Positions 1 to 64,000 of a stretch of DNA of 64,000 nucleotides are shown in pieces (the first letter of the stretch is position 1; each line of letters opens with the position of its first letter). A program made the translations under genes and the position numbers. Below the pieces are notes generated by a model. That model searched no databases. It was not told the DNA's origin and saw only the letters and a program-made list of their open reading frames with translations. Source of the stretch: Thalassobius sp. Cn5-15 (GTDB lineage: Bacteria; Pseudomonadota; Alphaproteobacteria; Rhodobacterales; Rhodobacteraceae); assembly GCF_022347685.1 (NCBI RefSeq), contig NZ_JAKRGF010000001.1, positions 1 through 64,000 of the forward strand, given 5' to 3'.

Positions 1-209
1 CCGAAATCGGCCCCATCGCCGCGCCGGATCTGATCCAGTGGGCGCCCGGCCTGCCGAAAACCCGTTCCGGCAAGATCATGCGCCGCATCCTGCGCAAAAT
101 TGCCGAAGATGACTTTGGCGCACTTGGCGACACATCAACGCTGGCAGATCCAAGCGTCGTGGAGGAACTCATCAAAAACCGCATGAACCGGATGGATGAC
201 AGGGGGTAA
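1..209 (+). CDS. acs: Acetyl-CoA synthetase, C-terminal fragment (5' end outside window)
   Basis: The frame is open from base 3 to a TAA at 207-209 and encodes the last 68 residues of an acyl-CoA/acetyl-CoA synthetase. The motif [17 protein letters not shown] is the conserved C-terminal signature of Acs; its lysine (SGK) is the catalytic residue that is reversibly acetylated in this family. Acs makes acetyl-CoA from acetate, ATP and CoA and releases AMP and PPi. Adenylate kinase follows 5 bp downstream, which fits recycling of the AMP, and a symporter of the acetate type comes next. The fragment is truncated only by the window edge. Confidence 0.9.
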
Positions 210-214
210 GCGCG

Positions 215-898
215 ATGGATATTGCAGTTCAAACAACCCCTGCTGTCCTGATCCTGCTGGGCCCTCCGGGGGCCGGCAAGGGGACACAGGCCCGCATGCT
301 GGAAGAGAAATTCGGGCTGGTGCAACTGTCCACCGGTGATCTGCTGCGCGATGCTGTGGCACGTCAAACCGATGCAGGTATGCGCGCCAAGGCGGCGATG
401 GACAGCGGCGGATTGGTCAGCGACGACATCGTGATTGCCATCCTGCGGGACCGTCTTGCACAGGATGATTGCGCCAAGGGCGTGATCCTTGATGGTTTCC
501 CGCGCACCACGGTTCAGGCAGAGGCGCTGGATACGCTGCTGGGGGAAACCGGCCAGCGCATCAATGCCGCCATCAGCCTGGAGGTGGATGATGCGGCGAT
601 GGTGGAACGTGTCTCTGGTCGTTACACATGTGGCGGCTGCGGTGAAGGCTATCATGACAGTTTCAAGCAGCCGAAAACGGCAGGTGTTTGTGACAAATGT
701 GGTGGCAGCGATTTCAAACGTCGCGCCGATGACAATGCCGAAACCGTCGGTGCCCGTCTGGAGGCGTACCATGCCCAGACCGCGCCGCTGATCACCTATT
801 ATGACGCGAAAAGCGCCCTGCAACGCATTGATGCGATGGGGGATATCAGCGCTATCGCCAAAGGACTTGCCGCGATCGTCGAGGGGGCGACCGCGTAA
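215..898 (+). CDS. adk: Adenylate kinase with zinc-type LID domain
   Basis: This is a 227-residue adenylate kinase (AMP + ATP to 2 ADP). The P-loop GPPGAGKGTQ lies near residue 17, followed by the NMP-binding region (STGDLLR) and the DGFPRT motif. The LID domain carries two CxxC pairs (CGGC and CDKC), the arrangement that binds a structural zinc in many bacterial Adk proteins. The start at 215 is 5 bp after the acs stop, so the two genes are very probably co-transcribed. The position between acs and an acetate-type symporter suggests a copy devoted to removing AMP made by Acs; ribosomal-protein-linked adk copies are the usual housekeeping type. Confidence 0.93.
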   Translation: MDIAVQTTPAVLILLGPPGAGKGTQARMLEEKFGLVQLSTGDLLRDAVARQTDAGMRAKAAMDSGGLVSDDIVIAILRDRLAQDDCAKGVILDGFPRTTVQAEALDTLLGETGQRINAAISLEVDDAAMVERVSGRYTCGGCGEGYHDSFKQPKTAGVCDKCGGSDFKRRADDNAETVGARLEAYHAQTAPLITYYDAKSALQRIDAMGDISAIAKGLAAIVEGATA

Positions 899-943
899 GA
901 CACCTGCGCCGTGTCCGGCGCAGTGGAGGAGAGGAGGACCGCA

Positions 944-1228
944 ATGGCGGAACAAACGACAACATCATCAAGCGCGCAGGCGTCTGACCAGAACTACTGG
1001 TCGGCCAACCTGCGTATCATTTTCATCAGCCTGATCATCTGGGCGCTGGTGTCCTTCGGATTCGGCATTCTGCTGCGTCCGATGCTGGCGGGTATCACCG
1101 TTGGCGGCACAGATCTGGGGTTCTGGTTTGCACAGCAAGGCAGCATTCTGGTCTTCTTGGCGCTGATCTTCAACTACGCCTGGCGCATGAACAAACTCGA
1201 CCGTGAATACGGCGTGGAAGAGGACTAA
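944..1228 (+). CDS. DUF4212 small subunit of sodium:solute symporter
   Basis: This 94-residue protein has two hydrophobic segments (about residues 25-45 and 65-82). It matches the DUF4212 small-subunit family, which is regularly encoded just before a large sodium:solute symporter. The ATG at 944 is chosen because a GAGGAGAGGAGG purine tract sits just upstream; the frame is also open from a GTG at 911. It ends 5 bp before the large subunit starts, which points to coupled expression and probably a two-protein transporter in the inner membrane. The substrate cannot be read from this subunit; acetate is inferred from acs. Confidence 0.85.
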   Translation: MAEQTTTSSSAQASDQNYWSANLRIIFISLIIWALVSFGFGILLRPMLAGITVGGTDLGFWFAQQGSILVFLALIFNYAWRMNKLDREYGVEED

Positions 1229-1233
1229 GGCTT

Positions 1234-3021
1234 ATGGATCAGTTTACCATCAACCTGCTGTTTGTGGGCGCCTCCTTTGCGCTTTACATCGGCATCGCGA
1301 TCTGGGCCCGCGCGGGTTCCACATCTGAATTCTACGCCGCCGGCCGCGGCGTTCATCCTGTAACCAACGGTATGGCCACTGCGGCTGACTGGATGTCGGC
1401 AGCCTCGTTCATTTCGATGGCGGGTCTGATTGCGTTCACCGGCTACGACAACTCTACCTTCCTGATGGGGTGGACCGGCGGTTACGTTTTGCTGGCACTG
1501 TTGCTGGCGCCTTACCTGCGTAAATTTGGCAAGTTCACCGTGTCCGAGTTTATCGGCGACCGTTTCTACAGCCAGACTGCCCGTATCGTTGCGGTGATCT
1601 GCCTGATCGTTGCCTCCACCACCTACGTGATCGGTCAGATGACTGGTGTGGGCGTGGCCTTTGGTCGTTTCCTTGAGGTGTCTAACACTGCCGGTCTGCT
1701 GATCGGTGCCTGTGTGGTATTCGCCTATGCAGTGTTCGGCGGCATGAAAGGTGTGACTTACACGCAGGTTGCGCAGTACGTCGTTCTGATTATGGCCTAC
1801 ACCATCCCAGCGATCTTTATCTCGCTGCAGCTGACCGGCAACCCGATTCCGGGTCTGGGTCTGTTTGGTGATCACGCCGCATCCGGCGAGCCGCTTTTGC
1901 AGAAGCTGGACGCGATCGTGAAGGAACTGGGCTTCAACGAATACACCACTCACCATTCCGACACCTTCAACATGGTGCTGTTCACCCTGTCGCTGATGAT
2001 CGGTACTGCGGGTCTGCCCCACGTGATCATGCGCTTCTTCACCGTTCCCAAAGTGTCTGATGCACGTTGGTCCGCTGGCTGGGCGCTGGTGTTCATTGCG
2101 CTGCTGTACCTGACGGCCCCGGCTGTTGGTGCGATGGCGCGTCTGAACATCACCGAAATGATGTGGCCGAACGGCGCATCGGGCGAGCCTGTGTCTGTTG
2201 AAACCATTGGGTCCGAACAGCAGTACAACTGGATGGCCACTTGGGAAAAAACCGGCCTTCTGGGGTGGGAAGACAAAAACGGCGACGGCAAAATTGCCTA
2301 CTTCAATGACAAGGATGCTGACACCGTTGCCAAGATGGAGGCCGCAGGCTGGGGTTCGCAGAACGAACTGACCAAGTTCAACCGCGACATCCTGGTTCTG
2401 GCCAATCCCGAAATTGCTAACCTGCCGGGTTGGGTGATCGGTCTGGTCGCCGCTGGTGGTCTGGCAGCAGCGCTGTCCACCGCAGCCGGTCTGTTGCTGG
2501 CGATTTCGTCTGCTGTATCGCATGACCTGATCAAAGGCTCGATCAACCCGCAGATCAGCGAAAAAGGCGAGCTGCTGTCGGCGCGTATCGCGATGGCTGT
2601 TGCAATTGCTGTGGCGACCTATCTGGGCCTGAACCCTCCGGGCTTTGCCGCGCAAACTGTTGCTCTGGCCTTTGGTCTGGCGGCGGCGTCGATCTTCCCT
2701 GCACTGATGATGGGGATCTTCTCGAAGAAGATCAACAACACTGGCGCAGTGGCAGGTATGCTGGCCGGTCTGGTTGTGACCCTGATCTACATCTTCCTGC
2801 ACAAGGGTTGGTTCTTCATCCCCGGCACCAACAGCTTCACCGATGCTGATCCGCTGCTGGGTACTGTGAAATCCACCTCCTTCGGGGCCATCGGCGCTGC
2901 AATTAACTTCGCGGTTGCTTACATCGTCACCGGCATGACCAAGGAGCTGCCGCAGGACATCAAAGATCTGGTCGAAAGCGTGCGAATCCCTCGCGGTGCC
3001 GGCGCTGCACAGGATCACTGA
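1234..3021 (+). CDS. Sodium:solute symporter, ActP-like (acetate-type permease)
   Basis: This 595-residue polytopic inner-membrane protein belongs to the SSS family, in the large-subunit subgroup that pairs with DUF4212. Conserved pieces include the N-terminal FYAAGRGVHPVTNGMATAADWMSAASF segment (two overlapping parts) and the GLPHVIMRFFTVP region. A hydrophilic insert at about residues 305-390 interrupts the membrane core and contains an EF-hand-like acidic loop at 347-358 (see findings). The gene context with acs and adk suggests acetate or another short monocarboxylate as substrate. A strong terminator follows, although the next gene probably belongs to the same functional group. Confidence 0.88.
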   Translation: MDQFTINLLFVGASFALYIGIAIWARAGSTSEFYAAGRGVHPVTNGMATAADWMSAASFISMAGLIAFTGYDNSTFLMGWTGGYVLLALLLAPYLRKFGKFTVSEFIGDRFYSQTARIVAVICLIVASTTYVIGQMTGVGVAFGRFLEVSNTAGLLIGACVVFAYAVFGGMKGVTYTQVAQYVVLIMAYTIPAIFISLQLTGNPIPGLGLFGDHAASGEPLLQKLDAIVKELGFNEYTTHHSDTFNMVLFTLSLMIGTAGLPHVIMRFFTVPKVSDARWSAGWALVFIALLYLTAPAVGAMARLNITEMMWPNGASGEPVSVETIGSEQQYNWMATWEKTGLLGWEDKNGDGKIAYFNDKDADTVAKMEAAGWGSQNELTKFNRDILVLANPEIANLPGWVIGLVAAGGLAAALSTAAGLLLAISSAVSHDLIKGSINPQISEKGELLSARIAMAVAIAVATYLGLNPPGFAAQTVALAFGLAAASIFPALMMGIFSKKINNTGAVAGMLAGLVVTLIYIFLHKGWFFIPGTNSFTDADPLLGTVKSTSFGAIGAAINFAVAYIVTGMTKELPQDIKDLVESVRIPRGAGAAQDH

Positions 3022-3067
3022 TCCCCGAGAATGGGCGCAATCCCTCCCGTGGGCGCCCGTTCAAACT

Positions 3068-3104
3068 GCATCCCGCCTGAGACATCTGGGCGGGATGCTT
3101 TTTT
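3068..3104 (+). terminator. Intrinsic terminator after the symporter
   Basis: A perfect 10-bp stem (GCATCCCGCC / GGCGGGATGC) with an 11-nt loop is followed by six T residues. It lies 47 bp after the symporter stop. Confidence 0.9.
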
Positions 3105-3227
3105 GATTGACGCGGTCTGCCTGTTGCGCCGCGCTTTATTAATGAGAAATCCGACCGTTGTTGTTATGCGTCAAAGCACAGGGGGTAAAACCCTGCTAAG
3201 GCTTTGAAACCCTGATTGGAGAGCCGC

Positions 3228-5093
3228 ATGACACAATCCCCGACCGCCGCCCCTTTGGCTGCCCTGCAAGAGGTTTCTGCATTGTCACCGGCTGATTTGC
3301 ATCGTTTCCTAACCTCGCTACATCCTTATGACACCATGTCGGCAGAGGCGCTGGCGCCGTTGCTGGATGCATTTGAATGGCATCGCTTTGCTGCTGGTGA
3401 ACAGATTTACCAGCGCGGTGAACAACAGATTGGCCTCTACGTGATCCACAAGGGTCAGGTGGAGGTGCGCGATGCCAATGACGTGCCGCTGTCGCTCTTG
3501 TCGGTGCGAAACTCTTTCGGTGAACGTGGTCTTTTGCGCGACGGGCTGGCACAAACCTCTGCCCGTGCGCTGGAAGATACCACTTGTCTGATCCTGCCTG
3601 CCGCTGAATTTGCCGCACTGATCGCAGGTAATGAACAGGCGCGCCGTTTCTTTGATCGTTCGCGCCAGCGGGTCCAGAAGGATGATCTGGCCTCCACCAG
3701 GGTGGCGGATCTGATGACCCGCAACCCGGTTTCTTGCGCCCCTGATGTGACCTTGCAGGCGGCGGCACATTTGATCCGTGAGAAGCGGATTTCGTCCCTT
3801 TGTGTGGTGGAGGACGTGCACCTCATCGGCATTGTCACCGTACGCGATATGGCTGGTGTTCTGGCTGATGCGCTGCCGCTGGACACGCCAGTGGCCGAGG
3901 TGATGACCCGCGACCCGCTGACACTGGCACCAACCGCGATCGGATCGGATGTTCTGCATGCGATGATGGAACGTCGCATCGGCCACATCCCGATTTGCGA
4001 AAGCGGCGCGTTGGTCGGCATGGTCAGCCAGACCGACCTGACCCGTTTTCAGGCTGTCAGCTCTGCTGAACTGGTGTCAGAGATCGCCCATGCCGATACG
4101 GCAGAGGACATGGCCGAAGTGACCGCACGTATCCCCCAGCTGCTGGTGCAACTGGTTGGTGCAGGCAACCGCCATGAGGTGGTGACGCGGCTGATTACCG
4201 ATGTGGCTGACACAGCCACCCGTCGTCTGCTGTCGCTGGCCGAGGAAAAGCTGGGCCCGCCGCCGGTGCCCTATCTGTGGCTGGCCTGTGGCAGTCAGGG
4301 ACGCCAGGAGCAAACCGGCGTTAGCGATCAGGACAATTGCCTGATCCTGCATGACGATGTGCGTGAGGATCAGATGGGCTATTTCGCTGATCTGGCGCAG
4401 TTTGTCTGCGATGGCCTCAACACCTGCGGCTATGTTTATTGCCCCGGTGATATGATGGCGACCAACCCGCGCTGGTGTCAGCCGCAACGCGTCTGGCGCA
4501 GCTATTTTGACCGCTGGATCAGCAGTCCCGATAATGAGGCGCAGATGCTGGCATCGGTCATGTTTGATTTGCGGCCCATCGGTGGGGCGACCGCCCTGTT
4601 TGAGGATATGCAAGAGGATACACTGGCGCGGGCGGCAAAAAACTCGATCTTTGTGGCACATATGGTTGGCAATTCGCTGAAACACACGCCGCCGTTGGGT
4701 CTGTTGCGCGGCTTTGCCACCATCCGGTCGGGCGAACATAAGAACACGCTGGATATGAAACACAACGGCGTGGTGCCTGTGGTGGATCTGGGCCGTGTTT
4801 ACGCGCTGCAGGGGCAGATTGATCAGGCCAACACCCGCGCCCGTCTGGAACAGGCGGCGGGGGCAGGGGGGCTGTCGCCATCTGGCGCGCGCGATTTGCT
4901 GGATGCCTATGATTTGATCGCGGAAAACCGCCTCAGCCATCAGGCACGTCAGATCCAGCGCGGTGAAGCGCCGGACAACTATATGGCGCCATCAGAGCTG
5001 TCGGATCTGGAGCGTAGCCATCTGCGCAACGCTTTTGTGGTTATCAAATCGCTGCAATCGGTGCTGGGACATGGACGTGGGGCGTTGAGTTAA
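3228..5093 (+). CDS. cNMP-binding / CBS-pair / DUF294 nucleotidyltransferase-like protein
   Basis: This 621-residue protein is soluble. A cyclic-nucleotide-binding-like domain lies at about 30-140, a CBS-domain pair at about 155-275, a DUF294 nucleotidyltransferase-like domain at about 310-440 (GSQGRQEQTGVSDQDN, resembling the GS-x-x-R-x-E...D-x-D pattern of the GlnE/GlnD superfamily) and a DUF294 C-terminal helical domain after that. I chose the ATG at 3228 because GGAGAG precedes it; a TTG at 3216 in the same frame is less likely. Proteins of this architecture are often found beside acetate-type symporters. A role in regulating transport by nucleotide sensing is inferred and not shown. Confidence 0.85.
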   Translation: MTQSPTAAPLAALQEVSALSPADLHRFLTSLHPYDTMSAEALAPLLDAFEWHRFAAGEQIYQRGEQQIGLYVIHKGQVEVRDANDVPLSLLSVRNSFGERGLLRDGLAQTSARALEDTTCLILPAAEFAALIAGNEQARRFFDRSRQRVQKDDLASTRVADLMTRNPVSCAPDVTLQAAAHLIREKRISSLCVVEDVHLIGIVTVRDMAGVLADALPLDTPVAEVMTRDPLTLAPTAIGSDVLHAMMERRIGHIPICESGALVGMVSQTDLTRFQAVSSAELVSEIAHADTAEDMAEVTARIPQLLVQLVGAGNRHEVVTRLITDVADTATRRLLSLAEEKLGPPPVPYLWLACGSQGRQEQTGVSDQDNCLILHDDVREDQMGYFADLAQFVCDGLNTCGYVYCPGDMMATNPRWCQPQRVWRSYFDRWISSPDNEAQMLASVMFDLRPIGGATALFEDMQEDTLARAAKNSIFVAHMVGNSLKHTPPLGLLRGFATIRSGEHKNTLDMKHNGVVPVVDLGRVYALQGQIDQANTRARLEQAAGAGGLSPSGARDLLDAYDLIAENRLSHQARQIQRGEAPDNYMAPSELSDLERSHLRNAFVVIKSLQSVLGHGRGALS

Positions 5094-5149
5094 ATCCGGG
5101 GCTGCGGTCCAGGAAAGGAACGAAAGTGCATGATTAAGGAGGGAAAATC

Positions 5150-5674
5150 ATGTTTCTGGAATTGATCGCCACCTTTGTGGCAGGTCTGGCAGCGGCCGGG
5201 GGGATGCTGCTGCTGAACAAGATCCTGCGCGGCCGCCTGCCGCGTTGGTTGACCCCTGTTATGGCGGGTTTGGTGATGATCATCACTACCATCAGCAGTG
5301 AGTACAGCTGGTATGATCGCACCGTTTCAACCCTACCAGAAGGGCTTGTGGTTGCTAAAAAAGTAGAAAACCGTGCTTTTTATCGCCCTTGGACCTATCC
5401 TTTTCCATATGTCAGCCGTTTTATGGCTGTGGATACCCAATCGGTACGGACCCACGCTGCTTTCGAAGGTCAAAACATGGTGGATCTTGCGTTTTTCGGC
5501 CGCTGGCAACCGGTGCAACTGCGCCCGGTACTGGTGGACTGCACCCATGCGCGACAGGCGGCACTGGGGGCGGATGCGGCTTTCTCCGAGGCGGGTGAGA
5601 TTGAAAATGTGACATGGGTAGACTTGGATCGGGGCGAGGGCCTCTATCAGATTGTCTGCGAAGGGAAACGGTAA
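5150..5674 (+). CDS. Conserved hypothetical membrane protein
   Basis: This 174-residue protein has two N-terminal hydrophobic segments (about residues 5-25 and 40-60), followed by a soluble domain with two cysteines. A strong AAGGAGGG ribosome-binding site precedes the ATG. Its stop codon overlaps the next start by one base (TAATG), so it is translationally coupled to the exonuclease gene. I do not recognise a family beyond a conserved unknown. The context suggests a partner of the membrane-anchored exonuclease, which is inference only. Confidence 0.7.
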   Translation: MFLELIATFVAGLAAAGGMLLLNKILRGRLPRWLTPVMAGLVMIITTISSEYSWYDRTVSTLPEGLVVAKKVENRAFYRPWTYPFPYVSRFMAVDTQSVRTHAAFEGQNMVDLAFFGRWQPVQLRPVLVDCTHARQAALGADAAFSEAGEIENVTWVDLDRGEGLYQIVCEGKR

Positions 5675-7086
5675 TGCTAGAGAACCTCAGCCTCCGCCTC
5701 AGAGTATTTTTGTTTTTTGCCCTGATGGGGCTGGGGGGAATGGTCTTGTTTGGTCTCGCCCTCTATTTCGGGTTCGAGACGGCGCAGAGCGGTGATCTGA
5801 CGAGTGCTTTTTTACAGGCGGGTATCATCGCTGGCTTTGGGCTGTTGGGCATTGTGATGGGCATCTGGCTGCTGTTTGATGAAAACGTCGCCAAGCCAAT
5901 TGAACGCGTCGCGGCACGGATGCGGGCTGGCGCCCATGCCGGGGTGAACCACCACATGGACATGGAGGCGGCCAAATACCTTGGCGATCTGGGACCCGCG
6001 GCGGAGGCGGTAACGCGCCAGTTGATCGAAGCGTCGATGAACACCGCGGGGGCCATCGCCACCAAAACCCAGAAACTGGAGCTGGAGAAGGAGCGCCTGA
6101 CCAAACTGCTGACGGAAATCCCGCTGGCGATGATCCTTGTAAACTCCAACCATCAGATCGTTCTTTATGATGGGCAGGCGGCTGCGGTCTTGGCGCAGAT
6201 CCAGACCCCGCGCCTGAACACTGATATTTTTGACTATTTCGATCGCAAGGCGGTAGAGGCCGCGTGGGAAACCCTGATGCAGACCGGCGAAGAGGTTAGC
6301 TTTCGCGCGCTGGGGGCAGCCAAACGGCAGAACTTTGAAATCCGGATGAAGCCTTTGGACAGCGGCACCGGTTATATGTTGATCATTGAATCCTCAGAGG
6401 TGGTGCTGGCGCCGGATGCGTCGCGCCCGCTGATCTATGATTTTGGCCTGTTGGAACAAAACGGCGGCACATCGGTGGATGATCTGAAACTGTCGGAGCT
6501 GACCTACTGTGTCTTTGACACTGAAACCACTGGCTTGTTGCCCCACAAGGATGAGGTGGTGCAAATTGGGGCCGTGCGCGTGGTGCGTAATTCGATCGTT
6601 GTGGGCGAAGAGATGTCATCGCTGGTGAATCCGCAGGTGCCGATCCCATCCGTGGCCACCAACGTGCATGGCATCACCGATGCGATGGTCGCTGCTGCGC
6701 CGTCGATTGAGGATGCAACGCGCGAGTTCCATGATTTCGCCCGCTCGACCGTGCTGGTAGCGCATAACGCACCCTTTGATATGGCGTTCATGCACCGTTA
6801 CGGCAAACGGGTGAACCTTGATTGGCCACATCCCGTGTTGGATACGGTTTTGGCTTCGGCCGTGGTGTTTGGTGCCAGTGAGGAACACACCGTTGATGCG
6901 CTGTGTTATCGTCTGGGCGTGGAAATCCCGCCGTCGCAGCGCCATACGGCTCTGGGCGATGCACGGGCCACTGCAGAGGTGCTGTGCCGCCTGATCCCGA
7001 TGCTGGAAGCGCGGGGCATCGAAACCTTCGGCGATCTGTTGACTCAAACCCGCAAACACGGCCGTATTTTGAAGGATCTCAACTGA
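5674..7086 (+). CDS. Membrane-anchored DnaQ-like 3'-5' exonuclease with PAS-like domain
   Basis: This 470-residue protein begins with two transmembrane helices (about residues 10-33 and 45-67). A linker helix and a PAS-like domain (about 150-250) follow, then a C-terminal DEDDh exonuclease of the DnaQ type. The exonuclease motifs are visible: FDTETTG (ExoI), the VAHNAPFDMAFM segment (ExoII) and HTALGDARAT (ExoIII, with its His and Asp). The start at 5674 overlaps the preceding stop. The layout (membrane, sensor-like domain, nuclease) is unusual for a proofreading subunit, which normally consists of the exonuclease domain and a short tail. The substrate is unknown. Confidence 0.8.
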   Translation: MLENLSLRLRVFLFFALMGLGGMVLFGLALYFGFETAQSGDLTSAFLQAGIIAGFGLLGIVMGIWLLFDENVAKPIERVAARMRAGAHAGVNHHMDMEAAKYLGDLGPAAEAVTRQLIEASMNTAGAIATKTQKLELEKERLTKLLTEIPLAMILVNSNHQIVLYDGQAAAVLAQIQTPRLNTDIFDYFDRKAVEAAWETLMQTGEEVSFRALGAAKRQNFEIRMKPLDSGTGYMLIIESSEVVLAPDASRPLIYDFGLLEQNGGTSVDDLKLSELTYCVFDTETTGLLPHKDEVVQIGAVRVVRNSIVVGEEMSSLVNPQVPIPSVATNVHGITDAMVAAAPSIEDATREFHDFARSTVLVAHNAPFDMAFMHRYGKRVNLDWPHPVLDTVLASAVVFGASEEHTVDALCYRLGVEIPPSQRHTALGDARATAEVLCRLIPMLEARGIETFGDLLTQTRKHGRILKDLN

Positions 7087-7243
7087 TCCAAAAGGATGTG
7101 TAGGGTGGCGCAAAAGCGTGGTTTCCCAGTTTTTGCACCACCGGCGCTGAAATACCGCCACATTTCACCGTTCTACTATCTGACAGAGCCAGCCCCAAAG
7201 CTACCCCCCCAAGGCTCCTCAGGATGAGTGGAAAGGACACGCC

Positions 7244-7438
7244 ATGTTTCAGTTTGCTGCTTCCAGCTTTCAGCCCCGCCACGGTCGGTTGTTTGAACTG
7301 ATCCGCCAGCAGAACCTGCAGGACCGCCGCCGCCGACTGAGTGAGGACGCGGTGTGCGAAACCACAGCGGACCGGATTATCCGCGTGGCTCAGGCAAGCG
7401 TCCTGCCGGCTCCCGGCTGGCAGAAGACCGCGCTTTGA
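7244..7438 (+). CDS. Small protein of unknown function, 64 aa
   Basis: An arginine-rich 64-residue frame has a GGAAAGG ribosome-binding site 7 bases before its ATG and an intrinsic terminator 30 bp after its stop. No signal peptide or membrane segment is seen. It forms a monocistronic unit between the exonuclease and trmJ. I do not recognise the family. The signals at both ends make it more likely to be real than a chance frame. Confidence 0.55.
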   Translation: MFQFAASSFQPRHGRLFELIRQQNLQDRRRRLSEDAVCETTADRIIRVAQASVLPAPGWQKTAL

Positions 7439-7464
7439 TCCCTATTCTCTGACTATGATGAAAG

Positions 7465-7490
7465 GCGGCCCCGCGGGCCGCTTTTTCTTT
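7465..7490 (+). terminator. Intrinsic terminator after the 64-aa gene
   Basis: A 7-bp all-GC stem (GCGGCCC / GGGCCGC) with a 3-nt loop is followed by TTTTTCTTT. Confidence 0.85.
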
Positions 7491-7588
7491 TGGCAAAGAT
7501 CTTTGTTTCACGCCTGTTTTACGCCGAGGGCTGGAAAAGGCGGCAGGGGTGGATTATCAGGCGGCATTGGATTTTTTGGAGACCCGTG

Positions 7589-8341
7589 ATGCCCAGCGAT
7601 ATGCCACAGCCCAGCTTTGTACTGGTGCGCCCGCAGATGGGAGAAAACATCGGTGCGGCGGCACGTGCGATGTGGAACTTTGGCCTCGACCGGATGCGCA
7701 TTGTTGATCCGCGTGACGGCTGGCCGAACCAGCGCGCGGTTGCGCTGGCCTCTGGTGCGGGGCGTCTCTTGGATGAGGCGGGTGTGCATGCCACCGTGGC
7801 TGAGGCGCTGGATGATTGCACCTTTGTCTTTGCCACCACCGCCCGTGGTCGCGGCATGACCAAACCAGTTTATAGCCCCGAGGCCGCGATGGAGCTAGCG
7901 CGTCAGAAGATTGCTGCTGGTGAAAAGGTTGCCGTCATGTTCGGCCCCGAACGGTCGGGTCTGGAAAATGAGGATGTGGCGCGGGCCAACGCCATCATAA
8001 CCGTGCCGGTGAACCCAGAGTTCTTTAGCCTGAACCTTGCCCAATGTGTGCTGTTGACCGCCTATGAATTCCGCCGTCAGTCGGTCGATATCGAAGGTGA
8101 ACGAGTTGAGATGGCAGGGTCTGAGTGGGCGAGCACCATAGAGGTGGAGAAGCTGGCCGAACACTATGAAGACCGCTTGGAAGAGGCCGGGTTCTTCTTC
8201 CCGCCGGAAAAGGCCGAAGGGATGAAGGTCAACCTGCGAAACCTGTGGTCGCGTATGCGGCTGACCCGGTCAGATACGCAGATGCTGCACGGCGTCATGC
8301 GCCAGATGGTGCGCTGGAAAGAGCGCAGCGGCGATAAATAA
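7589..8341 (+). CDS. trmJ: tRNA (cytidine/uridine-32-2'-O)-methyltransferase, TrmJ family
   Basis: This 250-residue SPOUT (SpoU) methyltransferase acts on ribose 2'-OH groups in RNA with SAM. The opening SFVLVRPQMGENIGAAARAM motif, the FGPERSGLEN motif 2 and the knot motif NLAQCVLLTAYEF identify the TrmJ/LasT subgroup. The start at 7589 follows TTGGAGA; an in-frame ATG four codons later is possible. It appears to be followed by ctaA in the same direction. Position 32 of tRNA is the expected target from the family and is not proven by sequence. Confidence 0.85.
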   Translation: MPSDMPQPSFVLVRPQMGENIGAAARAMWNFGLDRMRIVDPRDGWPNQRAVALASGAGRLLDEAGVHATVAEALDDCTFVFATTARGRGMTKPVYSPEAAMELARQKIAAGEKVAVMFGPERSGLENEDVARANAIITVPVNPEFFSLNLAQCVLLTAYEFRRQSVDIEGERVEMAGSEWASTIEVEKLAEHYEDRLEEAGFFFPPEKAEGMKVNLRNLWSRMRLTRSDTQMLHGVMRQMVRWKERSGDK

Positions 8342-8435
8342 CCGCTGCCCGCAACCCTAGCCAAGACAAGTGGTCGCACAGGCATTGCCCTGCGCCCCAT
8401 ATACCCCATATCCTGCGCCGGAACCGGAGGGTGGA

Positions 8436-9581
8436 ATGAGCCAGAAACGCAATATCTTTGAAGAGGTTGGTGAGCAAAGCGCCAGCAAACCCGCGCCCAA
8501 GGGCGGCATGATTGATCAAGGACGCGGCGGCGCGCGGCGCGGCATTCGCGCCTGGTTGATGGTGCTGTTTGCGATGGTCGTTGTGATGATCGTGGTGGGC
8601 GGTCTGACCCGTTTGACCGACAGCGGGTTGTCGATCACCGAATGGCGCCCCGTGACCGGTGCAATCCCACCTCTGTCCGAGGCGGACTGGCAGTCCGAGT
8701 TTGATAAATACAAACAGATCGACCAGTGGGCGATTGATAACCAGTGGATGACGCTGGATGATTTCAAATTCATCTACTGGTGGGAATGGGGCCATCGCCA
8801 GATCGGTCGCGTGATTGGTTTGGTCTGGGCTGTTGGCTTCTTCGGCTTTCTCGCCGCGCGAAAGATCCCCGTGGGCTGGACCGGACGACTGGCCTTTATC
8901 GGCGGCCTGGGCGGATTGCAGGGGGCTGTGGGCTGGTGGATGGTCGCCTCTGGCGTCACCTCGGGTGAGGGGGTGACAACGGTTGCCTCCTACCGTTTGG
9001 CCACCCATCTGGGTTTGGCCTTTCTGATCCTTGGCTGTATTGCATGGTACGTGATGCTCTTGGGGCGTGAAGAGCGGGAGTTGATGCAGGCACGTCGGCA
9101 AAAGGAAAAGCGCCAGTTCGGCGTCGCCACCGGCTGGCTGCATCTGACCGCTCTGCAAATCCTGATCGGTGCGTTGGTCGCCGGTATTGACGCCGGGCGC
9201 AGCTACAATGACTGGCCGCTGATGGCGGGGCAGTTCTTCCCGTCTGAATCCTTTGACATTGAACCGCTGTGGCGCAATTTCTTTGAGAATCCGGCATTGG
9301 TGCAGTTCATTCACCGTATCGTCGGCTATTTGCTGTTGGGTTATAGCGTGATGGCGTGGATGCGTGGGCGCAAATCTGCTCATTCAGCGACGCGTGCGGC
9401 TTTCACCGCCGCTTTCATTGCGGTTGTGGCGCAAATCGTGCTGGGTATCTACACTGTTGTGACCGCCGCACCCTGGAACATCGCGATTGTGCATCAGGTG
9501 TTTGGCATCCTTGTCTTTGTGTTGATCCTGCGGGCACGGTTCTTGTCGGCGCATCCGATTGTCGCCTCTCTGCGCGGGTGA
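8436..9581 (+). CDS. ctaA: Heme A synthase, COX15/CtaA type 2
   Basis: This 381-residue membrane protein has eight predicted hydrophobic helices and the family motifs GGLTRLTDSGLSITEWRP (two parts) and the VQFIHRIVGYLL heme-ligand histidine region. It converts heme O to heme A for aa3-type cytochrome oxidase. The ATG at 8436 is chosen because GGAGGG precedes it and because the hydrophilic leader up to residue 33 matches the length seen in alphaproteobacteria. It lies between trmJ and an M32 peptidase, with a 26-bp gap to the latter. Confidence 0.93.
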   Translation: MSQKRNIFEEVGEQSASKPAPKGGMIDQGRGGARRGIRAWLMVLFAMVVVMIVVGGLTRLTDSGLSITEWRPVTGAIPPLSEADWQSEFDKYKQIDQWAIDNQWMTLDDFKFIYWWEWGHRQIGRVIGLVWAVGFFGFLAARKIPVGWTGRLAFIGGLGGLQGAVGWWMVASGVTSGEGVTTVASYRLATHLGLAFLILGCIAWYVMLLGREERELMQARRQKEKRQFGVATGWLHLTALQILIGALVAGIDAGRSYNDWPLMAGQFFPSESFDIEPLWRNFFENPALVQFIHRIVGYLLLGYSVMAWMRGRKSAHSATRAAFTAAFIAVVAQIVLGIYTVVTAAPWNIAIVHQVFGILVFVLILRARFLSAHPIVASLRG

Positions 9582-9607
9582 TCCGGGCAAACCTTTGGAG
9601 TGATGGA

Positions 9608-11083
9608 ATGAGTAACTTTGAAAATCTGATGTCTTACGCACGCGACACGGCCGCTCTGGGGCAGGTTGCCGGGCGTCTGGGTTGGGATCAGGAAACAGTG
9701 ATGCCGCGCGGCGCAACAGATCAGCGAGCCGAGGAGATGGCCGCGATGGAAAAGGTGCTGCATGCGCGGCGCACAGATCCCAAGGTTGGTGAATGGCTGG
9801 CGGCCATTGATCCCGCTACGCTGGATGAGGTGGGCCAAGCCCAGGTGCGTGAGATTTCCCGTGCCTTTGATCGCGCCAGTAAGGTGCCCGCCGATCTGGC
9901 AGTGGAGATCGCCAAAGTCACCAGCAAAGCCCAAGGGCAATGGGCACAGGCGCGCGCAGATGAAGATGTCGCGGCCTTCCTGCCTGTGCTGGAGCAGGTC
10001 GTTGCATTGAAACGCCGTGAGGGTGAGGCGCTGGCTGCAGGTGGTAACGTCTATGACGCGATGGTGGATGACTACGAACAGAACATGACGGGCGGTGAGC
10101 TGGCCGCAATGTTTGACACCATGCGTCCCCGTCTGGTTGCCCTGCGTGAGGCCGCACTGGCGGCTGAGGCACCGCAGAAACTGTCCGGCCATTTTGACGC
10201 CGCCAAACAGATGCAGCTGACCGAGAAGCTGGCGCTGGCCTTTGGTTACAACCTGACCCATGGCCGCATTGATAAGGCTGTGCACCCGTTCTCCTCCGGT
10301 TCAGGTCATGATGTGCGTATCACCACCCGCACCAATGAGCTGGATCCGTTCAATTGTTTCTATTCCACCATCCATGAGGTGGGGCATGCCTGCTACGAGC
10401 AGAACATCGATGATGCCTACCTACTGACGCCGATCGGCGGTGGGGTGTCGATGGGGGTGCATGAAAGTCAGAGTCGGATCTATGAAAACCAGCTGGGTCG
10501 CTCCGCCGCTTTCTCTGGCTGGGTTTATAGCCAGATGCGCGATGTGTTCGGGGACTTCGGGATCGCCAGCGCAGAGGAATTCTACCGCACCGTGAACCGC
10601 GTCAGCGACGGCTACATTCGCACAGAGGCGGATGAGGTGCAGTATAATCTGCATGTCATGCTGCGGTTCGACCTGGAACGCGCATTGATGCTGGGCGACC
10701 TGTCGGTGAATGATCTGGAGGCTGCGTGGAACGACCGGTTCAAGGCGGACTTTGGCTATGCCGTCGACAAACCCTCGAACGGGTGTTTGCAGGATGTGCA
10801 CTGGTCGGTGGGGCTGTTTGGCTATTTCCCAACCTATTCCTTGGGCAATGTTTACGCGGGTTGCTTGCATCAGGCGTTGCGTCAGGCGGTGCCGGATCTG
10901 GATGCGCAGCTGGCAGTGGGGGACACTGCGGCGGCAACCGGTTGGTTGCAAGAGACCCTGCAACGTCACGGCAGTCTTTATGCGCCGCGTGATGTGGTGC
11001 GTCGCGCCAGCGGGATGGAACCGTCGGCAGAACCGCTGCTGGAGTATCTGGAGGCGAAGTTCAAAGGCATCTATGGCCTTTGA
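9608..11083 (+). CDS. M32 family metallocarboxypeptidase
   Basis: This 491-residue cytosolic zinc carboxypeptidase belongs to family M32 (thermostable carboxypeptidase Taq type), which removes single amino acids from peptide C-termini. The HEVGH zinc motif is followed by the characteristic HESQSR segment, with HPFSSG upstream. The length matches the family (about 500). The ATG at 9608 follows a TTTGGAGTGATGGA tract. The gene ends at a clear terminator. Confidence 0.92.
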   Translation: MSNFENLMSYARDTAALGQVAGRLGWDQETVMPRGATDQRAEEMAAMEKVLHARRTDPKVGEWLAAIDPATLDEVGQAQVREISRAFDRASKVPADLAVEIAKVTSKAQGQWAQARADEDVAAFLPVLEQVVALKRREGEALAAGGNVYDAMVDDYEQNMTGGELAAMFDTMRPRLVALREAALAAEAPQKLSGHFDAAKQMQLTEKLALAFGYNLTHGRIDKAVHPFSSGSGHDVRITTRTNELDPFNCFYSTIHEVGHACYEQNIDDAYLLTPIGGGVSMGVHESQSRIYENQLGRSAAFSGWVYSQMRDVFGDFGIASAEEFYRTVNRVSDGYIRTEADEVQYNLHVMLRFDLERALMLGDLSVNDLEAAWNDRFKADFGYAVDKPSNGCLQDVHWSVGLFGYFPTYSLGNVYAGCLHQALRQAVPDLDAQLAVGDTAAATGWLQETLQRHGSLYAPRDVVRRASGMEPSAEPLLEYLEAKFKGIYGL

Positions 11084-11108
11084 CCCTACGCAAGCGTATG
11101 GAATTCAG

Positions 11109-11137
11109 CGGCGTCCCTTTGGGGCGCCGTTTTCTTT
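11109..11137 (+). terminator. Intrinsic terminator after the M32 peptidase
   Basis: A GC-rich 9-bp stem (CGGCGTCCC / GGGGCGCCG with one G-T pair) has a short loop and is followed by TTTTCTTTT. Confidence 0.85.
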
Positions 11138-11286
11138 TCCGGGTCACGAAGTGAACCGGTTCGTGCCCGCCCCCAGGGCGGGTACGAAACTGCAACCGAT
11201 TGGCAACGCAGACCGTTGCGATTGTTGAACTGAATTCGCGTGACTTAGGCCCGCCTTGGGATTGGTCACGCACCTTCCGTTTCACA

Positions 11287-11314
11287 TCAAAAAGCCGCCC
11301 CGAAGGGCGGCTTT
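11287..11314 (-). terminator. Intrinsic terminator of gyrA
   Basis: Read on the minus strand, the stem AAAGCCGCCC / GGGCGGCTTT is followed by a T run. It lies 25 bp after the gyrA stop and could work in both directions. Confidence 0.85.
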
Positions 11315-11337
11315 CAAGCTTTAGGATGCCTTTCAGA

Positions 11338-14088
11338 TCAGCTCTCCGCCTGATCCTCTGCGCCGTCCTCATCGTCCTGCTCCACCACGCGGGCGACGGA
11401 CACAACCGTCTCTCCCTTGCCAGTGTTGAACACCCGCACCCCACCAGCAGAGCGGGAGCGGAAGGAAATGCCATCCACAGGCACACGGATCGACTGCCCC
11501 TTGGAGGTCGCCAGCATCACCTGATCGTCCATTTCAACGGGGAAGGAGGCAATCAGTGCACCGCCGCGCATGGCCTTATCCATCGCTGCAACCCCAAGGC
11601 CGCCGCGCCCGCGCACAGGGTAGTCGTGACTGGAGCTTAGCTTGCCCGCGCCGCCTTCGGTGATGGTCAGGATCAGGTTTTCGACTGCCGACATTTCGGC
11701 GTAGCGTTCCTGAGACAGCTCACCCGCAGGCACGTCATCCTCATCACCACCTTCGGCATCGTCCGTCAGACCAGCGACCGCACGGCGCATTTTCAGATAG
11801 GCAGCGCGTTCCTCGGATGTGGCGTCGAAATGGCGGATCACCGACATCGACACGACCTCATCATCACCGTTTAGCTTGATGCCGCGCACACCTACTGATG
11901 CACGCGAGTTGAACACGCGCACCTCCGTGGTGGGGAAGCGGATCGCGCGGCCTGAATTGGTGACCAGCATCACATCGTCATCCTCGGAACAGATGCGGGC
12001 GTTGATCAGGCGGGTGTCGGCATGATCCTCTTCGAACTTCATTGCGATCTTGCCGTTTGATTTCACATTGGTGAAATCAGACAGCCGGTTGCGACGCACG
12101 GTGCCGGCTGATGTGGCGAAAACCACCTGCAGGTCGTTCCACTCATCCTCGGCCCGATCCACAGGCATGATCGCGGCAATCGACACACCGGTTGGGATCG
12201 GCAGGATGTTCACAATCGCCTTGCCCTTCGCGGTACGGCCACCCAGCGGCAGACGCCATGTCTTCAGCTTGTAGGCCATGCCATCGGTGGTGAAGAACAG
12301 CAGCTGCGTGTGGGTATTCGCAACAAAGAGGTTGGTGACAACATCCTCTTCCTTGGTCTGCATACCGCTGAGCCCCTTGCCACCGCGTTTTTGGGCGCGG
12401 AAATCGGCCAGTGGGGTGCGTTTGATGTAGCCGCCAGAGGTGACGGTGACGACCATATCCTCGCGCTCAATCAGATCCTCATCATCCATGTCACCGGACC
12501 AATCGACGATTTCGGTACGGCGGGGGACAGCGAATTGTTCCTTCACCTCAGCCAGTTCGGCGTTGATGATTGACAGGATGCGTTCGCGGGATGCCAGAAT
12601 TTCCAGACATTCACGGATTTTTTCGGCCAGCTGTTGCAGTTCATCCGTGACTTCTTTGACGCCGATCTGGGTCAGACGTTGCAGGCGCAGTTCCAGAATG
12701 GCGCGGGCCTGAGTTTCGGACAGGTTATAGGTGCCGTCCTCATTCATCTTGTGGGTTGGATCGTCGATTAGCTGGATGTACTCCGCAATGTCATGGGCGG
12801 GCCAGCGGCGGGTCATCAGCTTTTCACGCGCCTCTGCTGCATCCGCGGAAGATCGGATGGTTGCAACAACTTCGTCCACGTTGGACACGGCCACTGCCAG
12901 ACCACACAGGATGTGACTGCGCTCACGCGCTTTGCGCAGTTCAAAGGCGGTGCGGCGGGCCACCACATCTTCGCGGAAGTCAAGGAAACAGGTCAGGAAC
13001 CGACGCAGGGTCAGTTGTTCGGGGCGGCCGCCGTTCAGGGCCAGCATGTTGCAGCCGAAAGATGTCTGCATGGGGGTGAAGCGGAACAGTTGGTTCAGCA
13101 CCACATCAGGGGTGGCGTCACGCTTCAGCTCGATCACCACGCGCACACCGTTGCGGTCGGATTCATCCTGCACATGCGCCACGCCTTCGATGCGTTTTTC
13201 ACGCACCTGTTCGGCGATCTTTTCGATCATCGAGGACTTGTTCACCTGATAGGGGATCTCGTCCACAACGATGGCATACCGATCCTTGCGGATCTCCTCG
13301 ACGCGGGTTTTAGCGCGGGTGATGACACTGCCGCGACCTTCAAGGTAGGCTTTGCGCGCGCCAGACCGGCCCAGCATGATGCCACCAGTGGGGAAGTCAG
13401 GACCGGGCACGTATTGGATGAGCTGTTCACTGCTGAGGTCGGGATCCTCGATCAATGCCTGGCAGGCATCAATCACTTCGCCAAGATTATGCGGCGGAAT
13501 GTTGGTGGCCATACCTACGGCAATACCACCTGCGCCGTTGACCAGCATGTTGGGAAAACGGGCGGGCAGAACCGTGGGCTCACGGTCCTTGCCATCGTAG
13601 TTGTCCTGAAAATCAACTGTCTCTTTTTCGATGTCGGCCAGCACGAAGGCTGCGGGTTTGTCCATCCGCACTTCGGTGTAACGCATCGCCGCCGGGTTGT
13701 CCCCGTCCATCGAGCCGAAGTTGCCCTGACCATCAAGCAGAGGCAGCGACATAGAGAAGTCCTGCGCCATCCGCACCAGCGCGTCATAGATCGCGCTGTC
13801 GCCGTGGGGGTGGTATTTACCCATCACGTCGCCAACGGGGCGGGCGGACTTGCGATAGGCCTTTTCGTGGGTGTTTCCGGTTTCATGCATCGCATACAAA
13901 ATGCGGCGGTGAACCGGTTTCAGGCCATCGCGCAGATCGGGAATCGCCCGGCTGACGATCACGCTCATCGCGTAATCGAGGTAAGAATTGCGCATTTCAT
14001 CAGTGATGGACACGCTGGGGCCGTCAAACGCCATGCGCTCGCGCGGGGTTTCTTCTTCGTTTTCAGGTGTTTGGGGCGTATCGCTCAC
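11338..14088 (-). CDS. gyrA: DNA gyrase subunit A
   Basis: This 916-residue type II topoisomerase subunit breaks and rejoins DNA in the GyrA2GyrB2 complex. The catalytic tyrosine is Tyr137 in AAMRYTE. The quinolone region reads [10 protein letters not shown], with Ser98 and Asp102 at the positions of E. coli Ser83 and Asp87, so no classical quinolone-resistance change is visible. The GyrA box QKRGGKG, which is needed for DNA wrapping and separates GyrA from ParC, is present at the start of the C-terminal beta-pinwheel. The tail ends in an acidic stretch ([14 protein letters not shown]). Confidence 0.97.
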
Positions 14089-14345
14089 GTGTCTGCCACT
14101 TTGCTTGTTTTGTCTATATTTTGTTGTCCTGACTATAACAGAGGCAGGATGTGGGCTGCAATGCTTGTGTCAAATGGGCTTGTATGGGGGATGGGCAGAT
14201 TTGCGGGAAATTCCCACTATGAACGGGGCGCAGAGACGGCACTGTCACAAACAGCACATGCGCGTGAATGCACTTAAGCAGGGGTTTCCTTTGGTCTATT
14301 GTGCGATCATACAGGGTTTGCGTTGAAATTCCGTTAACCTGTGCC

Positions 14346-14374
14346 TTGAAAGGCGCTAACATCGTACATAATTT
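14346..14374 (+). promoter_or_regulatory. rpoH: Candidate promoter of rpoH in the gyrA-rpoH gap
   Basis: The 347-bp gap between the divergent gyrA and rpoH genes holds TTGAAA, a 17-bp spacer and TAATTT, which lie 62 bp before the rpoH start. CTTGAAA also resembles a heat-shock -35 element, so an RpoH-type promoter is possible. The -10 match is weak. I see no gene in the gap. Confidence 0.35.
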
Positions 14375-14435
14375 GATGTTAAGCTGATAAACATTACGCG
14401 AAGCCGTAAACATAAAACGAGTTGGAATAAGGATC

Positions 14436-15332
14436 ATGAGCAACTACGCAAACCTCCCGGCGCCGAGCCCAGAAGGTGGCCTTAACCGCTACATGCAGGA
14501 AATCCGCAAATTTCCCATGCTGGAGCCGGAGGAAGAGTACATGCTGGCAAAACGCTGGGTGGAGGAGCAAGATAGCGCCTCGGCCCACAAGATGGTAACG
14601 TCGCACCTGCGCCTCGCGGCGAAGATCGCGATGGGCTATCGCGGCTACGGCCTGCCGCAGGGCGAAGTGATCTCTGAGGCGAACGTTGGCTTGATGCAGG
14701 CTGTGAAACGCTTTGATCCTGAAAAGGGCTTCCGTCTTGCGACCTATGCGATGTGGTGGATCCGTGCCTCGATTCAGGAATATATCCTGCGGTCTTGGTC
14801 TTTGGTGAAGCTGGGTACCACGTCGGCACAGAAGAAACTGTTCTTTAACCTGCGCAAAGCCAAGGCGCGTATCGGCGCGTTGGAAGAGGGAGATCTGCGT
14901 CCGGAAAATGTCGCGCAGATCGCCCACGATCTGGGGGTGAGTGAGGACGAAGTTGTCTCAATGAACCGTCGGATGTCCGGTGGTGATGCATCGCTCAACG
15001 CCCAAGTGGGTGCCGAAGGCGAAGGCAGTATGCAATGGCAGGATTGGCTGGAAGACGAAGACGCCGATCAGGCCGGTGACTATGCCGAACGGGATGAGCT
15101 GGAAGCACGCCGTGAACTGTTGTCTGAGGCGATGGATGTTCTGAACGAGCGTGAGCGTGATATTCTGGTGCAGCGTCGTCTGGCGGATGAAAATGTCACG
15201 CTGGAAGACCTGTCGACGCAATATGACGTCAGCCGCGAACGCATTCGCCAGATCGAAGTGCGCGCGTTTGAGAAGCTGCAAAAACGTATGCGTGATCTTG
15301 CATCGGAGCGTGGCATGTTGGCCAGTCGCTGA
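14436..15332 (+). CDS. rpoH: RNA polymerase heat-shock sigma factor RpoH (sigma-32)
   Basis: This 298-residue sigma-70 family factor has regions 2 and 4 (SHLRLAAKIA..., ATYAMWWIRASIQEYI, and the C-terminal RERIRQIEVRAFEKL helix-turn-helix). The RpoH box QKKLFFNLRKAK, specific to sigma-32, is present near residue 135. The ATG follows AAGGA at suitable distance. Rhodobacterales often carry more than one rpoH; which paralogue this is cannot be settled without comparison. The long upstream gap suggests independent regulation. Confidence 0.95.
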   Translation: MSNYANLPAPSPEGGLNRYMQEIRKFPMLEPEEEYMLAKRWVEEQDSASAHKMVTSHLRLAAKIAMGYRGYGLPQGEVISEANVGLMQAVKRFDPEKGFRLATYAMWWIRASIQEYILRSWSLVKLGTTSAQKKLFFNLRKAKARIGALEEGDLRPENVAQIAHDLGVSEDEVVSMNRRMSGGDASLNAQVGAEGEGSMQWQDWLEDEDADQAGDYAERDELEARRELLSEAMDVLNERERDILVQRRLADENVTLEDLSTQYDVSRERIRQIEVRAFEKLQKRMRDLASERGMLASR

Positions 15333-15364
15333 CACGCTGCATCAAGCTGCATCAATAAGTTGAT

Positions 15365-15401
15365 AAAATCCTCTGCTGGTTGAAAATCGCAGAGGATTTT
15401 T
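15365..15401 (+). terminator. Intrinsic terminator after rpoH
   Basis: The 12-bp stem AAAATCCTCTGC / GCAGAGGATTTT is followed by T residues, 32 bp after the rpoH stop. Confidence 0.9.
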
Positions 15402-15443
15402 CATTGTTTGGACACGAAAATCGAATTTAAACACCCGAAAGAC

Positions 15444-15470
15444 GATAGGTGAAACTCTCTTTCGCCTATC
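15444..15470 (+). other. 11-bp hairpin downstream of rpoH
   Basis: GATAGGTGAAA and TTTCGCCTATC form an 11-bp stem with one G-T pair and a 5-nt loop (CTCTC). It lies between the rpoH terminator and a short frame. No T run follows, so a role as terminator is doubtful. The rest of 15402-15544 holds nothing I recognise. Confidence 0.4.
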
Positions 15471-15544
15471 TATTCTTCTGACATGTTGCGCTTTGTATCT
15501 TGTTGGATACGCTCTTTTTAGTTGTGACTAGTTGGAGATTAATT

Positions 15545-15664
15545 TTGCAAAACGCGAAAAACGCCAGCTTGCCAGAAGGAGAACCGCAAGCTGTAGCTAA
15601 GTATATTCCCCCGCATGTCCCCCGCAAAGAGGAGGGCACGTTGCGGCGTGCTTCTGTTTTATGA
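15545..15664 (+). CDS. Possible 39-aa TTG-initiated frame coupled to the capsule-type gene
   Basis: A TTG at 15545 has GGAG eight bases upstream and opens a 39-codon frame that ends in TGA overlapping the next ATG (ATGA). The product would be hydrophilic with a PPHVPRKEEG segment. It could be a coupled upstream frame, or the true N-terminus of the downstream protein displaced by a frameshift. I do not recognise it. It is too short for a firm call. Confidence 0.3.
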   Translation: MQNAKNASLPEGEPQAVAKYIPPHVPRKEEGTLRRASVL

Positions 15665-16626
15665 GACGCGCGATTGTGCACCTGCCGCCGCAGAAGGCGG
15701 CGTTGGCGCATCCACGTGCCCCTGGGGTGGTGGGTGACATTTGTCAGGTGCTGCAACGCTGCGGCCTGGAACCGGATTTCGATACCAAATTTGATATCGC
15801 GGCGGGCGTCGACCTGGACCCGGATGTCTTTCACATCCTGCATGCCAGTAATTGCGTAAAAGCGATGCCGCGTGTCTATCCAAATGCGATCTATGCTGCG
15901 GCAGCGCCATTGCGGCAATTCTGGTATCTGGATCCGATGGGCGTCTCTGCCTATAGCTCGATCGCGGCAGATGAATTCATACCGTCAGCTTTGCCCGCGG
16001 ATCGGGTTCAGACCTTCTTTGAACGGCTGCAGCGCCGTTTTGTCCGTGATGGGGTTTCCAAAATGCCCCAATCGCAAGAGCGCCGCGATTTCGGCAATGG
16101 CCATTTCGCTGTGTTCCTGAAAAGAGCCGGTCGCGACTATGCGGGTTGCACGGCAAACGAGGTGGAGATCGTGCAGGAGCTGCGCCGTCAGTTCCCGCAG
16201 ACCCGCGTACTGGTCAACCGGAATCCAGCTGGCGGTGATGCCGAAACCGTTCAGGCGCTGACCGCGCTGGCGGCCGAAGATGCGGCGTTGCGGCTGGTCG
16301 ATGCCAATGTGCACGATGTACTGGAGGGCGCGCGTGCCTGTATCAGCATTGCCGCTGCCGTAAGTGTCGAAGCGATGCTGCACCGTGTCCCTGCGGTGGT
16401 TTTTGCCCGCACGCTGTTTCATCACAATGTAACAACCCTGTCCGATGCCGCCGCCCTGCGTCCCGCGTTGGACGAACTGGCCGCTGAAGGCCCGCGCCCG
16501 GATGCAGAATATCTATTCTGGCTGTTGCGACAGAACTGTCTGGACCTGTCTGGTAAGGGCTGGAAGGACAAGGCGCAGAAACAGATTGAAACTGCGCTGC
16601 AAGACTGCGGTGTCTTGGTGGGCTGA
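15661..16626 (+). CDS. Capsule polysaccharide biosynthesis-like protein
   Basis: This 321-residue protein resembles the C-terminal half of KpsC/LpsZ-type capsule proteins (Capsule_synth family), which transfer Kdo or related sugars. The stretch NVHDVLEGA...ISIAAAVSVEAMLHRVPAVVF looks like the nucleotide-sugar-binding Rossmann part of a GT-B glycosyltransferase. No signal peptide is seen. The start is uncertain: the ATG at 15661 has no clear ribosome-binding site of its own and may rely on coupling to a short upstream frame. No other capsule gene is nearby. Family assignment is tentative. Confidence 0.55.
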   Translation: MRRAIVHLPPQKAALAHPRAPGVVGDICQVLQRCGLEPDFDTKFDIAAGVDLDPDVFHILHASNCVKAMPRVYPNAIYAAAAPLRQFWYLDPMGVSAYSSIAADEFIPSALPADRVQTFFERLQRRFVRDGVSKMPQSQERRDFGNGHFAVFLKRAGRDYAGCTANEVEIVQELRRQFPQTRVLVNRNPAGGDAETVQALTALAAEDAALRLVDANVHDVLEGARACISIAAAVSVEAMLHRVPAVVFARTLFHHNVTTLSDAAALRPALDELAAEGPRPDAEYLFWLLRQNCLDLSGKGWKDKAQKQIETALQDCGVLVG

Positions 16627-16691
16627 GGGTGCCGTTTCGGGCCTGTATTTGGGCCTGTAATGTCTTGGCTCATAACGCCATACGCTTGCGA

Positions 16692-16718
16692 AGGGTGGCC
16701 CGTCGGGCCGCCCTGTTT
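16692..16718 (+). terminator. Probable terminator after the capsule-type gene
   Basis: A 10-bp stem (AGGGTGGCCC / GGGCCGCCCT, one T-G pair) has a 3-nt loop and is followed by GTTT. The T run is short. Confidence 0.6.
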
Positions 16719-16795
16719 ACCGTTTGGATTTGCCAAATGCGGGCAGGCTGGGTCATAGTGAATGCCTCTGGCGACAGACATCAAGAGGATTGTAT

Positions 16796-17068
16796 ATGGC
16801 AGGTGGCTGGGCGCGCGATGGCGCGGTAGAGGAACAGATAGAAGCCTCGATCAGGGATGAATTGGCGCGGCTAAAATCCCAACGGGCCGAACCGCAGGGC
16901 GAAAGCCTGCGCTATTGCGCTGAATGCGAGGAAGAAATTCCAGAGGCCCGCCGTCTGGCTCGTCCCGGTGTGAAACTATGTATCGACTGCCAGCAGGACC
17001 GTGACAGCGCCTACAAGATGCGCGGCGGCATCAATCGGCGTGGCTCCAAGGACAGTCAGCTGAAATGA
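16796..17068 (+). CDS. DksA/TraR-type zinc-finger protein, YbiI-like
   Basis: This 90-residue protein resembles E. coli YbiI along its length, including MAGGWARDGAVEEQI at the start and NRRGSKDSQLK at the end. The four cysteines of the zinc finger are present as CAEC and CIDC. It lacks the long coiled coil of full DksA, so binding in the RNA polymerase secondary channel is not assured. The ATG at 16796 is chosen by homology; AAGAGGA lies nine bases upstream. Its function is not established. Confidence 0.85.
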   Translation: MAGGWARDGAVEEQIEASIRDELARLKSQRAEPQGESLRYCAECEEEIPEARRLARPGVKLCIDCQQDRDSAYKMRGGINRRGSKDSQLK

Positions 17069-17140
17069 GGCTTGCATGACAGCGCGGTTGTGCAATAGCC
17101 TTTTCCCACATTCAGGAACCGCCAAATGAGGGAGGGTTGT

Positions 17141-17212
17141 ATGCACATCAGACGCTATCACGACCGCACCCGCGGACCGGTCCTTGCCCTGCAAATCCGT
17201 TTGCAGGGCTGA
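17141..17212 (+). CDS. Possible 23-aa leader peptide upstream of the ABC-F gene
   Basis: A 23-codon frame (MHIRRYHDRTRG..., ending LQIRLQG) has GGGAGGG four bases before its ATG. Its last codons run through a perfect hairpin. The frame ends 116 bp before the ABC-F start and nothing else lies in the gap. Regulatory leader peptides of this size precede several ABC-F and erm resistance genes in other bacteria. This one is only a candidate, because no anti-terminator or sequestering pairing with the ABC-F start could be shown by eye. Confidence 0.4.
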   Translation: MHIRRYHDRTRGPVLALQIRLQG

Positions 17213-17254
17213 TCAAAGACAGGGTTTCTAAACGGTCCGCTGCTGGGGCAGCGG
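17186..17254 (+). promoter_or_regulatory. Structured leader before the ABC-F gene
   Basis: Two perfect hairpins lie here: GCCCTGCAAA / TTTGCAGGGC (17186-17209, loop TCCG) inside the end of the 23-aa frame, and CCGCTGC / GCAGCGG (17237-17254). Neither has a following T run. Alternative folding that responds to ribosome stalling is a hypothesis. Confidence 0.4.
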
Positions 17255-17328
17255 TGATGTAACACGTCTTTCGATTTGCCCAAATTGCAGCCGATGTGCT
17301 GCTGATCTGCGCATGAAAGACCTGAATT

Positions 17329-18879
17329 ATGTCTCTGATTTCCTTAAATAAGGCTGCTGTGACCTTTGCCGCCCCGCTATTTCGCGACCTCTCTCTTACT
17401 CTCAACAAAGGCGATCGTCTGGCGCTGATCGCCGCCAATGGACGCGGCAAATCCACGGCTCTTGCGGCCCTTGCCGGTGATTTGGACCTGACAAGTGGCA
17501 CGCGTACCACAGCGCGGGGTCTGCGCTGTGCCTTGGTCACGCAACATGTGCCGGCTGACCTCTTGCCGCTTAGTCTCTATGACGCGGCACTGTCTGCGCT
17601 TGATCCGACGATGGCGGAGTATGAAGGCTGGCGTGTGGAGGTTGCGCTGGCGGATCTGCTGGTGCCGTTTGACGTCTGGCATCGTCCTCTGTCAGAGTTG
17701 TCCGGCGGCTGGCAGCGCGTCGCCCTTTTAGCGCGCGCTTGGGTGACGGAACCGGACGTTTTGTTACTGGATGAGCCGACCAACCATCTGGATCTGCAAC
17801 GCATTGGTATTCTGCAAAATTGGTTGGGCACTGTGGCGCGTCAAGCGGCCTGTGTGATCGTCAGCCATGACCGCGCTTTTCTGCAGGCGGTGTGCAATCG
17901 TTGCCTGTTCCTGCGATCAGAGGGATCACAGGACTATACGCTGCCGTATGGCGCTGCGCGTGCGGCATTGGATCAGCACGATCAAGCGTTGGCGCGGCAG
18001 TATGACAATGACATGGCCAAAGCGCAGCAGCTGCGCCGTCAGGCGGCGAAGCTGAAGAACACAGGTATCAACGCAGGATCGGATCTGTTGTTGACCAAAA
18101 CCAAGCAACTCAGCGCCCGCGCCGATCAGTTGGAAGGGGCGGCGCGGCCCGCCTATCAGGATCGCAGTGCAGGTCGCATCCGGCTGGACAGTTCGACCAT
18201 CGGCAGTCGGGCACTGGTGACGATTGAGCCGCAAGAGGTAAATAAGCCCGACGGAACCCAATTGTTCAGGCTGCCACAGCTTTGGATCAATCGCGGTGAT
18301 CGGGTGGTTTTACTGGGCGAAAACGGTGCGGGAAAGACGACGTTTTTCACCCAGATTGTGCAGGCCATTCGCACGCCTGCAACCCCTATCCGTATCGCGC
18401 CATCAGTGGGGGCAGGTGTGTCAACGCAGGCCCTCGATCAATTGGCGCAGTTCCGCACGCCGATGCAGGCGGTGACGCACAGCACGAATATCGGCGACGA
18501 TGCGGCGCGGCGTAGTTTGGCAGGGGCGGGAATCGCCCATCAACAGCAGGACCGCGGACTCAAAGAGCTGTCTGGTGGGCAGCGGGCGCGGCTGGCAATG
18601 CTGCTGTTGCGGCTGTCGCAGCCAAGCCTCTACCTGTTAGATGAGCCGACGAACCATCTGGATATCGAGGGGCAGGAGGCGCTGGAAGTTGAGTTGCAGG
18701 CACCGGATTTGACCGCGCTGATCGTCAGCCATGACCGATGTTTCGTGCGTACTGTGGGTACGCGATTCTGGCAGATTGTTCCGCACCCCACACGCGCAGA
18801 CGCCCCTGGAACCCTGCGTGAGGTCGGGGATCCAGAGGCGTTCTTTACCGCTCAGATGGCGGCAGGGTCGGGCACTTAG
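17329..18879 (+). CDS. ABC-F family ATP-binding protein
   Basis: This 516-residue protein has two nucleotide-binding domains and no membrane segment, as in the ABC-F translation factors and antibiotic-protection proteins. Domain 1 has ANGRGKST (Walker A), LSGGWQR (signature) and DEPTNHLD (Walker B). Domain 2 has GENGAGKTT, LSGGQRAR and again DEPTNHLD. A linker of about 60-80 residues with basic character separates them. ABC-F proteins act on the ribosome, but the subgroup cannot be assigned by eye. The stop overlaps the stop of the convergent YHS gene. Confidence 0.88.
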   Translation: MSLISLNKAAVTFAAPLFRDLSLTLNKGDRLALIAANGRGKSTALAALAGDLDLTSGTRTTARGLRCALVTQHVPADLLPLSLYDAALSALDPTMAEYEGWRVEVALADLLVPFDVWHRPLSELSGGWQRVALLARAWVTEPDVLLLDEPTNHLDLQRIGILQNWLGTVARQAACVIVSHDRAFLQAVCNRCLFLRSEGSQDYTLPYGAARAALDQHDQALARQYDNDMAKAQQLRRQAAKLKNTGINAGSDLLLTKTKQLSARADQLEGAARPAYQDRSAGRIRLDSSTIGSRALVTIEPQEVNKPDGTQLFRLPQLWINRGDRVVLLGENGAGKTTFFTQIVQAIRTPATPIRIAPSVGAGVSTQALDQLAQFRTPMQAVTHSTNIGDDAARRSLAGAGIAHQQQDRGLKELSGGQRARLAMLLLRLSQPSLYLLDEPTNHLDIEGQEALEVELQAPDLTALIVSHDRCFVRTVGTRFWQIVPHPTRADAPGTLREVGDPEAFFTAQMAAGSGT

Positions 18880-19343
18880 GCGTCCAGAACAGATGGCCAG
18901 TTGGCTTCGGCTTTGGCGATGTTGCCGGGGACGTCTTGCAGCCAGACTTTCTGCACCGATTTTGAGAAGTTGAGGTACAGTTTGCCGTCTACAATGCGCC
19001 ATGCCTCTGGCACGGTGGGGGCGGTGGCGCCTTTGGAGACCGCATAGGCGCAGTAGCCACCGAATTGCGGCGCATAAGCTGCGGGATTGGCGGCGAAGGC
19101 GTCGCGGTTTTCCACGCTGGCGAACTGCCATGTGGCGCCTTTCCAGTCATGGGTGATCGACGGTTTGCCTGTCACCGGCTTTCCTTCGGTGAAATAGGCC
19201 ACCACGTCGGACCCATCCACGGCAATGCCGCCTTCGGTGTAAATTTCAGGTGTGCGGGCAAGCGCGGCGGTTGGCAGGCCAAGGCTGGCGGCAGCCGCGG
19301 CTGCAGGCAGGGCGAAAAGGAAAGTACGGCGGGGCAAGGTCAT
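18876..19343 (-). CDS. YHS-domain protein with Tat signal peptide
   Basis: This 155-residue protein starts with a twin-arginine signal (LPRRTFLFALPAAAAA) ending near an ALA-R site, so it is probably exported folded to the periplasm. The mature part is a YHS-like domain (VDGSDVVAYFTEGKPV, GYCAYAVSKG), a family linked to metal binding, often copper or iron. The ATG at 19343 is chosen because GGAGA precedes it and the Tat signal begins there; the frame extends further upstream. The substrate or metal is unknown. Confidence 0.85.
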   Translation of the reverse strand: MTLPRRTFLFALPAAAAAASLGLPTAALARTPEIYTEGGIAVDGSDVVAYFTEGKPVTGKPSITHDWKGATWQFASVENRDAFAANPAAYAPQFGGYCAYAVSKGATAPTVPEAWRIVDGKLYLNFSKSVQKVWLQDVPGNIAKAEANWPSVLDA

Positions 19344-19498
19344 GATGTCGGTCTCCGGTCTGGTTATGACATCAATGTGGAGGAGGGGGCGCCGCAACGC
19401 TAGCGCCCTCACGTGGCTGTGAAGCGGTGTCAGTCATCAACGTTGGATGTTACAGAAAATCATGCGGAAAACGGTACGCAGTGGTCCGCGCGTGGGGG

Positions 19499-20683
19499 TC
19501 AGCGCCCCAATTCTTTCATCCCGCGCTCGATACCTTCAAGCGTCATCGGCACCATTCGGTCCTCAAAGATATCGCGGATCATCTGGATCGACTGGGTGTA
19601 AGGCCAATGGGTTTCCGGTGTCGGGTTGATCCAGACGTGGTCAGGCCACTGCTGGCGGGCACGTTCCAGCCATGTCTGACCGGCCTCTTCGTTCCAGTGC
19701 TCATTTGCGCCACCGGCATAGGCGATTTCATACGGTGACATAGAGGCGTCGCCGACAAAGATACATTTGTAATCCGACCCATAGGTGTGCAGCACGTCCC
19801 ATGTCAGGGTTTGCTGATCCCAGCGGCGGCTGTTGTCTTTCCACACTCCTTCATAGAGGCAGTTGTGGAAGTAGAAGTGTTCCATGTGCTTAAATTCGGA
19901 CTTGGCTGCGGAAAACAGCTCTTCCAGCACTTTGATATGGGGATCCATCGACCCGCCGATGTCCAGAAACAACAAAACCTTCACCGCGTTTCGCTTTTCA
20001 GGCCGTGTCTGCACATCCAGATAGCCGTGCTCTGCGGTGGCACGGATGGTGCCGTCCAGATCCAGCTCGTCATTAGCGCCGTCGCGCGCCCAGTTGCGCA
20101 GGCGTTTCAGCGCCACCTTGATATTGCGGGTGCCCAGTTCGACATCGCCATCAAGGTTGCGAAATTCGCGTTTGTCCCAGACCTTGACCGCGCGTTGATG
20201 GCGGCTTTCTTTCTGACCGATGCGCACGCCTTCGGGGTTGTAGCCGTATGCGCCAAAGGGCGAGGTGCCAGCGGTGCCGATCCATTTGTTGCCGCCCTGA
20301 TGACGGCCTTCTTGTTCTTTCAGGCGCTCTTTCAGGGTTTCCATCAGCTTGTCGAAGCCGCCCATGGCCTCAATCTCGGCCTTCTCTTCTTCGCTTAGGT
20401 GCTTTTCTGCCAGCTTTTCCAGCCAGTCGCCTGGGATGTCCACGGCATTCAGCACATCGCCCAGCTGTATGTTTTCCAGCCCTGAAAAGGTAGCGGAAAA
20501 GGCGCGGTCGAATTTGTCGAGGTTGCGTTCATCCTTCACCATTGCAACACGGGCAAGGTAGTAGAACCCGTCCACATCATAGGTTACCACCCCTGCCTTC
20601 ATTGCCTCCAGAAAGGCGAGGTATTCGCGCAAAGAGACAGGAATGCCCGCTTTGCGAAGGTTCTCAAAGAAGGGCAGGAACAT
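19499..20683 (-). CDS. VWA domain-containing CoxE-like protein
   Basis: This 394-residue protein belongs to the CoxE-type VWA family, which partners MoxR AAA+ ATPases in maturation of metalloenzymes or in chaperone-like tasks. The metal-ion-dependent adhesion site reads LLFLDIGGSMD, where glycine replaces the first serine of the classical DxSxS. The N-terminal half contains long helices and a Glu/Lys-rich stretch. The gene follows a 55-aa membrane protein and a DUF2927 lipoprotein in the same direction, with MoxR further upstream. The client is unknown. Confidence 0.88.
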   Translation of the reverse strand: MFLPFFENLRKAGIPVSLREYLAFLEAMKAGVVTYDVDGFYYLARVAMVKDERNLDKFDRAFSATFSGLENIQLGDVLNAVDIPGDWLEKLAEKHLSEEEKAEIEAMGGFDKLMETLKERLKEQEGRHQGGNKWIGTAGTSPFGAYGYNPEGVRIGQKESRHQRAVKVWDKREFRNLDGDVELGTRNIKVALKRLRNWARDGANDELDLDGTIRATAEHGYLDVQTRPEKRNAVKVLLFLDIGGSMDPHIKVLEELFSAAKSEFKHMEHFYFHNCLYEGVWKDNSRRWDQQTLTWDVLHTYGSDYKCIFVGDASMSPYEIAYAGGANEHWNEEAGQTWLERARQQWPDHVWINPTPETHWPYTQSIQMIRDIFEDRMVPMTLEGIERGMKELGR

Positions 20684-20695
20684 CGCAACTTCCCC

Positions 20696-20863
20696 TTACA
20701 CAGCAGCGCGGTGGATAAGGATGGTGATGAACAACCCGATGATGGAAAACAGGATCGCATAGGCCGCCGCGTATTGCAGTATGTCCTTGGTCTGGCCCTT
20801 GCGCCGTTTCGCCAGCGTTGCCCCGAAAAGAAGCCCCAGAACCAGTCCTGCAATTACGATCAT
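20696..20863 (-). CDS. Small membrane protein, 55 aa
   Basis: A 55-residue frame has two hydrophobic helices (about residues 2-16 and 32-49) separated by a basic loop (KRRKGQTK). Its ATG overlaps the stop of the DUF2927 gene (ATGA) and its stop lies 12 bp before the coxE start. This tight arrangement makes a real, translationally coupled gene likely. I do not recognise the family. Confidence 0.75.
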   Translation of the reverse strand: MIVIAGLVLGLLFGATLAKRRKGQTKDILQYAAAYAILFSIIGLFITILIHRAAV

Positions 20864-22245
20864 AAGCGCCCGTTTCCTCTGTTGAGCGGGTTTAATGTCG
20901 CAATTTCCTGCGCCTTGGCCCGCACTGCCGCGTCTGAGCCAAATCCGTATCGTGCCCAGCCCAGACTGTCCAGCCTGACCAAGCGCGCTTCGGCCGTCAG
21001 GCCTTTGAGATCCAGCGCCTCTGCACGTAGCAGCAGAAGGGTCGAAAGCAAGGCCGCATTTTCGTGTTGGCGCACCACAGACAGGTGCGGATCAATCAGA
21101 TCCAGCGCTGCCTGTGCCTGACCGTTGTGCAGGGCATAGGCGGCAAGATGTTGTGCCACTTGGGCGCGGTGTAATCCAGTGTCAGGGGTCTTGGCATAGT
21201 AGCGCTGCGCCGCCAAATAGTGGCTGAGCGAATAGTCCGGATCCTGATACTGCGTGACCCGTGCCAGTGCATAATGGGCATAGGCGCGGCGATGATCCTG
21301 CCACCCCTCTGCTGCGGCGATTGTAACAGCGCGTTGGGCGTGATCGCGTCGGGTGGTGGGGCTGATACCGGGGCCAAGGGCGCCGTGGATCGCATCAATC
21401 CAGTTGCGCGGGGTGTCGGGGCGGAAATGCGCGCCCTCACTGCGGCCGCCCGGATTCAGGCGCTTCAGAATGTTGGGTAGACGTTGGGCGACCTGCGCTT
21501 GTGTCATGCCGGTGCGCAATTCTGGCGCGTAGATCGCGCGCAGCACCAGCATGTCATATCCGGTCAGCACCGTATGAATGTTATCATCGTTAAACACGCT
21601 GTCAGGCAGGCGGTAGAGGTCGTTGAGCGGTCCCAAGGCCTGCGCCAGTTCTTCGTGTAGGCAGTCACGCATTTCTTGCGGGGGGGCATCGGCGGGGATA
21701 AAGATTGCCAGCCGCTGGCGCGATTGCAGCTGCCGCCAATCTGTGCGCGGGCTGCGTTTTGCGCGGCCAAACTCTGCAAGGCTGGACACATTGGGCGCAA
21801 CAAAACACGCTGCTGCGGGCAGGTGACGACGAATCTGCGCGTGCGGTACCGCTTCAATTGTAATGTTGGCTGGGGTGTCGCCCGAGGTGACGCGCTTGAT
21901 GTTGATCCCGGCCTCCCGGCGCAGACGAGTCAGCAGTTTGTCCAGTTCCATAGACAGGCTGACAGAGGTTTGACCTGCAAGGCGCACCGAAACCGGTCCC
22001 TCAACACGGGTGAAATGAGTCAGCGGAGCACCGGATTCCAATTTAAACGCCAGATCAATGATATCGCGCGCCAATTCGTTGTTCGAGACGCTGGGCCGGG
22101 CCGCAGGCAGGCTGCGGAATGTTTTCATCGGGGGAAGCATGGGCGCCGCAGCGGTCGCAGCCCGACTGGGCTGTTCAACGGTTGCGGGCGCCATGCAGGC
22201 CCCCAGGCCCAGACAAAGCGGGACGATAGACAGAAAACGGATCAT
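20860..22245 (-). CDS. DUF2927 domain-containing lipoprotein
   Basis: This 461-residue protein starts with a lipoprotein signal (lipobox LGAC, Cys17), so it is predicted to be anchored to the outer or inner membrane on the periplasmic side. The DUF2927 domain covers about residues 55-260 and contains a CLHEELAQALG motif, similar to the HExxx segment of metalloproteases, though only one such motif is visible. The C-terminal half is helical and TPR-like. It heads an operon with a 55-aa membrane protein and CoxE. Function unknown. Confidence 0.85.
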   Translation of the reverse strand: MIRFLSIVPLCLGLGACMAPATVEQPSRAATAAAPMLPPMKTFRSLPAARPSVSNNELARDIIDLAFKLESGAPLTHFTRVEGPVSVRLAGQTSVSLSMELDKLLTRLRREAGINIKRVTSGDTPANITIEAVPHAQIRRHLPAAACFVAPNVSSLAEFGRAKRSPRTDWRQLQSRQRLAIFIPADAPPQEMRDCLHEELAQALGPLNDLYRLPDSVFNDDNIHTVLTGYDMLVLRAIYAPELRTGMTQAQVAQRLPNILKRLNPGGRSEGAHFRPDTPRNWIDAIHGALGPGISPTTRRDHAQRAVTIAAAEGWQDHRRAYAHYALARVTQYQDPDYSLSHYLAAQRYYAKTPDTGLHRAQVAQHLAAYALHNGQAQAALDLIDPHLSVVRQHENAALLSTLLLLRAEALDLKGLTAEARLVRLDSLGWARYGFGSDAAVRAKAQEIATLNPLNRGNGRL

Positions 22246-22521
22246 GCAGCGATACCCCTAACAGGCCAGACCAAGGCCCAACTCATTACCAACTTACACC
22301 GTGCAGGCAGCATAACGGCACTCTCTTACGCACTAAATAGCAAACACTAAAATCTGTCGTCACGACTTTGCCGGGACAGTGTCAAACTAGAGGAGGTTTG
22401 GGGCAGAAATGCGGCTTTGGGGCGCTGGTTTGGAAACAATGAAAAGGGTTTGTTTACCAGTTTTGCGTCCCACGGCTGATTGGCACAAAACTTAGACAGG
22501 TCATAGATCGGGGCGTAAAAT

Positions 22522-22562
22522 GCAAAGCGCCCCGTCAGGTGAGTAGGGCGCTTTGCGTTTTT
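22522..22562 (-). terminator. Terminator of moxR
   Basis: The stem GCAAAGCGCCC / GGGCGCTTTGC has a 13-nt loop and lies 11 bp beyond the moxR stop. On the minus strand CATTTTA follows; on the plus strand a stronger run of T follows. The rest of 22246-22521 holds no gene I can support; it must contain the promoter of the DUF2927 operon. Confidence 0.75.
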
Positions 22563-22573
22563 TGCAGGGCTGT

Positions 22574-23413
22574 TTAGCGCTGACCACGCGCCATGAAGGC
22601 GAGGCGCTCAAACAGATGCACGTCCTGTTCGTTTTTCAGCAATGCGCCATGCAGTTTGGGGAGCGCATTGGCGCCATCACGACGCAGATCCTCTGCGTCC
22701 AGATCCTCTGCCAGCAAAAGCTTCAGCCAATCCAGAACCTCAGAGGTCGAAGGTTTCTTCTTCAGGCCACGGGTTTCGCGGATCTCATAGAACTGGGTTA
22801 GTGCGGTCGTCAGCAGCTGTTCCTTGACGCCGGGGTGATGGACCTCAACGATTTTGCGCATGGTGTCGGCGTCAGGGAACGAAATGTAGTGGAAGAAGCA
22901 GCGGCGCAGGAAAGCGTCAGGCAGTTCTTTTTCGTTGTTCGAGGTGATGATGATCACTGGCCGGTTTTTGGCCGCGACTGTTTCGCCGGTCTCGTAGACG
23001 TGGAACGCCATCTTATCCAGTTCCTGCAACAGATCGTTTGGGAATTCGATATCGGCCTTATCGATTTCATCAATCAGCAGGACCACTTTCTTGTCGGCTT
23101 CAAACGCCTGCCAGAGCTTGCCCTTCTTGATGTAGTTTTTCACATCATGCACACGCTCATCACCCAGCTGGCTGTCACGCAAACGGCTGACCGCATCGTA
23201 TTCATAAAGGCCCTGTTGCGCCTTGGTGGTGGATTTGATGTTCCACTCGATCATCTCCAGACCCAATGCGCTGGCGACCTGTTTGGCCAGCTCGGTTTTG
23301 CCTGTCCCCGGTTCGCCCTTCACCAGCAGCGGTCGTTCCAGTGTGACGGCGGCGTTTACGGCAACGGTCAGGTCTTCGGTTGCCACATAGGCATCGGTTC
23401 CTTGGAATTTCAT
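22574..23413 (-). CDS. MoxR family AAA+ ATPase
   Basis: This 279-residue AAA+ ATPase has Walker A (GEPGTGKT), Walker B (LLIDEIDKAD) and sensor 1 (ITSNNEKELPDAFLRRC). MoxR proteins work with VWA proteins to assemble or activate metal enzymes and other complexes. The matching VWA (CoxE) gene lies about 2 kb downstream on the same strand, separated by the DUF2927 operon start and a terminator. The two may therefore be separately transcribed while acting together. The start at 23413 is the first ATG and fits the family. Confidence 0.93.
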   Translation of the reverse strand: MKFQGTDAYVATEDLTVAVNAAVTLERPLLVKGEPGTGKTELAKQVASALGLEMIEWNIKSTTKAQQGLYEYDAVSRLRDSQLGDERVHDVKNYIKKGKLWQAFEADKKVVLLIDEIDKADIEFPNDLLQELDKMAFHVYETGETVAAKNRPVIIITSNNEKELPDAFLRRCFFHYISFPDADTMRKIVEVHHPGVKEQLLTTALTQFYEIRETRGLKKKPSTSEVLDWLKLLLAEDLDAEDLRRDGANALPKLHGALLKNEQDVHLFERLAFMARGQR

Positions 23414-23604
23414 CCGGTCTGTTCCATCTTTGCTACTTCAGCGTTTCGCGTTGCGGCGACACTAGCGCCATGGCGGGGCCACTTCAATCTGGGGCGTTAA
23501 ATGACGTGACATTCTCCCGCCTTTCAGTTAGACCGCGCATCGGGAGGCGCCATATGTCAAAGGATATCGCGTTGGCAAAGTTTGGCCTTGATGAGGGAAT
23601 TGAG

Positions 23605-24027
23605 ATGAAGGCGGAAACCTTTATTTCCGATGATTACCGTCCTGCAGAGGACGAACCATTTATGAATGACAAGCAGCTTGAGTATTTTCGGCGCAAGCTG
23701 CTGAATTGGAAAGCGGAACTGTTATCAGACACCCGCGACACGATCGAAGGTTTGCAGGATGGCACCCGCAACATCCCTGATGTTGCAGACCGCGCCAGCG
23801 AAGAAACGGATCGTGCACTGGAACTGCGCACCCGTGACCGTCAGCGCAAGCTGGTTGCCAAAATCGATTCCGCCCTGCGCCGGATCGACGAAGGTGAATA
23901 CGGTTACTGCGACGTGACCGGTGAACCGATTAGCCTGAAACGCCTTGATGCACGGCCCATCGCCACGATGAGCCTTGAGGCACAGGAACGTCACGAACGC
24001 CGTGAAAAGGTACATCGCGACGATTGA
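23605..24027 (+). CDS. dksA: RNA polymerase-binding transcription factor DksA
   Basis: This 140-residue DksA carries the coiled-coil part with the DxxDxA-type tip (IPDVADRASEE). The zinc-finger region has only one cysteine (YGYCDVTGEPISL) instead of four, as is known for DksA of Rhodobacterales, so no zinc is expected. DksA with ppGpp adjusts rRNA and amino-acid promoters. I chose the ATG at 23605 (MKAETF, GAGGG seven bases upstream) from the usual length of the family. The ATG at 23554 (MSKDIALAKF) has an even better GGGAGG and would add 17 residues, so the start is not certain. Confidence 0.88.
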   Translation: MKAETFISDDYRPAEDEPFMNDKQLEYFRRKLLNWKAELLSDTRDTIEGLQDGTRNIPDVADRASEETDRALELRTRDRQRKLVAKIDSALRRIDEGEYGYCDVTGEPISLKRLDARPIATMSLEAQERHERREKVHRDD

Positions 24028-24153
24028 GCTGACTTAAAGGCGGCAGGATATGATCTTGCACCGCGCGGCCCTGCAGATCCGGCAGGGTGCCAGGCACACA
24101 GATTGTAAACGCCGGGGCGTGGCCTCGGCGTTTGGCATTTCAAGGTGAAAACG

Positions 24154-25341
24154 ATGAGCCTTCTGGGCATGAAAATTGTGGTGATCGGCGGTGGCATCGG
24201 CGGTCTGGCGGCGGCCCGCGCCTGTGCGTTGCGCGGTGCCTCGGTCACATTGCTGGAACAGGCCGACGCGATCCGCGAGGTGGGCGCCGGACTGCAGATC
24301 AGCCCGAACGGTTTTGCGGTTCTGCGCGGCCTTGGTCTGGGCGATGCATTGGCGCGCGACTCGGTGCAGGGGCAGGCAGTGTCTCTGCGTGACTACCAAA
24401 AGGGCGAAGTGCTGCGTCTGGACCTCACGCGGCTGGACGATCAACGCTACTTTTTTGTGCACCGCGCGGATTTGATCAACATTTTGGCTCAGGGTGCGCG
24501 CGACGCAGGGGTGAAAATCCGGCTGCTGCAAAAGGTGAAAACCGTGCATCCTGGGACTGTGGATCAGCCTGCGCGGGTGTGTTTCGCCACCCCCAGCCAT
24601 CTGGAAGCAGACCTGATTATCGGCGCCGACGGTCTGCACTCCGTCGTGCGTCCGGTGTTGAACGGGGCTGACACACCCTTCTTCACCGGCCAAACTGCGT
24701 GGCGCGCAACCGTGCCCAACACGATGGGACGTGGTCCTGAGGCATGGCTGCATATGGCGCCCGGTCGTCATCTGGTCAGCTACCCGTTGCGCGGTGGTAA
24801 GTTGTTGAACCTTGTTGCCGTTCAGGAACGCACAGATTGGTCCGATGAGGGCTGGTCACACAAGGATGACCCCGAAAACCTGCGCAGTGCGTTTGCGGAT
24901 TTCGGGCCAGAGGCGCAACAAATGCTGGCCGCGGTGGACGACGTTCACCTCTGGGGGCTGTTCCGCCATCCGGTGGCGCCGGTCTGGCAGCAGGGCAACT
25001 GTGCCCTTGTCGGCGATGCGGCTCATCCGACCCTGCCGTTTCTCGCCCAAGGCGCCTCTATGGCGCTGGAGGATGCGTGGGCTTTGGCGGATGAACTGGC
25101 CGCGTCAGAGGATGTGCCAGCCGCATTGGCGGCCTATCAGGCCCGCCGCCAGCCGCGTGCAACCAAGGTGATCAACGCCGCCAGCGGTAACGCTTGGAAG
25201 TACCACCTGCGCTTCCCACCTTTGCGTTTTGCGGCCCACACCGCGCTGCGTTTGGCGGGGCGTTTTGCACCTGACAAGATGCTGCGCCAGTTTGACTGGC
25301 TCTATACCTATGACGAAACCGCACGCGGCGGATCATTGTAG
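24154..25341 (+). CDS. FAD-dependent monooxygenase (salicylate-hydroxylase-like)
   Basis: This 395-residue flavoprotein belongs to the aromatic hydroxylase (class A) family. The FAD dinucleotide fold is GGGIGGLAAARACA, with a DG motif (IIGADGLHSVVR) and the second FAD site GDAAHPTLPFLAQG. The substrate is unknown; the family covers salicylate hydroxylases, 3-hydroxybenzoate hydroxylases and ubiquinone-pathway enzymes. The ATG at 24154 is chosen; a GTG at 24145 and an ATG at 24169 are alternatives. It stands alone between dksA and the convergent pepF. Confidence 0.82.
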   Translation: MSLLGMKIVVIGGGIGGLAAARACALRGASVTLLEQADAIREVGAGLQISPNGFAVLRGLGLGDALARDSVQGQAVSLRDYQKGEVLRLDLTRLDDQRYFFVHRADLINILAQGARDAGVKIRLLQKVKTVHPGTVDQPARVCFATPSHLEADLIIGADGLHSVVRPVLNGADTPFFTGQTAWRATVPNTMGRGPEAWLHMAPGRHLVSYPLRGGKLLNLVAVQERTDWSDEGWSHKDDPENLRSAFADFGPEAQQMLAAVDDVHLWGLFRHPVAPVWQQGNCALVGDAAHPTLPFLAQGASMALEDAWALADELAASEDVPAALAAYQARRQPRATKVINAASGNAWKYHLRFPPLRFAAHTALRLAGRFAPDKMLRQFDWLYTYDETARGGSL

Positions 25342-25417
25342 TTTTGTTAAGTATTTCCGAACACTGAAACCCTCTCAATGTTCCTTAAATACACAACGTA
25401 GCCGCCACGCTGATATT

Positions 25418-25453
25418 GAAAAAGCCGCCGAGGGGATCCCTTGGGCGGCCTTT
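25418..25453 (-). terminator. Intrinsic terminator of the oligoendopeptidase gene
   Basis: Read on the minus strand, a GCCGCC-based stem with an inner AGGG/CCCT part ends in a run of T residues (TTTTT). It lies about 25 bp after the gene and may also end the convergent monooxygenase transcript. Confidence 0.8.
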
Positions 25454-25475
25454 ATTTATGCACTGACAGAGGGGC

Positions 25476-27296
25476 TTAGTCCTCCATCGCCTCCAGTTCA
25501 TCGATCATAGAGGAGATCATGCTGAGGCCCTTGTCCCAGAAGGTCGGGTCAGATGCATCGAGACCGAAGGGCGCCAGCAGGTCTTTGTGGTGTTTTGACC
25601 CGCCTGCTTTCAGCATGTCGAAATACTTGTCCTGGAAGCCTTCGGGGTTTTCTTCGTAGACCGCGTAAAGCGCATTCACCAGACCGTCGCCGAAGGCATA
25701 GGCATAGACGTAGAAAGGCGAATGCACGAAGTGCGGAATATAGGCCCAGAAGGTTTCATAACCTTCCATGAAATCAAACGCATCGCCCAGGCTTTCGGCC
25801 TGCACCGACATCCACAGATCGTTGATGTCATCAGGGGTCAGCTCGCCCTCGCGACGGGCAGCGTGCAGTTTGCATTCAAAATCATAGAACGCGATCTGGC
25901 GCACCACGGTGTTGATCATATCCTCGACCTTACCGGCCAGCAGAATCTTACGCTCTTCCTTGGTCTCTGCCTTTTCCAGCATCTTGCGGAAGGTCAGCAT
26001 TTCCCCGAACACGGACGCGGTTTCTGCCAGCGTAAGCGGGGTGGAGGAGAGCATTTCGCCTTGTTCGGCCGCCAACACCTGATGCACACCGTGGCCCAGT
26101 TCGTGTGCCAGCGTCATCACGTCGCGCGGTTTGCCGAGGTAGTTCAGCATCACGTAAGGGTGCACCTCGGTCACGGTGGGGTGGGCAAAGGCGCCGGGCG
26201 CTTTGCCGGGTTTCACGCCTGCATCAATCCAGCCCTTGGTGAAGAAGGGTTCCGCGATATTGCCCATGCGGGGGTCAAAGGCATTATATGCCTCCATCAC
26301 TGTGTTGGTCGCGGCGGACCAGTCTACGATCTTGGTGCTTTCCATCGGCAGGGGCGCGTTGCGGTCCCAGACCTGCATGCGCTCAAGGCCCAGCCATTTC
26401 CGCTTCAGCTCATAATAGCGGTGGCTGAGTTTCGGGTAGGCCTCCACAACAGCGTTGCGCAGCGCTTCGACCACCTCGGGCTCCACATGGTTCGACAGGT
26501 GGCGGCTTGTTTGGGCGGTGGGCATGTTGCGCCAGCGATCGACGATCTCTTTTTCCTTGGCCAGCGTGTTGTGTACACGGGCAAAGGTCTTGATGTTGGC
26601 GCCAAAGACAGTGGCCAGTTCGCGCGCCGCCGCTTCGCGTTTGCTGCGGTCTTGTTCGGTGAGGTAGTTCAGCGTGCCTTCGATATTGTGCGGCTCACCG
26701 TCCACCTCAAAGCCGAGGCCAGCGATGGTTTCGTCAAACAGCTTCTCCCACGCATCACCGGTGACCGAAAGGTCGTGCAGGAATTTTTCCAGCTCATCAG
26801 ACAGTTGATAGGGCTTCATCGCGCGGATGCGGTCAAAGACGGGACGGTAGCGGGCCAGATCTGCGTTTTCCGCGAGCATGGCCTCCAGCGCGTCGTCTTC
26901 GATCCTATTCAGTTCCAGCGTGTAGAACACCAAAGGCGTGGTGAAGTTGGTGATCGCTTCCTGACAGTCGGACATGAACTTGGCGCGGTCGGCATCCACG
27001 GTCATCTGGTAGTAACGAAGGCCTGCGTAGGACATGACGCGGCCGGCTTTGGTGCTGATCATCTCGTTGCGCTGTACGCATTCCAACAGGCCCGCGGCAT
27101 CCAGATCCGCCAGCTTGCCCTCATAGTCAGCGGCAAAAGCGGCGCATTCTTCTGCCAGCCAGTCCAGATCAGCCTGCAGTTCGGGTGCTTCGGGGGAAGG
27201 GTAGAGGTCGCTCAGATCCCAGACGGGCAGATCCCCCAGATCATTGGCGCCGGTGTCGGCGGTCACGTCACGTAGGGGGAAGGGAAGTTGAAACAT
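25476..27296 (-). CDS. pepF: Oligoendopeptidase F (M3 family)
   Basis: This 606-residue zinc metallopeptidase has the HELGHGVHQ motif (HExxH) of family M3 and the PepF-type C-terminal segment (HFVHSPFYVYAYAFGDG, two parts). It cleaves oligopeptides in the cytosol. The ATG at 27296 is chosen because AAGAGG precedes it and the sequence MFQLPFPL begins the conserved part; the open frame runs 19 codons further up without a matching ribosome-binding site. It is monocistronic. Confidence 0.93.
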   Translation of the reverse strand: MFQLPFPLRDVTADTGANDLGDLPVWDLSDLYPSPEAPELQADLDWLAEECAAFAADYEGKLADLDAAGLLECVQRNEMISTKAGRVMSYAGLRYYQMTVDADRAKFMSDCQEAITNFTTPLVFYTLELNRIEDDALEAMLAENADLARYRPVFDRIRAMKPYQLSDELEKFLHDLSVTGDAWEKLFDETIAGLGFEVDGEPHNIEGTLNYLTEQDRSKREAAARELATVFGANIKTFARVHNTLAKEKEIVDRWRNMPTAQTSRHLSNHVEPEVVEALRNAVVEAYPKLSHRYYELKRKWLGLERMQVWDRNAPLPMESTKIVDWSAATNTVMEAYNAFDPRMGNIAEPFFTKGWIDAGVKPGKAPGAFAHPTVTEVHPYVMLNYLGKPRDVMTLAHELGHGVHQVLAAEQGEMLSSTPLTLAETASVFGEMLTFRKMLEKAETKEERKILLAGKVEDMINTVVRQIAFYDFECKLHAARREGELTPDDINDLWMSVQAESLGDAFDFMEGYETFWAYIPHFVHSPFYVYAYAFGDGLVNALYAVYEENPEGFQDKYFDMLKAGGSKHHKDLLAPFGLDASDPTFWDKGLSMISSMIDELEAMED

Positions 27297-27365
27297 GGGG
27301 AACCTCTTGGTGTCTGATGCACCAGACATATGCCGCTGGGCGTGGCGCCTCAAGAGGGGGGCACG

Positions 27366-28355
27366 TTATTGTGCATCGTGATTTGCAAGGCAGCCGTTGT
27401 TTTCCATTGCTTTCAGGTAATGGGTGATGATGGCTTTTGCGATCGGGGTGCGGATGTCGGTGCCTTCCATCAAGACCTCATGTTCGCCTTTGGGCACGAT
27501 CACCAGTTCACCGTTTGACCATCTGGCCATGCGGTCGCGGATGCGCTGGGGGGAAACGATGCGTTCATTAGCGCCCAGATAGGTCAGGCAGGGCTGCGGC
27601 GGCGACGGCATGCGTGACAGTTGGCGCATTTCAGTCAACGCTTCATAGAGCCAGTTGAGACTGGGGCCGCCCAGTGACAGGCCGGGTTCGGCGCGCAGCT
27701 GGTCTCCCATCAGGTCCCACATCTCACGGTCAAGGGTCAGTGTGTTGTCGTCAAAGGGCGCATCCAGCACATAAGGCGTGGGGGCGGTGTTCGGGGCCAT
27801 TTGGCCCGACAGGCCCAATGGGCGGCTCAGCCAGCTGGTCGCCCAGGCAAAGGGACGCAGGGCCGGTGCCAATTCGATGCCCCACATCGGCCCACTGAAA
27901 CTGGCGGCAATCACCGGCAGCCCGTTGAGCATTGCCCGCAATCCAATGCAGCCGCCCATAGAGTGGCCGTGTAGCAGATAGGGTTCGGGCAGTTTCAGAT
28001 CGCGCGCCGCCTTGAGTGTGGCCTGAACATCCAGTTGGAAATCGGCAAAGCGGCCAACATGGCCGGTCAGTGGTTGATCCAGCAGTCGGTCCGCAATGCC
28101 CTGACCGCGCCAGTCCACCGACAGCGTGGCAAAGCCATACGCGGCAAAATCTGCCGCAGTGGGGGCGTATTTTTCGATATATTCGGTGCGGCCGGGAAAT
28201 AAGAGCACGGTGCCGCGCGGGGCGCCCTCATGATGGTTCGGATCGGGGCGCCACAGGCCGACGCGGATGCGCACCCCGTCTTCGGCAGTAGCCCACCAAG
28301 CTTCCCCAACGGGAAAATCAGCGATGATAGAGCCGAAAAACGGGGCTTTTTGCAT
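27366..28355 (-). CDS. Alpha/beta hydrolase, lysophospholipase-like
   Basis: This 329-residue serine hydrolase has the nucleophile elbow GHSMGG and the N-terminal VLLFPGRTEYIEKY segment of the monoacylglycerol lipase/lysophospholipase L2 type (S33-like). No signal peptide is seen. It lies 27 bp after an SCP2 gene in the same direction, so the two form an operon concerned with lipids. Substrate not determined. Confidence 0.88.
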   Translation of the reverse strand: MQKAPFFGSIIADFPVGEAWWATAEDGVRIRVGLWRPDPNHHEGAPRGTVLLFPGRTEYIEKYAPTAADFAAYGFATLSVDWRGQGIADRLLDQPLTGHVGRFADFQLDVQATLKAARDLKLPEPYLLHGHSMGGCIGLRAMLNGLPVIAASFSGPMWGIELAPALRPFAWATSWLSRPLGLSGQMAPNTAPTPYVLDAPFDDNTLTLDREMWDLMGDQLRAEPGLSLGGPSLNWLYEALTEMRQLSRMPSPPQPCLTYLGANERIVSPQRIRDRMARWSNGELVIVPKGEHEVLMEGTDIRTPIAKAIITHYLKAMENNGCLANHDAQ

Positions 28356-28382
28356 CAGCGTCGTGCTTTCTTTGTCGCGGTT

Positions 28383-28673
28383 TTAGGCGAAGGCAGAGGC
28401 CAACGCCATTGCCTGACCCATATCACCGTCGATGGTCAGCTTGCCGCTCATGAAGGCGGAAGTGGGGTTCAGGTCACCGCTCATCATCGCTTCAAAGGTG
28501 TCGGCATCTGCGGTCATTGTGACGTCTGCGTCTTCTTCGCTGGCGCGTACGCCGTCGCTGTCAACGACGATAGACATCACGCCTTCGACGACAAATTTGG
28601 CCGAACCAGAGAAATCGGCGCCGGCCATTTTTTCGGTCAGGGCGGCTACTGCTGCGTCTACTACATCGCTCAT
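28383..28673 (-). CDS. SCP2 sterol-binding domain protein
   Basis: This 96-residue protein is a stand-alone SCP2 domain, a fold with a hydrophobic tunnel that binds lipids or acyl-CoA. The conserved C-terminal part with AFMSGKLTIDGDMGQAMAL is recognisable. AAGGA precedes the ATG. It is the first gene of an operon with an alpha/beta hydrolase. Confidence 0.9.
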   Translation of the reverse strand: MSDVVDAAVAALTEKMAGADFSGSAKFVVEGVMSIVVDSDGVRASEEDADVTMTADADTFEAMMSGDLNPTSAFMSGKLTIDGDMGQAMALASAFA

Positions 28674-29097
28674 GGGGAAGTCCTTTTTATATCGATCCGG
28701 TCTCCTCTCCGGATCTTCGGGTTGTCTTTTGCCGAACGGGGCAGTTGATCTCCCCGGGGCAGGTTACACGTCGGTGCACTATGGTCACTGAACGGAACAG
28801 TCCCAAGGGTATCGTTGCGGCAAGCATGACGTTATTTGTGTTTACGTCATCGACTAATGGGTCAAACGAAGTCCCGTCAGAGCAGGGAGTGCTTTAAAAT
28901 TCAACGCCATAATGCAGATCACGGGCGTGGTTACAACTGTCATGACCGATATATGCTGCTGCTTTTAGGAAGATGGCTATTCTCTTGCGCTGATCGCTCT
29001 TGCAAAGTACCTCAAAGAACGTTGTAGAGAGGCGCAGCCTTGCCCTGCGACTGCACCGCCCCTAGATCAAAGCCACCTCAGATATCAGGGACAGACC
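28674..29097. other. 424-bp gap between the divergent SCP2 and helicase genes
   Basis: No convincing gene is seen here. A 63-codon frame on the plus strand (28836-29027) lacks a ribosome-binding site and looks like chance. The region must hold both promoters; I could not define them. Confidence 0.5.
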
Positions 29098-31920
29098 ATG
29101 CCCCCAAATTCCCGGATCACGGCGGTCCTAGGGCCCACCAACACCGGTAAGACCCACTACGCCATTGAACGCATGCTCGCCTATCGCACCGGCATCATCG
29201 GTCTGCCGCTGCGCCTGCTTGCGCGGGAGGTCTATGATAAGATCGTTGCCGCCCGCGGTCCGTCGGTTGTGGCGCTGGTGACCGGTGAGGAGCGTATTGT
29301 GCCTGATCGCGCTCAGTACTGGGTCTGCACGGTCGAGGCGATGCCAGAGGGGATGGGCTGTGATTTCCTCGCGGTGGATGAAATCCAGCTCTGTGGGGAC
29401 CCTGAGCGGGGGCATGTGTTCACTGACCGATTGCTACGTTCGCGTGGCACGCAGGAAACGGTTTTCCTCGGCTCTGATTCGATGCGTTCGGCGATCGCGG
29501 CACTGGTTCCGGGGGTGCATTTCATGCGCCGTGAACGGATGAGCCAGCTGGAATACACCGGCTCGCGCAAAATTTCGCGCATGAAACCGCGCTCTGCTGT
29601 GGTTGGATTCTCGGTAGATGATGTCTACGCGTTCGCTGAATTGATCCGCCGTCAGAAGGGCGGCGCGGCGGTGGTGATGGGCGCGCTTAGCCCGCGGACA
29701 CGCAACGCGCAGGTAGAGTTATATCAGAACGGCGATGTGGATTTTCTGGTGGCAACGGATGCCATTGGCATGGGCCTGAACCTTGATATCAGCCATGTCG
29801 CCTTTTCCTCCACAGTGAAATTTGATGGCCGCCGGATGCGGATGTTGATGCCAAATGAACTGGCGCAAATCGCCGGCCGTGCGGGCCGTGGCATGTCTGA
29901 TGGCACCTTTGGCGTCACTGGCGAAGCAGAATTGCTGGACGAAGGTGTGGCGCAGGCGATCATGGATCACCGCTTTGCGCCGGTGCGCAAACTCCAATGG
30001 CGGAACGCTCGTTTGCAGTTCGGCACCCCCGATGCGCTGATCCGTTCGCTAGAGGTCGCGCCCGATCATGAGATGTTGGTGCGGTCCCGCGATGCAGATG
30101 ACCTGCTCGCGCTAAAATCGCTATCGGCAGAGGCAGAGGTGGCCGCGCGCGCCAGCGACGGCCCCTCGGTCAAATTGCTGTGGGACGTCTGTCGCGTGCC
30201 CGATTTCCGCGGCATCAGCCACAGCGAACACACGCAGCTGTTGGAAACCATTTTTGGCTACCTGCATGAAAAAGGCAGGGTGCCGAATGAGTGGATGGCG
30301 CGGCAGGTTCTGCGCATTGATCGCACTGATGGTGACATTGACACATTATCGAAACGTCTCTCATTTATCCGCACGTGGACCTATGTCGCACAAAGATCCG
30401 GCTGGGTAGATGACGAAAGTCATTGGCGTGGCGAAACGCGCGCTGTAGAAGACCGATTGTCGGATGCGCTGCACGAGCGTCTGACCCAAAGATTTGTGGA
30501 CCGGCGCACATCCGTGCTTTTGCGCCGGCTCAAGCAGAAGGAGGCCCTTTTGGCCGAAGTAAACGATAAAGGTGAAGTGACCGTCGAAGGCGAATTCGTC
30601 GGTCGTCTGGAAGGGTTCCGTTTCCGTCAGGATCAGGACGCCAGCGGACAGGAGGCCAAGACGCTGCGTCAGGCCAGCCTGCAGGCGCTCGCGCCGCATT
30701 TCTCGCTGCGCGCAGACCGGTTCTACAACGCCCCCGATACCGAGATTGATTTCACCGAACAGGGTGGCCTGATGTGGGGCACTGAGGCGGTTGGTAAACT
30801 GGTTGCCGGTAGCGACCCGCTGAAGCCGACAGTCGCCGCCTTTGTGGACGATGAGGCAGGCGCTGATGTGGCGCAGAAGGTGGAACGCCGCCTGCAGCAC
30901 TTTATCGACCGCAAGATCGCCGCACTGTTTGATCCGTTGCTGGCGCTGGGCCGCGACGAAGAACTGTCAGGTTTGGCCCGTGGCTTTGCCTTTCAGATGG
31001 TTGAAAACCTCGGCGTGATCCCGCGCGCGCAGGTGGCTGACGATGTGAAAGCACTGGATCAGGACGCCCGTGGTGCGCTGCGCAAACATGGCATCCGCTT
31101 TGGTCAGTTCACCATCTTTATGCCCTTGATGCTGAAACCGGCGCCGACCCGTCTGCGTCTGGTTCTGTGGGCGCTGGCCAAAGGTCTGGATGTTTTCCCC
31201 GAAGCACCGCCCCCCGGTCTGGTCACTGTGCCCACCGATGCAGGCGCCCCCGCAGGGGCCGACACCATGTCGGGCTATCGTGCGGCTGGCGAACGGTCGA
31301 TCCGTATCGATATGCTGGAACGCCTGGCCGATATGCTGCGCGTCGAAGACAGCCGTGGCGGCTTTGAAGCTAAGGCGGACATGCTGTCTATCACCGGTAT
31401 GACACTGGAACAGTTCGCCGACCTGATGCAGGGGTTGGGTTACGCTGCTGAACGTGGTGAACGCGCTAAGGTAAAGGCTGCACCGGTTGTTGACGCCGCT
31501 GCCGAAGCTGCAGAAGCACCGGCAGAAGCTGCTGATGCACCCGCCGAGGAGGTATCGGTAGAAGCCGTAGCCGAAGTGACTGAAGCCGCTGAGCCTGCTG
31601 CAGAAAACGCAGAAACCGCTGAAGCGGCAGAGCCTGAGGTAGAAGTGTTCTTCACTTTCACCTGGGGCGCGCGTCGCAATCAGGGTGGCAACCGTGGCCG
31701 TGGCCGCAACGAGCGCGGCGGTGATCGCGGTGGCGAACGTGGTGAACGCAAAGGTGGCGGCAAGCCGCGTGGTAAGGGCGGCAAACCCCGAGGTGACGGC
31801 AAAGGACGTGGTGCCCCGAAAGGTGCCAAATCCTACGAGGCCCGTCCGCCGAAAAAGGAAAAGGCAATCGACCCCGATAACCCCTTCGCCGCAGCCCTGA
31901 TGGGTCTGAAAAAAGGCTGA
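29098..31920 (+). CDS. SUV3-like RNA/DNA helicase with RGG-rich tail
   Basis: This 940-residue superfamily 2 helicase has motif I GPTNTGKT, a DEIQ Walker B, and motif VI QIAGRAGR, which place it with the SUV3 (mitochondrial RNA helicase) type of alphaproteobacteria. After the helicase core and a SUV3-type C-terminal domain come an Ala/Glu-rich stretch (about 790-850) and a Gly/Arg/Lys-rich tail (about 860-920) like the RGG boxes of RNA-binding proteins. It is followed closely by an Hsp15-like S4 protein, which supports an RNA-related role. The natural substrate is not known. Confidence 0.88.
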   Translation: MPPNSRITAVLGPTNTGKTHYAIERMLAYRTGIIGLPLRLLAREVYDKIVAARGPSVVALVTGEERIVPDRAQYWVCTVEAMPEGMGCDFLAVDEIQLCGDPERGHVFTDRLLRSRGTQETVFLGSDSMRSAIAALVPGVHFMRRERMSQLEYTGSRKISRMKPRSAVVGFSVDDVYAFAELIRRQKGGAAVVMGALSPRTRNAQVELYQNGDVDFLVATDAIGMGLNLDISHVAFSSTVKFDGRRMRMLMPNELAQIAGRAGRGMSDGTFGVTGEAELLDEGVAQAIMDHRFAPVRKLQWRNARLQFGTPDALIRSLEVAPDHEMLVRSRDADDLLALKSLSAEAEVAARASDGPSVKLLWDVCRVPDFRGISHSEHTQLLETIFGYLHEKGRVPNEWMARQVLRIDRTDGDIDTLSKRLSFIRTWTYVAQRSGWVDDESHWRGETRAVEDRLSDALHERLTQRFVDRRTSVLLRRLKQKEALLAEVNDKGEVTVEGEFVGRLEGFRFRQDQDASGQEAKTLRQASLQALAPHFSLRADRFYNAPDTEIDFTEQGGLMWGTEAVGKLVAGSDPLKPTVAAFVDDEAGADVAQKVERRLQHFIDRKIAALFDPLLALGRDEELSGLARGFAFQMVENLGVIPRAQVADDVKALDQDARGALRKHGIRFGQFTIFMPLMLKPAPTRLRLVLWALAKGLDVFPEAPPPGLVTVPTDAGAPAGADTMSGYRAAGERSIRIDMLERLADMLRVEDSRGGFEAKADMLSITGMTLEQFADLMQGLGYAAERGERAKVKAAPVVDAAAEAAEAPAEAADAPAEEVSVEAVAEVTEAAEPAAENAETAEAAEPEVEVFFTFTWGARRNQGGNRGRGRNERGGDRGGERGERKGGGKPRGKGGKPRGDGKGRGAPKGAKSYEARPPKKEKAIDPDNPFAAALMGLKKG

Positions 31921-31966
31921 TGGGTTTGGCGATCCGCCAAAGCAAATATAAGGGCGGGGGCGCCGC

Positions 31967-32368
31967 ATGAGCGATGCCCCCACCCACACTTCAGCCGCGA
32001 AACAGCGCCTTGATAAATGGCTCTGGCATGCGCGGTTTTACAAAACCCGCGGGCTGGCATCGAAAATGGTTTCAGCAGGTCATGTGCGGGTCAATTCCGA
32101 CAAAGCATCCAAACCGGCGCATTCTGTGAAACCGGGAGATGTCCTGACCTTTCCGCAAGGTGATCAGATTCGCGTTGTGCGGATCGAAAGGATCGGCGCA
32201 CGTCGCGGCCCAGCCCCCGAAGCGCAAACACTGTACACGGATTTGACCGAACCGCAGGAGAAGGTTCCGCGTAGCCCGAAATTTGAGGGCAAAGGGCGCC
32301 CAACAAAACGTGACCGGCGAATGATCGACCTTGATCGTCAGCGAGGCTTGAATGATTCCTCGCAGTGA
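31967..32368 (+). CDS. S4 domain RNA-binding protein, Hsp15-like
   Basis: This 133-residue protein has an N-terminal S4 domain (RLDKWLWHARFYKTRGLASKM, two parts; NSDKASKPAHSVKPGDVL) and a basic C-terminal tail. Hsp15 of E. coli is a heat-shock protein that binds 50S subunits stalled with nascent chains. The gene starts 47 bp after the helicase stop and is probably co-transcribed with it. Fdx and CarD genes follow. Confidence 0.85.
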   Translation: MSDAPTHTSAAKQRLDKWLWHARFYKTRGLASKMVSAGHVRVNSDKASKPAHSVKPGDVLTFPQGDQIRVVRIERIGARRGPAPEAQTLYTDLTEPQEKVPRSPKFEGKGRPTKRDRRMIDLDRQRGLNDSSQ

Positions 32369-32407
32369 ATTAGCTAATGCGACAAGCCAAAAGCCAGAGA
32401 GAAAGCC

Positions 32408-32746
32408 ATGACTTACGTCGTTACAGACAATTGCATCGCCTGCAAATACACCGACTGCGTCGAAGTATGTCCGGTGGATTGTTTTTACGAAGGTGAAAAC
32501 ACGCTGGTGATCCACCCCGATGAATGTATCGACTGTGGCGTCTGTGAACCGGAATGTCCAGCGGATGCGATCCGTCCTGACACCGAGCCGGATATGGAAA
32601 AATGGGTCGAGTTTAACCGTAAATACGCGGAGCTGTGGCCTGTGATCATCGAAAAGAAAGATCCGATGCCGGGCTACGAAGAGAAAGACGGCGAGCCGAA
32701 CAAGCTTGAGAAGTACTTCTCCGAAGCACCGGGCGAAGGCAGTTAA
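32408..32746 (+). CDS. fdxA: Ferredoxin FdxA, 7Fe-8S type
   Basis: This 112-residue ferredoxin has the 3Fe-4S ligands near [14 protein letters not shown] and the 4Fe-4S ligands [12 protein letters not shown]. The C-terminal extension is typical of FdxA of proteobacteria. It transfers electrons in the cytosol; its partner is unknown. GAGAAAG precedes the ATG. Confidence 0.95.
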
Positions 32747-32854
32747 GCTCAAGGAATAGGTGATTCGGCCTTGGGTGGCGGAGGCGGCCCGATTTGGTCG
32801 AAACCGACAGAATCTGCCTGTATTCTGTGCGATATACAGCTTTCTGGTCGTTTG

Positions 32855-32873
32855 GGGCGCTTTCGAGGCGCCC
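32855..32873 (+). other. GC-rich hairpin between fdxA and carD
   Basis: GGGCGC and GCGCCC form a 6-bp stem with a 7-nt loop, followed by TAAATTA. It could be a weak terminator of fdxA. The remaining 32747-33047 region holds no gene I recognise; it probably carries the carD promoter. Confidence 0.4.
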
Positions 32874-33047
32874 TAAATTATGGTATATTACAGTTACATG
32901 ACGAAGACTGCCTTATGGCGCTTCACACCCTGATGTTTGCGGTGTGGCGTCGATTTTTGTGACAATAGCTGACTGACGGGCGTACAGAATGTACCTCGGC
33001 TGGTCTTTTTGTCTCTAAAACAAGGCATCCTTGCGGAGAAGGATTGC

Positions 33048-33557
33048 ATGAGCAAAGCGAAGAAATCTGAATTTAGCCCGAACGACTTTGTCGTTTACCC
33101 AGCACATGGGGTGGGCCAGATCGTGTCGATCGAGGAACAGGAAATCGCCGGCATCGCGCTGGAACTGTTCGTGATCTCGTTCGAAAAAGACAAGATGACC
33201 CTACGGGTTCCGACCCACAAAGCCACTGAAATCGGCATGCGGTCGCTGTCCAGCCCCGATGTCGTCTCGCAGGCGATGAAAACCCTGAAGGGCAAGGCTA
33301 AGGTCAAACGCGCGATGTGGTCGCGCCGCGCTCAGGAGTATGAGCAGAAGATCAACTCGGGCGACCTGATCGCCATTGCGGAAGTGGTGCGGGATCTGCA
33401 CCGCACCGACGATCAGCGTGAGCAGAGCTATTCCGAACGGCAGCTCTATGAAGCGGCGTTGGAACGCCTGACCCGTGAAGTCGCCGCCGTTTCCGGCAGC
33501 GATGAGGTTCAAGCCGCTCAGAAGGTCGGCGAAGTACTGGTATCGCGTGCAGCCTAA
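33048..33557 (+). CDS. carD: CarD family transcriptional regulator
   Basis: This 169-residue protein has the CarD/TRCF N-terminal RNA-polymerase-interacting domain (DFVVYPAHGVGQIVSIE) and a helical C-terminal DNA-binding part (WSRRAQEYEQKINSGD). CarD stabilises open complexes and, in Rhodobacter relatives, activates many sigma-70 promoters that lack a T at position -7. The ATG at 33048 is chosen because GGAGAAGGA precedes it. A strong terminator ends the unit. Confidence 0.93.
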   Translation: MSKAKKSEFSPNDFVVYPAHGVGQIVSIEEQEIAGIALELFVISFEKDKMTLRVPTHKATEIGMRSLSSPDVVSQAMKTLKGKAKVKRAMWSRRAQEYEQKINSGDLIAIAEVVRDLHRTDDQREQSYSERQLYEAALERLTREVAAVSGSDEVQAAQKVGEVLVSRAA

Positions 33558-33587
33558 CCGTCTGTTATGCTATGCTTAATTAGGAAG

Positions 33588-33616
33588 GCCGCGCCTGTGA
33601 AAGGCGCGGCTTTTTT
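33588..33616 (+). terminator. Intrinsic terminator after carD
   Basis: An 8-bp stem (GCCGCGCC / GGCGCGGC) has a 7-nt loop and is followed by six T residues. Confidence 0.92.
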
Positions 33617-33649
33617 ATGTCTGGCTTTCTTGTGTTTGGGGGCTGCCTG

Positions 33650-34420
33650 TCAGAGTGCAAAGAGAGCGATGAACATGAAGACCTCGCTACTCTGTTGCGT
33701 CGCGCCCAACACATCGCCGGTCTGCCCGCCGATTTTGGCCCGCGCGATCAAGGCTGCCGTGCTTGCAGCCAGCAGGGTTGCCGGCAGTGCGATCCAGATA
33801 TTTGCGCCCAGGGTCAGGCTGGCGACCGCGATGGCGATGGCAGCAGCAATGCCTGCAGTTAACGCATCAGGACGCCCCTGCGAATGGCTGAGGCCAGTGT
33901 CGCGCGCGTGGGGCAGGGCGGCCATCACCGCGCTCATCGCGGCGCGACTGAGCGTGGCGATGGCCACAAGCGCCCAAATCGCACCAGCGTCCAGCAGCTG
34001 GGTCAGCCCCCACCAGCGCAAACCAAAGCAGAGGATCAGCGCCAGCACCCCATAGGTGCCGATTTGGCTATCTTTCATAATCTCTAGCCGACGTTCCCGC
34101 GTCCAGCCGCCCCAGAATCCGTCAGCGCAGTCAGCCAAACCGTCTTCGTGCATCGCACCAGTGATCAGCACGCTGAGAGAGAGAATCAACAAGGCGGTAA
34201 GCTGGGAATCGATTCCCGTAATTACCGCAATAGTAGCAGCGACAGATGCAATACAACCGATTAACACACCCGTAAGAGGATAGGCCCATGCGGCACGCGC
34301 CCCACGCTTGAACCACGTCCTATCCAAAGGTATAGGAATCCTGCTAAGCAGCGCCAAAGAAACGCCAATATCGCTTAATGCTAGGCGACGGCTGTCGTTT
34401 TCTGTCATAACTGTTCTCAT
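33650..34420 (-). CDS. cobS: Adenosylcobinamide-GDP ribazoletransferase
   Basis: This 256-residue membrane enzyme joins adenosylcobinamide-GDP to alpha-ribazole in the last part of cobalamin synthesis. Conserved motifs are HEDGLADCADGFWGG and KDSQIGTYG, followed by several membrane helices. The start may be 34420 or the second ATG four codons later. It is divergent from cobT across a 71-bp gap. That gap is too short for a full cobalamin riboswitch, and none was seen. Confidence 0.93.
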   Translation of the reverse strand: MRTVMTENDSRRLALSDIGVSLALLSRIPIPLDRTWFKRGARAAWAYPLTGVLIGCIASVAATIAVITGIDSQLTALLILSLSVLITGAMHEDGLADCADGFWGGWTRERRLEIMKDSQIGTYGVLALILCFGLRWWGLTQLLDAGAIWALVAIATLSRAAMSAVMAALPHARDTGLSHSQGRPDALTAGIAAAIAIAVASLTLGANIWIALPATLLAASTAALIARAKIGGQTGDVLGATQQSSEVFMFIALFAL

Positions 34421-34491
34421 TCTGAACCTTGTCCGACACTAACATTAGGGTAAGTATCCGGCTAGGGATCAGCGATTGGTTTGGGGTGGAT

Positions 34492-35505
34492 ATGAGTCAT
34501 ATTTTTCAATCACTTGACGAGTTTCGGGGTGTTCTGTCAAGCTTGCCCGCCGCGCACGACAATGTGCGTCAGGATGCAACGGACCGTAATCAGCAATTGA
34601 CCAAGCCGCCGGGCGCACTGGGGCGTCTGGAGGATGTGGCGATCTGGTTTGCTGCATGGCAAGGCAATGCAAAGCCGCATCTGCGCTTCCCGCAGGTGCT
34701 GATTTTTGCGGGAAACCACGGGGTGACCGCGCAGGGGGTTTCAGCCTTTCCGGCGGAAGTGACGGAGCAGATGGTTCTGAACTTTCAGCATGGTGGTGCG
34801 GCGATCAACCAGCTGTGCAAGATTTTTGGCGCGCAGATGTCTGTGCATGCGCTGTCGCTGGACGCGCCGACTGCTGATTTCACCCAAACTGCCGCAATGA
34901 CCGAAGCAGAACTGTTGGAAGCGCTACAGGCAGGTTGGAGCGCGGTGAACAAGAACGCAGATCTCTTGGTCACCGGCGAGATGGGCATTGGCAACACCAC
35001 GCCTGCCTCTGCGCTCTGTGCGGCGCTGTTCGGGGGCGATGCGGCCACCTGGACCGGACGCGGTACGGGGGTGGATGACGCTGGTCTGGAAAATAAAACC
35101 CGCGTGGTGGCCGAAGGTTTGGCGTTGCATGGCGATCAGGGCGACGGGCTGGAAATGCTGCGTCGTCTGGGTGGTCGCGAACTGGCGGCAATGGCCGGTG
35201 CAATTGCGCGGGCGCGGGTAGAACGCATTCCGGTGTTGCTGGACGGGTTCATCTGTTGTGCAGCAGCTGCGAGCTTGCAGGCGGTGAATCCTTCTGCATT
35301 GGATCACACGGTGGCAGGGCACGTCAGCGCTGAGGGCGCGCACCCGATGTTGCTGGACCGCTTGGGTAAAGAGCCGCTGCTGTCGCTGGGCCTGCGTCTG
35401 GGCGAAGGATCCGGTGCGGCGCTGGCGATTGGTGTGCTGCAAGGCGCCATTGCCTGTCATTCCGGCATGGCCACCTTTGCCGAGGCGGGGGTGTCTGACG
35501 GCTGA
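34492..35505 (+). CDS. cobT: Nicotinate-nucleotide-dimethylbenzimidazole phosphoribosyltransferase
   Basis: This 337-residue enzyme makes alpha-ribazole phosphate from dimethylbenzimidazole and nicotinate mononucleotide. Motifs include [40 protein letters not shown] and the C-terminal [12 protein letters not shown] that holds the catalytic glutamate. The ATG at 34492 is chosen because GGGGTGGA precedes it and because it fits the family length. cobS, the enzyme that uses its product after dephosphorylation, is on the other side of a short divergent gap. Confidence 0.95.
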
Positions 35506-35530
35506 TCTGATCCGTATAATGGACATCAAT

Positions 35531-35564
35531 AGGGGCGTCTCATCATAGAGGCGCCCCTTTGTTG
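35531..35564 (+). terminator. Intrinsic terminator after cobT
   Basis: The stem AGGGGCG-TCT / AGAGGCGCCCCT has one bulge and a 6-nt loop and is followed by TTTGTTGTT. It could also serve the convergent antiporter gene. Confidence 0.8.
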
Positions 35565-35591
35565 TTCTAGGAGTGGTGCGGGAGGCGGGCG

Positions 35592-37472
35592 TTAGCCTTT
35601 CGCTTTGTCCTCTACAGCGTCTTCGCTGCGTTGCGCTTCCAGTTGGGTCAGAAGGGCGGTTTCCAGCTCTTTCTCCAGCTCTTTGGCGCGTTTGATATAA
35701 GCCGCATTGTCAGAGGATCGGACATCAGGGCGCCACAGCTGGGCTAGCTCGCGGATCGCCATCCGGTCGTGCTGGTAGAACACCCGTTCGGCTTCGGCGG
35801 CTTCATACTCGTTCAGGCCGATGTTCTCCAGCGCGTAGCGACCAGCACGCAGCGCACTGTCGAAGGTTTCGCGCACGATGTCATTGGCACCAGCCTGATA
35901 CAGTTCAAACACATGGGTGCGGTCACGGGCGCGGGCGACAATGTGCAGGTCAGGTCGTTCACGCCGCGCAAAAGCCACCAGCCGGGTTGCCGCTGCACGA
36001 TCATCAAGGGTTACAGCCAACACGCTGGCCTCTTTCAGGCCTGCAGCGTGCAGCAGTTCCGGACGGGTCGGATCGCCGAAAAAACCCTTGAAACCAAAGT
36101 TGCGCATCAGTTGGATGGTTTCCAGATCATTGTCCAAAACGACTGTTTTAAAGCCACTAGATTGCACCAAACGGTTCACAATTTGTCCAAAACGTCCAAT
36201 TCCAGCAATAATCACGGGACCCTGCTCGTTGATCTCATCTGCCTCATGATGTTCGCCCTCTTTCATTGATTTGGACAGGAGATCATAGATGATGAACAAC
36301 AGCGGTGTTGCCAGCATCGACAGCGCCACCACCAGCGACAGCGTATCGGCCAGCGGTCCCGGCAGAACCTGTTGCTGGCGCGAGAAGGAGAGGAGGACAA
36401 AGCCAAACTCCCCCGCTTGGGCCAGTGACAGGGTGAACAGCCAGCGGGCGCGGCCACGGATTTTGAACAGGTGACTGAGGAGGTAGAGGATCGTGCCTTT
36501 GATCAGCAGCACCGCCAGCGTCAGTCCCAGAATATCCCCGGGCGCGTCAAAAAACCGGTTGAAGTCTATTCCCGCGCCCACAGTGATGAAGAACAGCCCC
36601 AGCAGCAGTCCTTTGAAAGGCTCGATGTCGCTTTCCAGCTCGTGGCGGAATTCGCTGTTGGCCAGAACCACACCAGCAAGGAAAGTGCCGAGCGCTGGCG
36701 ACAGGCCGACAGCGGTCATAATTGCCGCGATGCCCAGCACGATCAGCAACGCCAATGCAGTGTACATTTCACGCAAGCGGGCGTGATGGATGAAAGCAAA
36801 GACTGGCCGCGTCAGAAAGATGCCTGCCAGTACCACAGCAGCAACAGCGCCCAGCGTGACCAGCGTGACGCCCCAACCCGGCAGACCCTCAACCAGTGAC
36901 ACACCACCCGGCGCACCGGCATGGCCACCACTGCCCGCCCCCTGCACATCACCAGAGGGCGCCAGCGCCAGCAGCGGCAACAACGCCAGCATCGGGATCA
37001 CTGCAATATCCTGCGTCAGCAACACCGAAAATGTAGATCGCCCGCCGCCAGTCTGCATTAACCCTTTTTCCGAAAGAGTCTGTAGCACAATTGCGGTGGA
37101 CGATAGAGCGAAGATCATGCCGACAGCCAGTGCAGGCTGCCAGGGCAGCCCCAGCGCCATCGACAATGCAGTCATCGCACCCATAGTAAGGGTGATCTGC
37201 AAGCCCCCGAGACCAATAAGCCGGTGTCGCATCGCCCATAGAGCGCGCGGGTCCAGCTCCAGCCCGATGATGAACAGCATCATCACGACACCAAATTCGG
37301 CGAAGGTCTGCAGGTCCTGCGTTTCAGACCCCACCAGCCCCAGAACAGGGCCGATGATGATGCCTGCGCTCAGGTATCCCAGAACGGATCCCAAACCGAG
37401 GCGTGCCGCCAATGGCACGGCAATCACGGCGGCGATCAGGTAGATAGAGGCGGAGAAAAGGAAATCTTGCAT
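35592..37472 (-). CDS. CPA2 family monovalent cation:proton antiporter (Kef-type)
   Basis: This 626-residue protein has about 12-13 transmembrane segments of the Na+/H+ exchanger fold in its first 390 residues. A TrkA-N (RCK) nucleotide-binding domain follows (PVIIAGIGRFGQIVNRL, then a VVLDND acidic site), with a short Lys/Glu-rich helical tail. This order matches KefB/KefC-type potassium efflux antiporters. The RCK domain suggests gating by NAD(H) or glutathione adducts; the ion and ligand are not provable here. No KefF/KefG ancillary gene is next to it. Confidence 0.88.
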   Translation of the reverse strand: MQDFLFSASIYLIAAVIAVPLAARLGLGSVLGYLSAGIIIGPVLGLVGSETQDLQTFAEFGVVMMLFIIGLELDPRALWAMRHRLIGLGGLQITLTMGAMTALSMALGLPWQPALAVGMIFALSSTAIVLQTLSEKGLMQTGGGRSTFSVLLTQDIAVIPMLALLPLLALAPSGDVQGAGSGGHAGAPGGVSLVEGLPGWGVTLVTLGAVAAVVLAGIFLTRPVFAFIHHARLREMYTALALLIVLGIAAIMTAVGLSPALGTFLAGVVLANSEFRHELESDIEPFKGLLLGLFFITVGAGIDFNRFFDAPGDILGLTLAVLLIKGTILYLLSHLFKIRGRARWLFTLSLAQAGEFGFVLLSFSRQQQVLPGPLADTLSLVVALSMLATPLLFIIYDLLSKSMKEGEHHEADEINEQGPVIIAGIGRFGQIVNRLVQSSGFKTVVLDNDLETIQLMRNFGFKGFFGDPTRPELLHAAGLKEASVLAVTLDDRAAATRLVAFARRERPDLHIVARARDRTHVFELYQAGANDIVRETFDSALRAGRYALENIGLNEYEAAEAERVFYQHDRMAIRELAQLWRPDVRSSDNAAYIKRAKELEKELETALLTQLEAQRSEDAVEDKAKG

Positions 37473-37866
37473 GCGTCTCGGTTGGTTGCGGGCTGGGTGC
37501 CTGTGGGATTTTGTGTGCGGGAACTGGGCCGTTCCGGGGTGGTCAGGGTTCGGGGCGTTTATGGCGCGTGAGGGTGTCAGATCTGTAACGGTGGTGCCGT
37601 GACATCACATCCTGAGCCGTCTGCAAGAACCGATCCATCTCGAGGCAACACCAGTGCATAGAACGCGCCTGCGCTCTAGCGATGGATCCGCTATGCGCCA
37701 AGGGGTCGGCAAAGGATGGATTGGCCCGTGAAAAACAGGTCCATTACATGTGAGGATACCGTAGAAATTCGATGCTGCAAGGGGTTTGGCAGATCGACAC
37801 CAGTACACAGGCCTGTTGTGGCAAAGAGGCCTGCTTGTTGATCATTTCGCGGTGCAGGTGGGGGCG
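37473..37866. other. 394-bp gap between the Kef and PilM/PilP-like genes
   Basis: No gene with a convincing ribosome-binding site is visible. An AGGCCT inverted pair (CAGGCCT ... AGGCCTG, 37809-37835) could form a hairpin after the upstream gene but lacks a T run. The region should hold the promoter of the antiporter gene. Confidence 0.4.
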
Positions 37867-40536
37867 TTAGCCCTTGGGCATTTTCAGAACCACTGTGCGT
37901 CCCGAACGGGTGTAGTGCAGGGCGTCCTTGTCAATCGCCTTCACCCGACCACCATCCAGACGGTCGCCGACACTTACGGTTTTCACACGCCCGTTTTTCA
38001 TCCGCACCAGTGCTTTGCGCGCGCCGGATTTGCCGGTGACACCGATCAGGTTCACTTTGCGCAGGTTCAGCTGGTTTTTCACTGTCGCCTGACGCGCGAC
38101 CGAGGCAGAAGAGGGGAGTTGCGGCTGTGACCGCGCGGCAGAGGCGACCTGCGTGCCAGTAGCGACCGAAGTGTCGAGGTTTTTGGGGCGCAGTTTTGGT
38201 TTCAGTGAGGTGGCCCCAACGGAACTGGCCACCGCATCGTTGATGGCGTCTCGGGTTTCCCCGCTCAGATCCACTAGCGGCTGTGACGCGCTGTTGAGCA
38301 AGTCCAGATTATTTGCGGCACCAGCGTTGGCCAGCGCCACGGTTGCGGCCAGATTCTCGGGCCGTAGTTTGGGTCTCAGGTCGGCCAATTCATTTCGGGT
38401 GCGCCCGCCCAACTGGCTGCGCTCGTTTTCTTCAATCAGACCTTCGGGCCGTGCTTTAGGGCGAACCTTGGCACGACGAGACAGTTCTTCGGGACTGATT
38501 GCGCCCGTTGTAGTGGCCGCAGGGGATGTGCGTTCCGGCAGGTTGCGCGGTCGCAGCGGCGGCGGACCTGCGAAAATCAGGATGCCGTCGGGGGTCAACG
38601 CCCCCTCTGCGGTGGCGGTGACCAATCCGCGTTGATCAAAAGAGAAGGTGGTGCCCGCCGCTGCTGGCAGCGATTGCGCTGGCGGTGTGATGTCAGAGCG
38701 CACGCGATTTGCATCGGGCAGTGCGACCGCATCGAAGGCAGACACGCTGGGGTCAATTGAGGCAATGTAAAGATCATCCAGCGCTGTGGTTTGCGGTGCT
38801 GCAGGCGTTTGCGGTGCCTCTTGCCAGATGCCACTGGCCGCATAGCGTTCGGCGCTAGAGATGTCTACGGTCGCGCCGGAGGTGTCTGATGTGTCAGGTG
38901 TTTCGGGCGCAGACTCTGCGGTGTTATCTGCCGGTGCTTCCGGTTCATACTGCAGTTCCGGCGGCAGATCGGTGACCTCGGATGTGTCCGGCGCTGCGCT
39001 GATCGCGGTGCCCTCTACGGCCGGTAATGGCGATTCTACTTCGGATGATTTTGTAATATTTTCAGCGGTTTCTGGTGTGTTGTTGCCGTCAAGTGCAACG
39101 GTGCCACTGCCGTTTTCCCCAAGGAAGGACCAGCCGAAGACACCGACAAAACCAAGGAGCAACAGCGCCATCAACGACAGGCCCAGATAGCGCGGTTTAC
39201 CACCGACCTGCTGGCTGTCCTGTGTCGCGAAAACGCTGTTTGCGATTGCATCAGGCTGGGGGGCGGGAGTGTCTGCTGTCGCATCCTGCGGCGTGTTGGT
39301 CTTTGCTAGCGCTGTCGCAGGCATCTCCTCTGCGGCCATCGCCAGATCGGCCGCACTGGCTGCAAGGCTGGCGGCCACGGCCAGCGGATCGGTCGGCTGG
39401 GCCTCGGCGCTTTTTTCGTCGCTGTCTTCGGCAACCGCGGGAGGGGGCGCCGCAGCAGGGGCTGCTACGCCAGCTGCCTGTTGATCCGGGCGCAGGGTCA
39501 GTTTGCGCACACCTTCAAACACCGTCGCGTCGCGGCTGACGCCATTCAGCGCTGGGGCGTTGTTATCTTCACGCGGGGCACGAACACTGGCGAAGGCAAA
39601 CCCGTTCGCAGGCTGGGCTGCTGTCGCTGCGTCGTTCTGCGGCGCCTCGTCTGTTTGTCCAATTTCCTCATCGTCAGGTCCGTCTGGGGCGGTGGCGAAG
39701 AGGTCAGCGGCGGGCGGCAGACCGTTTGTCACCGTTTGCGTTTCGCTATCCTGCCTTTCACCATCCGCTGTATCAGCGATTTCCAGTTCTTCGGCAGAAA
39801 GAGGAACGGCAGGGCCCAGCTCATCCTCAATATTCAGCGCCATTTGCGCATAATCAGTGGCTTGCGTGGGCTCAGTGACTGTCGCGCTCTCTGCCGCGCT
39901 GTCAGTCACGTTGGCGGGGGCATCCATCAACTCAACAGCCGGAGCGCTGATTGCCTCGATCGGTGCGGGTGTTTCTGGGGCAGGGGGTGGTGTGATCACT
40001 GGGCCGATCACAGTCGTCGCTTCAACATCCGGCTCCACCGCGCCGCCCAGCAGTTGGGCTGCGGCATCGGTCGGGCCAAAGAACGGCTCCCCGGGGAAGT
40101 CTCCAGTCGATTGAGCGGTGAAGCTCACCGGATTAAAGGCGTGCTCTTGCGCAAAAACTTCAGCCTCTGCCAGCGTCTCTTTGGCGACGGCAGCGATGTG
40201 TAGCAGGCTGCCTTTGGCCTGCCAGTCGATGGCCAGATCCTGCAGCGGATAAGGCGTTGTACCATCCAGAGCGTTTTCTGCCGCCATCCTGTACTGCGAC
40301 GGGCGAAGGCCCTGCAGGGGGATTTCAATAAATTTGACCTGATTTTCCGGCAAGATCAGCTTGGTCGTCAGCCCATCATCGCCCAGCCCTTCGGCCTGAG
40401 CACGCAGATTGGTGATCGCAGCGCTGAGATCGGCATCCTCAAAGGACGCATGGCCTACGGCGCGCCAGCCATCAGGCGCACGGTAAAGCAGGTCAATGCC
40501 TTCAAACGAAAGCGATAATGCAAAATTCGGCTTCAT
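37867..40536 (-). CDS. Large bitopic protein with PilM-like N-terminus and PilP-like C-terminus
   Basis: This 889-residue protein is predicted to cross the membrane once (about residues 449-471). The first 160 residues resemble the actin-like fold of PilM/GspL-type assembly proteins, and a long Ala/Pro/Thr/Asp-rich linker follows. After the membrane segment comes a second low-complexity region with four copies of a basic-proline motif (LRPRNLPE, VRPKARPEGL, LRPKLRPENL, LKPKLRPKNL). The last 65 residues (LRKVNLIGVTGKSGARKALV...) resemble the beta-domain of PilP/GspC. No other pilus or secretion gene is close. The similarity calls are mine and modest in strength. Confidence 0.55.
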   Translation of the reverse strand: MKPNFALSLSFEGIDLLYRAPDGWRAVGHASFEDADLSAAITNLRAQAEGLGDDGLTTKLILPENQVKFIEIPLQGLRPSQYRMAAENALDGTTPYPLQDLAIDWQAKGSLLHIAAVAKETLAEAEVFAQEHAFNPVSFTAQSTGDFPGEPFFGPTDAAAQLLGGAVEPDVEATTVIGPVITPPPAPETPAPIEAISAPAVELMDAPANVTDSAAESATVTEPTQATDYAQMALNIEDELGPAVPLSAEELEIADTADGERQDSETQTVTNGLPPAADLFATAPDGPDDEEIGQTDEAPQNDAATAAQPANGFAFASVRAPREDNNAPALNGVSRDATVFEGVRKLTLRPDQQAAGVAAPAAAPPPAVAEDSDEKSAEAQPTDPLAVAASLAASAADLAMAAEEMPATALAKTNTPQDATADTPAPQPDAIANSVFATQDSQQVGGKPRYLGLSLMALLLLGFVGVFGWSFLGENGSGTVALDGNNTPETAENITKSSEVESPLPAVEGTAISAAPDTSEVTDLPPELQYEPEAPADNTAESAPETPDTSDTSGATVDISSAERYAASGIWQEAPQTPAAPQTTALDDLYIASIDPSVSAFDAVALPDANRVRSDITPPAQSLPAAAGTTFSFDQRGLVTATAEGALTPDGILIFAGPPPLRPRNLPERTSPAATTTGAISPEELSRRAKVRPKARPEGLIEENERSQLGGRTRNELADLRPKLRPENLAATVALANAGAANNLDLLNSASQPLVDLSGETRDAINDAVASSVGATSLKPKLRPKNLDTSVATGTQVASAARSQPQLPSSASVARQATVKNQLNLRKVNLIGVTGKSGARKALVRMKNGRVKTVSVGDRLDGGRVKAIDKDALHYTRSGRTVVLKMPKG

Positions 40537-40697
40537 GGGATTGGCTTACCACTTCAACGTTTGCTGGGGGAGGGGTTTTGCGGCTTTGTTCAGAATAAAG
40601 CAGCTTATTGCCGAGGGGAAGATAAGCTGCACACTCTCCCTTGTGATCACGGGCGCCTCAGCCCAAGTATGCAGGCAGATTGTCTGAGGAGAAGACT

Positions 40698-41387
40698 ATG
40701 CAATTTATTCCCCAAATCTACGCCTCCGCGTTGGCATTTGCGCTGACAATGACGCCAGTTTCGGCTGAAGTGCTGCGCCAGATCACCGTGACCGGAGAAG
40801 GCGTGGTTGCAGCGGCGCCGGATATGGCGACCCTGACATTGGGCGTGCGCGAACGGCACAACGATCCGCAGGCTGCGATGGCAAGCGCTACAGAAGCGGC
40901 GCAGGCGGTTGTGGCACGGCTGAAAGAGATGGGGATTGAAGGCGCGGATTTGCAGACCTCGAACCTGTCACTGCAACGGCTGGAAAGCTATGGGTCCAAT
41001 AACCAGCGCCGTTTTGATGGCTATGAAGTGTCAAACACCCTGCGCGTTCATGTGCGTGATTTGGCCCAGGTGGGGCCGGTACTAAGCGCTGTGGTCGCGG
41101 ATGGCGCAAATAATTTCAATGGCTTGCAGTTTTCTGTGTCGGAACCTCGCCCACTGGAGGATGCGGCCCGCAAGGCGGCAGTGAAGGATGCATTGGCCAA
41201 GGCTGCACTTTATGCTGAGGCGGCGGGCGTTGGTCTGGGCGATGTGATTTCGATCTCGACCGGTGTGCAGCATGGCGCCCCAATACCGATGATGCGTATG
41301 GAGATGTCGGCGATGGCGGATATGCCGGTTGAGGCTGGTGAGGTGCAGATGAGCCAAAGCGTGACATTGGTGATTGAGCTGGAGTGA
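40698..41387 (+). CDS. SIMPL domain-containing periplasmic protein (DUF541)
   Basis: This 229-residue protein has a cleavable signal peptide (hydrophobic core FALTMTP, site near VSA-E). The mature part is a SIMPL/DUF541 domain, starting RQITVTGEGVVAAAPDMATLTLGV (two parts). Family members form large periplasmic oligomers and are linked to oxidative stress, but the biochemical role is unsettled. The ATG at 40698 is chosen because GAGGAGAAG precedes it. Confidence 0.9.
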   Translation: MQFIPQIYASALAFALTMTPVSAEVLRQITVTGEGVVAAAPDMATLTLGVRERHNDPQAAMASATEAAQAVVARLKEMGIEGADLQTSNLSLQRLESYGSNNQRRFDGYEVSNTLRVHVRDLAQVGPVLSAVVADGANNFNGLQFSVSEPRPLEDAARKAAVKDALAKAALYAEAAGVGLGDVISISTGVQHGAPIPMMRMEMSAMADMPVEAGEVQMSQSVTLVIELE

Positions 41388-41408
41388 GTCAGCTCTGTCA
41401 ATGAATGC

Positions 41409-41437
41409 AAAAAGGCCGGACGCAGGTCCGGCCTTTT
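41409..41437. terminator. Bidirectional terminator between SIMPL and metY genes
   Basis: The stem AAAGGCCGGA / TCCGGCCTTTT has a 6-nt loop and T runs on both strands. It lies in the 71-bp gap between convergent genes. Confidence 0.9.
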
Positions 41438-41458
41438 CAGGTTCCAACGCGGCTCAAC

Positions 41459-42748
41459 TTAGGCCGAGGCGGTCAGCGCCTGTTCCAGATCTGCGATCAG
41501 ATCTTCGGCGTTTTCAATCCCGATGGAGATCCGCACGATGTTCGGGCCTGCGCCTGCGGCGATCTGTTGTTCTTCTGTCAACTGACGGTGGGTGGTCGAG
41601 GCGGGGTGGATGACCAGCGAACGGGTGTCGCCAAGATTGGCCACGTGGCTGAACAGGTTCAGGGTTTCTACGAACTTCACGCAGGAATCATAGCCACCTT
41701 TGAGGGCCACGGTGAACAGACCACCTGTGCCTTTCGGGCAGATTTCCTGCGCGCGTGCCTTATAGGGGGAGCTGTCGAGGCCAGCATAGGTCACGGCCTC
41801 AATATGGTCGTTGTTTTCCAGCCAGCCCGCGATCTTCAGAGCGTTTTCGCAGTGGCGTTCCATCCGCAGCGACAGGGTTTCGATGCCCATCAGCGTGTAG
41901 TGCGCCGCTTGCGGGTTCAGCGTCATGCCCAGATCGCGCAGACCGATGGCAATGCCGTGGAAAGTGAAGGCCAGCGGGCCGAAGGTCTCTTGGAACTTCA
42001 GGCCGTGGTAGGCGGGTTCTGGTTCGGACAGTGATGGGAATTTGCCGCTGGCCGCCCAGTCAAATTTGCCCGAGTCGACAACCACGCCACCGGTGACAGA
42101 ACCGTTGCCGGTCAGATATTTGGTCATCGAATGCACCACCAGCGTGGCGCCGTGGGCAATCGGGTTGCACAGATAGGGCGTGGCCGAGGTGTTATCAACG
42201 ATCAGCGGCAGGCCTACTTTGTTGGCAATCGCGGCGATGCCGGGCAAGTCGGTCACATAGCCACCCGGGTTGGCGACCGATTCACAGAAAATCGCGCGGG
42301 TGCCGTCATCTACAGCGGCCTCAACCGCGGCTTGATCTTCGAAATCGACGAATTTGGCCGACCAACCGAAGCGTTTGATGGTCTGGCTGAATTGGGTGAT
42401 AGAACCGCCATAAAGACGGGTGGAGACCACAACGTTGTTGCCCGGCTGCATCAAGGGGAACAGCGCCATCAGCTGCGCGGCGTGGCCGGACGAACAGCAT
42501 ACCGCGCCAACGCCGCCTTCCAGCGTTGCAATACGTTCCTGCAAAACCGCAACGGTGGGGTTGGTCAGACGGGAGTAGATATAGCCAACCTCCTGCAGGT
42601 TAAACAGGGCGGCAGCGTGATCGGCATCACGGAACACATAGGCGGTGGTCTGGTAGATCGGCGTCTGGCGGGCACCAGTGGCGGGATCGGGACGCGCGCC
42701 TGCGTGGATTTGCAGGGTGTCGAAGCCATAGTTGGGGGCGTCGGTCAT
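41459..42748 (-). CDS. metY: O-acetylhomoserine sulfhydrylase
   Basis: This 429-residue PLP enzyme of the cystathionine-gamma-synthase family makes homocysteine from O-acetylhomoserine and sulfide. The PLP lysine lies in VVHSMTKYLTGNG. The length and the N-terminal GFDTLQIHAG fit MetY and not the shorter MetB/MetZ enzymes. GAGGAGGAA precedes the ATG. I looked for a SAM riboswitch in the 170-bp leader and did not see a clear SAM-II or SAM/SAH pattern. Expression may be controlled otherwise. Confidence 0.93.
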   Translation of the reverse strand: MTDAPNYGFDTLQIHAGARPDPATGARQTPIYQTTAYVFRDADHAAALFNLQEVGYIYSRLTNPTVAVLQERIATLEGGVGAVCCSSGHAAQLMALFPLMQPGNNVVVSTRLYGGSITQFSQTIKRFGWSAKFVDFEDQAAVEAAVDDGTRAIFCESVANPGGYVTDLPGIAAIANKVGLPLIVDNTSATPYLCNPIAHGATLVVHSMTKYLTGNGSVTGGVVVDSGKFDWAASGKFPSLSEPEPAYHGLKFQETFGPLAFTFHGIAIGLRDLGMTLNPQAAHYTLMGIETLSLRMERHCENALKIAGWLENNDHIEAVTYAGLDSSPYKARAQEICPKGTGGLFTVALKGGYDSCVKFVETLNLFSHVANLGDTRSLVIHPASTTHRQLTEEQQIAAGAGPNIVRISIGIENAEDLIADLEQALTASA

Positions 42749-42918
42749 GCGATGTTCCTCCTCTAGAACGGTTGGATCTTTGCCCTCAGGGATAGGCGAT
42801 CACGGAATGGTGAACAACTGTGGCGGGGGGGTCGCCGCAAAGATACGGAAAATGATCCGTTTTCCGGCGGAATTCTGGACCAGAATTCTGCGCCGGCATT
42901 ATTCGGGTGGTCTATCAC

Positions 42919-43935
42919 CTATCGCACCCAAAGGTTGTGATTCTTCAATCGCTTACGAATCCGGATCTCTTTGGCTGGCAGGTCGTCCTGATCAAACAGC
43001 CCGCGCGCCTTGTTGCCCTTGTTCTGGAAAATGAACCGCTTCATCGGATCATAGTCTTTCAACACCCGTTTCACCGGATGGGGGGTGGTGATGTCGTGCA
43101 GGAAATCAATCACCGCATCGCTCTCACGGGCAAAAAGTAGCGCCATAAACCGATAGTGGCAGCTGACCGATCCATCCAGCATGCCCTCAGGCAGTGCGCC
43201 GCGTCCGCCGCCAAGCGCATGGATCACCAAGGGCAGCACGATCTGATCTAGCCACGGGTTCAGTGGCTGACAGACCAACGTGGCGGGAGGATCATTGCGG
43301 ATGCTGGTGGCATATTCAGCGAAGAGCGCGCCAAATTCATGTGGGCAGGAGCCGAAGAAGTAGCCGGCATTGAAGTAAAGATAGCGGCGCCAATATTCGT
43401 CCGGCTGATCCATATCCAGCGAACTGTCAAAATCCAGATCGAAGCGATCATAGAGCGATTTCCAGATCTCGGTATAGCCGGGACCATAGAGTTCCATCAC
43501 TGGCCAAGTGCCTTCGACCCGTTCAGACGCACCGGGGCGGTTGAAATCAAACGGCACGGTTGAAAGGTTGTCCAGGATCAGCGTGTCGGTGTCGAAAAAT
43601 ACAAACGGCTTCCCTTTTGGCAGGGCCATCAGCGCCTCGATCTTGTTGCCATAGGGGTAGTCGGCGCCAAAATGCACCGAGGGGAAGCGAATGATTTCGG
43701 CGCCGAACCCTTCCAGTAAATCGATGATGCGGGGATCATCAATCATCGGATCACTTGGCCATTTCGGGCCTGCCTCTGGCACCGCGACGAAAAAACGACC
43801 CTGAAAATCTGGATTGGTTTTATGGAAGGACGCAGCGAACAGCACTGCCTCATATTGCAGACGGCCCGCATGGGCGACGATCACCAGATTGAAAGACGTT
43901 TCCGCAGCGGCACTGCGTGGATTGGATTTAGCCAT
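42919..43935 (-). CDS. Putative glycosyltransferase-like protein (DxD motif)
   Basis: This 338-residue soluble protein has a Rossmann-like start (FNLVIVAHAGRLQYEA) and a VFFDTDTLIL segment resembling the metal-binding DxD of GT-A glycosyltransferases, followed by NAGYFFGSCPHEF like the acceptor region of GT8-type enzymes. No signal peptide or membrane helix is seen. I do not recognise a precise family, and acceptor and donor are unknown. It is divergent from the chemoreceptor gene. Confidence 0.5.
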   Translation of the reverse strand: MAKSNPRSAAAETSFNLVIVAHAGRLQYEAVLFAASFHKTNPDFQGRFFVAVPEAGPKWPSDPMIDDPRIIDLLEGFGAEIIRFPSVHFGADYPYGNKIEALMALPKGKPFVFFDTDTLILDNLSTVPFDFNRPGASERVEGTWPVMELYGPGYTEIWKSLYDRFDLDFDSSLDMDQPDEYWRRYLYFNAGYFFGSCPHEFGALFAEYATSIRNDPPATLVCQPLNPWLDQIVLPLVIHALGGGRGALPEGMLDGSVSCHYRFMALLFARESDAVIDFLHDITTPHPVKRVLKDYDPMKRFIFQNKGNKARGLFDQDDLPAKEIRIRKRLKNHNLWVR

Positions 43936-44279
43936 CGTTAAACTGCCTCAAACAAAAGGGATCGTGTTTCACTGTCATTGTTTTCAGACACTATAGTGGC
44001 AGGGCGCGTGTCAAGACAGGGTGGAATGAAGGTTTTTGCCCGATTGGCGTTTGTTGCGATCTGCGCGCGATGGTTGGGGTTGATGTGGCTAATGACGCGC
44101 ATGCCGCTAAAGGTATCAGCGTTCATACCGTATTTTACCCTAAGATATCTGCTTCGAGTTGAAAGTTGGCCCCGCCTTCAACACGCAACTGTCCGCGTCT
44201 ATGCCAGCCATGCTTTCTTCATTGTCCAATTTTGTGCCTGTGTGCGTCCAAGAGTACTACTCAGAAAGCTGAGGTTTAA
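43936..44279. other. 344-bp gap between the GT-like gene and the chemoreceptor gene
   Basis: No gene with a convincing start is seen. A long frame on the plus strand overlaps the chemoreceptor gene in another phase and looks like a shadow. Promoters in both directions must lie here. Confidence 0.5.
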
Positions 44280-45923
44280 ATGCGAATTACGCTTGTCAAA
44301 AAACTCTATCTTGCCTTCGCTACGATATTGTTCATCCTGTGCGGCAGTCTGTTTGTGGCAAACACTGCCCTGCAATCGTCTAATCAAACAACACAGAAAA
44401 TCGGTACAACCGATTCCACCAAATACCTCTACACCAAAGATCTTTTGCTGATGACGCAGCAGATCCGCCTGAATTTGGCGGATATTTTGATCGAATGGCA
44501 TGGGGATGCGTCGGATGATCCAAAGAGAATTCCGGCGCTTCAGGACGATCTGGAAAAACAGGCCTTCCTAGCGTCCTATGTCACGGGAGAGTTGAAGGGT
44601 ATGGCCACTGAAAGTGAGGCTGAGATTCTCAGTGGGCTAGAGGCCAAAATTCAGCAATTTCTGACCGAGAGCCAAAAGGCCGTCACACTGTCGCAGCAGG
44701 ATCCGGCGCAGGCCAAAGAGATTTATCACACCCAGCTGAAAGCGATCATCGAAGAGGCGACCGGACTGGCGACGAAACTGCAGGGGCTTTATGCGGCCAG
44801 CCTGTCTGCATCGCTGGTTGCGTCTGATGCGGCCTATCAGGCGACGCGGGACAAATTGATTGTCACAACAGTCATTGCCGTTCTGATTTCTCTCTCTTTT
44901 GCCATTTACATTTCGCGTGGCGTGTCGCGGGGGATGCGCAAGGCCGTGGACTTAACGCATCAAATTGCTTCTGGTGATCTGACCCAGAGTCAGCGTGTGG
45001 CCGACAAATGTGAAATCACCGCATTGCAGGGGGCGCAGCAAGATATGGTTGTGCAGCTGCGCGACACAATTGGGCGGGTCAGTGCCGCTGCATCCGGTCT
45101 GAAGGCGGGATCAAATGAGGTTGCCACCACCTCTGACGCATTGTCCAATGGTGCCAACATTCAGGCAGCTTCGACCGAAGAGGTGTCAGAGGCAGTCGAA
45201 GAAATGAAGGCCAATATCTCGGCCAACGCGGATAGCGCCAGCCGGACCGAACAGATCGCCCGCAAGGCGGTCGCGGATGCCCGCTCCTCTAGTGAGGCGG
45301 TGATTGACGCGGCCAATGCGGTAAAAACCATCGGTGAGCGCATCGGCATTCTTCAGGAAATTGCCCGTCAGACGGATCTCTTGGCACTGAATGCTGCGGT
45401 AGAGGCGGCGCGGGCTGGCGAAAACGGCAGAGGTTTTGCCGTGGTGGCGACAGAGGTGCGCAAATTGGCAGAAAGCTCGCAGCAGGCTGCAGGCGAGATC
45501 AGTGCGCTTTCAGCGGAAACGGTAAAAGCTGCAATTGATGCAGGTAAGATGCTGGAGCAGCTGGTGCCCGATATCGAAGAGACCTCGCAGCTTATCACTG
45601 ATATTTCAGCAAACACGCGAGAGCTGAGCATTGGGTCGAACCAGATCAGCGAAGCGGTGCATCGTTTGGATCATGTGACGCAGGAAAACAAAGAGGCGGC
45701 AGAACAGCTGTCGTCGGCGGCAACCGCTTTTTCCGATCAGACGGCGGACTTGTTTGACACCACCTCCTTCTTCAAGATCACGGACACCGGGGAGGGGGCG
45801 GATGTTGCGTTCACAGACGTCACCGCTGAACCAGTGGCCGATGAGCAGACTGTTGATCTTTCGGACGATGATCAGGCGGATTTCATTCGGGCAGAGGGTC
45901 AGGCGACGCCCCGCGCCGCATAG
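44280..45923 (+). CDS. Methyl-accepting chemotaxis protein
   Basis: This 547-residue chemoreceptor has transmembrane helix 1 at about 8-28, a helical sensor domain of about 150 residues (four-helix-bundle-like) and helix 2 at about 195-215. A HAMP domain follows, then the signalling coiled coil. The signalling tip is [22 protein letters not shown] (two parts), which binds CheA/CheW. Gln/Glu methylation sites are likely around it. The C-terminus is acidic and has no NWETF-type CheR-docking pentapeptide. No chemotaxis kinase gene is nearby, so it is an isolated receptor. The ligand is unknown. Confidence 0.92.
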
Positions 45924-45950
45924 AATCGCGTGGCGCCTGAGAAAATGTAA

Positions 45951-45976
45951 AACGCCCCGAATACGCGGGGTGTTTT
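45951..45976 (+). terminator. Intrinsic terminator after the chemoreceptor gene
   Basis: An 8-bp stem (ACGCCCCG / CGGGGTGT, one G-T pair) is followed by six T residues. Between here and the tRNA gene at 46323 I see no gene. Confidence 0.88.
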
Positions 45977-46322
45977 TTGAGGGGCCGGGAATCACCTGTG
46001 CGATTCTCCTGTGTCTGCGGGGCGGTGGCCGGGGGACTACGCTTTGATTCTCCACGCCGATTAGGGGGCTAGGTTTGCCTGCGAGGCTGATCGGGCGTTT
46101 GATGAGGTGGGGCAGCTTGGTCGTGACGCCGTTGGATCATCTGCGCTCCAGCGGATGCAATGCGGGGGGAACAGATCTGTCCAGTGTATTTTGTCCGAAC
46201 AGAATAAGGATGTAGCGGGGATTTGCAGTGAACTGGGGGTGTTGGTTTTTGGGGTGATTGTAGAAATCATATAGAAAACAGCATCTTGTGCTGTGTTCTT
46301 ACCATCTTTCTGAGGAGGAAGA

Positions 46323-46406
46323 TGGTGGGCGACCTTGGAATCGAACCAAGCGTGCGTCTCCGCGAGGGAGTTACAGTCCCCTGCCACACCTTGCGGCCTG
46401 TCGCCC
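46323..46406 (-). tRNA. tRNA-Tyr (anticodon GTA), CCA encoded
   Basis: Read on the minus strand, an 84-nt tRNA folds with acceptor GGGCGAC / GTCGCCC, discriminator A and an encoded CCA. The D-arm is built on GCC/GGC, the anticodon stem-loop GGGGA-CTGTAAC-TCCCT carries GTA, a long class II variable arm (CGCGGAGACGCAC) follows, and the T-arm is CTTGG-TTCGATT-CCAAG. Long variable arms occur in bacterial Leu, Ser and Tyr tRNAs, and the GTA anticodon makes it Tyr. It is divergent from the rRNA methyltransferase gene. Confidence 0.95.
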
Positions 46407-46542
46407 ACTTACCAGTCGGCGCTGCCGTCTGGTGAGGGGGTGTTTACGGCGGTCCGCAGGGGGCGTCAACCAGAAAATATCTTGCAGCCGGCACTTCTGC
46501 ATCGCATTAAGCGCGGCAACCAATGCGGAAAGGTTTTGGGGT

Positions 46543-47319
46543 ATGAAAAAGCCAAAATGGGTGGTCGCCAAAGAACAGACCAAGAAAGCAACAGCGGCAG
46601 AAACGGTCTGGCTGTTCGGTCTGCATGCGGTGCGTGATGCGCTACAAAATCCGGCGCGCCAGAAGTTGCGGCTGATCGTGACCAAAAACGCCAGCGATAA
46701 ACTGGCCGACGCGATCGCCGAATCCGGCATGGCGCCAGAACTGGTCGATCCGCGCAAATTCAACGCCCCCCTTGATCCGCAATCCGTGCACCAGGGCGCT
46801 GCCCTTGAGGTAAAGCCGCTGGATTGGGGTAAGTTGGATCATGTTTGCGCTGGTGAACCGGATCTGGTGCCGCGTGTTGTGATGCTGGACCGTGTAACCG
46901 ATCCCCATAACGTTGGCGCGATTCTGCGGTCTGCCGAGGTGTTCGGCGCCTGTGCGGTTGTTGGCACCCGCCATCATTCAGCACCTGAAACCGGTGCTCT
47001 GGCCAAAACCGCCAGCGGTGCACTGGAACGTCAACCCTACCTGCGTATCCGCAATCTGGCCGACGGCATGGAAGAGCTGCGCAACATGGGCTACCTGATT
47101 TTGGGCCTGGATGGTGAAGCAGAGGAAACCATTGATCAGGCCGTTGAAGGCAATCGTGATCGCCCCATCGCGCTGGTCATGGGGGCCGAAGGTCCAGGTC
47201 TGCGTCAGAAGACCAAGGAAACCTGTGACAAGCTGGTGAAAATCGATTTCGCCCGCGGATTTGGCTCTCTTAACGTTTCAAACGCCGCTGCTGTGGCACT
47301 TTATGCAGCGAAACCTTGA
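46543..47319 (+). CDS. rlmB: TrmH/RlmB-type RNA 2'-O-methyltransferase
   Basis: This 258-residue SPOUT methyltransferase has the N-terminal substrate-binding domain (WLFGLHAVRDAL) and the knot motifs DRVTDPHNVGAILRSAEVFGA (two parts), VMGAEGPGLRQ and SLNVSNAAAVALY. These match RlmB, which methylates G2251 of 23S rRNA. The ATG at 46543 is chosen because GGAAAGG precedes it; the longer frame overlaps the tRNA-Tyr gene and is not credible as coding. The exact target (23S G2251 or tRNA G18) is inferred from the family. Confidence 0.88.
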   Translation: MKKPKWVVAKEQTKKATAAETVWLFGLHAVRDALQNPARQKLRLIVTKNASDKLADAIAESGMAPELVDPRKFNAPLDPQSVHQGAALEVKPLDWGKLDHVCAGEPDLVPRVVMLDRVTDPHNVGAILRSAEVFGACAVVGTRHHSAPETGALAKTASGALERQPYLRIRNLADGMEELRNMGYLILGLDGEAEETIDQAVEGNRDRPIALVMGAEGPGLRQKTKETCDKLVKIDFARGFGSLNVSNAAAVALYAAKP

Positions 47320-47345
47320 TTTCACCACAACCAAGACCTTGTGTT

Positions 47346-47374
47346 TGTGGGCAGAGATCATAAATCTGCCCACA
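47346..47374 (+). promoter_or_regulatory. Perfect hairpin reaching into the start codon of the zinc-ribbon gene
   Basis: TGTGGGCAGA and TCTGCCCACA form a perfect 10-bp inverted repeat with a 9-nt spacer; the last base is the A of the ATG at 47374. If the start at 47374 is right, this RNA structure would hide the initiation site. It could also be an operator. Confidence 0.5.
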
Positions 47375-47712
47375 TGGCTCATTCACGTAAAATCGCCACC
47401 TGCTGCTATTGCGGCCTGCGTTCAGAATTGCTGATCGAGGATTACACCATTTCTCTCAGCTGTGCCTCTTGTGGCGCGCCCTTGCAGCAGATGAAAAGCC
47501 TGCCCATTGATAGCGGCCAGATTAAGGGCCGCAAGAAGGACAAAAAGGGCAAGAAATCCAAGAAAGACAAAGTGATCTACGCCGACCCTTACGCGCAGGC
47601 GCGTCCGGCGAAGTATCTGCCGCACCCCAGCCGCAAGACCAAGAAACGCAAACCCTGGGGCACCCGTCTGTTCAAAGAGGTGTTTGATGTGGTTGAGGAT
47701 ATTTTCGACTGA
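47374..47712 (+). CDS. Zinc-ribbon protein with lysine-rich middle
   Basis: This 112-residue protein begins with two cysteine pairs (CCYC and CASC) about 24 residues apart, like a zinc ribbon. A strongly basic stretch (GRKKDKKGKKSKKDK) and a second basic part (RKTKKRKPWG) follow, then a C-terminal hydrophobic-acidic helix. It could bind nucleic acid, but I do not recognise the family. The ATG at 47374 is the natural start; a GTG at 47341 would add 11 residues. It lies 54 bp after the methyltransferase gene. Confidence 0.65.
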   Translation: MAHSRKIATCCYCGLRSELLIEDYTISLSCASCGAPLQQMKSLPIDSGQIKGRKKDKKGKKSKKDKVIYADPYAQARPAKYLPHPSRKTKKRKPWGTRLFKEVFDVVEDIFD

Positions 47713-47840
47713 TCCGTGCTGACGGCAGTGTCACATGTTCTTGAGCAGCCGTTTAAATGTCGACGCCAGTGCCTAGATAGAAGTTCATGAGGCGCGGTTT
47801 GGAACCCCCCGCCTCACTACACTGTCCCTCGTTCCGCACT

Positions 47841-47868
47841 GGCGCCCAACTTGGTTTGGGCGCTTTTT
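47841..47868 (+). terminator. Intrinsic terminator before the CoA-binding gene
   Basis: An 8-bp stem (GCGCCCAA / TTGGGCGC) with a 6-nt loop is followed by six T residues. It ends the unit of the zinc-ribbon gene and shows that the next gene starts after it. Confidence 0.9.
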
Positions 47869-47912
47869 TCTTGTTGGCATCTTTGTTTTGCGGCGGTTGC
47901 GCTGCTAGAACG

Positions 47913-48392
47913 ATGGGTATGAGCGAAGAATATAGTGACGACTTCCTGAAAACGATTCTGCGGCGCACCAAACGGGTGGCGGTTGTGGGGGTGTCCGCGA
48001 ATACGGTGCGCCCCAGCTACTATGTGGCGCGTTACCTGTCGCTGAAGGGCTATGATGTGGTGCCGATCAATCCCGGTCAGGCGGGCAAGGTGCTGTTTGG
48101 CAAAAAGGTGGTTGCTTCGCTGGCAGATGTAGAGGGGCCGGTGGATATGATCGACATTTTCCGCCGCTCGGAACATGTGCCGCCGATTGTGGACGAAGCG
48201 CTTGAACGCTTTCCGATGCTGCAGACGGTGTGGATGCAGATTGGCGTCGAAAGCGCCGAGGCCGCAGAACAGGCCCGTGCCCGTGGCGTGGACGTGGTGA
48301 TGAACCGCTGCCCGAAGATCGAATATCAACGTCTGTTTGGCGAATTGCGCATGGGTGGCTTTGCCACCGGCGTGATTTCCTCAAAACTCTGA
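47913..48392 (+). CDS. CoA-binding domain protein (YccU-like)
   Basis: This 159-residue protein has a CoA-binding Rossmann fold (VAVVGVSANTVRPSYYVARYL in two parts; VVPINPGQAGKVLFGKKV), as in YccU and the N-terminal part of succinyl-CoA synthetase alpha. The start is placed at 47913 (MGMSEE) or 47919, because the open frame upstream runs through the preceding terminator. Function unknown beyond ligand binding. Confidence 0.82.
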   Translation: MGMSEEYSDDFLKTILRRTKRVAVVGVSANTVRPSYYVARYLSLKGYDVVPINPGQAGKVLFGKKVVASLADVEGPVDMIDIFRRSEHVPPIVDEALERFPMLQTVWMQIGVESAEAAEQARARGVDVVMNRCPKIEYQRLFGELRMGGFATGVISSKL

Positions 48393-48469
48393 TCTTTGCG
48401 CAGGGCAGGGGCTTTCTTGCGCCAGATGCCCGTGTGAAATCTGTTGCAGATTTCGATCACCGATTTGGT

Positions 48470-48781
48470 TTACTTGGCCCGTGACGCTTTTTCGGCAATG
48501 CCGGATTGGCCCTGACGGCGCGCCAGTTCTGCCATCACATCCGACAGCGCCACGTCGCGCGATTGCAGCATGACGAGGAGGTGAAACAACACATCCGCCG
48601 CCTCAGAGGTCAGTCCAGCCTTATCGTCCTTTACCGCCTCGATGATGGCCTCTACGGCCTCTTCACCGAATTTCTCGGCACATTTTTCTGGCCCCTTGGC
48701 CAAGAGTTTTGCGGTCCAGCTGCTGTCAGGATCGGCTTGCGCACGTTTCGCAATCACGGCGGCGAGGTCGTCGAGGGTCAT
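48470..48781 (-). CDS. hisE: Phosphoribosyl-ATP pyrophosphatase
   Basis: This 103-residue MazG-like enzyme hydrolyses phosphoribosyl-ATP in step 2 of histidine synthesis. The motif [20 protein letters not shown] with a later [11 protein letters not shown] holds the metal-binding acidic residues. Its ATG overlaps the hisF stop (ATGA), so the genes are coupled. Confidence 0.95.
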
Positions 48782-49578
48782 GCTTCAATCCTCATCTCAA
48801 TCCCTGCTGCGGCCATGTGTTCTTTGGCCTCGCGGATGGTGTAATCACCGAAATGGAAGATCGACGCCGCCAGCACCGCACTGGCGCCACCCTTGGCCAC
48901 GCCCTCAACCAGATGGTCCAGATTGCCCACCCCGCCAGACGCGATCACCGGAATGTCCACCGCATCTGAAATTGCACGGGTGAGCGGCAGGTTGAACCCT
49001 GCCTTGGTGCCATCACGATCCATCGAGGTCAGCAGGATCTCCCCCGCGCCTTTCTGTTCCACCAGTTTGGCAAATTCCACGGCATCAATGGGGTTTCCAT
49101 TGCCGTCCAGCGCCGCTTTGCGCCCGCCGTGGGTGAAGATGCCCCATTTGTTCGGGATGCCGTCTGCGTCATGGCCGATGGTTTTGGCATCAATCGCCAC
49201 CACAATGCACTGGCTGCCGAACTGATCTGCGGCCTCGGCCACCACATCAGGGTTTGCGACGGCGGCAGAGTTGAAGCTGACCTTGTCGGCGCCCGCCAAA
49301 AGCAGATTGCGCACATCCTGCACCGTGCGCACACCGCCGCCTACGGTCAGCGGCACATAGCACTGTTCAGCAGTGCGCTGGACCATGTCATACATAGTGC
49401 CACGGTTTTCATGGGTCGCGTGAATGTCGAGAAAGCAAATCTCATCCGCGCCCGCCGCATCATAGGCTTTGGCAGATTCAACCGGATCGCCTGCATCGCG
49501 CAGACCGACGAAGTTCACACCCTTAACCACGCGACCATCAGCCACGTCCAGACAGGGGATGATGCGGGTTTTCAGCAT
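48778..49578 (-). CDS. hisF: Imidazole glycerol phosphate synthase, cyclase subunit
   Basis: This 266-residue (beta/alpha)8 barrel works with HisH. The catalytic Asp near residue 11 lies in [13 protein letters not shown], and the second lies in VVAIDAKT. The hisH and hisA genes lie about 10 kb away beyond the accessory insert, although in most relatives hisA, hisF and hisE are adjacent. The distance means hisF-hisE probably need their own promoter here. Confidence 0.96.
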
Positions 49579-49670
49579 CTTGGCATCCTCTTTCGCGCAC
49601 CTGCGCCTTTGCCCAATGCATAAGGGGCAGGGGCAAGGGATGCAATCAGGATCGCGGGCCGCGGAGGATC

Positions 49671-50141
49671 TCAGGCAGTGGCCTGTGCCAGCCGGCGGAT
49701 TGAATTGCGCATGATCAGCACGTGAAACGGCATCACCAGTTGCAGATAGATCTGTCCCATACGGTTGTGCGGATGCACCCAGGTCGACATATAAATCCGC
49801 CCCTGATCGCGCAGGATGGCGATACGGAAATCAAGGTGTTTGTCATCGGTGCCCAAAATCACCTCATCTGCGCTGTCGTGGGTCACCGGAAACAGGTTGT
49901 CCCCCTCTGCCGATGTCTCGGTCTTCAGCCCCAAAGGCTTCACCAAGATATTGCGCAGGTTCAACAGCACTTTGGCCCAAGAGGGCATCGTCAGCGCTTG
50001 GCTGGCGGCATCCTGTGGTGCCATGTCGGATGGGCAGCTGTAGCAATCTATGAAATCCCCGTCGCGGTGATGTTGCCAGAGGGCAGATTGCGCGGGCAGT
50101 TTGGTTTGAACAAAAAGCATATTGGACATGGGGGCAGGCAT
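49671..50141 (-). CDS. DUF2867 family protein
   Basis: This 156-residue protein shows the DUF2867 pattern: a [22 protein letters not shown] segment (two parts), a [11 protein letters not shown] stretch and a C-terminal hydrophobic-basic helix ([15 protein letters not shown]). GAGGAA precedes the first ATG. It lies between hisF and the toxin gene and may be the last native gene before the insert. Function unknown. Confidence 0.7.
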
Positions 50142-50556
50142 GGGCCGATTCCTCGGGACAGCTGACAGACGGCATCACTAACCATGAAAGCACGGGTCCC
50201 ACCTAGTAGACGCAATGCCGCAGGTGCAAAGGTTGCCTTCTGTCGCGGCCTTCATCGTTCTCCAATATCTATCGTATTGCGCCCGTCAACATGGGGTCTC
50301 AACGTTAGCATGGACAAAGAGCGTATAGACGCTGACCAGAGCCCCAAGTTTCAAAATGCTCTTTATCCATGCGATTTCAGCAGTGCAGTCGTTCGTCTCG
50401 CGTGCGGCGAATGACAGCTTCGAGCCCAAAGTCTCAGATGCTGCGCAACGCTTGAATGTCTGGTTCTGACGCGAGCGGAGTATGTTGCGAACGGTGGTCT
50501 TATCTTTTCTTTACCAATTGTGAATAGAACCTGTCTCGCACGCACTCGGAGGTTCC
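50142..50556. other. 415-bp gap upstream of the MuF toxin
   Basis: No recognised gene. A 76-codon frame at 50184-50414 (plus) lacks a good ribosome-binding site and resembles nothing I know. The toxin promoter must be here. The DNA may be debris at the edge of the insert. Confidence 0.4.
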
Positions 50557-51480
50557 ATGCAACACAGTTTCAGTGATTTCCTCCAGCATGGTGGCGACAG
50601 CCAGTACAGAATAGCGCAGCGACATGGTCGTCTGGTTGGCTACCGCTTGGGATTGTCGCTCAAATCCACTTTCCCAGACTACTCCACTTTGCGGGCCGGT
50701 TTCAGCGAACGCCTCGATCAAGTGATTGCTGAAAACACCCTGATGCTGCTGAACGCGCTGACGCCGCCTGACTCAGTGCCAACTGTTTCGGCATCCGATT
50801 TGCGAGATGTGTCCGATGCAAAGACCGAAGCGCTCAACGCGTGGGACGCGCGGCTTGAGAGCATATTCAACGAATATCAAAACCACCCGCAACGGCTCAG
50901 ACCGCTTCGTGCGTCCATGGAAGAACGCCTTTTGCGCGCTTTTGCAGGACTGATTAATCAGCTTCGGCAGGAAGAACTTGGCATTGAGGGGTATATTTGG
51001 CGCTCGCAGGAAGATGCCAAGGTTCGCGATAGCCATGCAGAATATCACGATCAGATATTTCGTTGGGAGGATCCCCCGGCGGGCGGGCATCCCGGCGAAG
51101 CACATAACTGTAGGTGCTTTGCGGAACCGATTGCGCCAACACCTCAAAGCAACGTAGTTCTAGCCGACTTCGACGGCAGCGGTCCCCCACAAGACCTTTC
51201 AGTCCATGAAGCAGGTGGGGGCCACACCATAGGCCTGCATGTTGGAAAGAGCGAAGCCTTCCTAATCGGATCGGTTAGCACTCCACGAGGCAAAACGCTT
51301 TTCGTAAGCCAATATCGCTGGCGACATGGGACTTTCCCGTCACTTGAAGCAGCTGAAAAGCTAACGAACTCCAATCTTGCGAGAAACTTGGACGTTGTGA
51401 ACGAGGTCGCAAGTGGGCGATTGCGTAGAGCCTTCATAACAAGTGATTTTGGATCAATAACAGGCTTTGAGGCATATTGA
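50557..51480 (+). CDS. MuF-type polymorphic toxin with CdiA-CT RNase A-like domain
   Basis: This 307-residue protein has two recognisable parts. Residues 100-192 resemble the phage Mu F / SPP1 gp7 minor-head domain (RSQEDAKVRDSH, FRWEDPPAGGHPGEAHNCRC). Residues 214-307 resemble the bacterial CdiA-CT RNase A-like toxin domain (HEAGGGHTIGLHVGKSEAF near the start, TFPSLEAAEKLTN later), with His223, His228 and Lys231 as candidate catalytic residues. MuF toxins are normally encoded in prophages, but no other phage gene is nearby here. CGGAGG precedes the ATG. An immunity-like gene follows 127 bp downstream. RNase activity is inferred from the family. Confidence 0.75.
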   Translation: MQHSFSDFLQHGGDSQYRIAQRHGRLVGYRLGLSLKSTFPDYSTLRAGFSERLDQVIAENTLMLLNALTPPDSVPTVSASDLRDVSDAKTEALNAWDARLESIFNEYQNHPQRLRPLRASMEERLLRAFAGLINQLRQEELGIEGYIWRSQEDAKVRDSHAEYHDQIFRWEDPPAGGHPGEAHNCRCFAEPIAPTPQSNVVLADFDGSGPPQDLSVHEAGGGHTIGLHVGKSEAFLIGSVSTPRGKTLFVSQYRWRHGTFPSLEAAEKLTNSNLARNLDVVNEVASGRLRRAFITSDFGSITGFEAY

Positions 51481-51607
51481 ACGACTCAGCGTGCTTCATC
51501 CCCGATACGGCTCCGGCGGACATTTGGCGTGGGAACCGTTATTGAACACGCCCCGGACATGCCGCATGGGTTTATCATTATCACATCCTATCCAAGGATT
51601 GACTAAA

Positions 51608-51910
51608 ATGACGCCGCCGAAATCATTCTACGACTTCACTTTGCAGTTTCATCAAGACTTAGATGTCGTTCATCCTGCTTGGGCCGACACCCCCGACGGG
51701 CGCAACCAAATCTATGAAGACTTTCGACAAGGCTATGGCGATCAAGCCGTGCGGGAATTAGTCACGTACTGCGAAATACTCTTAGCGGACGACGAAACTG
51801 ATCTCGGTTCACTTTGGTTCAAAGAATCCAAGGCTGACTGGGTTATTCCAGACGAGGGCGTTCGTTTTCTCTTTCGAGACTTTTTGGGCTGGGCGGCTTC
51901 ACTATCTTAG
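51608..51910 (+). CDS. Probable immunity protein, CdiI-type
   Basis: This 100-residue acidic protein (SFYDFTLQFHQDLDVVHPAW, then DFRQGYGDQAVRELVTYCEIL in two parts) resembles immunity proteins of contact-dependent inhibition systems (CdiI_2-like family). It directly follows the MuF-type toxin on the same strand, as immunity genes do. The ATG at 51608 is chosen because AAGGA lies nine bases upstream; the longer frame lacks a signal. The identification rests on position and general resemblance and needs a profile search. Confidence 0.65.
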   Translation: MTPPKSFYDFTLQFHQDLDVVHPAWADTPDGRNQIYEDFRQGYGDQAVRELVTYCEILLADDETDLGSLWFKESKADWVIPDEGVRFLFRDFLGWAASLS

Positions 51911-52206
51911 GCCGCTTTTCGACGAAGAAATTCTCATAGCCGACATTGGGGCAAACGCAGCGAATTCACACTTTGCCCCGCGACTCGCCTCTTCATGCGG
52001 CATGCAGCGAAAGTCGTCTCATACCAGAGCGGCCCTTGGGACAAGTCGTGGCGAAGACATCAGGATAGCCTAGAGAGGACCTCTCGGAGTGTTGCTGCAG
52101 CGCATGCAGCACGAAATTGGACCTGTCCCGGAATTGTTCTGCTCCGTTGATTTGGCATTTTGCTAAAAGGTAGAAGTGGCATTGCGGATCCTCAGCCTAG
52201 AATTGT

Positions 52207-52242
52207 GCTCTCCAAGGAGTTCGTAATTTCTCCTAAGAGAGC
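52207..52242 (+). promoter_or_regulatory. Hairpin in the leader of the bipartite peptide gene
   Basis: GCTCTC-CA-AGGAG pairs with CTCCT-AA-GAGAGC around a 10-nt loop. It lies in the 405-bp gene-free stretch 51911-52315, which otherwise holds only short inverted repeats such as GAGAGGACCTCTC. Confidence 0.45.
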
Positions 52243-52268
52243 GCATTTCCACTTTTGATTGACTGAAA

Positions 52269-52298
52269 ACCAAACCGCCAAATGTTTGGTGTTTTTTT
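52269..52298 (+). terminator. Terminator-like hairpin just before the bipartite peptide gene
   Basis: ACCAAAC and GTTTGGT form a 7-bp stem with an 8-nt loop, followed by G and seven T residues. Its end lies only 5 bases before the AAGGAGA ribosome-binding site of the next gene. It may stop read-through from the toxin genes or act as an attenuator in the leader of that gene. Confidence 0.7.
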
Positions 52299-52315
52299 AA
52301 TCAAAGGAGACAGGG

Positions 52316-52732
52316 ATGTCTGGATACTCACAACAAGAATTGGATGAAATGGCGGCCGAATTTGCGGCGATGGACGCCGAATTTGCAGAGATGGGCCTTG
52401 AGGAAATGGACAGCGAGCTGTCTGAGGCCTTTGCTGAATTGGACACTGAGCTGGAAGCCGCAGGGCTTGGTTCTCTGGGATTTGAAGCTGGTTCGCTGTC
52501 TGAGCTGGCAGACAATGACTTTGACGAAGCTTTCATTGGTAAGTTCCTGCGGAACAAGGCAAAGAAGCTGATCGCGAACATTGTGCGTTTGGTGCGTCAG
52601 TACGGCGATTGCGCGAAATGTGTGCCCAAAGTGGTTGAAGCGGTCGCGTATTTCAAAACGAAACAATACGCCTCCGCCATTCGTGCGGCCTATGACGCCT
52701 ACCTTTGTATTCGGTCTTGCACACGCAACTAA
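52316..52732 (+). CDS. Bipartite acidic/cationic small protein, candidate peptide precursor
   Basis: This 138-residue protein is divided sharply by charge. Residues 1-75 contain 22 Asp/Glu and no Lys, Arg or His, with a helical, heptad-like pattern. From Lys76 onward it is cationic (about 14 Lys/Arg) and ends in two cysteine pairs, C99-x2-C102 and C131-x3-C135. This resembles an acidic leader that neutralises a basic core, as in some antimicrobial peptide precursors. A subtilisin-like protease gene lies two genes downstream and could be the processing enzyme. AAGGAGA precedes the ATG. I recognise no family; the precursor idea is inference. Confidence 0.65.
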   Translation: MSGYSQQELDEMAAEFAAMDAEFAEMGLEEMDSELSEAFAELDTELEAAGLGSLGFEAGSLSELADNDFDEAFIGKFLRNKAKKLIANIVRLVRQYGDCAKCVPKVVEAVAYFKTKQYASAIRAAYDAYLCIRSCTRN

Positions 52733-52743
52733 GCGCACTTTGC

Positions 52744-52771
52744 GCGGCGCCGCTCATGATTTAGGCGCCGC
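52744..52771 (+). promoter_or_regulatory. Intercistronic hairpin after the bipartite peptide gene
   Basis: GCGGCGCC and GGCGCCGC form a perfect 8-bp all-GC stem with a 12-nt loop in the 62-bp gap between the peptide gene and the next gene. No T run follows, so partial termination or 3'-end protection of the peptide mRNA is more likely than full termination. Confidence 0.65.
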
Positions 52772-52794
52772 CAACTTTGGTCCAGGAGGAATTT

Positions 52795-53070
52795 ATGAAC
52801 GGCTCATTGAACCGAACAGATCTCGAAGAAATCGATGCATTTTTTGAAGAGTTTTCTGGTGTGGGACCTGAGGCAGGTGAAGTCTCAATCGACACTTTGA
52901 TTGACCAGTTGGAAGCCAGCTTTGAAACCGTCGAAATCTTGACGGCAAGCCCCGACACACCCGCAGAGCAAAGCGATTTGAATGAACGGGTAGAGGCGCT
53001 GGCGCAACAGCTGGACGCCATTGCGACGGAACTTGCACAGATCCACCAACAGCTCAAAGCGGAGGGATAG
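52795..53070 (+). CDS. Small acidic coiled-coil protein, 91 aa
   Basis: This 91-residue acidic protein has a C-terminal heptad repeat (about residues 60-90: LNERVEALAQQLDAIATELA in part) typical of a coiled coil. AGGAGGA precedes the ATG at 52795. Its stop is one base before the protease start, so the two are surely co-expressed. It could be an intramolecular-type chaperone or inhibitor supplied separately to the protease. I recognise no family. Confidence 0.65.
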   Translation: MNGSLNRTDLEEIDAFFEEFSGVGPEAGEVSIDTLIDQLEASFETVEILTASPDTPAEQSDLNERVEALAQQLDAIATELAQIHQQLKAEG

Positions 53071-53071
53071 A

Positions 53072-54724
53072 ATGACAGAGGTCACATCAAAGTCTGCTGG
53101 CCCAGAAAAGAAAAAATACCTTATTGGCAAGCCAGACATCACACCGGCACATCTTGACGAGGTCGATCTGGAACGATTGAGCCTTGAAATTGCGCATCGT
53201 ACGCAAGCGGATTTCGGAACCGCGTCCCTTGAGGGGGGCGATGATCAAGGGCAATTCACGATGGAATTGTTGCGCGATCCTGAAACCAATACGCTTCATA
53301 CTCTCTCCGTGGAACTGACAGAGCAGCACGTTCACGAGTTGCAAGAGCGCCATCAATCTGCGTTGATTATTGAGCAAGACGAAGAGCTCTTCCTGCAAAC
53401 ACATTCTGGTTTGCAGGAAATGAGCCAGCATCCTGTTTTTGCGCCTGCGAACGCAAAGGAATTGAAGGTTTCGATCAAAGTCGTGGATCAATCCGGTGTC
53501 GCGGTACCGGGGGCGCGTGTCGACCTGATGGGAGAGGTCTGGTCTGATCAACAGGTGACCAATACCCAAGGTAACGTCACCCTGCGTCTGTTTGGCGAGA
53601 CCTTGGACAGCCTCGAAGAGTTGAGGATAAAACCAGCGATTGGGTTCTGGAGTAAGATCATCTTGGATCCCAATCTGGCACTTAAGGACAACATAGTCAC
53701 GCTGAGTGCTTTGCCAGCATCCTTAAATACACCTCAGTCGGAACTCTGGGGAAACAAAGCGGTTGGAAACGTTGCAATGCCCGCGGGTAATCGCATTCGT
53801 GTTGCGGTCATCGACAGTGGTTTTGCCGATGGGCATCCGGATGTTTCAGCGGCTGGCGGGCGCGGTTTTGCCGTTGATGGTAACCCTGACGAGGATTGGA
53901 AGCTTGATGACAGCGGCCACGGCACCCATGTCGCGGGGACTATCGGCGCTCTTAACAATGCTATTGGTATGCGCGGCGTGGCTGAGCCGGTCGATATTTT
54001 CCCACTGCGGGTGTTTCCAAAGGCAAGCTTTTCAAAACTGATTGCGGCCATTGATACCGCGATCGAACTGAATGTCGATGTGGTTAATATGTCTTTGGGG
54101 GGCACTAAGGAGTCTCAGCTTCTGCGTCAGCGCATGCAGGCGGCACGCAATGCAGGTATCCTACTGGTTGCTGCGGCCGGCAACAGTGGAGGGCCTGTCA
54201 TGTACCCTGCCGCTTATCCTGAAGTTATGGCTGTTGCGGCGATTGGCAAAGTTGGTAGTTTTCCTGCGGACAGCTTTCATAGTCGGCATGTGACGCCCCA
54301 CAAAAGTCAGGATGGCCAATACTTCTCTGCGGCCTTTACATGCTATGGTCCCGAAATTGATGTCTGTGGTCCAGGCGTGGCGATTATATCCACGCTGCCC
54401 GGTCCCGGCTTTGGCAGTTATGATGGAACATCAATGGCATCGCCGCACGTTGCAGGGGTTGCCGCGGCTCTTCTGTCACTGTCACCTGCCATTCAGGGCA
54501 TGGCGCGCAATGCCGCGCGCTCGCAAGCGCTGTTTGATGCGGTATTGAACCAATGTCAGTCTTTAGGATTACCGGCCGAGCGGCAAGGCAGTGGGCTACC
54601 CGTTCTTCGTGCAGCATCTACGCCACCACCCCCATCACCATCGGCGGATGAAAGCTGGGATGCGGTGTCCGACCTTATTCGACGGGCTCTGGAAGCGGCG
54701 CGGGCAATCAAAGAGAACGGGTAA
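53072..54724 (+). CDS. Subtilisin-like serine protease (S8) with N-terminal Ig-like domain
   Basis: This 550-residue protease has the full catalytic set: Asp248 (AVIDSGF), His283 (GHGTHVAGT), the oxyanion Asn in AAGNSGG and Ser454 (DGTSMASPHVAG). The first 120 residues are unrecognised, and an Ig-like/carboxypeptidase-regulatory-like fold follows at about 130-215 (KVVDQSGVAVPGARVDLMG). A Pro-rich linker and a helix close the C-terminus. No signal peptide is seen, so it is either cytosolic or exported by another route. GGAGGG precedes the ATG. Confidence 0.88.
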   Translation: MTEVTSKSAGPEKKKYLIGKPDITPAHLDEVDLERLSLEIAHRTQADFGTASLEGGDDQGQFTMELLRDPETNTLHTLSVELTEQHVHELQERHQSALIIEQDEELFLQTHSGLQEMSQHPVFAPANAKELKVSIKVVDQSGVAVPGARVDLMGEVWSDQQVTNTQGNVTLRLFGETLDSLEELRIKPAIGFWSKIILDPNLALKDNIVTLSALPASLNTPQSELWGNKAVGNVAMPAGNRIRVAVIDSGFADGHPDVSAAGGRGFAVDGNPDEDWKLDDSGHGTHVAGTIGALNNAIGMRGVAEPVDIFPLRVFPKASFSKLIAAIDTAIELNVDVVNMSLGGTKESQLLRQRMQAARNAGILLVAAAGNSGGPVMYPAAYPEVMAVAAIGKVGSFPADSFHSRHVTPHKSQDGQYFSAAFTCYGPEIDVCGPGVAIISTLPGPGFGSYDGTSMASPHVAGVAAALLSLSPAIQGMARNAARSQALFDAVLNQCQSLGLPAERQGSGLPVLRAASTPPPPSPSADESWDAVSDLIRRALEAARAIKENG

Positions 54725-54730
54725 AACGGA

Positions 54731-54762
54731 CTGCGATCAATCATCACAGAGGTTGATCGCAG
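54731..54762. terminator. Hairpin between the convergent protease and LuxR-type genes
   Basis: CTGCGATCAA and TTGATCGCAG form a perfect 10-bp stem with a 12-nt loop, 7 bases after the protease stop. The following bases (TTGATG) are only partly T-rich. Confidence 0.6.
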
Positions 54763-54834
54763 TTGATGTATGTATCGATGAAATAGCGTTGGGCACGTGC
54801 TTCTCCATAGATAACTGAAATATCAGCGTTTTCG

Positions 54835-55491
54835 TCACATATATAATTTCGGCTCTGTCCATCCTGTTTTTACAGCAGCAATGGCCAGAGCCGTTCTATT
54901 TTGAGCACCTGTTTTGCGCATGATGGATTTCAGATCTCCCTTCACTGTTGTCAGAGGGAGGTCTAGGCACATAGCAATTTGTTTGTTCTGCTGACCGGTC
55001 AACAGCTGTGACAGAACGTTTTGTTCTCGATAGGTCAGTTTCGAGCGCAGGGCTTCTGCGGTTGTCGTTGGAGCTTTTTGTTTTGTGAGTTTTTGCAACA
55101 TATCAACCGCATCATCCGGTAGGATGCGCTGACCTTGAGACGCCAGCATCAAATATTGTGTGACGGCTTCGATCGGTACGTTTGACGGCAAGCAGCCTAC
55201 ACAGCCTGTGCGAAAGGCGCGTTCCATAACATCCAAGTTAATCGACGGCAGGATCAGAAGAGATTTGAGCTTGGGCCTTTGATGATGCAGTTTTAGTAGC
55301 TCTGATACAAAACGATCATTCAACTCAGCCAGTTCAAAGACAGCCAGATCTAGTTGTTTTTCTGGGTGGCGCATTCGCAGCTCAGACACAGAGCAAGCAT
55401 GAACTTTCACTTCGATGTGTTCGAAGTCCATTGCCGCCATGAATGCATGTGTAAAAAATGTGTTTTGTGAAATCAGAGCAATTCTATGCAT
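54835..55491 (-). CDS. LuxR/NarL-type regulator with degenerate receiver
   Basis: This 218-residue protein has a receiver-like N-terminus and a LuxR-type helix-turn-helix (LTYREQNVLSQLLTGQQNKQ in part, LTTVKGDLKSIMRKTG). The receiver lacks the usual acidic pair near the N-terminus (LISQN), has Glu53 at the place of the phospho-Asp (DLAVFEL), and lacks the conserved Lys near SNVPIEA. It should therefore not be switched by ordinary phosphorylation. No sensor kinase is adjacent. It is divergent from the SARP-like gene and convergent with the protease gene, so it may control either. The 252-bp gap to the next gene holds no other frame I trust. Confidence 0.85.
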   Translation of the reverse strand: MHRIALISQNTFFTHAFMAAMDFEHIEVKVHACSVSELRMRHPEKQLDLAVFELAELNDRFVSELLKLHHQRPKLKSLLILPSINLDVMERAFRTGCVGCLPSNVPIEAVTQYLMLASQGQRILPDDAVDMLQKLTKQKAPTTTAEALRSKLTYREQNVLSQLLTGQQNKQIAMCLDLPLTTVKGDLKSIMRKTGAQNRTALAIAAVKTGWTEPKLYM

Positions 55492-55743
55492 TGTTTCCCA
55501 CCCAGTTGGTCAATGCTGTTTACCCGTGCCCTTGTTAGCCCAACGTCAGGTGGACAACAAAAAAACAATTCAAAAGAGTGTTTTTCCTGAATCGATTCGT
55601 GTTTCAGGGCGACCTTTTGAAACCCCCATTCAATGTGTCACCAGCCAATTTAACGCCGCTGTATCGAAATAATTAACGTTTCACTAACGGTGGCTGTTTC
55701 ATGATGATTCTGCATTTGAAAGGGGTAAGGTGTTCCAATTTTC

Positions 55744-57627
55744 ATGACTCAAGGTTTTGAATATAAAACATTTTCCTCAGCATGCAGAAACTCTCTCTAC
55801 TTCGAGGGCAGTGGTATAACAGCCAGTGGATCTGCATGCGTAGCACCTGTTCGTAAAACCAAGTCCTTTTCAAATGCACCTGTTCCCAAGCAAGATGCCA
55901 GTATGAGCACAACCGCTGCGAATAAGGCCAAGCTCTTTTTACTGGGCCCATTTGCGCTGCACGATGCAGCGGGCAAGAACTGCACGCCTAAAGGTAAAAA
56001 GGCTCAGGCGCTGATCGCGATGATTGCTCTGGCACCCCGACGTCAGAGAACGCGGGTTTGGCTGCGCGACAAACTCTGGAGCGAAAGTGACGAGCGCAAA
56101 TCAGCGACCAGCTTGCGTCAAGTTGTTTTTGAACTCAGACGTGATCTTGGCTGGGCCTTCGATGCCATTTTTGACTTAGACCGACATTCTATCAGCTTTA
56201 AGCCCGGAGCCGTTTGGATCGATTATGATGCGTTGCAAGCTGATTTACACCTCTTGGAGACTCTCAATATTTCTTCTGACACCGATCTTCTGGAAGGGAT
56301 TGATGTCAAAGATGAGGAATTTGAAGACTGGTTGTTGTTAGAGCGTCAGATCTGGCAAGAAAAATCAGAGTGCTATTTTTCCAGAGCCAGCGAGATCACT
56401 GAAATACCGCCGCAGAAGTCAGAGGTGTTTCGTCCGGCAGATGTATTGCCAGAGCCCCTGGCACGGTTTTCGATAGGTGTGCTGCCAAATATCGAACAGG
56501 GCTGCGACCAAACGACGGCCCACATTGCCGATTTCGTACTGGAAGGCATCGCGAAAAATGCAGCCGAATTGCATCGGATCGATCTGTATGACTTCCGGGA
56601 TATGCAAATCCCGTCTGAAAGTATTGTCGGCGGGAATGAGGCCGACTTTTTAATGCGGGTGCGTGTTTTACAAATCCGCGCATCTATAACGATCACTTTT
56701 TTTCTCTATCATGCCGATCGCATGTCTTTGGCTTGGAGCCAGTCGATTCAGGCAGACATTGAAGATGTGCTGAGTTTTGACAGCTATGTACTCGCCGGGT
56801 TTGTGTCTCAGAACGTGGACCGGATGTCCAAGACGTTAACAACCCATCGCCGTGTGATGCGGGATGCAGACGCAGCGCGTGATCTGACTGGTTATACTGC
56901 CCTCAACATGATGTTTCGTCTGGACGATGAGGCTTTGAATAATGCCGAGAAGCTGCTGATTAAACATCAAACGGGCGCTGATGAAGCCTTGTTTGCGGCG
57001 CTACAAACCTACGCCGCCTCTTTCAAGATCGGTGAAAACCTAGGGCATTTGGATTTAGCCACAGCGTCGGATACGGCGCAACTGGCACGCCATGCTTTGA
57101 ATCAAAATCCATTCAACGCGATCTCTCTGGCCTGTTTGGGGCACACAATGGGCTATGTGTTTCAAGATCATGCACTAGGCGCCGAGCTTCTAGAGCGTGC
57201 GCTGAACTTGAACCCAAATCAGGCTTTTGTTTGGGACCATTATGCGCTCAATAAGCTGTATTCCGGGGATTATGATGCAGCACATGATGCGGCCAAGCGG
57301 GCGGTCTATTTGGGCAGTTTCAGCCCGATGTGCTTTAGCTATGAAACCACATTGGCGATGACGTCTACGATGCTGGGGCAGCATGGGCCAGCGATCCAGT
57401 CTAGTCGGAGTGCACTCCTCAAGCAGCCACGATTTGGGGCGGCGCTGCGGTATTTGCTCGTGAGTCTGACTGCGACGGGGCAAGACGAGGCGGCTGAGGG
57501 AACGTATAAAGACATTTTGAAATTTGATGCGGCCTTTGCCGATGATGAGATCCGTAAAGCGCGGTTCCGTATCGCGGACCCGAAATTGGAAACTCAAATT
57601 CTAAATAAAATAAGCAACTTCAAATAA
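55744..57627 (+). CDS. SARP/BTAD-like transcriptional regulator with TPR domain
   Basis: This protein of 627 residues, or 574 if the ATG at 55903 is used, resembles AfsR/SARP-type regulators. A winged-helix DNA-binding domain begins at KLFLLGPFALHD (RTRVWLRDKLWSESDERKS within it), a BTAD-type helical domain follows, and TPR repeats fill the last 200 residues (HALNQNPFNAISLACLG; ALNLNPNQAFVWDHYAL). The first 53 residues up to 55903 are low in conserved features, so the later start is plausible. SARPs often activate adjacent biosynthetic clusters, though most come from actinobacteria. It probably drives the PAP2 and protease genes that follow. Confidence 0.75.
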   Translation: MTQGFEYKTFSSACRNSLYFEGSGITASGSACVAPVRKTKSFSNAPVPKQDASMSTTAANKAKLFLLGPFALHDAAGKNCTPKGKKAQALIAMIALAPRRQRTRVWLRDKLWSESDERKSATSLRQVVFELRRDLGWAFDAIFDLDRHSISFKPGAVWIDYDALQADLHLLETLNISSDTDLLEGIDVKDEEFEDWLLLERQIWQEKSECYFSRASEITEIPPQKSEVFRPADVLPEPLARFSIGVLPNIEQGCDQTTAHIADFVLEGIAKNAAELHRIDLYDFRDMQIPSESIVGGNEADFLMRVRVLQIRASITITFFLYHADRMSLAWSQSIQADIEDVLSFDSYVLAGFVSQNVDRMSKTLTTHRRVMRDADAARDLTGYTALNMMFRLDDEALNNAEKLLIKHQTGADEALFAALQTYAASFKIGENLGHLDLATASDTAQLARHALNQNPFNAISLACLGHTMGYVFQDHALGAELLERALNLNPNQAFVWDHYALNKLYSGDYDAAHDAAKRAVYLGSFSPMCFSYETTLAMTSTMLGQHGPAIQSSRSALLKQPRFGAALRYLLVSLTATGQDEAAEGTYKDILKFDAAFADDEIRKARFRIADPKLETQILNKISNFK

Positions 57628-57638
57628 TAGGACACAAT

Positions 57639-58526
57639 ATGATTGACCACGATATCCTTTCCAAACATCGATTTACGGTCACGTCCACTGGATTGGTTTT
57701 GGATGATGAGGCGGAAAACCCTGTTGCGGACCCTGCGGTGGGTGCTGCGGCTGGGTCGGCGCTTTCGTTGAATCGGAATAGAAACCGAAATCGGAATCGC
57801 AACAGGAACCGCAACCGCAACAGGAACCGAAATCGCAACAGGAACCGCAATAGAAACCGCAACCGGTCCTTGGATGTGGTCGCCAGCGGTGGAATGCTGG
57901 AACCCTGGCGGGAGCGCGAGAAATTATACGCTCTGCTTGCGGAATGGAACAACCTGCCGGTACCTTTACCACCATCCCCTGAACAGCTCAGGATTGAGGC
58001 AGTCGAATTGCTGCGCAAGCAAGTGTTGCTGCAAACAACAGATCAAAGCCGCCGCATTGATGAAATTTTTCGGGAAGCTGATATTGAGCTTTCGGGGTAT
58101 TTACGCCCTTTGGGCATTGAGTCTTTGGGTGGATACGAAGCTACGGAAAGTTTATTTTATCTGATCCTCGCGCTCACAGATGAGATCGGTTTGCGCTATA
58201 AAGCGCGCTACAATGTGTTGCGCCCAAATCAGGTAGAGCCACGGCTGAGACCTATTTTGGCCAACCCAGCACACCAATCTTATCCATCCAATCATGCGTT
58301 CCAATCATTTTCGATTGCCTTTTTGTTCTCGCGCATGCTTCCGGAACATCCGGGAAGCTCGGAACTGTTCAACAGCGCGCGACGCATTGCAGAGAACCGA
58401 GAATGGGCTGGATTGCATTATGCCTCTGATACTGAGGCGGGCTATCAACTGGCCCGGATGATTGCCCCTGTTTTGGAAAAAGTAATTAAAGATCAAATGC
58501 TTGCTGCTTTGGAGGAGTGGATTTAA
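57639..58526 (+). CDS. PAP2 / vanadium-haloperoxidase-fold enzyme with Asn-Arg repeats
   Basis: This 295-residue soluble protein has all three catalytic motifs of the PAP2/vanadium haloperoxidase superfamily: K188-x6-R195-P (KARYNVLRP), P216-S-N-H219 (YPSNHAF) and R254-x5-H260-x3-D264 (REWAGLHYASD). Either vanadate-dependent halide oxidation or phosphatase activity is possible. The absence of membrane helices favours the soluble haloperoxidase or acid phosphatase type over the lipid phosphatases. Residues 45-76 are sixteen Asn-Arg pairs. AATAGGA precedes the ATG, 11 bp after the SARP-like stop, and the stop overlaps the start of the next gene. Confidence 0.75.
   Translation: MIDHDILSKHRFTVTSTGLVLDDEAENPVADPAVGAAAGSALSLNRNRNRNRNRNRNRNRNRNRNRNRNRNRNRNRSLDVVASGGMLEPWREREKLYALLAEWNNLPVPLPPSPEQLRIEAVELLRKQVLLQTTDQSRRIDEIFREADIELSGYLRPLGIESLGGYEATESLFYLILALTDEIGLRYKARYNVLRPNQVEPRLRPILANPAHQSYPSNHAFQSFSIAFLFSRMLPEHPGSSELFNSARRIAENREWAGLHYASDTEAGYQLARMIAPVLEKVIKDQMLAALEEWI
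57771..57866 (+). repeat. Sixteen in-frame Asn-Arg dipeptide repeats
   Basis: Sixteen 6-nt units each encode Asn-Arg, but with mixed codons (AAT/AAC with CGG, CGC, CGA, AGA or AGG). The pattern is conserved in protein and not in DNA, which argues against a fresh slippage product. Confidence 0.95.
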
Positions 58527-59926
58527 TGAATACAATTTCTGCAAACCTAACCGGTAACGCGCTTTACCCAAACTACGATGCGCTTTGGCACCTCCATGCA
58601 ATGGGTATTCTTGATCAGGGCAACGAACCTAAAGGGTGGTCGCTCTCTAAGCCTCAGAAACCAACCCGCGTTGCGGTGATTGATACCTCTGCAGCGATTG
58701 AGCATCCTAATCTGCAAGAGGCTATCAACAAAGAATTATCGCTTGATTTGTTTTCAGCGCGTTTGGGGTCATTTCCGTATCGTGGTGAGGGCAAGACCCC
58801 GATCGATAATCTAGATCTAAATTGGTCAACGAATATAGCTGACGGCTTGCCGCGTACTGTTCGGCTTTTAGCCGAATTTGTTGATCGGCTCTCACATGGA
58901 TCCCCGGCGCATTTCTCCGGTGTACAGCCCTGCACGGATCCTGCGTTTTCAAATCATGGCACGAGTATCGCCGGACTGGTTGGTGCACGCGCGTGTATGG
59001 CAGAGCAAAAATTGCCAAATGGTTCAACGGCGCCTCTGCCATTGCCGTATTGCGGAGTCGATCCGATGTGCGAAATCGTTCAGATTTCCACGAACTTCGA
59101 TCCCGATCCGGAAAGCTTGCTGCTTGCTTTTCTCTATGCGGATTTGATCGACGCAGATGTGGTTCTGTTTCCTCGGAATATTGCCGATCCAACGCGTACC
59201 GTTCCAGAGCTTGGGGATGAACTTGTTTCAGGCGCGCCGCTTGGTGATGCAATACAACAGATTGCGCCACGGGCGGAGAAAGCCGAGCTTTGGTCTGAGC
59301 TTTCGGAGTTGATGGTCACCGTATCCCAGCATCGCCCCGTGGTCTGCGCCGCAGGGAATGCGAATGAAGACAATGCCATTTACCCAGCCAATCTGGCCAG
59401 TGAGCACAATGGGATTGTGTCCGTGGGTGCGTTGAATGCCAAGGGCGTGCGCTGCAGCTATTCTGTAAGCCGCAACGTAACGGTCCTGGCGCCAAGTGGC
59501 GATGCAGAAGTGTTTGACCGAACGCAGGTCCGGCTAGACGAACAGAACCCGAATTACGATCCGACTGGCGTGCCGACACCAAACGACAATCATCTGTATT
59601 CTAGCTTTGATTTGATCAGCACGGATGTACCGGGAAAAGCCGGGTATTCTGGCAGCCCCTTTGACAAGACGCCCACCGATGGCTCTCTGCGAGAGTTTGG
59701 TTCTTATTATTCGCGGTTTAGTGGGACCTCGGCGTCTTCTGCATTGGTTGCCGGTTTCCTTTCGTTGGCAAAATCGACCAATGCATTACAAGCAAAGAGT
59801 GGTATTGAGGCCAAGGCGTGGTTGCTTGCCAAGAGCGAGGAGATCACTGCGGATGGCGAAACGTTTTTGATGCCTGTTTGGTCGGGAGCGGCCGTTTTTC
59901 CAGATAGCTCAACTGAAGTATCTTAA
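58526..59926 (+). CDS. Second subtilisin-like serine protease (S8)
   Basis: This 466-residue protease has Asp53 (VAVIDTSAAIEHPNL), His144 (NHGTSIAGLVGA), the oxyanion Asn (VVCAAGN) and Ser402 (GTSASSALVAG). It differs from the first S8 protease of the insert, with long insertions between Asp and His, and lacks the Ig-like domain. No signal peptide is seen. GGAGGAG precedes the ATG, which overlaps the preceding stop (TAATG), so it is coupled to the PAP2-fold enzyme. A substrate among the peptides or regulators of the insert is possible. Confidence 0.87.
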   Translation: MNTISANLTGNALYPNYDALWHLHAMGILDQGNEPKGWSLSKPQKPTRVAVIDTSAAIEHPNLQEAINKELSLDLFSARLGSFPYRGEGKTPIDNLDLNWSTNIADGLPRTVRLLAEFVDRLSHGSPAHFSGVQPCTDPAFSNHGTSIAGLVGARACMAEQKLPNGSTAPLPLPYCGVDPMCEIVQISTNFDPDPESLLLAFLYADLIDADVVLFPRNIADPTRTVPELGDELVSGAPLGDAIQQIAPRAEKAELWSELSELMVTVSQHRPVVCAAGNANEDNAIYPANLASEHNGIVSVGALNAKGVRCSYSVSRNVTVLAPSGDAEVFDRTQVRLDEQNPNYDPTGVPTPNDNHLYSSFDLISTDVPGKAGYSGSPFDKTPTDGSLREFGSYYSRFSGTSASSALVAGFLSLAKSTNALQAKSGIEAKAWLLAKSEEITADGETFLMPVWSGAAVFPDSSTEVS

Positions 59927-60017
59927 TTGGAAAAGCGACGTTGTCTGATTATTTCATTGCCAAAGTGCAAGATGATGAAAGCATTTGAGAAGCTGGTTCG
60001 TTCTGGCGTGCATTGAA

Positions 60018-60031
60018 TGAGAACGTTCTCA
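60018..60031. promoter_or_regulatory. 14-bp perfect palindrome TGAGAACGTTCTCA
   Basis: The palindrome lies in the 245-bp gap between the second protease and hisA. Such a symmetric site could be an operator for a dimeric regulator. The known alphaproteobacterial LexA direct repeat (GTTC-N7-GTTC) is not present. The rest of the gap looks like non-coding debris. Confidence 0.35.
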
Positions 60032-60115
60032 GCAACTGGCTGGCTGGCATCATGCATGCCGCCAGCTTATCCACGACCTGCAAGGGGGCCTGATGGGCAA
60101 AGCCCTCCCTGAAGC

Positions 60116-60143
60116 AAAAACCGGCCCCCGAAGGCGCCGGTTT
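60116..60143 (-). terminator. Intrinsic terminator after hisA
   Basis: Read on the minus strand, AAACCGGC / GCCGGTTT forms a stem followed by T residues, 29 bp after the hisA stop. It means hisA transcripts do not run on into the insert and hisF. Confidence 0.8.
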
Positions 60144-60171
60144 GTCACATCTTCTTAGCCTTAGGCGGGTC

Positions 60172-60894
60172 TCAGCCCTTCAGCACATTCAGTGCCTCGC
60201 CTAGATCAATCGCGCCATCATATAGCGCACGGCCAGAAATCGCACCGTCCAGCGCCGCGCCGCAGGCCTTCAGGTTGCGCAGATCGTCAAGCGAGCTGAC
60301 CCCCCCCGAGGCAATCACCGGAATAGATACGGCGTTGGCCAGATCGGCCGTGGCCTGCACATTCGGGCCCTGCATAGCGCCGTCGCGGTTGATGTCGGTG
60401 TAGATGATCGCGGCCACACCTGCATCCTCGAAGGATTTTGCCAGATCTGTGACCATCACATCGGTCTCTTCCGCCCAGCCTTTGGTGGCGACACGGCCGT
60501 TGCGCGCATCAATGCCCACGGCGACCTTGCCCGGGAAAGCCTTGGCTGCTTCGCGGACCAGATCAGGGTTTTCTACTGCCACGGTGCCAAGGATCACGCG
60601 CGCCAGCCCCTTGTCCAGCCAGCGTTCAATGGTGGCCATATCGCGGGTGCCGCCGCCCAGTTGTGCGGGCACTTTGCACTGTTTCAGGATCTCCTCCACC
60701 GGTGCGGCGTTGACCGGCTCACCGGCGAAGGCGCCGTTCAGGTCCACAAGATGCAGCCATTCACAGCCAGCCTCGACAAATTCCAGCGCCTGTGCAGCGG
60801 GGTTGTCGTTGAACACGGTGGCTTGGTCCATTTCGCCTTTGTACAGGCGCACGGCATTGCCATCCTTGAGGTCGATCGCGGGGTAGAGGATCAT
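60172..60894 (-). CDS. hisA: ProFAR isomerase
   Basis: This 240-residue (beta/alpha)8 barrel isomerises ProFAR to PRFAR in histidine synthesis. [17 protein letters not shown] holds the catalytic Asp near residue 7; [14 protein letters not shown] holds the second. The next step enzyme HisF lies on the far side of the accessory insert, about 10.6 kb away. Confidence 0.96.
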
Positions 60895-61037
60895 CGGTGG
60901 TCCCTTTCAGAAATTGCCCCCGCCTTGTGCCCCCTGACCGGCGAAAAAGCAACGGCGCGCTGCCCCCTGACCCTATGTAAGTCTTGATCGGAATCGCGTC
61001 CCACGTTCACAGTGACCCTGTTTAGGGAGGAAACACG

Positions 61038-61421
61038 ATGAAAAAGATGATTTTGGCCGCCGCTTTGACCATTGCGGGCGCGGCTGGGGCTTATGCTGAT
61101 CCTGTTGAAGGCGTCTGGAAAACCGAGGAAGACGCAGGTGCTTACGCGCATGTGACCATGTCCAAATGCGGTGAGCAGATCTGTGGTGTGATCAGCAGCG
61201 CCTTCGATGCCAATGGCGCCGTCACCAGCCCTAATGTCGGCAAGAAGATTGTCTGGGACATGAACCCTGAAGGCAGCGGATCCTACAAAGGTGGCAAGAT
61301 CTGGCAGCCGTCGACCGGCAAGATCTTCAAATCGAAAATGGCCCTGTCGGGGAACAGCCTGAAGGTTTCGGGCTGTGTTGGTCCGTTCTGCAAAAAACAA
61401 ACCTGGAGCCGCGTGCAGTAA
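61038..61421 (+). CDS. DUF2147 periplasmic protein
   Basis: This 127-residue protein has a signal peptide (ILAAALTIAGAAGAYA-D). The mature part has the DUF2147 features VEGVWKTEEDAGAYAHV and a small beta-barrel-like pattern with cysteines (CGEQICGV, CVGPFCKKQ). It lies on the opposite strand between hisH and hisA, and a terminator follows. Function unknown. Confidence 0.85.
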   Translation: MKKMILAAALTIAGAAGAYADPVEGVWKTEEDAGAYAHVTMSKCGEQICGVISSAFDANGAVTSPNVGKKIVWDMNPEGSGSYKGGKIWQPSTGKIFKSKMALSGNSLKVSGCVGPFCKKQTWSRVQ

Positions 61422-61442
61422 TCACAGGCGTTAAGGTAAAAG

Positions 61443-61476
61443 AAACGCAGCATTCGTCACCGGATGCTGCGTTTTT
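61443..61476 (+). terminator. Intrinsic terminator after the DUF2147 gene
   Basis: AAACGCAGCAT and ATGCTGCGTTT form an 11-bp stem with a 10-nt loop, followed by T residues. Confidence 0.9.
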
Positions 61477-61509
61477 GTTGGTCGAAAGGCCGGGCTGACC
61501 GAGTGACAC

Positions 61510-62148
61510 TCAGGGTTTCCAGTTGAGGAAGTTCGCGATCAGACGCAGGCCAGTTTTCTGGCTTTTCTCAGGGTGAAACTGCATGCCCAACATGTTTTCG
61601 CGGCCCACAATTGCCGTGATCGGTCCGGCGTAATCCACATGGGCCAGCAGATGTGCAGGGTTGGCGACCTTCATGTGATAGCTGTGCACGAAATAGGCGT
61701 GATCGCCAGTCTTGATGCCATCAAACACCGGGTGGGGCGTGTCAATCACCAGATCGTTCCAGCCCATGTGTGGCACCTTCAGGCTGGGGTCAGCAGGGCT
61801 GATTTTGTCCACGTCGCCGCCGATCCAGTCAAAGCCTGCGGTTTCCTGATATTCCAGGCCACGCGTCGCCAGCATCTGCATGCCGATGCAAATGCCAAGG
61901 AAGGGTTGGCCGCCTTTGATCACCACCTCTTCCATTGCCTCAAACACACCGCGATGGTCAAAAAGCGCCTGACGGCAGGCCGGAAAGGCGCCGTCGCCGG
62001 GCAGAAGGATACGATCGGCTTTGCGGATCGTGTCAGGATCAGAGGTGACGACAACATCGCCCGCATTCGTTTCAGACGCCATGCGCTGAAAGGCCTTTTC
62101 GGCGGAATGCAGGTTGCCGCTTTCGTAATCTACAATCGCTGTCAGCAT
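61510..62148 (-). CDS. hisH: Imidazole glycerol phosphate synthase, glutaminase subunit
   Basis: This 212-residue class I glutamine amidotransferase supplies ammonia to HisF. The nucleophile is in PFLGICIGMQML and the histidine-glutamate pair is in MQFHPEKSQKTG. The ATG at 62148 (MLTAIVDYE) fits the family; the frame upstream is non-homologous. It lies 181 bp after hisB, a gap that holds no gene. Confidence 0.96.
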   Translation of the reverse strand: MLTAIVDYESGNLHSAEKAFQRMASETNAGDVVVTSDPDTIRKADRILLPGDGAFPACRQALFDHRGVFEAMEEVVIKGGQPFLGICIGMQMLATRGLEYQETAGFDWIGGDVDKISPADPSLKVPHMGWNDLVIDTPHPVFDGIKTGDHAYFVHSYHMKVANPAHLLAHVDYAGPITAIVGRENMLGMQFHPEKSQKTGLRLIANFLNWKP

Positions 62149-62329
62149 GGGGTAGGCCTTCTTTCGGGGAGCCAGAGGTCTGGCGAACTTAGATAGGTGG
62201 GGCAGGGGAAGGGGGCGCTGCCCCTTTTGGCTCATCAAAGATGCCCAAAGTATCCCCGGCACATTTTCAGACCAGTGAATATACGCACGGCACGAGGCCT
62301 TTCAATGATCCTCAAATACTCAAAACAGA

Positions 62330-62917
62330 TCAAAGCGCGCCTTTGGTTGATGGGATCGCATCGGCCTTGCGCGGGTCGGTCTCTACAGCTGTGCGCAGGG
62401 CGCGGGCGACGGATTTGAAGGCGGCTTCGGCCACATGGTGGGCATTAAAGCCGTGGATCTGATCAACGTGCAGGGTGATGCCGCCATGAGTACTGAGCGC
62501 CTGAAAGAACTCGCGCACCAGTTCGGTGTCGAACGTGCCGATTTTCTGCGCTGCAAACGCGACGTTCCAGATCAAGTAGGGGCGTGCAGAGAGATCGAGC
62601 GCGCAGCGGACCTGAGCGTCGTCCATTGCCAGATGGCAATCTGCGTAGCGGTTAATGCCCTTTTTGTCGCCCAGTGCGGCGGTCAGTGCCTGACCGATGG
62701 CAATGCCGGTGTCCTCAACAGTGTGGTGGTCATCGATGTGGTAATCACCCTTGGCGCGCACAGTCATGTCGATCAGAGAGTGACGCGACAGCTGGTCCAG
62801 CATATGGTCAAAGAAACCCACGCCAGTCTGGTTGTCGTACTGGCCAGTGCCGTCGAGGTTGATCTTGACCGTGATTTCGGTTTCTGCCGTCTGGCGGGTG
62901 ATGGTTGCGGTCCGCAT
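62330..62917 (-). CDS. hisB: Imidazole glycerol-phosphate dehydratase
   Basis: This 195-residue enzyme dehydrates IGP to imidazole acetol phosphate. The manganese ligands lie in [12 protein letters not shown] and [11 protein letters not shown]. It is the stand-alone dehydratase and lacks the phosphatase domain of enterobacterial HisB. Confidence 0.96.
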
Positions 62918-63031
62918 CTGGGCCTCCGTTAGCTATCGCGCTGCTTATAAGTCGCGGCGCGGCGCAATGAAAGCCTGCTGCGACGGTGGGCGCCAACTTG
63001 GGGGCAACCGTTGCGCCTGAGACGCGTGCGC

Positions 63032-64000
63032 TCAACCGATTTTGTGTTTGGTGCCGCCGCCGTTCAGACGGTTAAGGGATTTTGCCATCAGGTCGGGCAG
63101 CTGTTCGATGCGACGGCTGACCTCCACCGTGTCTTTGCCTTTGGCTGCCAGTTCGATGTTGACCAGCATTTCTTGCAGTGGGATCGCACCAAAGACGGCC
63201 GCGCTGGAGGCAAACTTGTGACAACGCTCCGCCACCTCTGGCAGCGGCTGTTCATGCTCGACCAGCCATTCCAGCAGGTCCTGCAGCTCTTCGCGCATCT
63301 GGGTCAGCAGCATATCATAGGCTTCACCAACGCTTTCACGCAGGGCTTTGTTCACTTCCATGTCGACCAGTTGACGCATCCGGTTCAGCCGCAACAGCGT
63401 AGGGCAGGTGTCATTGTTCGCCGCCGCCGCATGGTCGCGGATGATCCGCTGCAGATCGGGACGGAGCAGTGGTTTGGGCAGCACATCCTGCATGCCAAGC
63501 CCCAGAAATTCGGTCACGTTTTCCGGCATTACGTGGGCGGTCAGCGCAACGATTGGGCTTTTGGCCGAGGGGCCCTGACCCGCGCGGATTGCACGTGTCG
63601 CTTCGCGCCCATCTAGGACCGGCATGGAGATGTCCATCAGGATGAGGTCAAACTCTTCCTCGCTGGCCTTTTCGACGCCGGATTGGCCATTGTGCGCCTC
63701 TTCGACCAGATGGCCTTCACGGATCAGCATGGCGCGGACCACATCGCGGTTGATCTGGTTGTCCTCGACCACCAGAACTTTCAGCATATCGGTGGTGTTC
63801 TGATCCACCGCATCCTCAACCTGTGGCGCGGGGGGCGTCTCGGCTTCGGGCGCGTCACACTGCAGCATGGGCAGACGAAGGGTGAAGGTGGTGCCTTCGC
63901 CAAGGGTGCTTTCAACGCTGATACTGCCGCCTAGCGCTTCGCTGATGCGGCGCACGATGCCGAGGCCCAGACCGGTGCCCTCGGTTTTGCGCGCGAAACT
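63032..64000 (-). CDS. Hybrid sensor histidine kinase, C-terminal part (5' end outside window)
   Basis: The frame runs to the window edge on the minus strand, so the N-terminus is missing. The visible part starts in the kinase ATP-binding domain (KTEGTGLGLGIVRRISEALGG in two parts), continues to a receiver domain (VLVVEDNQINRD, phospho-Asp in LILMDISMP, Lys in VLPKPLLRPDL) and ends with an Hpt domain (CHKFASSAAVFGA, with its His). This is the order of a phosphorelay hybrid kinase. The signal sensed and the partner regulator are unknown. Confidence 0.9.
   Translation of the reverse strand, partial: SFARKTEGTGLGLGIVRRISEALGGSISVESTLGEGTTFTLRLPMLQCDAPEAETPPAPQVEDAVDQNTTDMLKVLVVEDNQINRDVVRAMLIREGHLVEEAHNGQSGVEKASEEEFDLILMDISMPVLDGREATRAIRAGQGPSAKSPIVALTAHVMPENVTEFLGLGMQDVLPKPLLRPDLQRIIRDHAAAANNDTCPTLLRLNRMRQLVDMEVNKALRESVGEAYDMLLTQMREELQDLLEWLVEHEQPLPEVAERCHKFASSAAVFGAIPLQEMLVNIELAAKGKDTVEVSRRIEQLPDLMAKSLNRLNGGGTKHKIG

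Follow-up and report, generated by a model that had tools for sequence, protein, structure and literature searches.

A conserved charge-split protein encoded beside unrelated proteases in Thalassobius sp. Cn5-15 and its relatives: a possible protease-activated precursor

In Thalassobius sp. Cn5-15, a gene for a protein of 138 residues, acidic at its start and basic thereafter, stands two genes ahead of a gene for a subtilisin-like protease, which raises the question of whether the small protein is a precursor that the protease would activate. The stretch of 64,000 nucleotides that was analysed (the window) holds the following features around it.

50234..60166, no strand: stretch of about 9.9 kb with the cluster, between hisF and hisA (named by eye); G+C 0.512 against 0.583 in the rest of the window
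52229..52239, no strand: TCTC-N2-AAGAG box, 87 nt upstream of the ATG of the 138-residue frame; possible operator
52316..52732, + strand: precursor-like protein of 138 residues; leader 1-75 (-22), cationic core 76-138 (+11), Cys 99, 102, 131 and 135
52316..52540, + strand: acidic leader, residues 1-75, with a partly conserved stretch at 58-70
52541..52729, + strand: cationic core, residues 76-138, with predicted helices at 71-95, 100-114 and 118-137 (AlphaFold2)
52795..53070, + strand: acidic, coiled-coil-like protein of 91 residues, with 43-49% identity to its counterparts in the five other S8-type loci
53072..54724, + strand: first S8 protease; catalytic motifs at D248, H283 and S454; N-terminus lacks a hydrophobic stretch
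54835..55491, - strand: LuxR-type regulator, kept in six S8-type clusters
55744..57627, + strand: SARP/BTAD-like regulator with a TPR region; BTAD below cut-off (E 0.054)
57639..58526, + strand: PAP2-family enzyme; 16 Asn-Arg repeats ahead of the domain; no membrane segment (hydropathy)
58517..59926, + strand: second S8 protease; no N-terminal hydrophobic stretch (tested without the first four residues)

The charge division described in the original prediction is exact by recount. The frame opens with the ATG at 52316, and there are 7 Asp and 15 Glu (22 acidic residues) and no Lys, Arg or His before Lys76, with 8 Lys and 6 Arg against 3 acidic residues from Lys76 onward and four cysteines (99, 102, 131, 135) in CxxC and CxxxC spacing. 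Open frames of 60-300 residues were taken from 43 sources (the window and 42 fetched loci) and selected for a prefix of at least 40 residues that has no Lys or Arg and at least 10 acidic residues, followed by a tail of at least +7. Of 4,303 frames, 8 pass, all from the family of this protein (7 distinct members, that of Pseudooctadecabacter jejudonensis being present twice); judged within the window and these 42 loci, the charge split is not due to chance. For both halves of the gene, dN is 0.007-0.28 and dS from 0.49 to saturated (15 pairs of 6 homologues), and since dN is well under dS in both, this is a real gene with purifying selection on leader and core alike.

By sequence comparison, the product appears to match no known family. 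There are no families at E<=1 in Pfam, NCBIfam or PADLOC, and hence no protease-inhibitor (I9-like) profile from Pfam, nor is there a significant match in PHROG (best E 0.018) or in a sequence-profile search of the PDB (best E 0.36). When all seven members are compared with NCBIfam, and the seven cores with Pfam, the best values are 0.0096 and 0.079, each from one member and not significant, and Foldseek against viral structures gives 77 matches, the best at E 1.9. A TPR-like pattern seen by eye in the core (YxxAIxxAYxA) was rejected, there being no TPR match in Pfam.

The three genes that end at 54724, the last base of the S8 stop codon, are as tightly spaced as had been claimed, with 62 nt from the stop of the 138-residue frame to the 91-residue gene and 1 nt from there to the protease gene. 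The protease is confirmed as Peptidase S8 (PF00082, 4.7e-44), with IDSG at 247, HGT at 283 and GTSM at 452, and matches subtilisin BPN' at 3.2e-44; it has a propeptide-like N-terminus by eye and an Ig-like region below the Pfam cut-off. The 91-residue protein is acidic as described (21 Asp/Glu against 3 Lys/Arg), while the coiled coil attributed to it comes from weak family matches below cut-off (best E 7e-4).

A scan of genome contigs by short peptide patterns, which can miss distant relatives, finds six intact relatives at six loci, all in genera of the marine Roseobacter group. Five are beside S8 enzymes, in Loktanella sp. 5RATIMAR09, Tritonibacter mobilis NBRC101030, Phaeobacter sp. B1627, Phaeobacter sp. 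HF9A and Sulfitobacter sp. CW3, and the sixth, in P. jejudonensis, is the most distant member. As was predicted of homologues, all seven retain the division of charge despite their differences in sequence. The leader has a net charge of -21 to -23 in every one, with 12-15 Glu before the switch and 0-2 after it, and the tail is +11 in the window and +18 to +20 in the other six. The first Lys or Arg is at residue 76 in six members, that of the window among them, and at 105 in P. jejudonensis. Since the leaders of the five close relatives share 62-71% identity with that of the window, the agreement in charge among close members is partly plain descent. In P. jejudonensis, a leader charge of -21 is reached despite identity at only 14 of 50 positions to the window leader 1-57, with 6 of 13 identical in the stretch 58-70 and 30 of 61 in the core (77-138). 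All four cysteines, expected to be kept, are present in six of the seven members, and P. jejudonensis has the inner pair alone (aligned with 102 and 131).

A wider spread of the family was not borne out in the genomes searched. Among 394 family genomes, an alignment search matched 3 and a single-sequence search gave 11 at E<=0.1, of which 8 have E>=0.01. The core, searched against 385 class genomes, matched only the window's own genome, apart from two hits at E 0.008-0.009, which have internal stop codons and were taken as noise. As to a viral origin, there is no relative in three viral-contig scans, and the best match in a phage collection has E 0.8. Plasmid matches in T. mobilis F1926 and A3R06 cover the first 68 residues only; in F1926 a stop follows directly, and A3R06 is judged from the match alone. 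These were rejected as independent leader-only proteins and are read as remnants; T. mobilis NBRC101030 has an intact gene. The truncated Tritonibacter copy, which has no relative of the first S8 protease nearby, shows that the core is dispensable. The DNA past the F1926 stop resembles, by eye, insertion-sequence debris.

The explanation considered probable, with modest confidence, is that the protein is an inactive precursor from which the adjacent protease frees a cationic helical core to act on an anionic target. The Glu-rich leader (-21 to -23) would mask this core electrostatically. On activation of the cluster, the neighbouring protease, a subtilisin in the window and a glutamyl-endopeptidase-like enzyme in P. 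jejudonensis, would cleave at the charge switch or close to it, or else degrade the leader. The freed core, its last two helices paired as a hairpin that nested cysteine pairs (102-131 inside 99-135) hold together, would then act on its anionic target, most likely a membrane, although membrane action is the weakest step of this reading. The target cell may be the producer, in a protease-triggered self-killing, or a neighbour after release.

Counted in favour of such a precursor were the charge split in all seven members and in no other family among the frames scanned, a protease beside every intact gene, the low model confidence of the leader next to a helical core, the amphipathic first core helix, the paired absence of the outer cysteines in P. 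jejudonensis, purifying selection on both halves, and the consideration that a shared substrate tolerates a change of protease more easily than an inhibitor would. Counted against it were a core more conserved than its leader, unlike fast-diversifying bacteriocins, a window core of only +11 compared with +18 to +20 elsewhere, the truncated Tritonibacter copy, the lack of an immunity gene recognised by eye, a leader helix and a segment 98-135 that are not unusually amphipathic, the swap to another protease in one locus only, and disulfides proposed without an export signal.

The original prediction spoke of a secreted or activated peptide, and for secretion no support was found. There is no N-terminal signal-like stretch by hydropathy in eight proteins, seven of the cluster and the neighbour at 50557-51480 (best 15-residue mean 1.03), and the highest 19-residue mean, 1.79, is inside the domain of the second S8 protease. 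A crude motif scan for an ABC transporter is negative in six cluster loci, with only one distant frame in the window, at about 17.3 kb, and in the cluster ORF lists nothing is recognised by eye as a modifying enzyme, a transporter or an immunity gene. Activation within the cell and a secreted antimicrobial are equally likely, and an intracellular target suits the findings at least equally well. Disulfides are unusual in the cytoplasm, and the tension between a cytoplasmic setting and the proposed disulfides is a real one for the precursor reading.

The lack of an export signal or ABC transporter in these scans, and a core conserved as strongly as a domain with a fixed partner, would also suit a proteolytically released regulator, its basic core binding either nucleic acid or a partner protein and helping to control the two regulators of the cluster, with the leader as a built-in nucleic-acid mimic. 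LuxR and SARP-like regulators do sit in the cluster, but no DNA-binding family is matched in Pfam or NCBIfam, and an amphipathic segment with cysteine pairs would be untypical of DNA binders, so that a regulator seems rather unlikely.

Mean amino acid identity is 0.84 in the core and 0.77 in the leader (15 pairwise comparisons among the six close members), which is not the conserved leader and variable core of a RiPP or class II bacteriocin. A classical exported peptide of that kind, with a leader that serves an exporter or modifying enzyme encoded elsewhere and a protease that is the leader peptidase, is unlikely, given a conserved core that inverts what is usual in RiPPs, the ORF lists, negative when read by eye, and the negative transporter scan of six loci. 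It would be in keeping with the leader/core layout beside a protease, and with the SARP-PAP2-S8 genes found beside a HEXXH-annotated protein and a ThiF enzyme on two rhizobial plasmids. As the protease removes the leader in both, it overlaps with the precursor reading, and the likelihoods of the two are not exclusive.

The linkage to a protease, which had been predicted, is found in all seven intact loci (S8 in six, trypsin-fold, S1, in one). In P. jejudonensis, the precursor is followed by a trypsin-fold protease (Pfam Trypsin, 6e-9), which among solved structures matches a glutamyl endopeptidase best (1p3c, E 1.2e-19). Enzymes of this kind cut after Glu, and the charge-split member in P. jejudonensis has Glu-Glu six residues ahead of its first Arg. 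Divergent from the pair are a SARP-like regulator (BTAD 2.3e-7), a PAP2 protein found with a profile of PAP2 relatives (Pfam 0.0026, below cut-off), and a protein identified as papain-like from its relative L097 (phmmer 1.6e-17), which is itself just under the cut-off for Pfam C1 (0.0016). Both protease positions of the window's cluster therefore hold unrelated proteases there. The LuxR regulator, both S8 enzymes and the 91-residue protein have no tblastn match in the roughly 19 kb covered at this locus, and the last of these, which the original layout had as a small helper, is thus not essential to the design.

The S1 and subtilisin folds are unrelated, and the occurrence of one small-protein family beside both, in a swap that is seen at one locus, speaks more for a substrate than for a protease inhibitor. 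A role in inhibiting or chaperoning the adjacent protease would explain a gene just upstream of the protease and conserved with it, and the propeptide-like neighbours described below might be in line with this. It is nevertheless quite unlikely, as a single inhibitor family would have to serve S8 enzymes in six loci and an unrelated S1 enzyme in another, and the first S8 protease seems, by eye, to have a propeptide-like region of its own.

Some small neighbours of distant S8 relatives look by eye like detached propeptides, which Pfam does not confirm, with no inhibitor family in the three neighbours run. There is no charge-split ORF near distant S8 relatives in the stretches scanned from Rhizobium, Agrobacterium, Paracoccus, Variovorax, Streptomyces and Skermanella.

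A conserved cleavage site was expected near residues 72-76. The partly conserved stretch at 58-70 lies just before the switch, but no cleavage site can be fixed. Reasoning from the S1 pocket, where a Met is aligned by eye with subtilisin Gly166 in the window and five relatives of the first S8 protease, was rejected as too weak to give the cut site.

The core is predicted to be helical by AlphaFold2 (overall pLDDT 60.1, pTM 0.50, with seven sequences as input), the pLDDT being <50 for residues 25-69, 63 for 71-80 and 71-83 in block means for 81-138. The first core helix (segment 73-97) is amphipathic, 44 of 2,000 shuffles being as high, while segment 98-135 (608 of 2,000) and the leader helix (369 of 2,000) are not unusually so. 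With a hairpin turn near 115-117, where the predicted helices end, residue 102 would face about 131 and residue 99 about 135, so that losing 99 and 135 would remove one predicted bond; the joint absence of the outer pair from one member, P. jejudonensis, fits a hairpin with nested disulfides. Plant alpha-hairpinins have two helices braced by nested cysteine pairs, CxxxC...CxxxC. Compared by description, the helices predicted at 100-114 and 118-137 and the joint absence of the first and fourth cysteines in one member would fit such a fold, from which the 138-residue protein differs in its CxxC...CxxxC spacing and extra N-terminal helix. A small redox or metal protein, matured by proteolysis and binding Zn or Fe-S in the cytoplasm through the four cysteines, would suit the CxxC and CxxxC spacing, the apparently cytoplasmic setting and the oxidative enzymes near the wider module (heme peroxidase), but is very improbable with only two cysteines in the P. 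jejudonensis member.

The whole cluster has seven genes in the order precursor, 91-residue protein, first S8 protease, LuxR (reverse strand), SARP/BTAD-like, PAP2 and second S8 protease, the name SARP being taken from the annotation of relatives. All seven are matched together by tblastn in five other strains, and the flanking genes differ (ORF lists, by eye). The PAP2 enzyme scores 27.9 bits against the superfamily cut-off of 27.2 (PF01569) and its alignment matches an acid phosphatase structure at 1.1e-19. PAP2 motifs have the forms K-x6-RP, PS-x-H and R-x5-H-x3-D, and all are present in the alignment of relatives.

In the one same-genus genome examined, 50234-60166 is absent, hisF and hisA are about 730 bp apart and 66 bp at the site are unaligned. 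Between insertion in the window and loss in that genome, the lower G+C and differing flanks would favour mobility. The box upstream of the precursor gene may be an operator; the pattern TCTC-N2-AAGAG is found 92 nt ahead of the precursor gene at each of the five other S8-type loci, and a looser form (spacing 1-3 nt, either strand) has five further sites elsewhere in those stretches. An operator shared with the SARP gene was also sought, and the LuxR/SARP intergenic stretches contain no match to the box.

Pairs of pro-peptide and protease are a kind already known, and the surprising part here is the unrelated proteases beside a conserved charge-split partner. Bacterial gasdermins are cytoplasmic effectors encoded beside a protease and activated by cutting, with a short C-terminal inhibitory peptide and large pores. 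An effector beside a protease, and the logic of switching on by a cut, here a putative one, are shared; the gasdermin mask is C-terminal, whereas the mask proposed here is N-terminal and acidic and the core small, cationic and predicted to be helical. A subtilisin of the QhpE type acts on a peptide precursor. The first S8 protease matches QhpE (NCBIfam NF049966) at 7.9e-28, and in both an S8 enzyme lies beside a possible peptide substrate, but its score is 97.3 against a cut-off of 165, a type VII mycosin profile scores slightly higher (2.8e-29), and no Qhp genes are recognised by eye. Hymenoptaecin and other animal antimicrobial peptides are described in PMC2853521 as having an acidic pro-region that is removed to free the active peptide. 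The acidic pro-region layout of these peptides is alike in the 138-residue protein, while hymenoptaecin, compared by that description (PMC2853521), is unlike it in being eukaryotic and glycine-rich with a signal peptide. If the precursor reading is true, this would be a bacterial, intracellular counterpart of the pro-antimicrobial peptides of animals, its arming left to any protease that the locus provides, and the natural difference in protease between loci is a direct test of what selection keeps.

The SARP, PAP2 and protease genes are also found without the precursor, which would appear from gene content to be an add-on to this module, seen in two arrangements. PAP2 relatives at E<=1e-20 are present in 41 of 394 family genomes. 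In 20 of these regions that were fetched (the 17 best after the window and B1627, and three weaker), a relative of the second S8 protease is beside PAP2 in 16 and a papain-like protein in 3, each with a SARP-like gene, and in the remaining one the PAP2 ORF is short, near the contig end and alone. It is possible, if doubtful, that the SARP-PAP2-protease unit and a protease-armed cationic hairpin together form an alphaproteobacterial self-killing or inter-cell weapon, in which 'cut to activate' and not the enzyme would be conserved. The protease positions accept S8 or S1 beside the precursor and S8 or papain-like C1 beside PAP2. If true, the module, in Rhodobacteraceae and on rhizobial plasmids, is likely to be an unexplored conflict or peptide-processing system; the literature searched, largely without subscription journals, gave no description of the cluster or of the module.

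On Rhizobium and Sinorhizobium plasmids, the neighbours of the module carry the annotations HEXXH peptide modification and ThiF, the former protein having no Pfam family. The SARP-PAP2-S8 genes beside a HEXXH-annotated protein there are the likeness to the RiPP clusters with HEXXH enzymes described in PMC12636437, and no HEXXH-type protein is recognised in the cluster of the window. On a Palleronia plasmid, the module is beside a heme peroxidase and a C1 peptidase. A lineage-specific peptide repeat precedes PAP2 in 29 of 32 fetched loci, and in the window.

In the PAP2 proteins of the module formed by a SARP-like regulator, a PAP2 enzyme and a protease, a short peptide repeat lies N-terminal to the PAP2 domain, and its unit differs between lineages (NR, NK, NRD, NRG, SR, SK, NSF, GSF, NGGM, GGLN, DGAV, and HGGT). 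In the window the protein and its repeat are:

57639-58526, PAP2 protein, 16 x NR

At least four perfect units are present in 29 of the 32 fetched loci (L025, L026, L030, L031, L033, L034, L044-L049, and L080-L099) that were surveyed in addition to the window. Since each array is coded by 2-11 different DNA units, it seems, on these sequences, that it is the peptide repeat that is kept, rather than a DNA microsatellite.

The protease of the module is not always of the S8 type; in some lineages a papain-like protein adjoins PAP2 instead:

L097 9140-10105, papain-like protein
L098 9318-10253, papain-like protein
L099 7543-8532, papain-like protein
L026 (Pseudooctadecabacter jejudonensis) 12705-13667, papain-like protein

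Downstream of the SARP-PAP2-S8 module on two rhizobial plasmids (L047 4548-12164; L048) there is a ThiF enzyme and, directly downstream, a protein annotated as a HEXXH putative peptide modification protein, joined in L047 by a 73-aa ORF. This region is possibly an uncharacterised RiPP cluster. The module is also found repeatedly near heme peroxidase genes (L094, L095, L093, and L044), the match in L093 being weak (53 bits).

On the Tritonibacter mobilis plasmids the match to the 138-aa precursor is restricted to residues 1-68 (strain F1926, L013 8001-8207, where a stop follows directly; strain A3R06, L012 8001-8204), and no match to the adjoining S8 protease of the window is present in the fetched stretches, which for L012 extend only ~2 kb downstream. 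In Phaeobacter sp. HF9A an integrase-like ORF, identified by eye, is directly 3' of the cluster (L033 17991-19217), which is in line with mobility.

The ~9.9-kb stretch that carries the precursor cluster also contains 51467-51910 and the gene before it:

50557-51480, phage Mu F-like/minor capsid domain (Pfam, E 2.3e-12); the tail is CdiA-CT RNase A-like, by a Pfam match of 8.4e-5 that does not reach the cut-off

The ORF 51467-51910 could be an immunity protein for this product.
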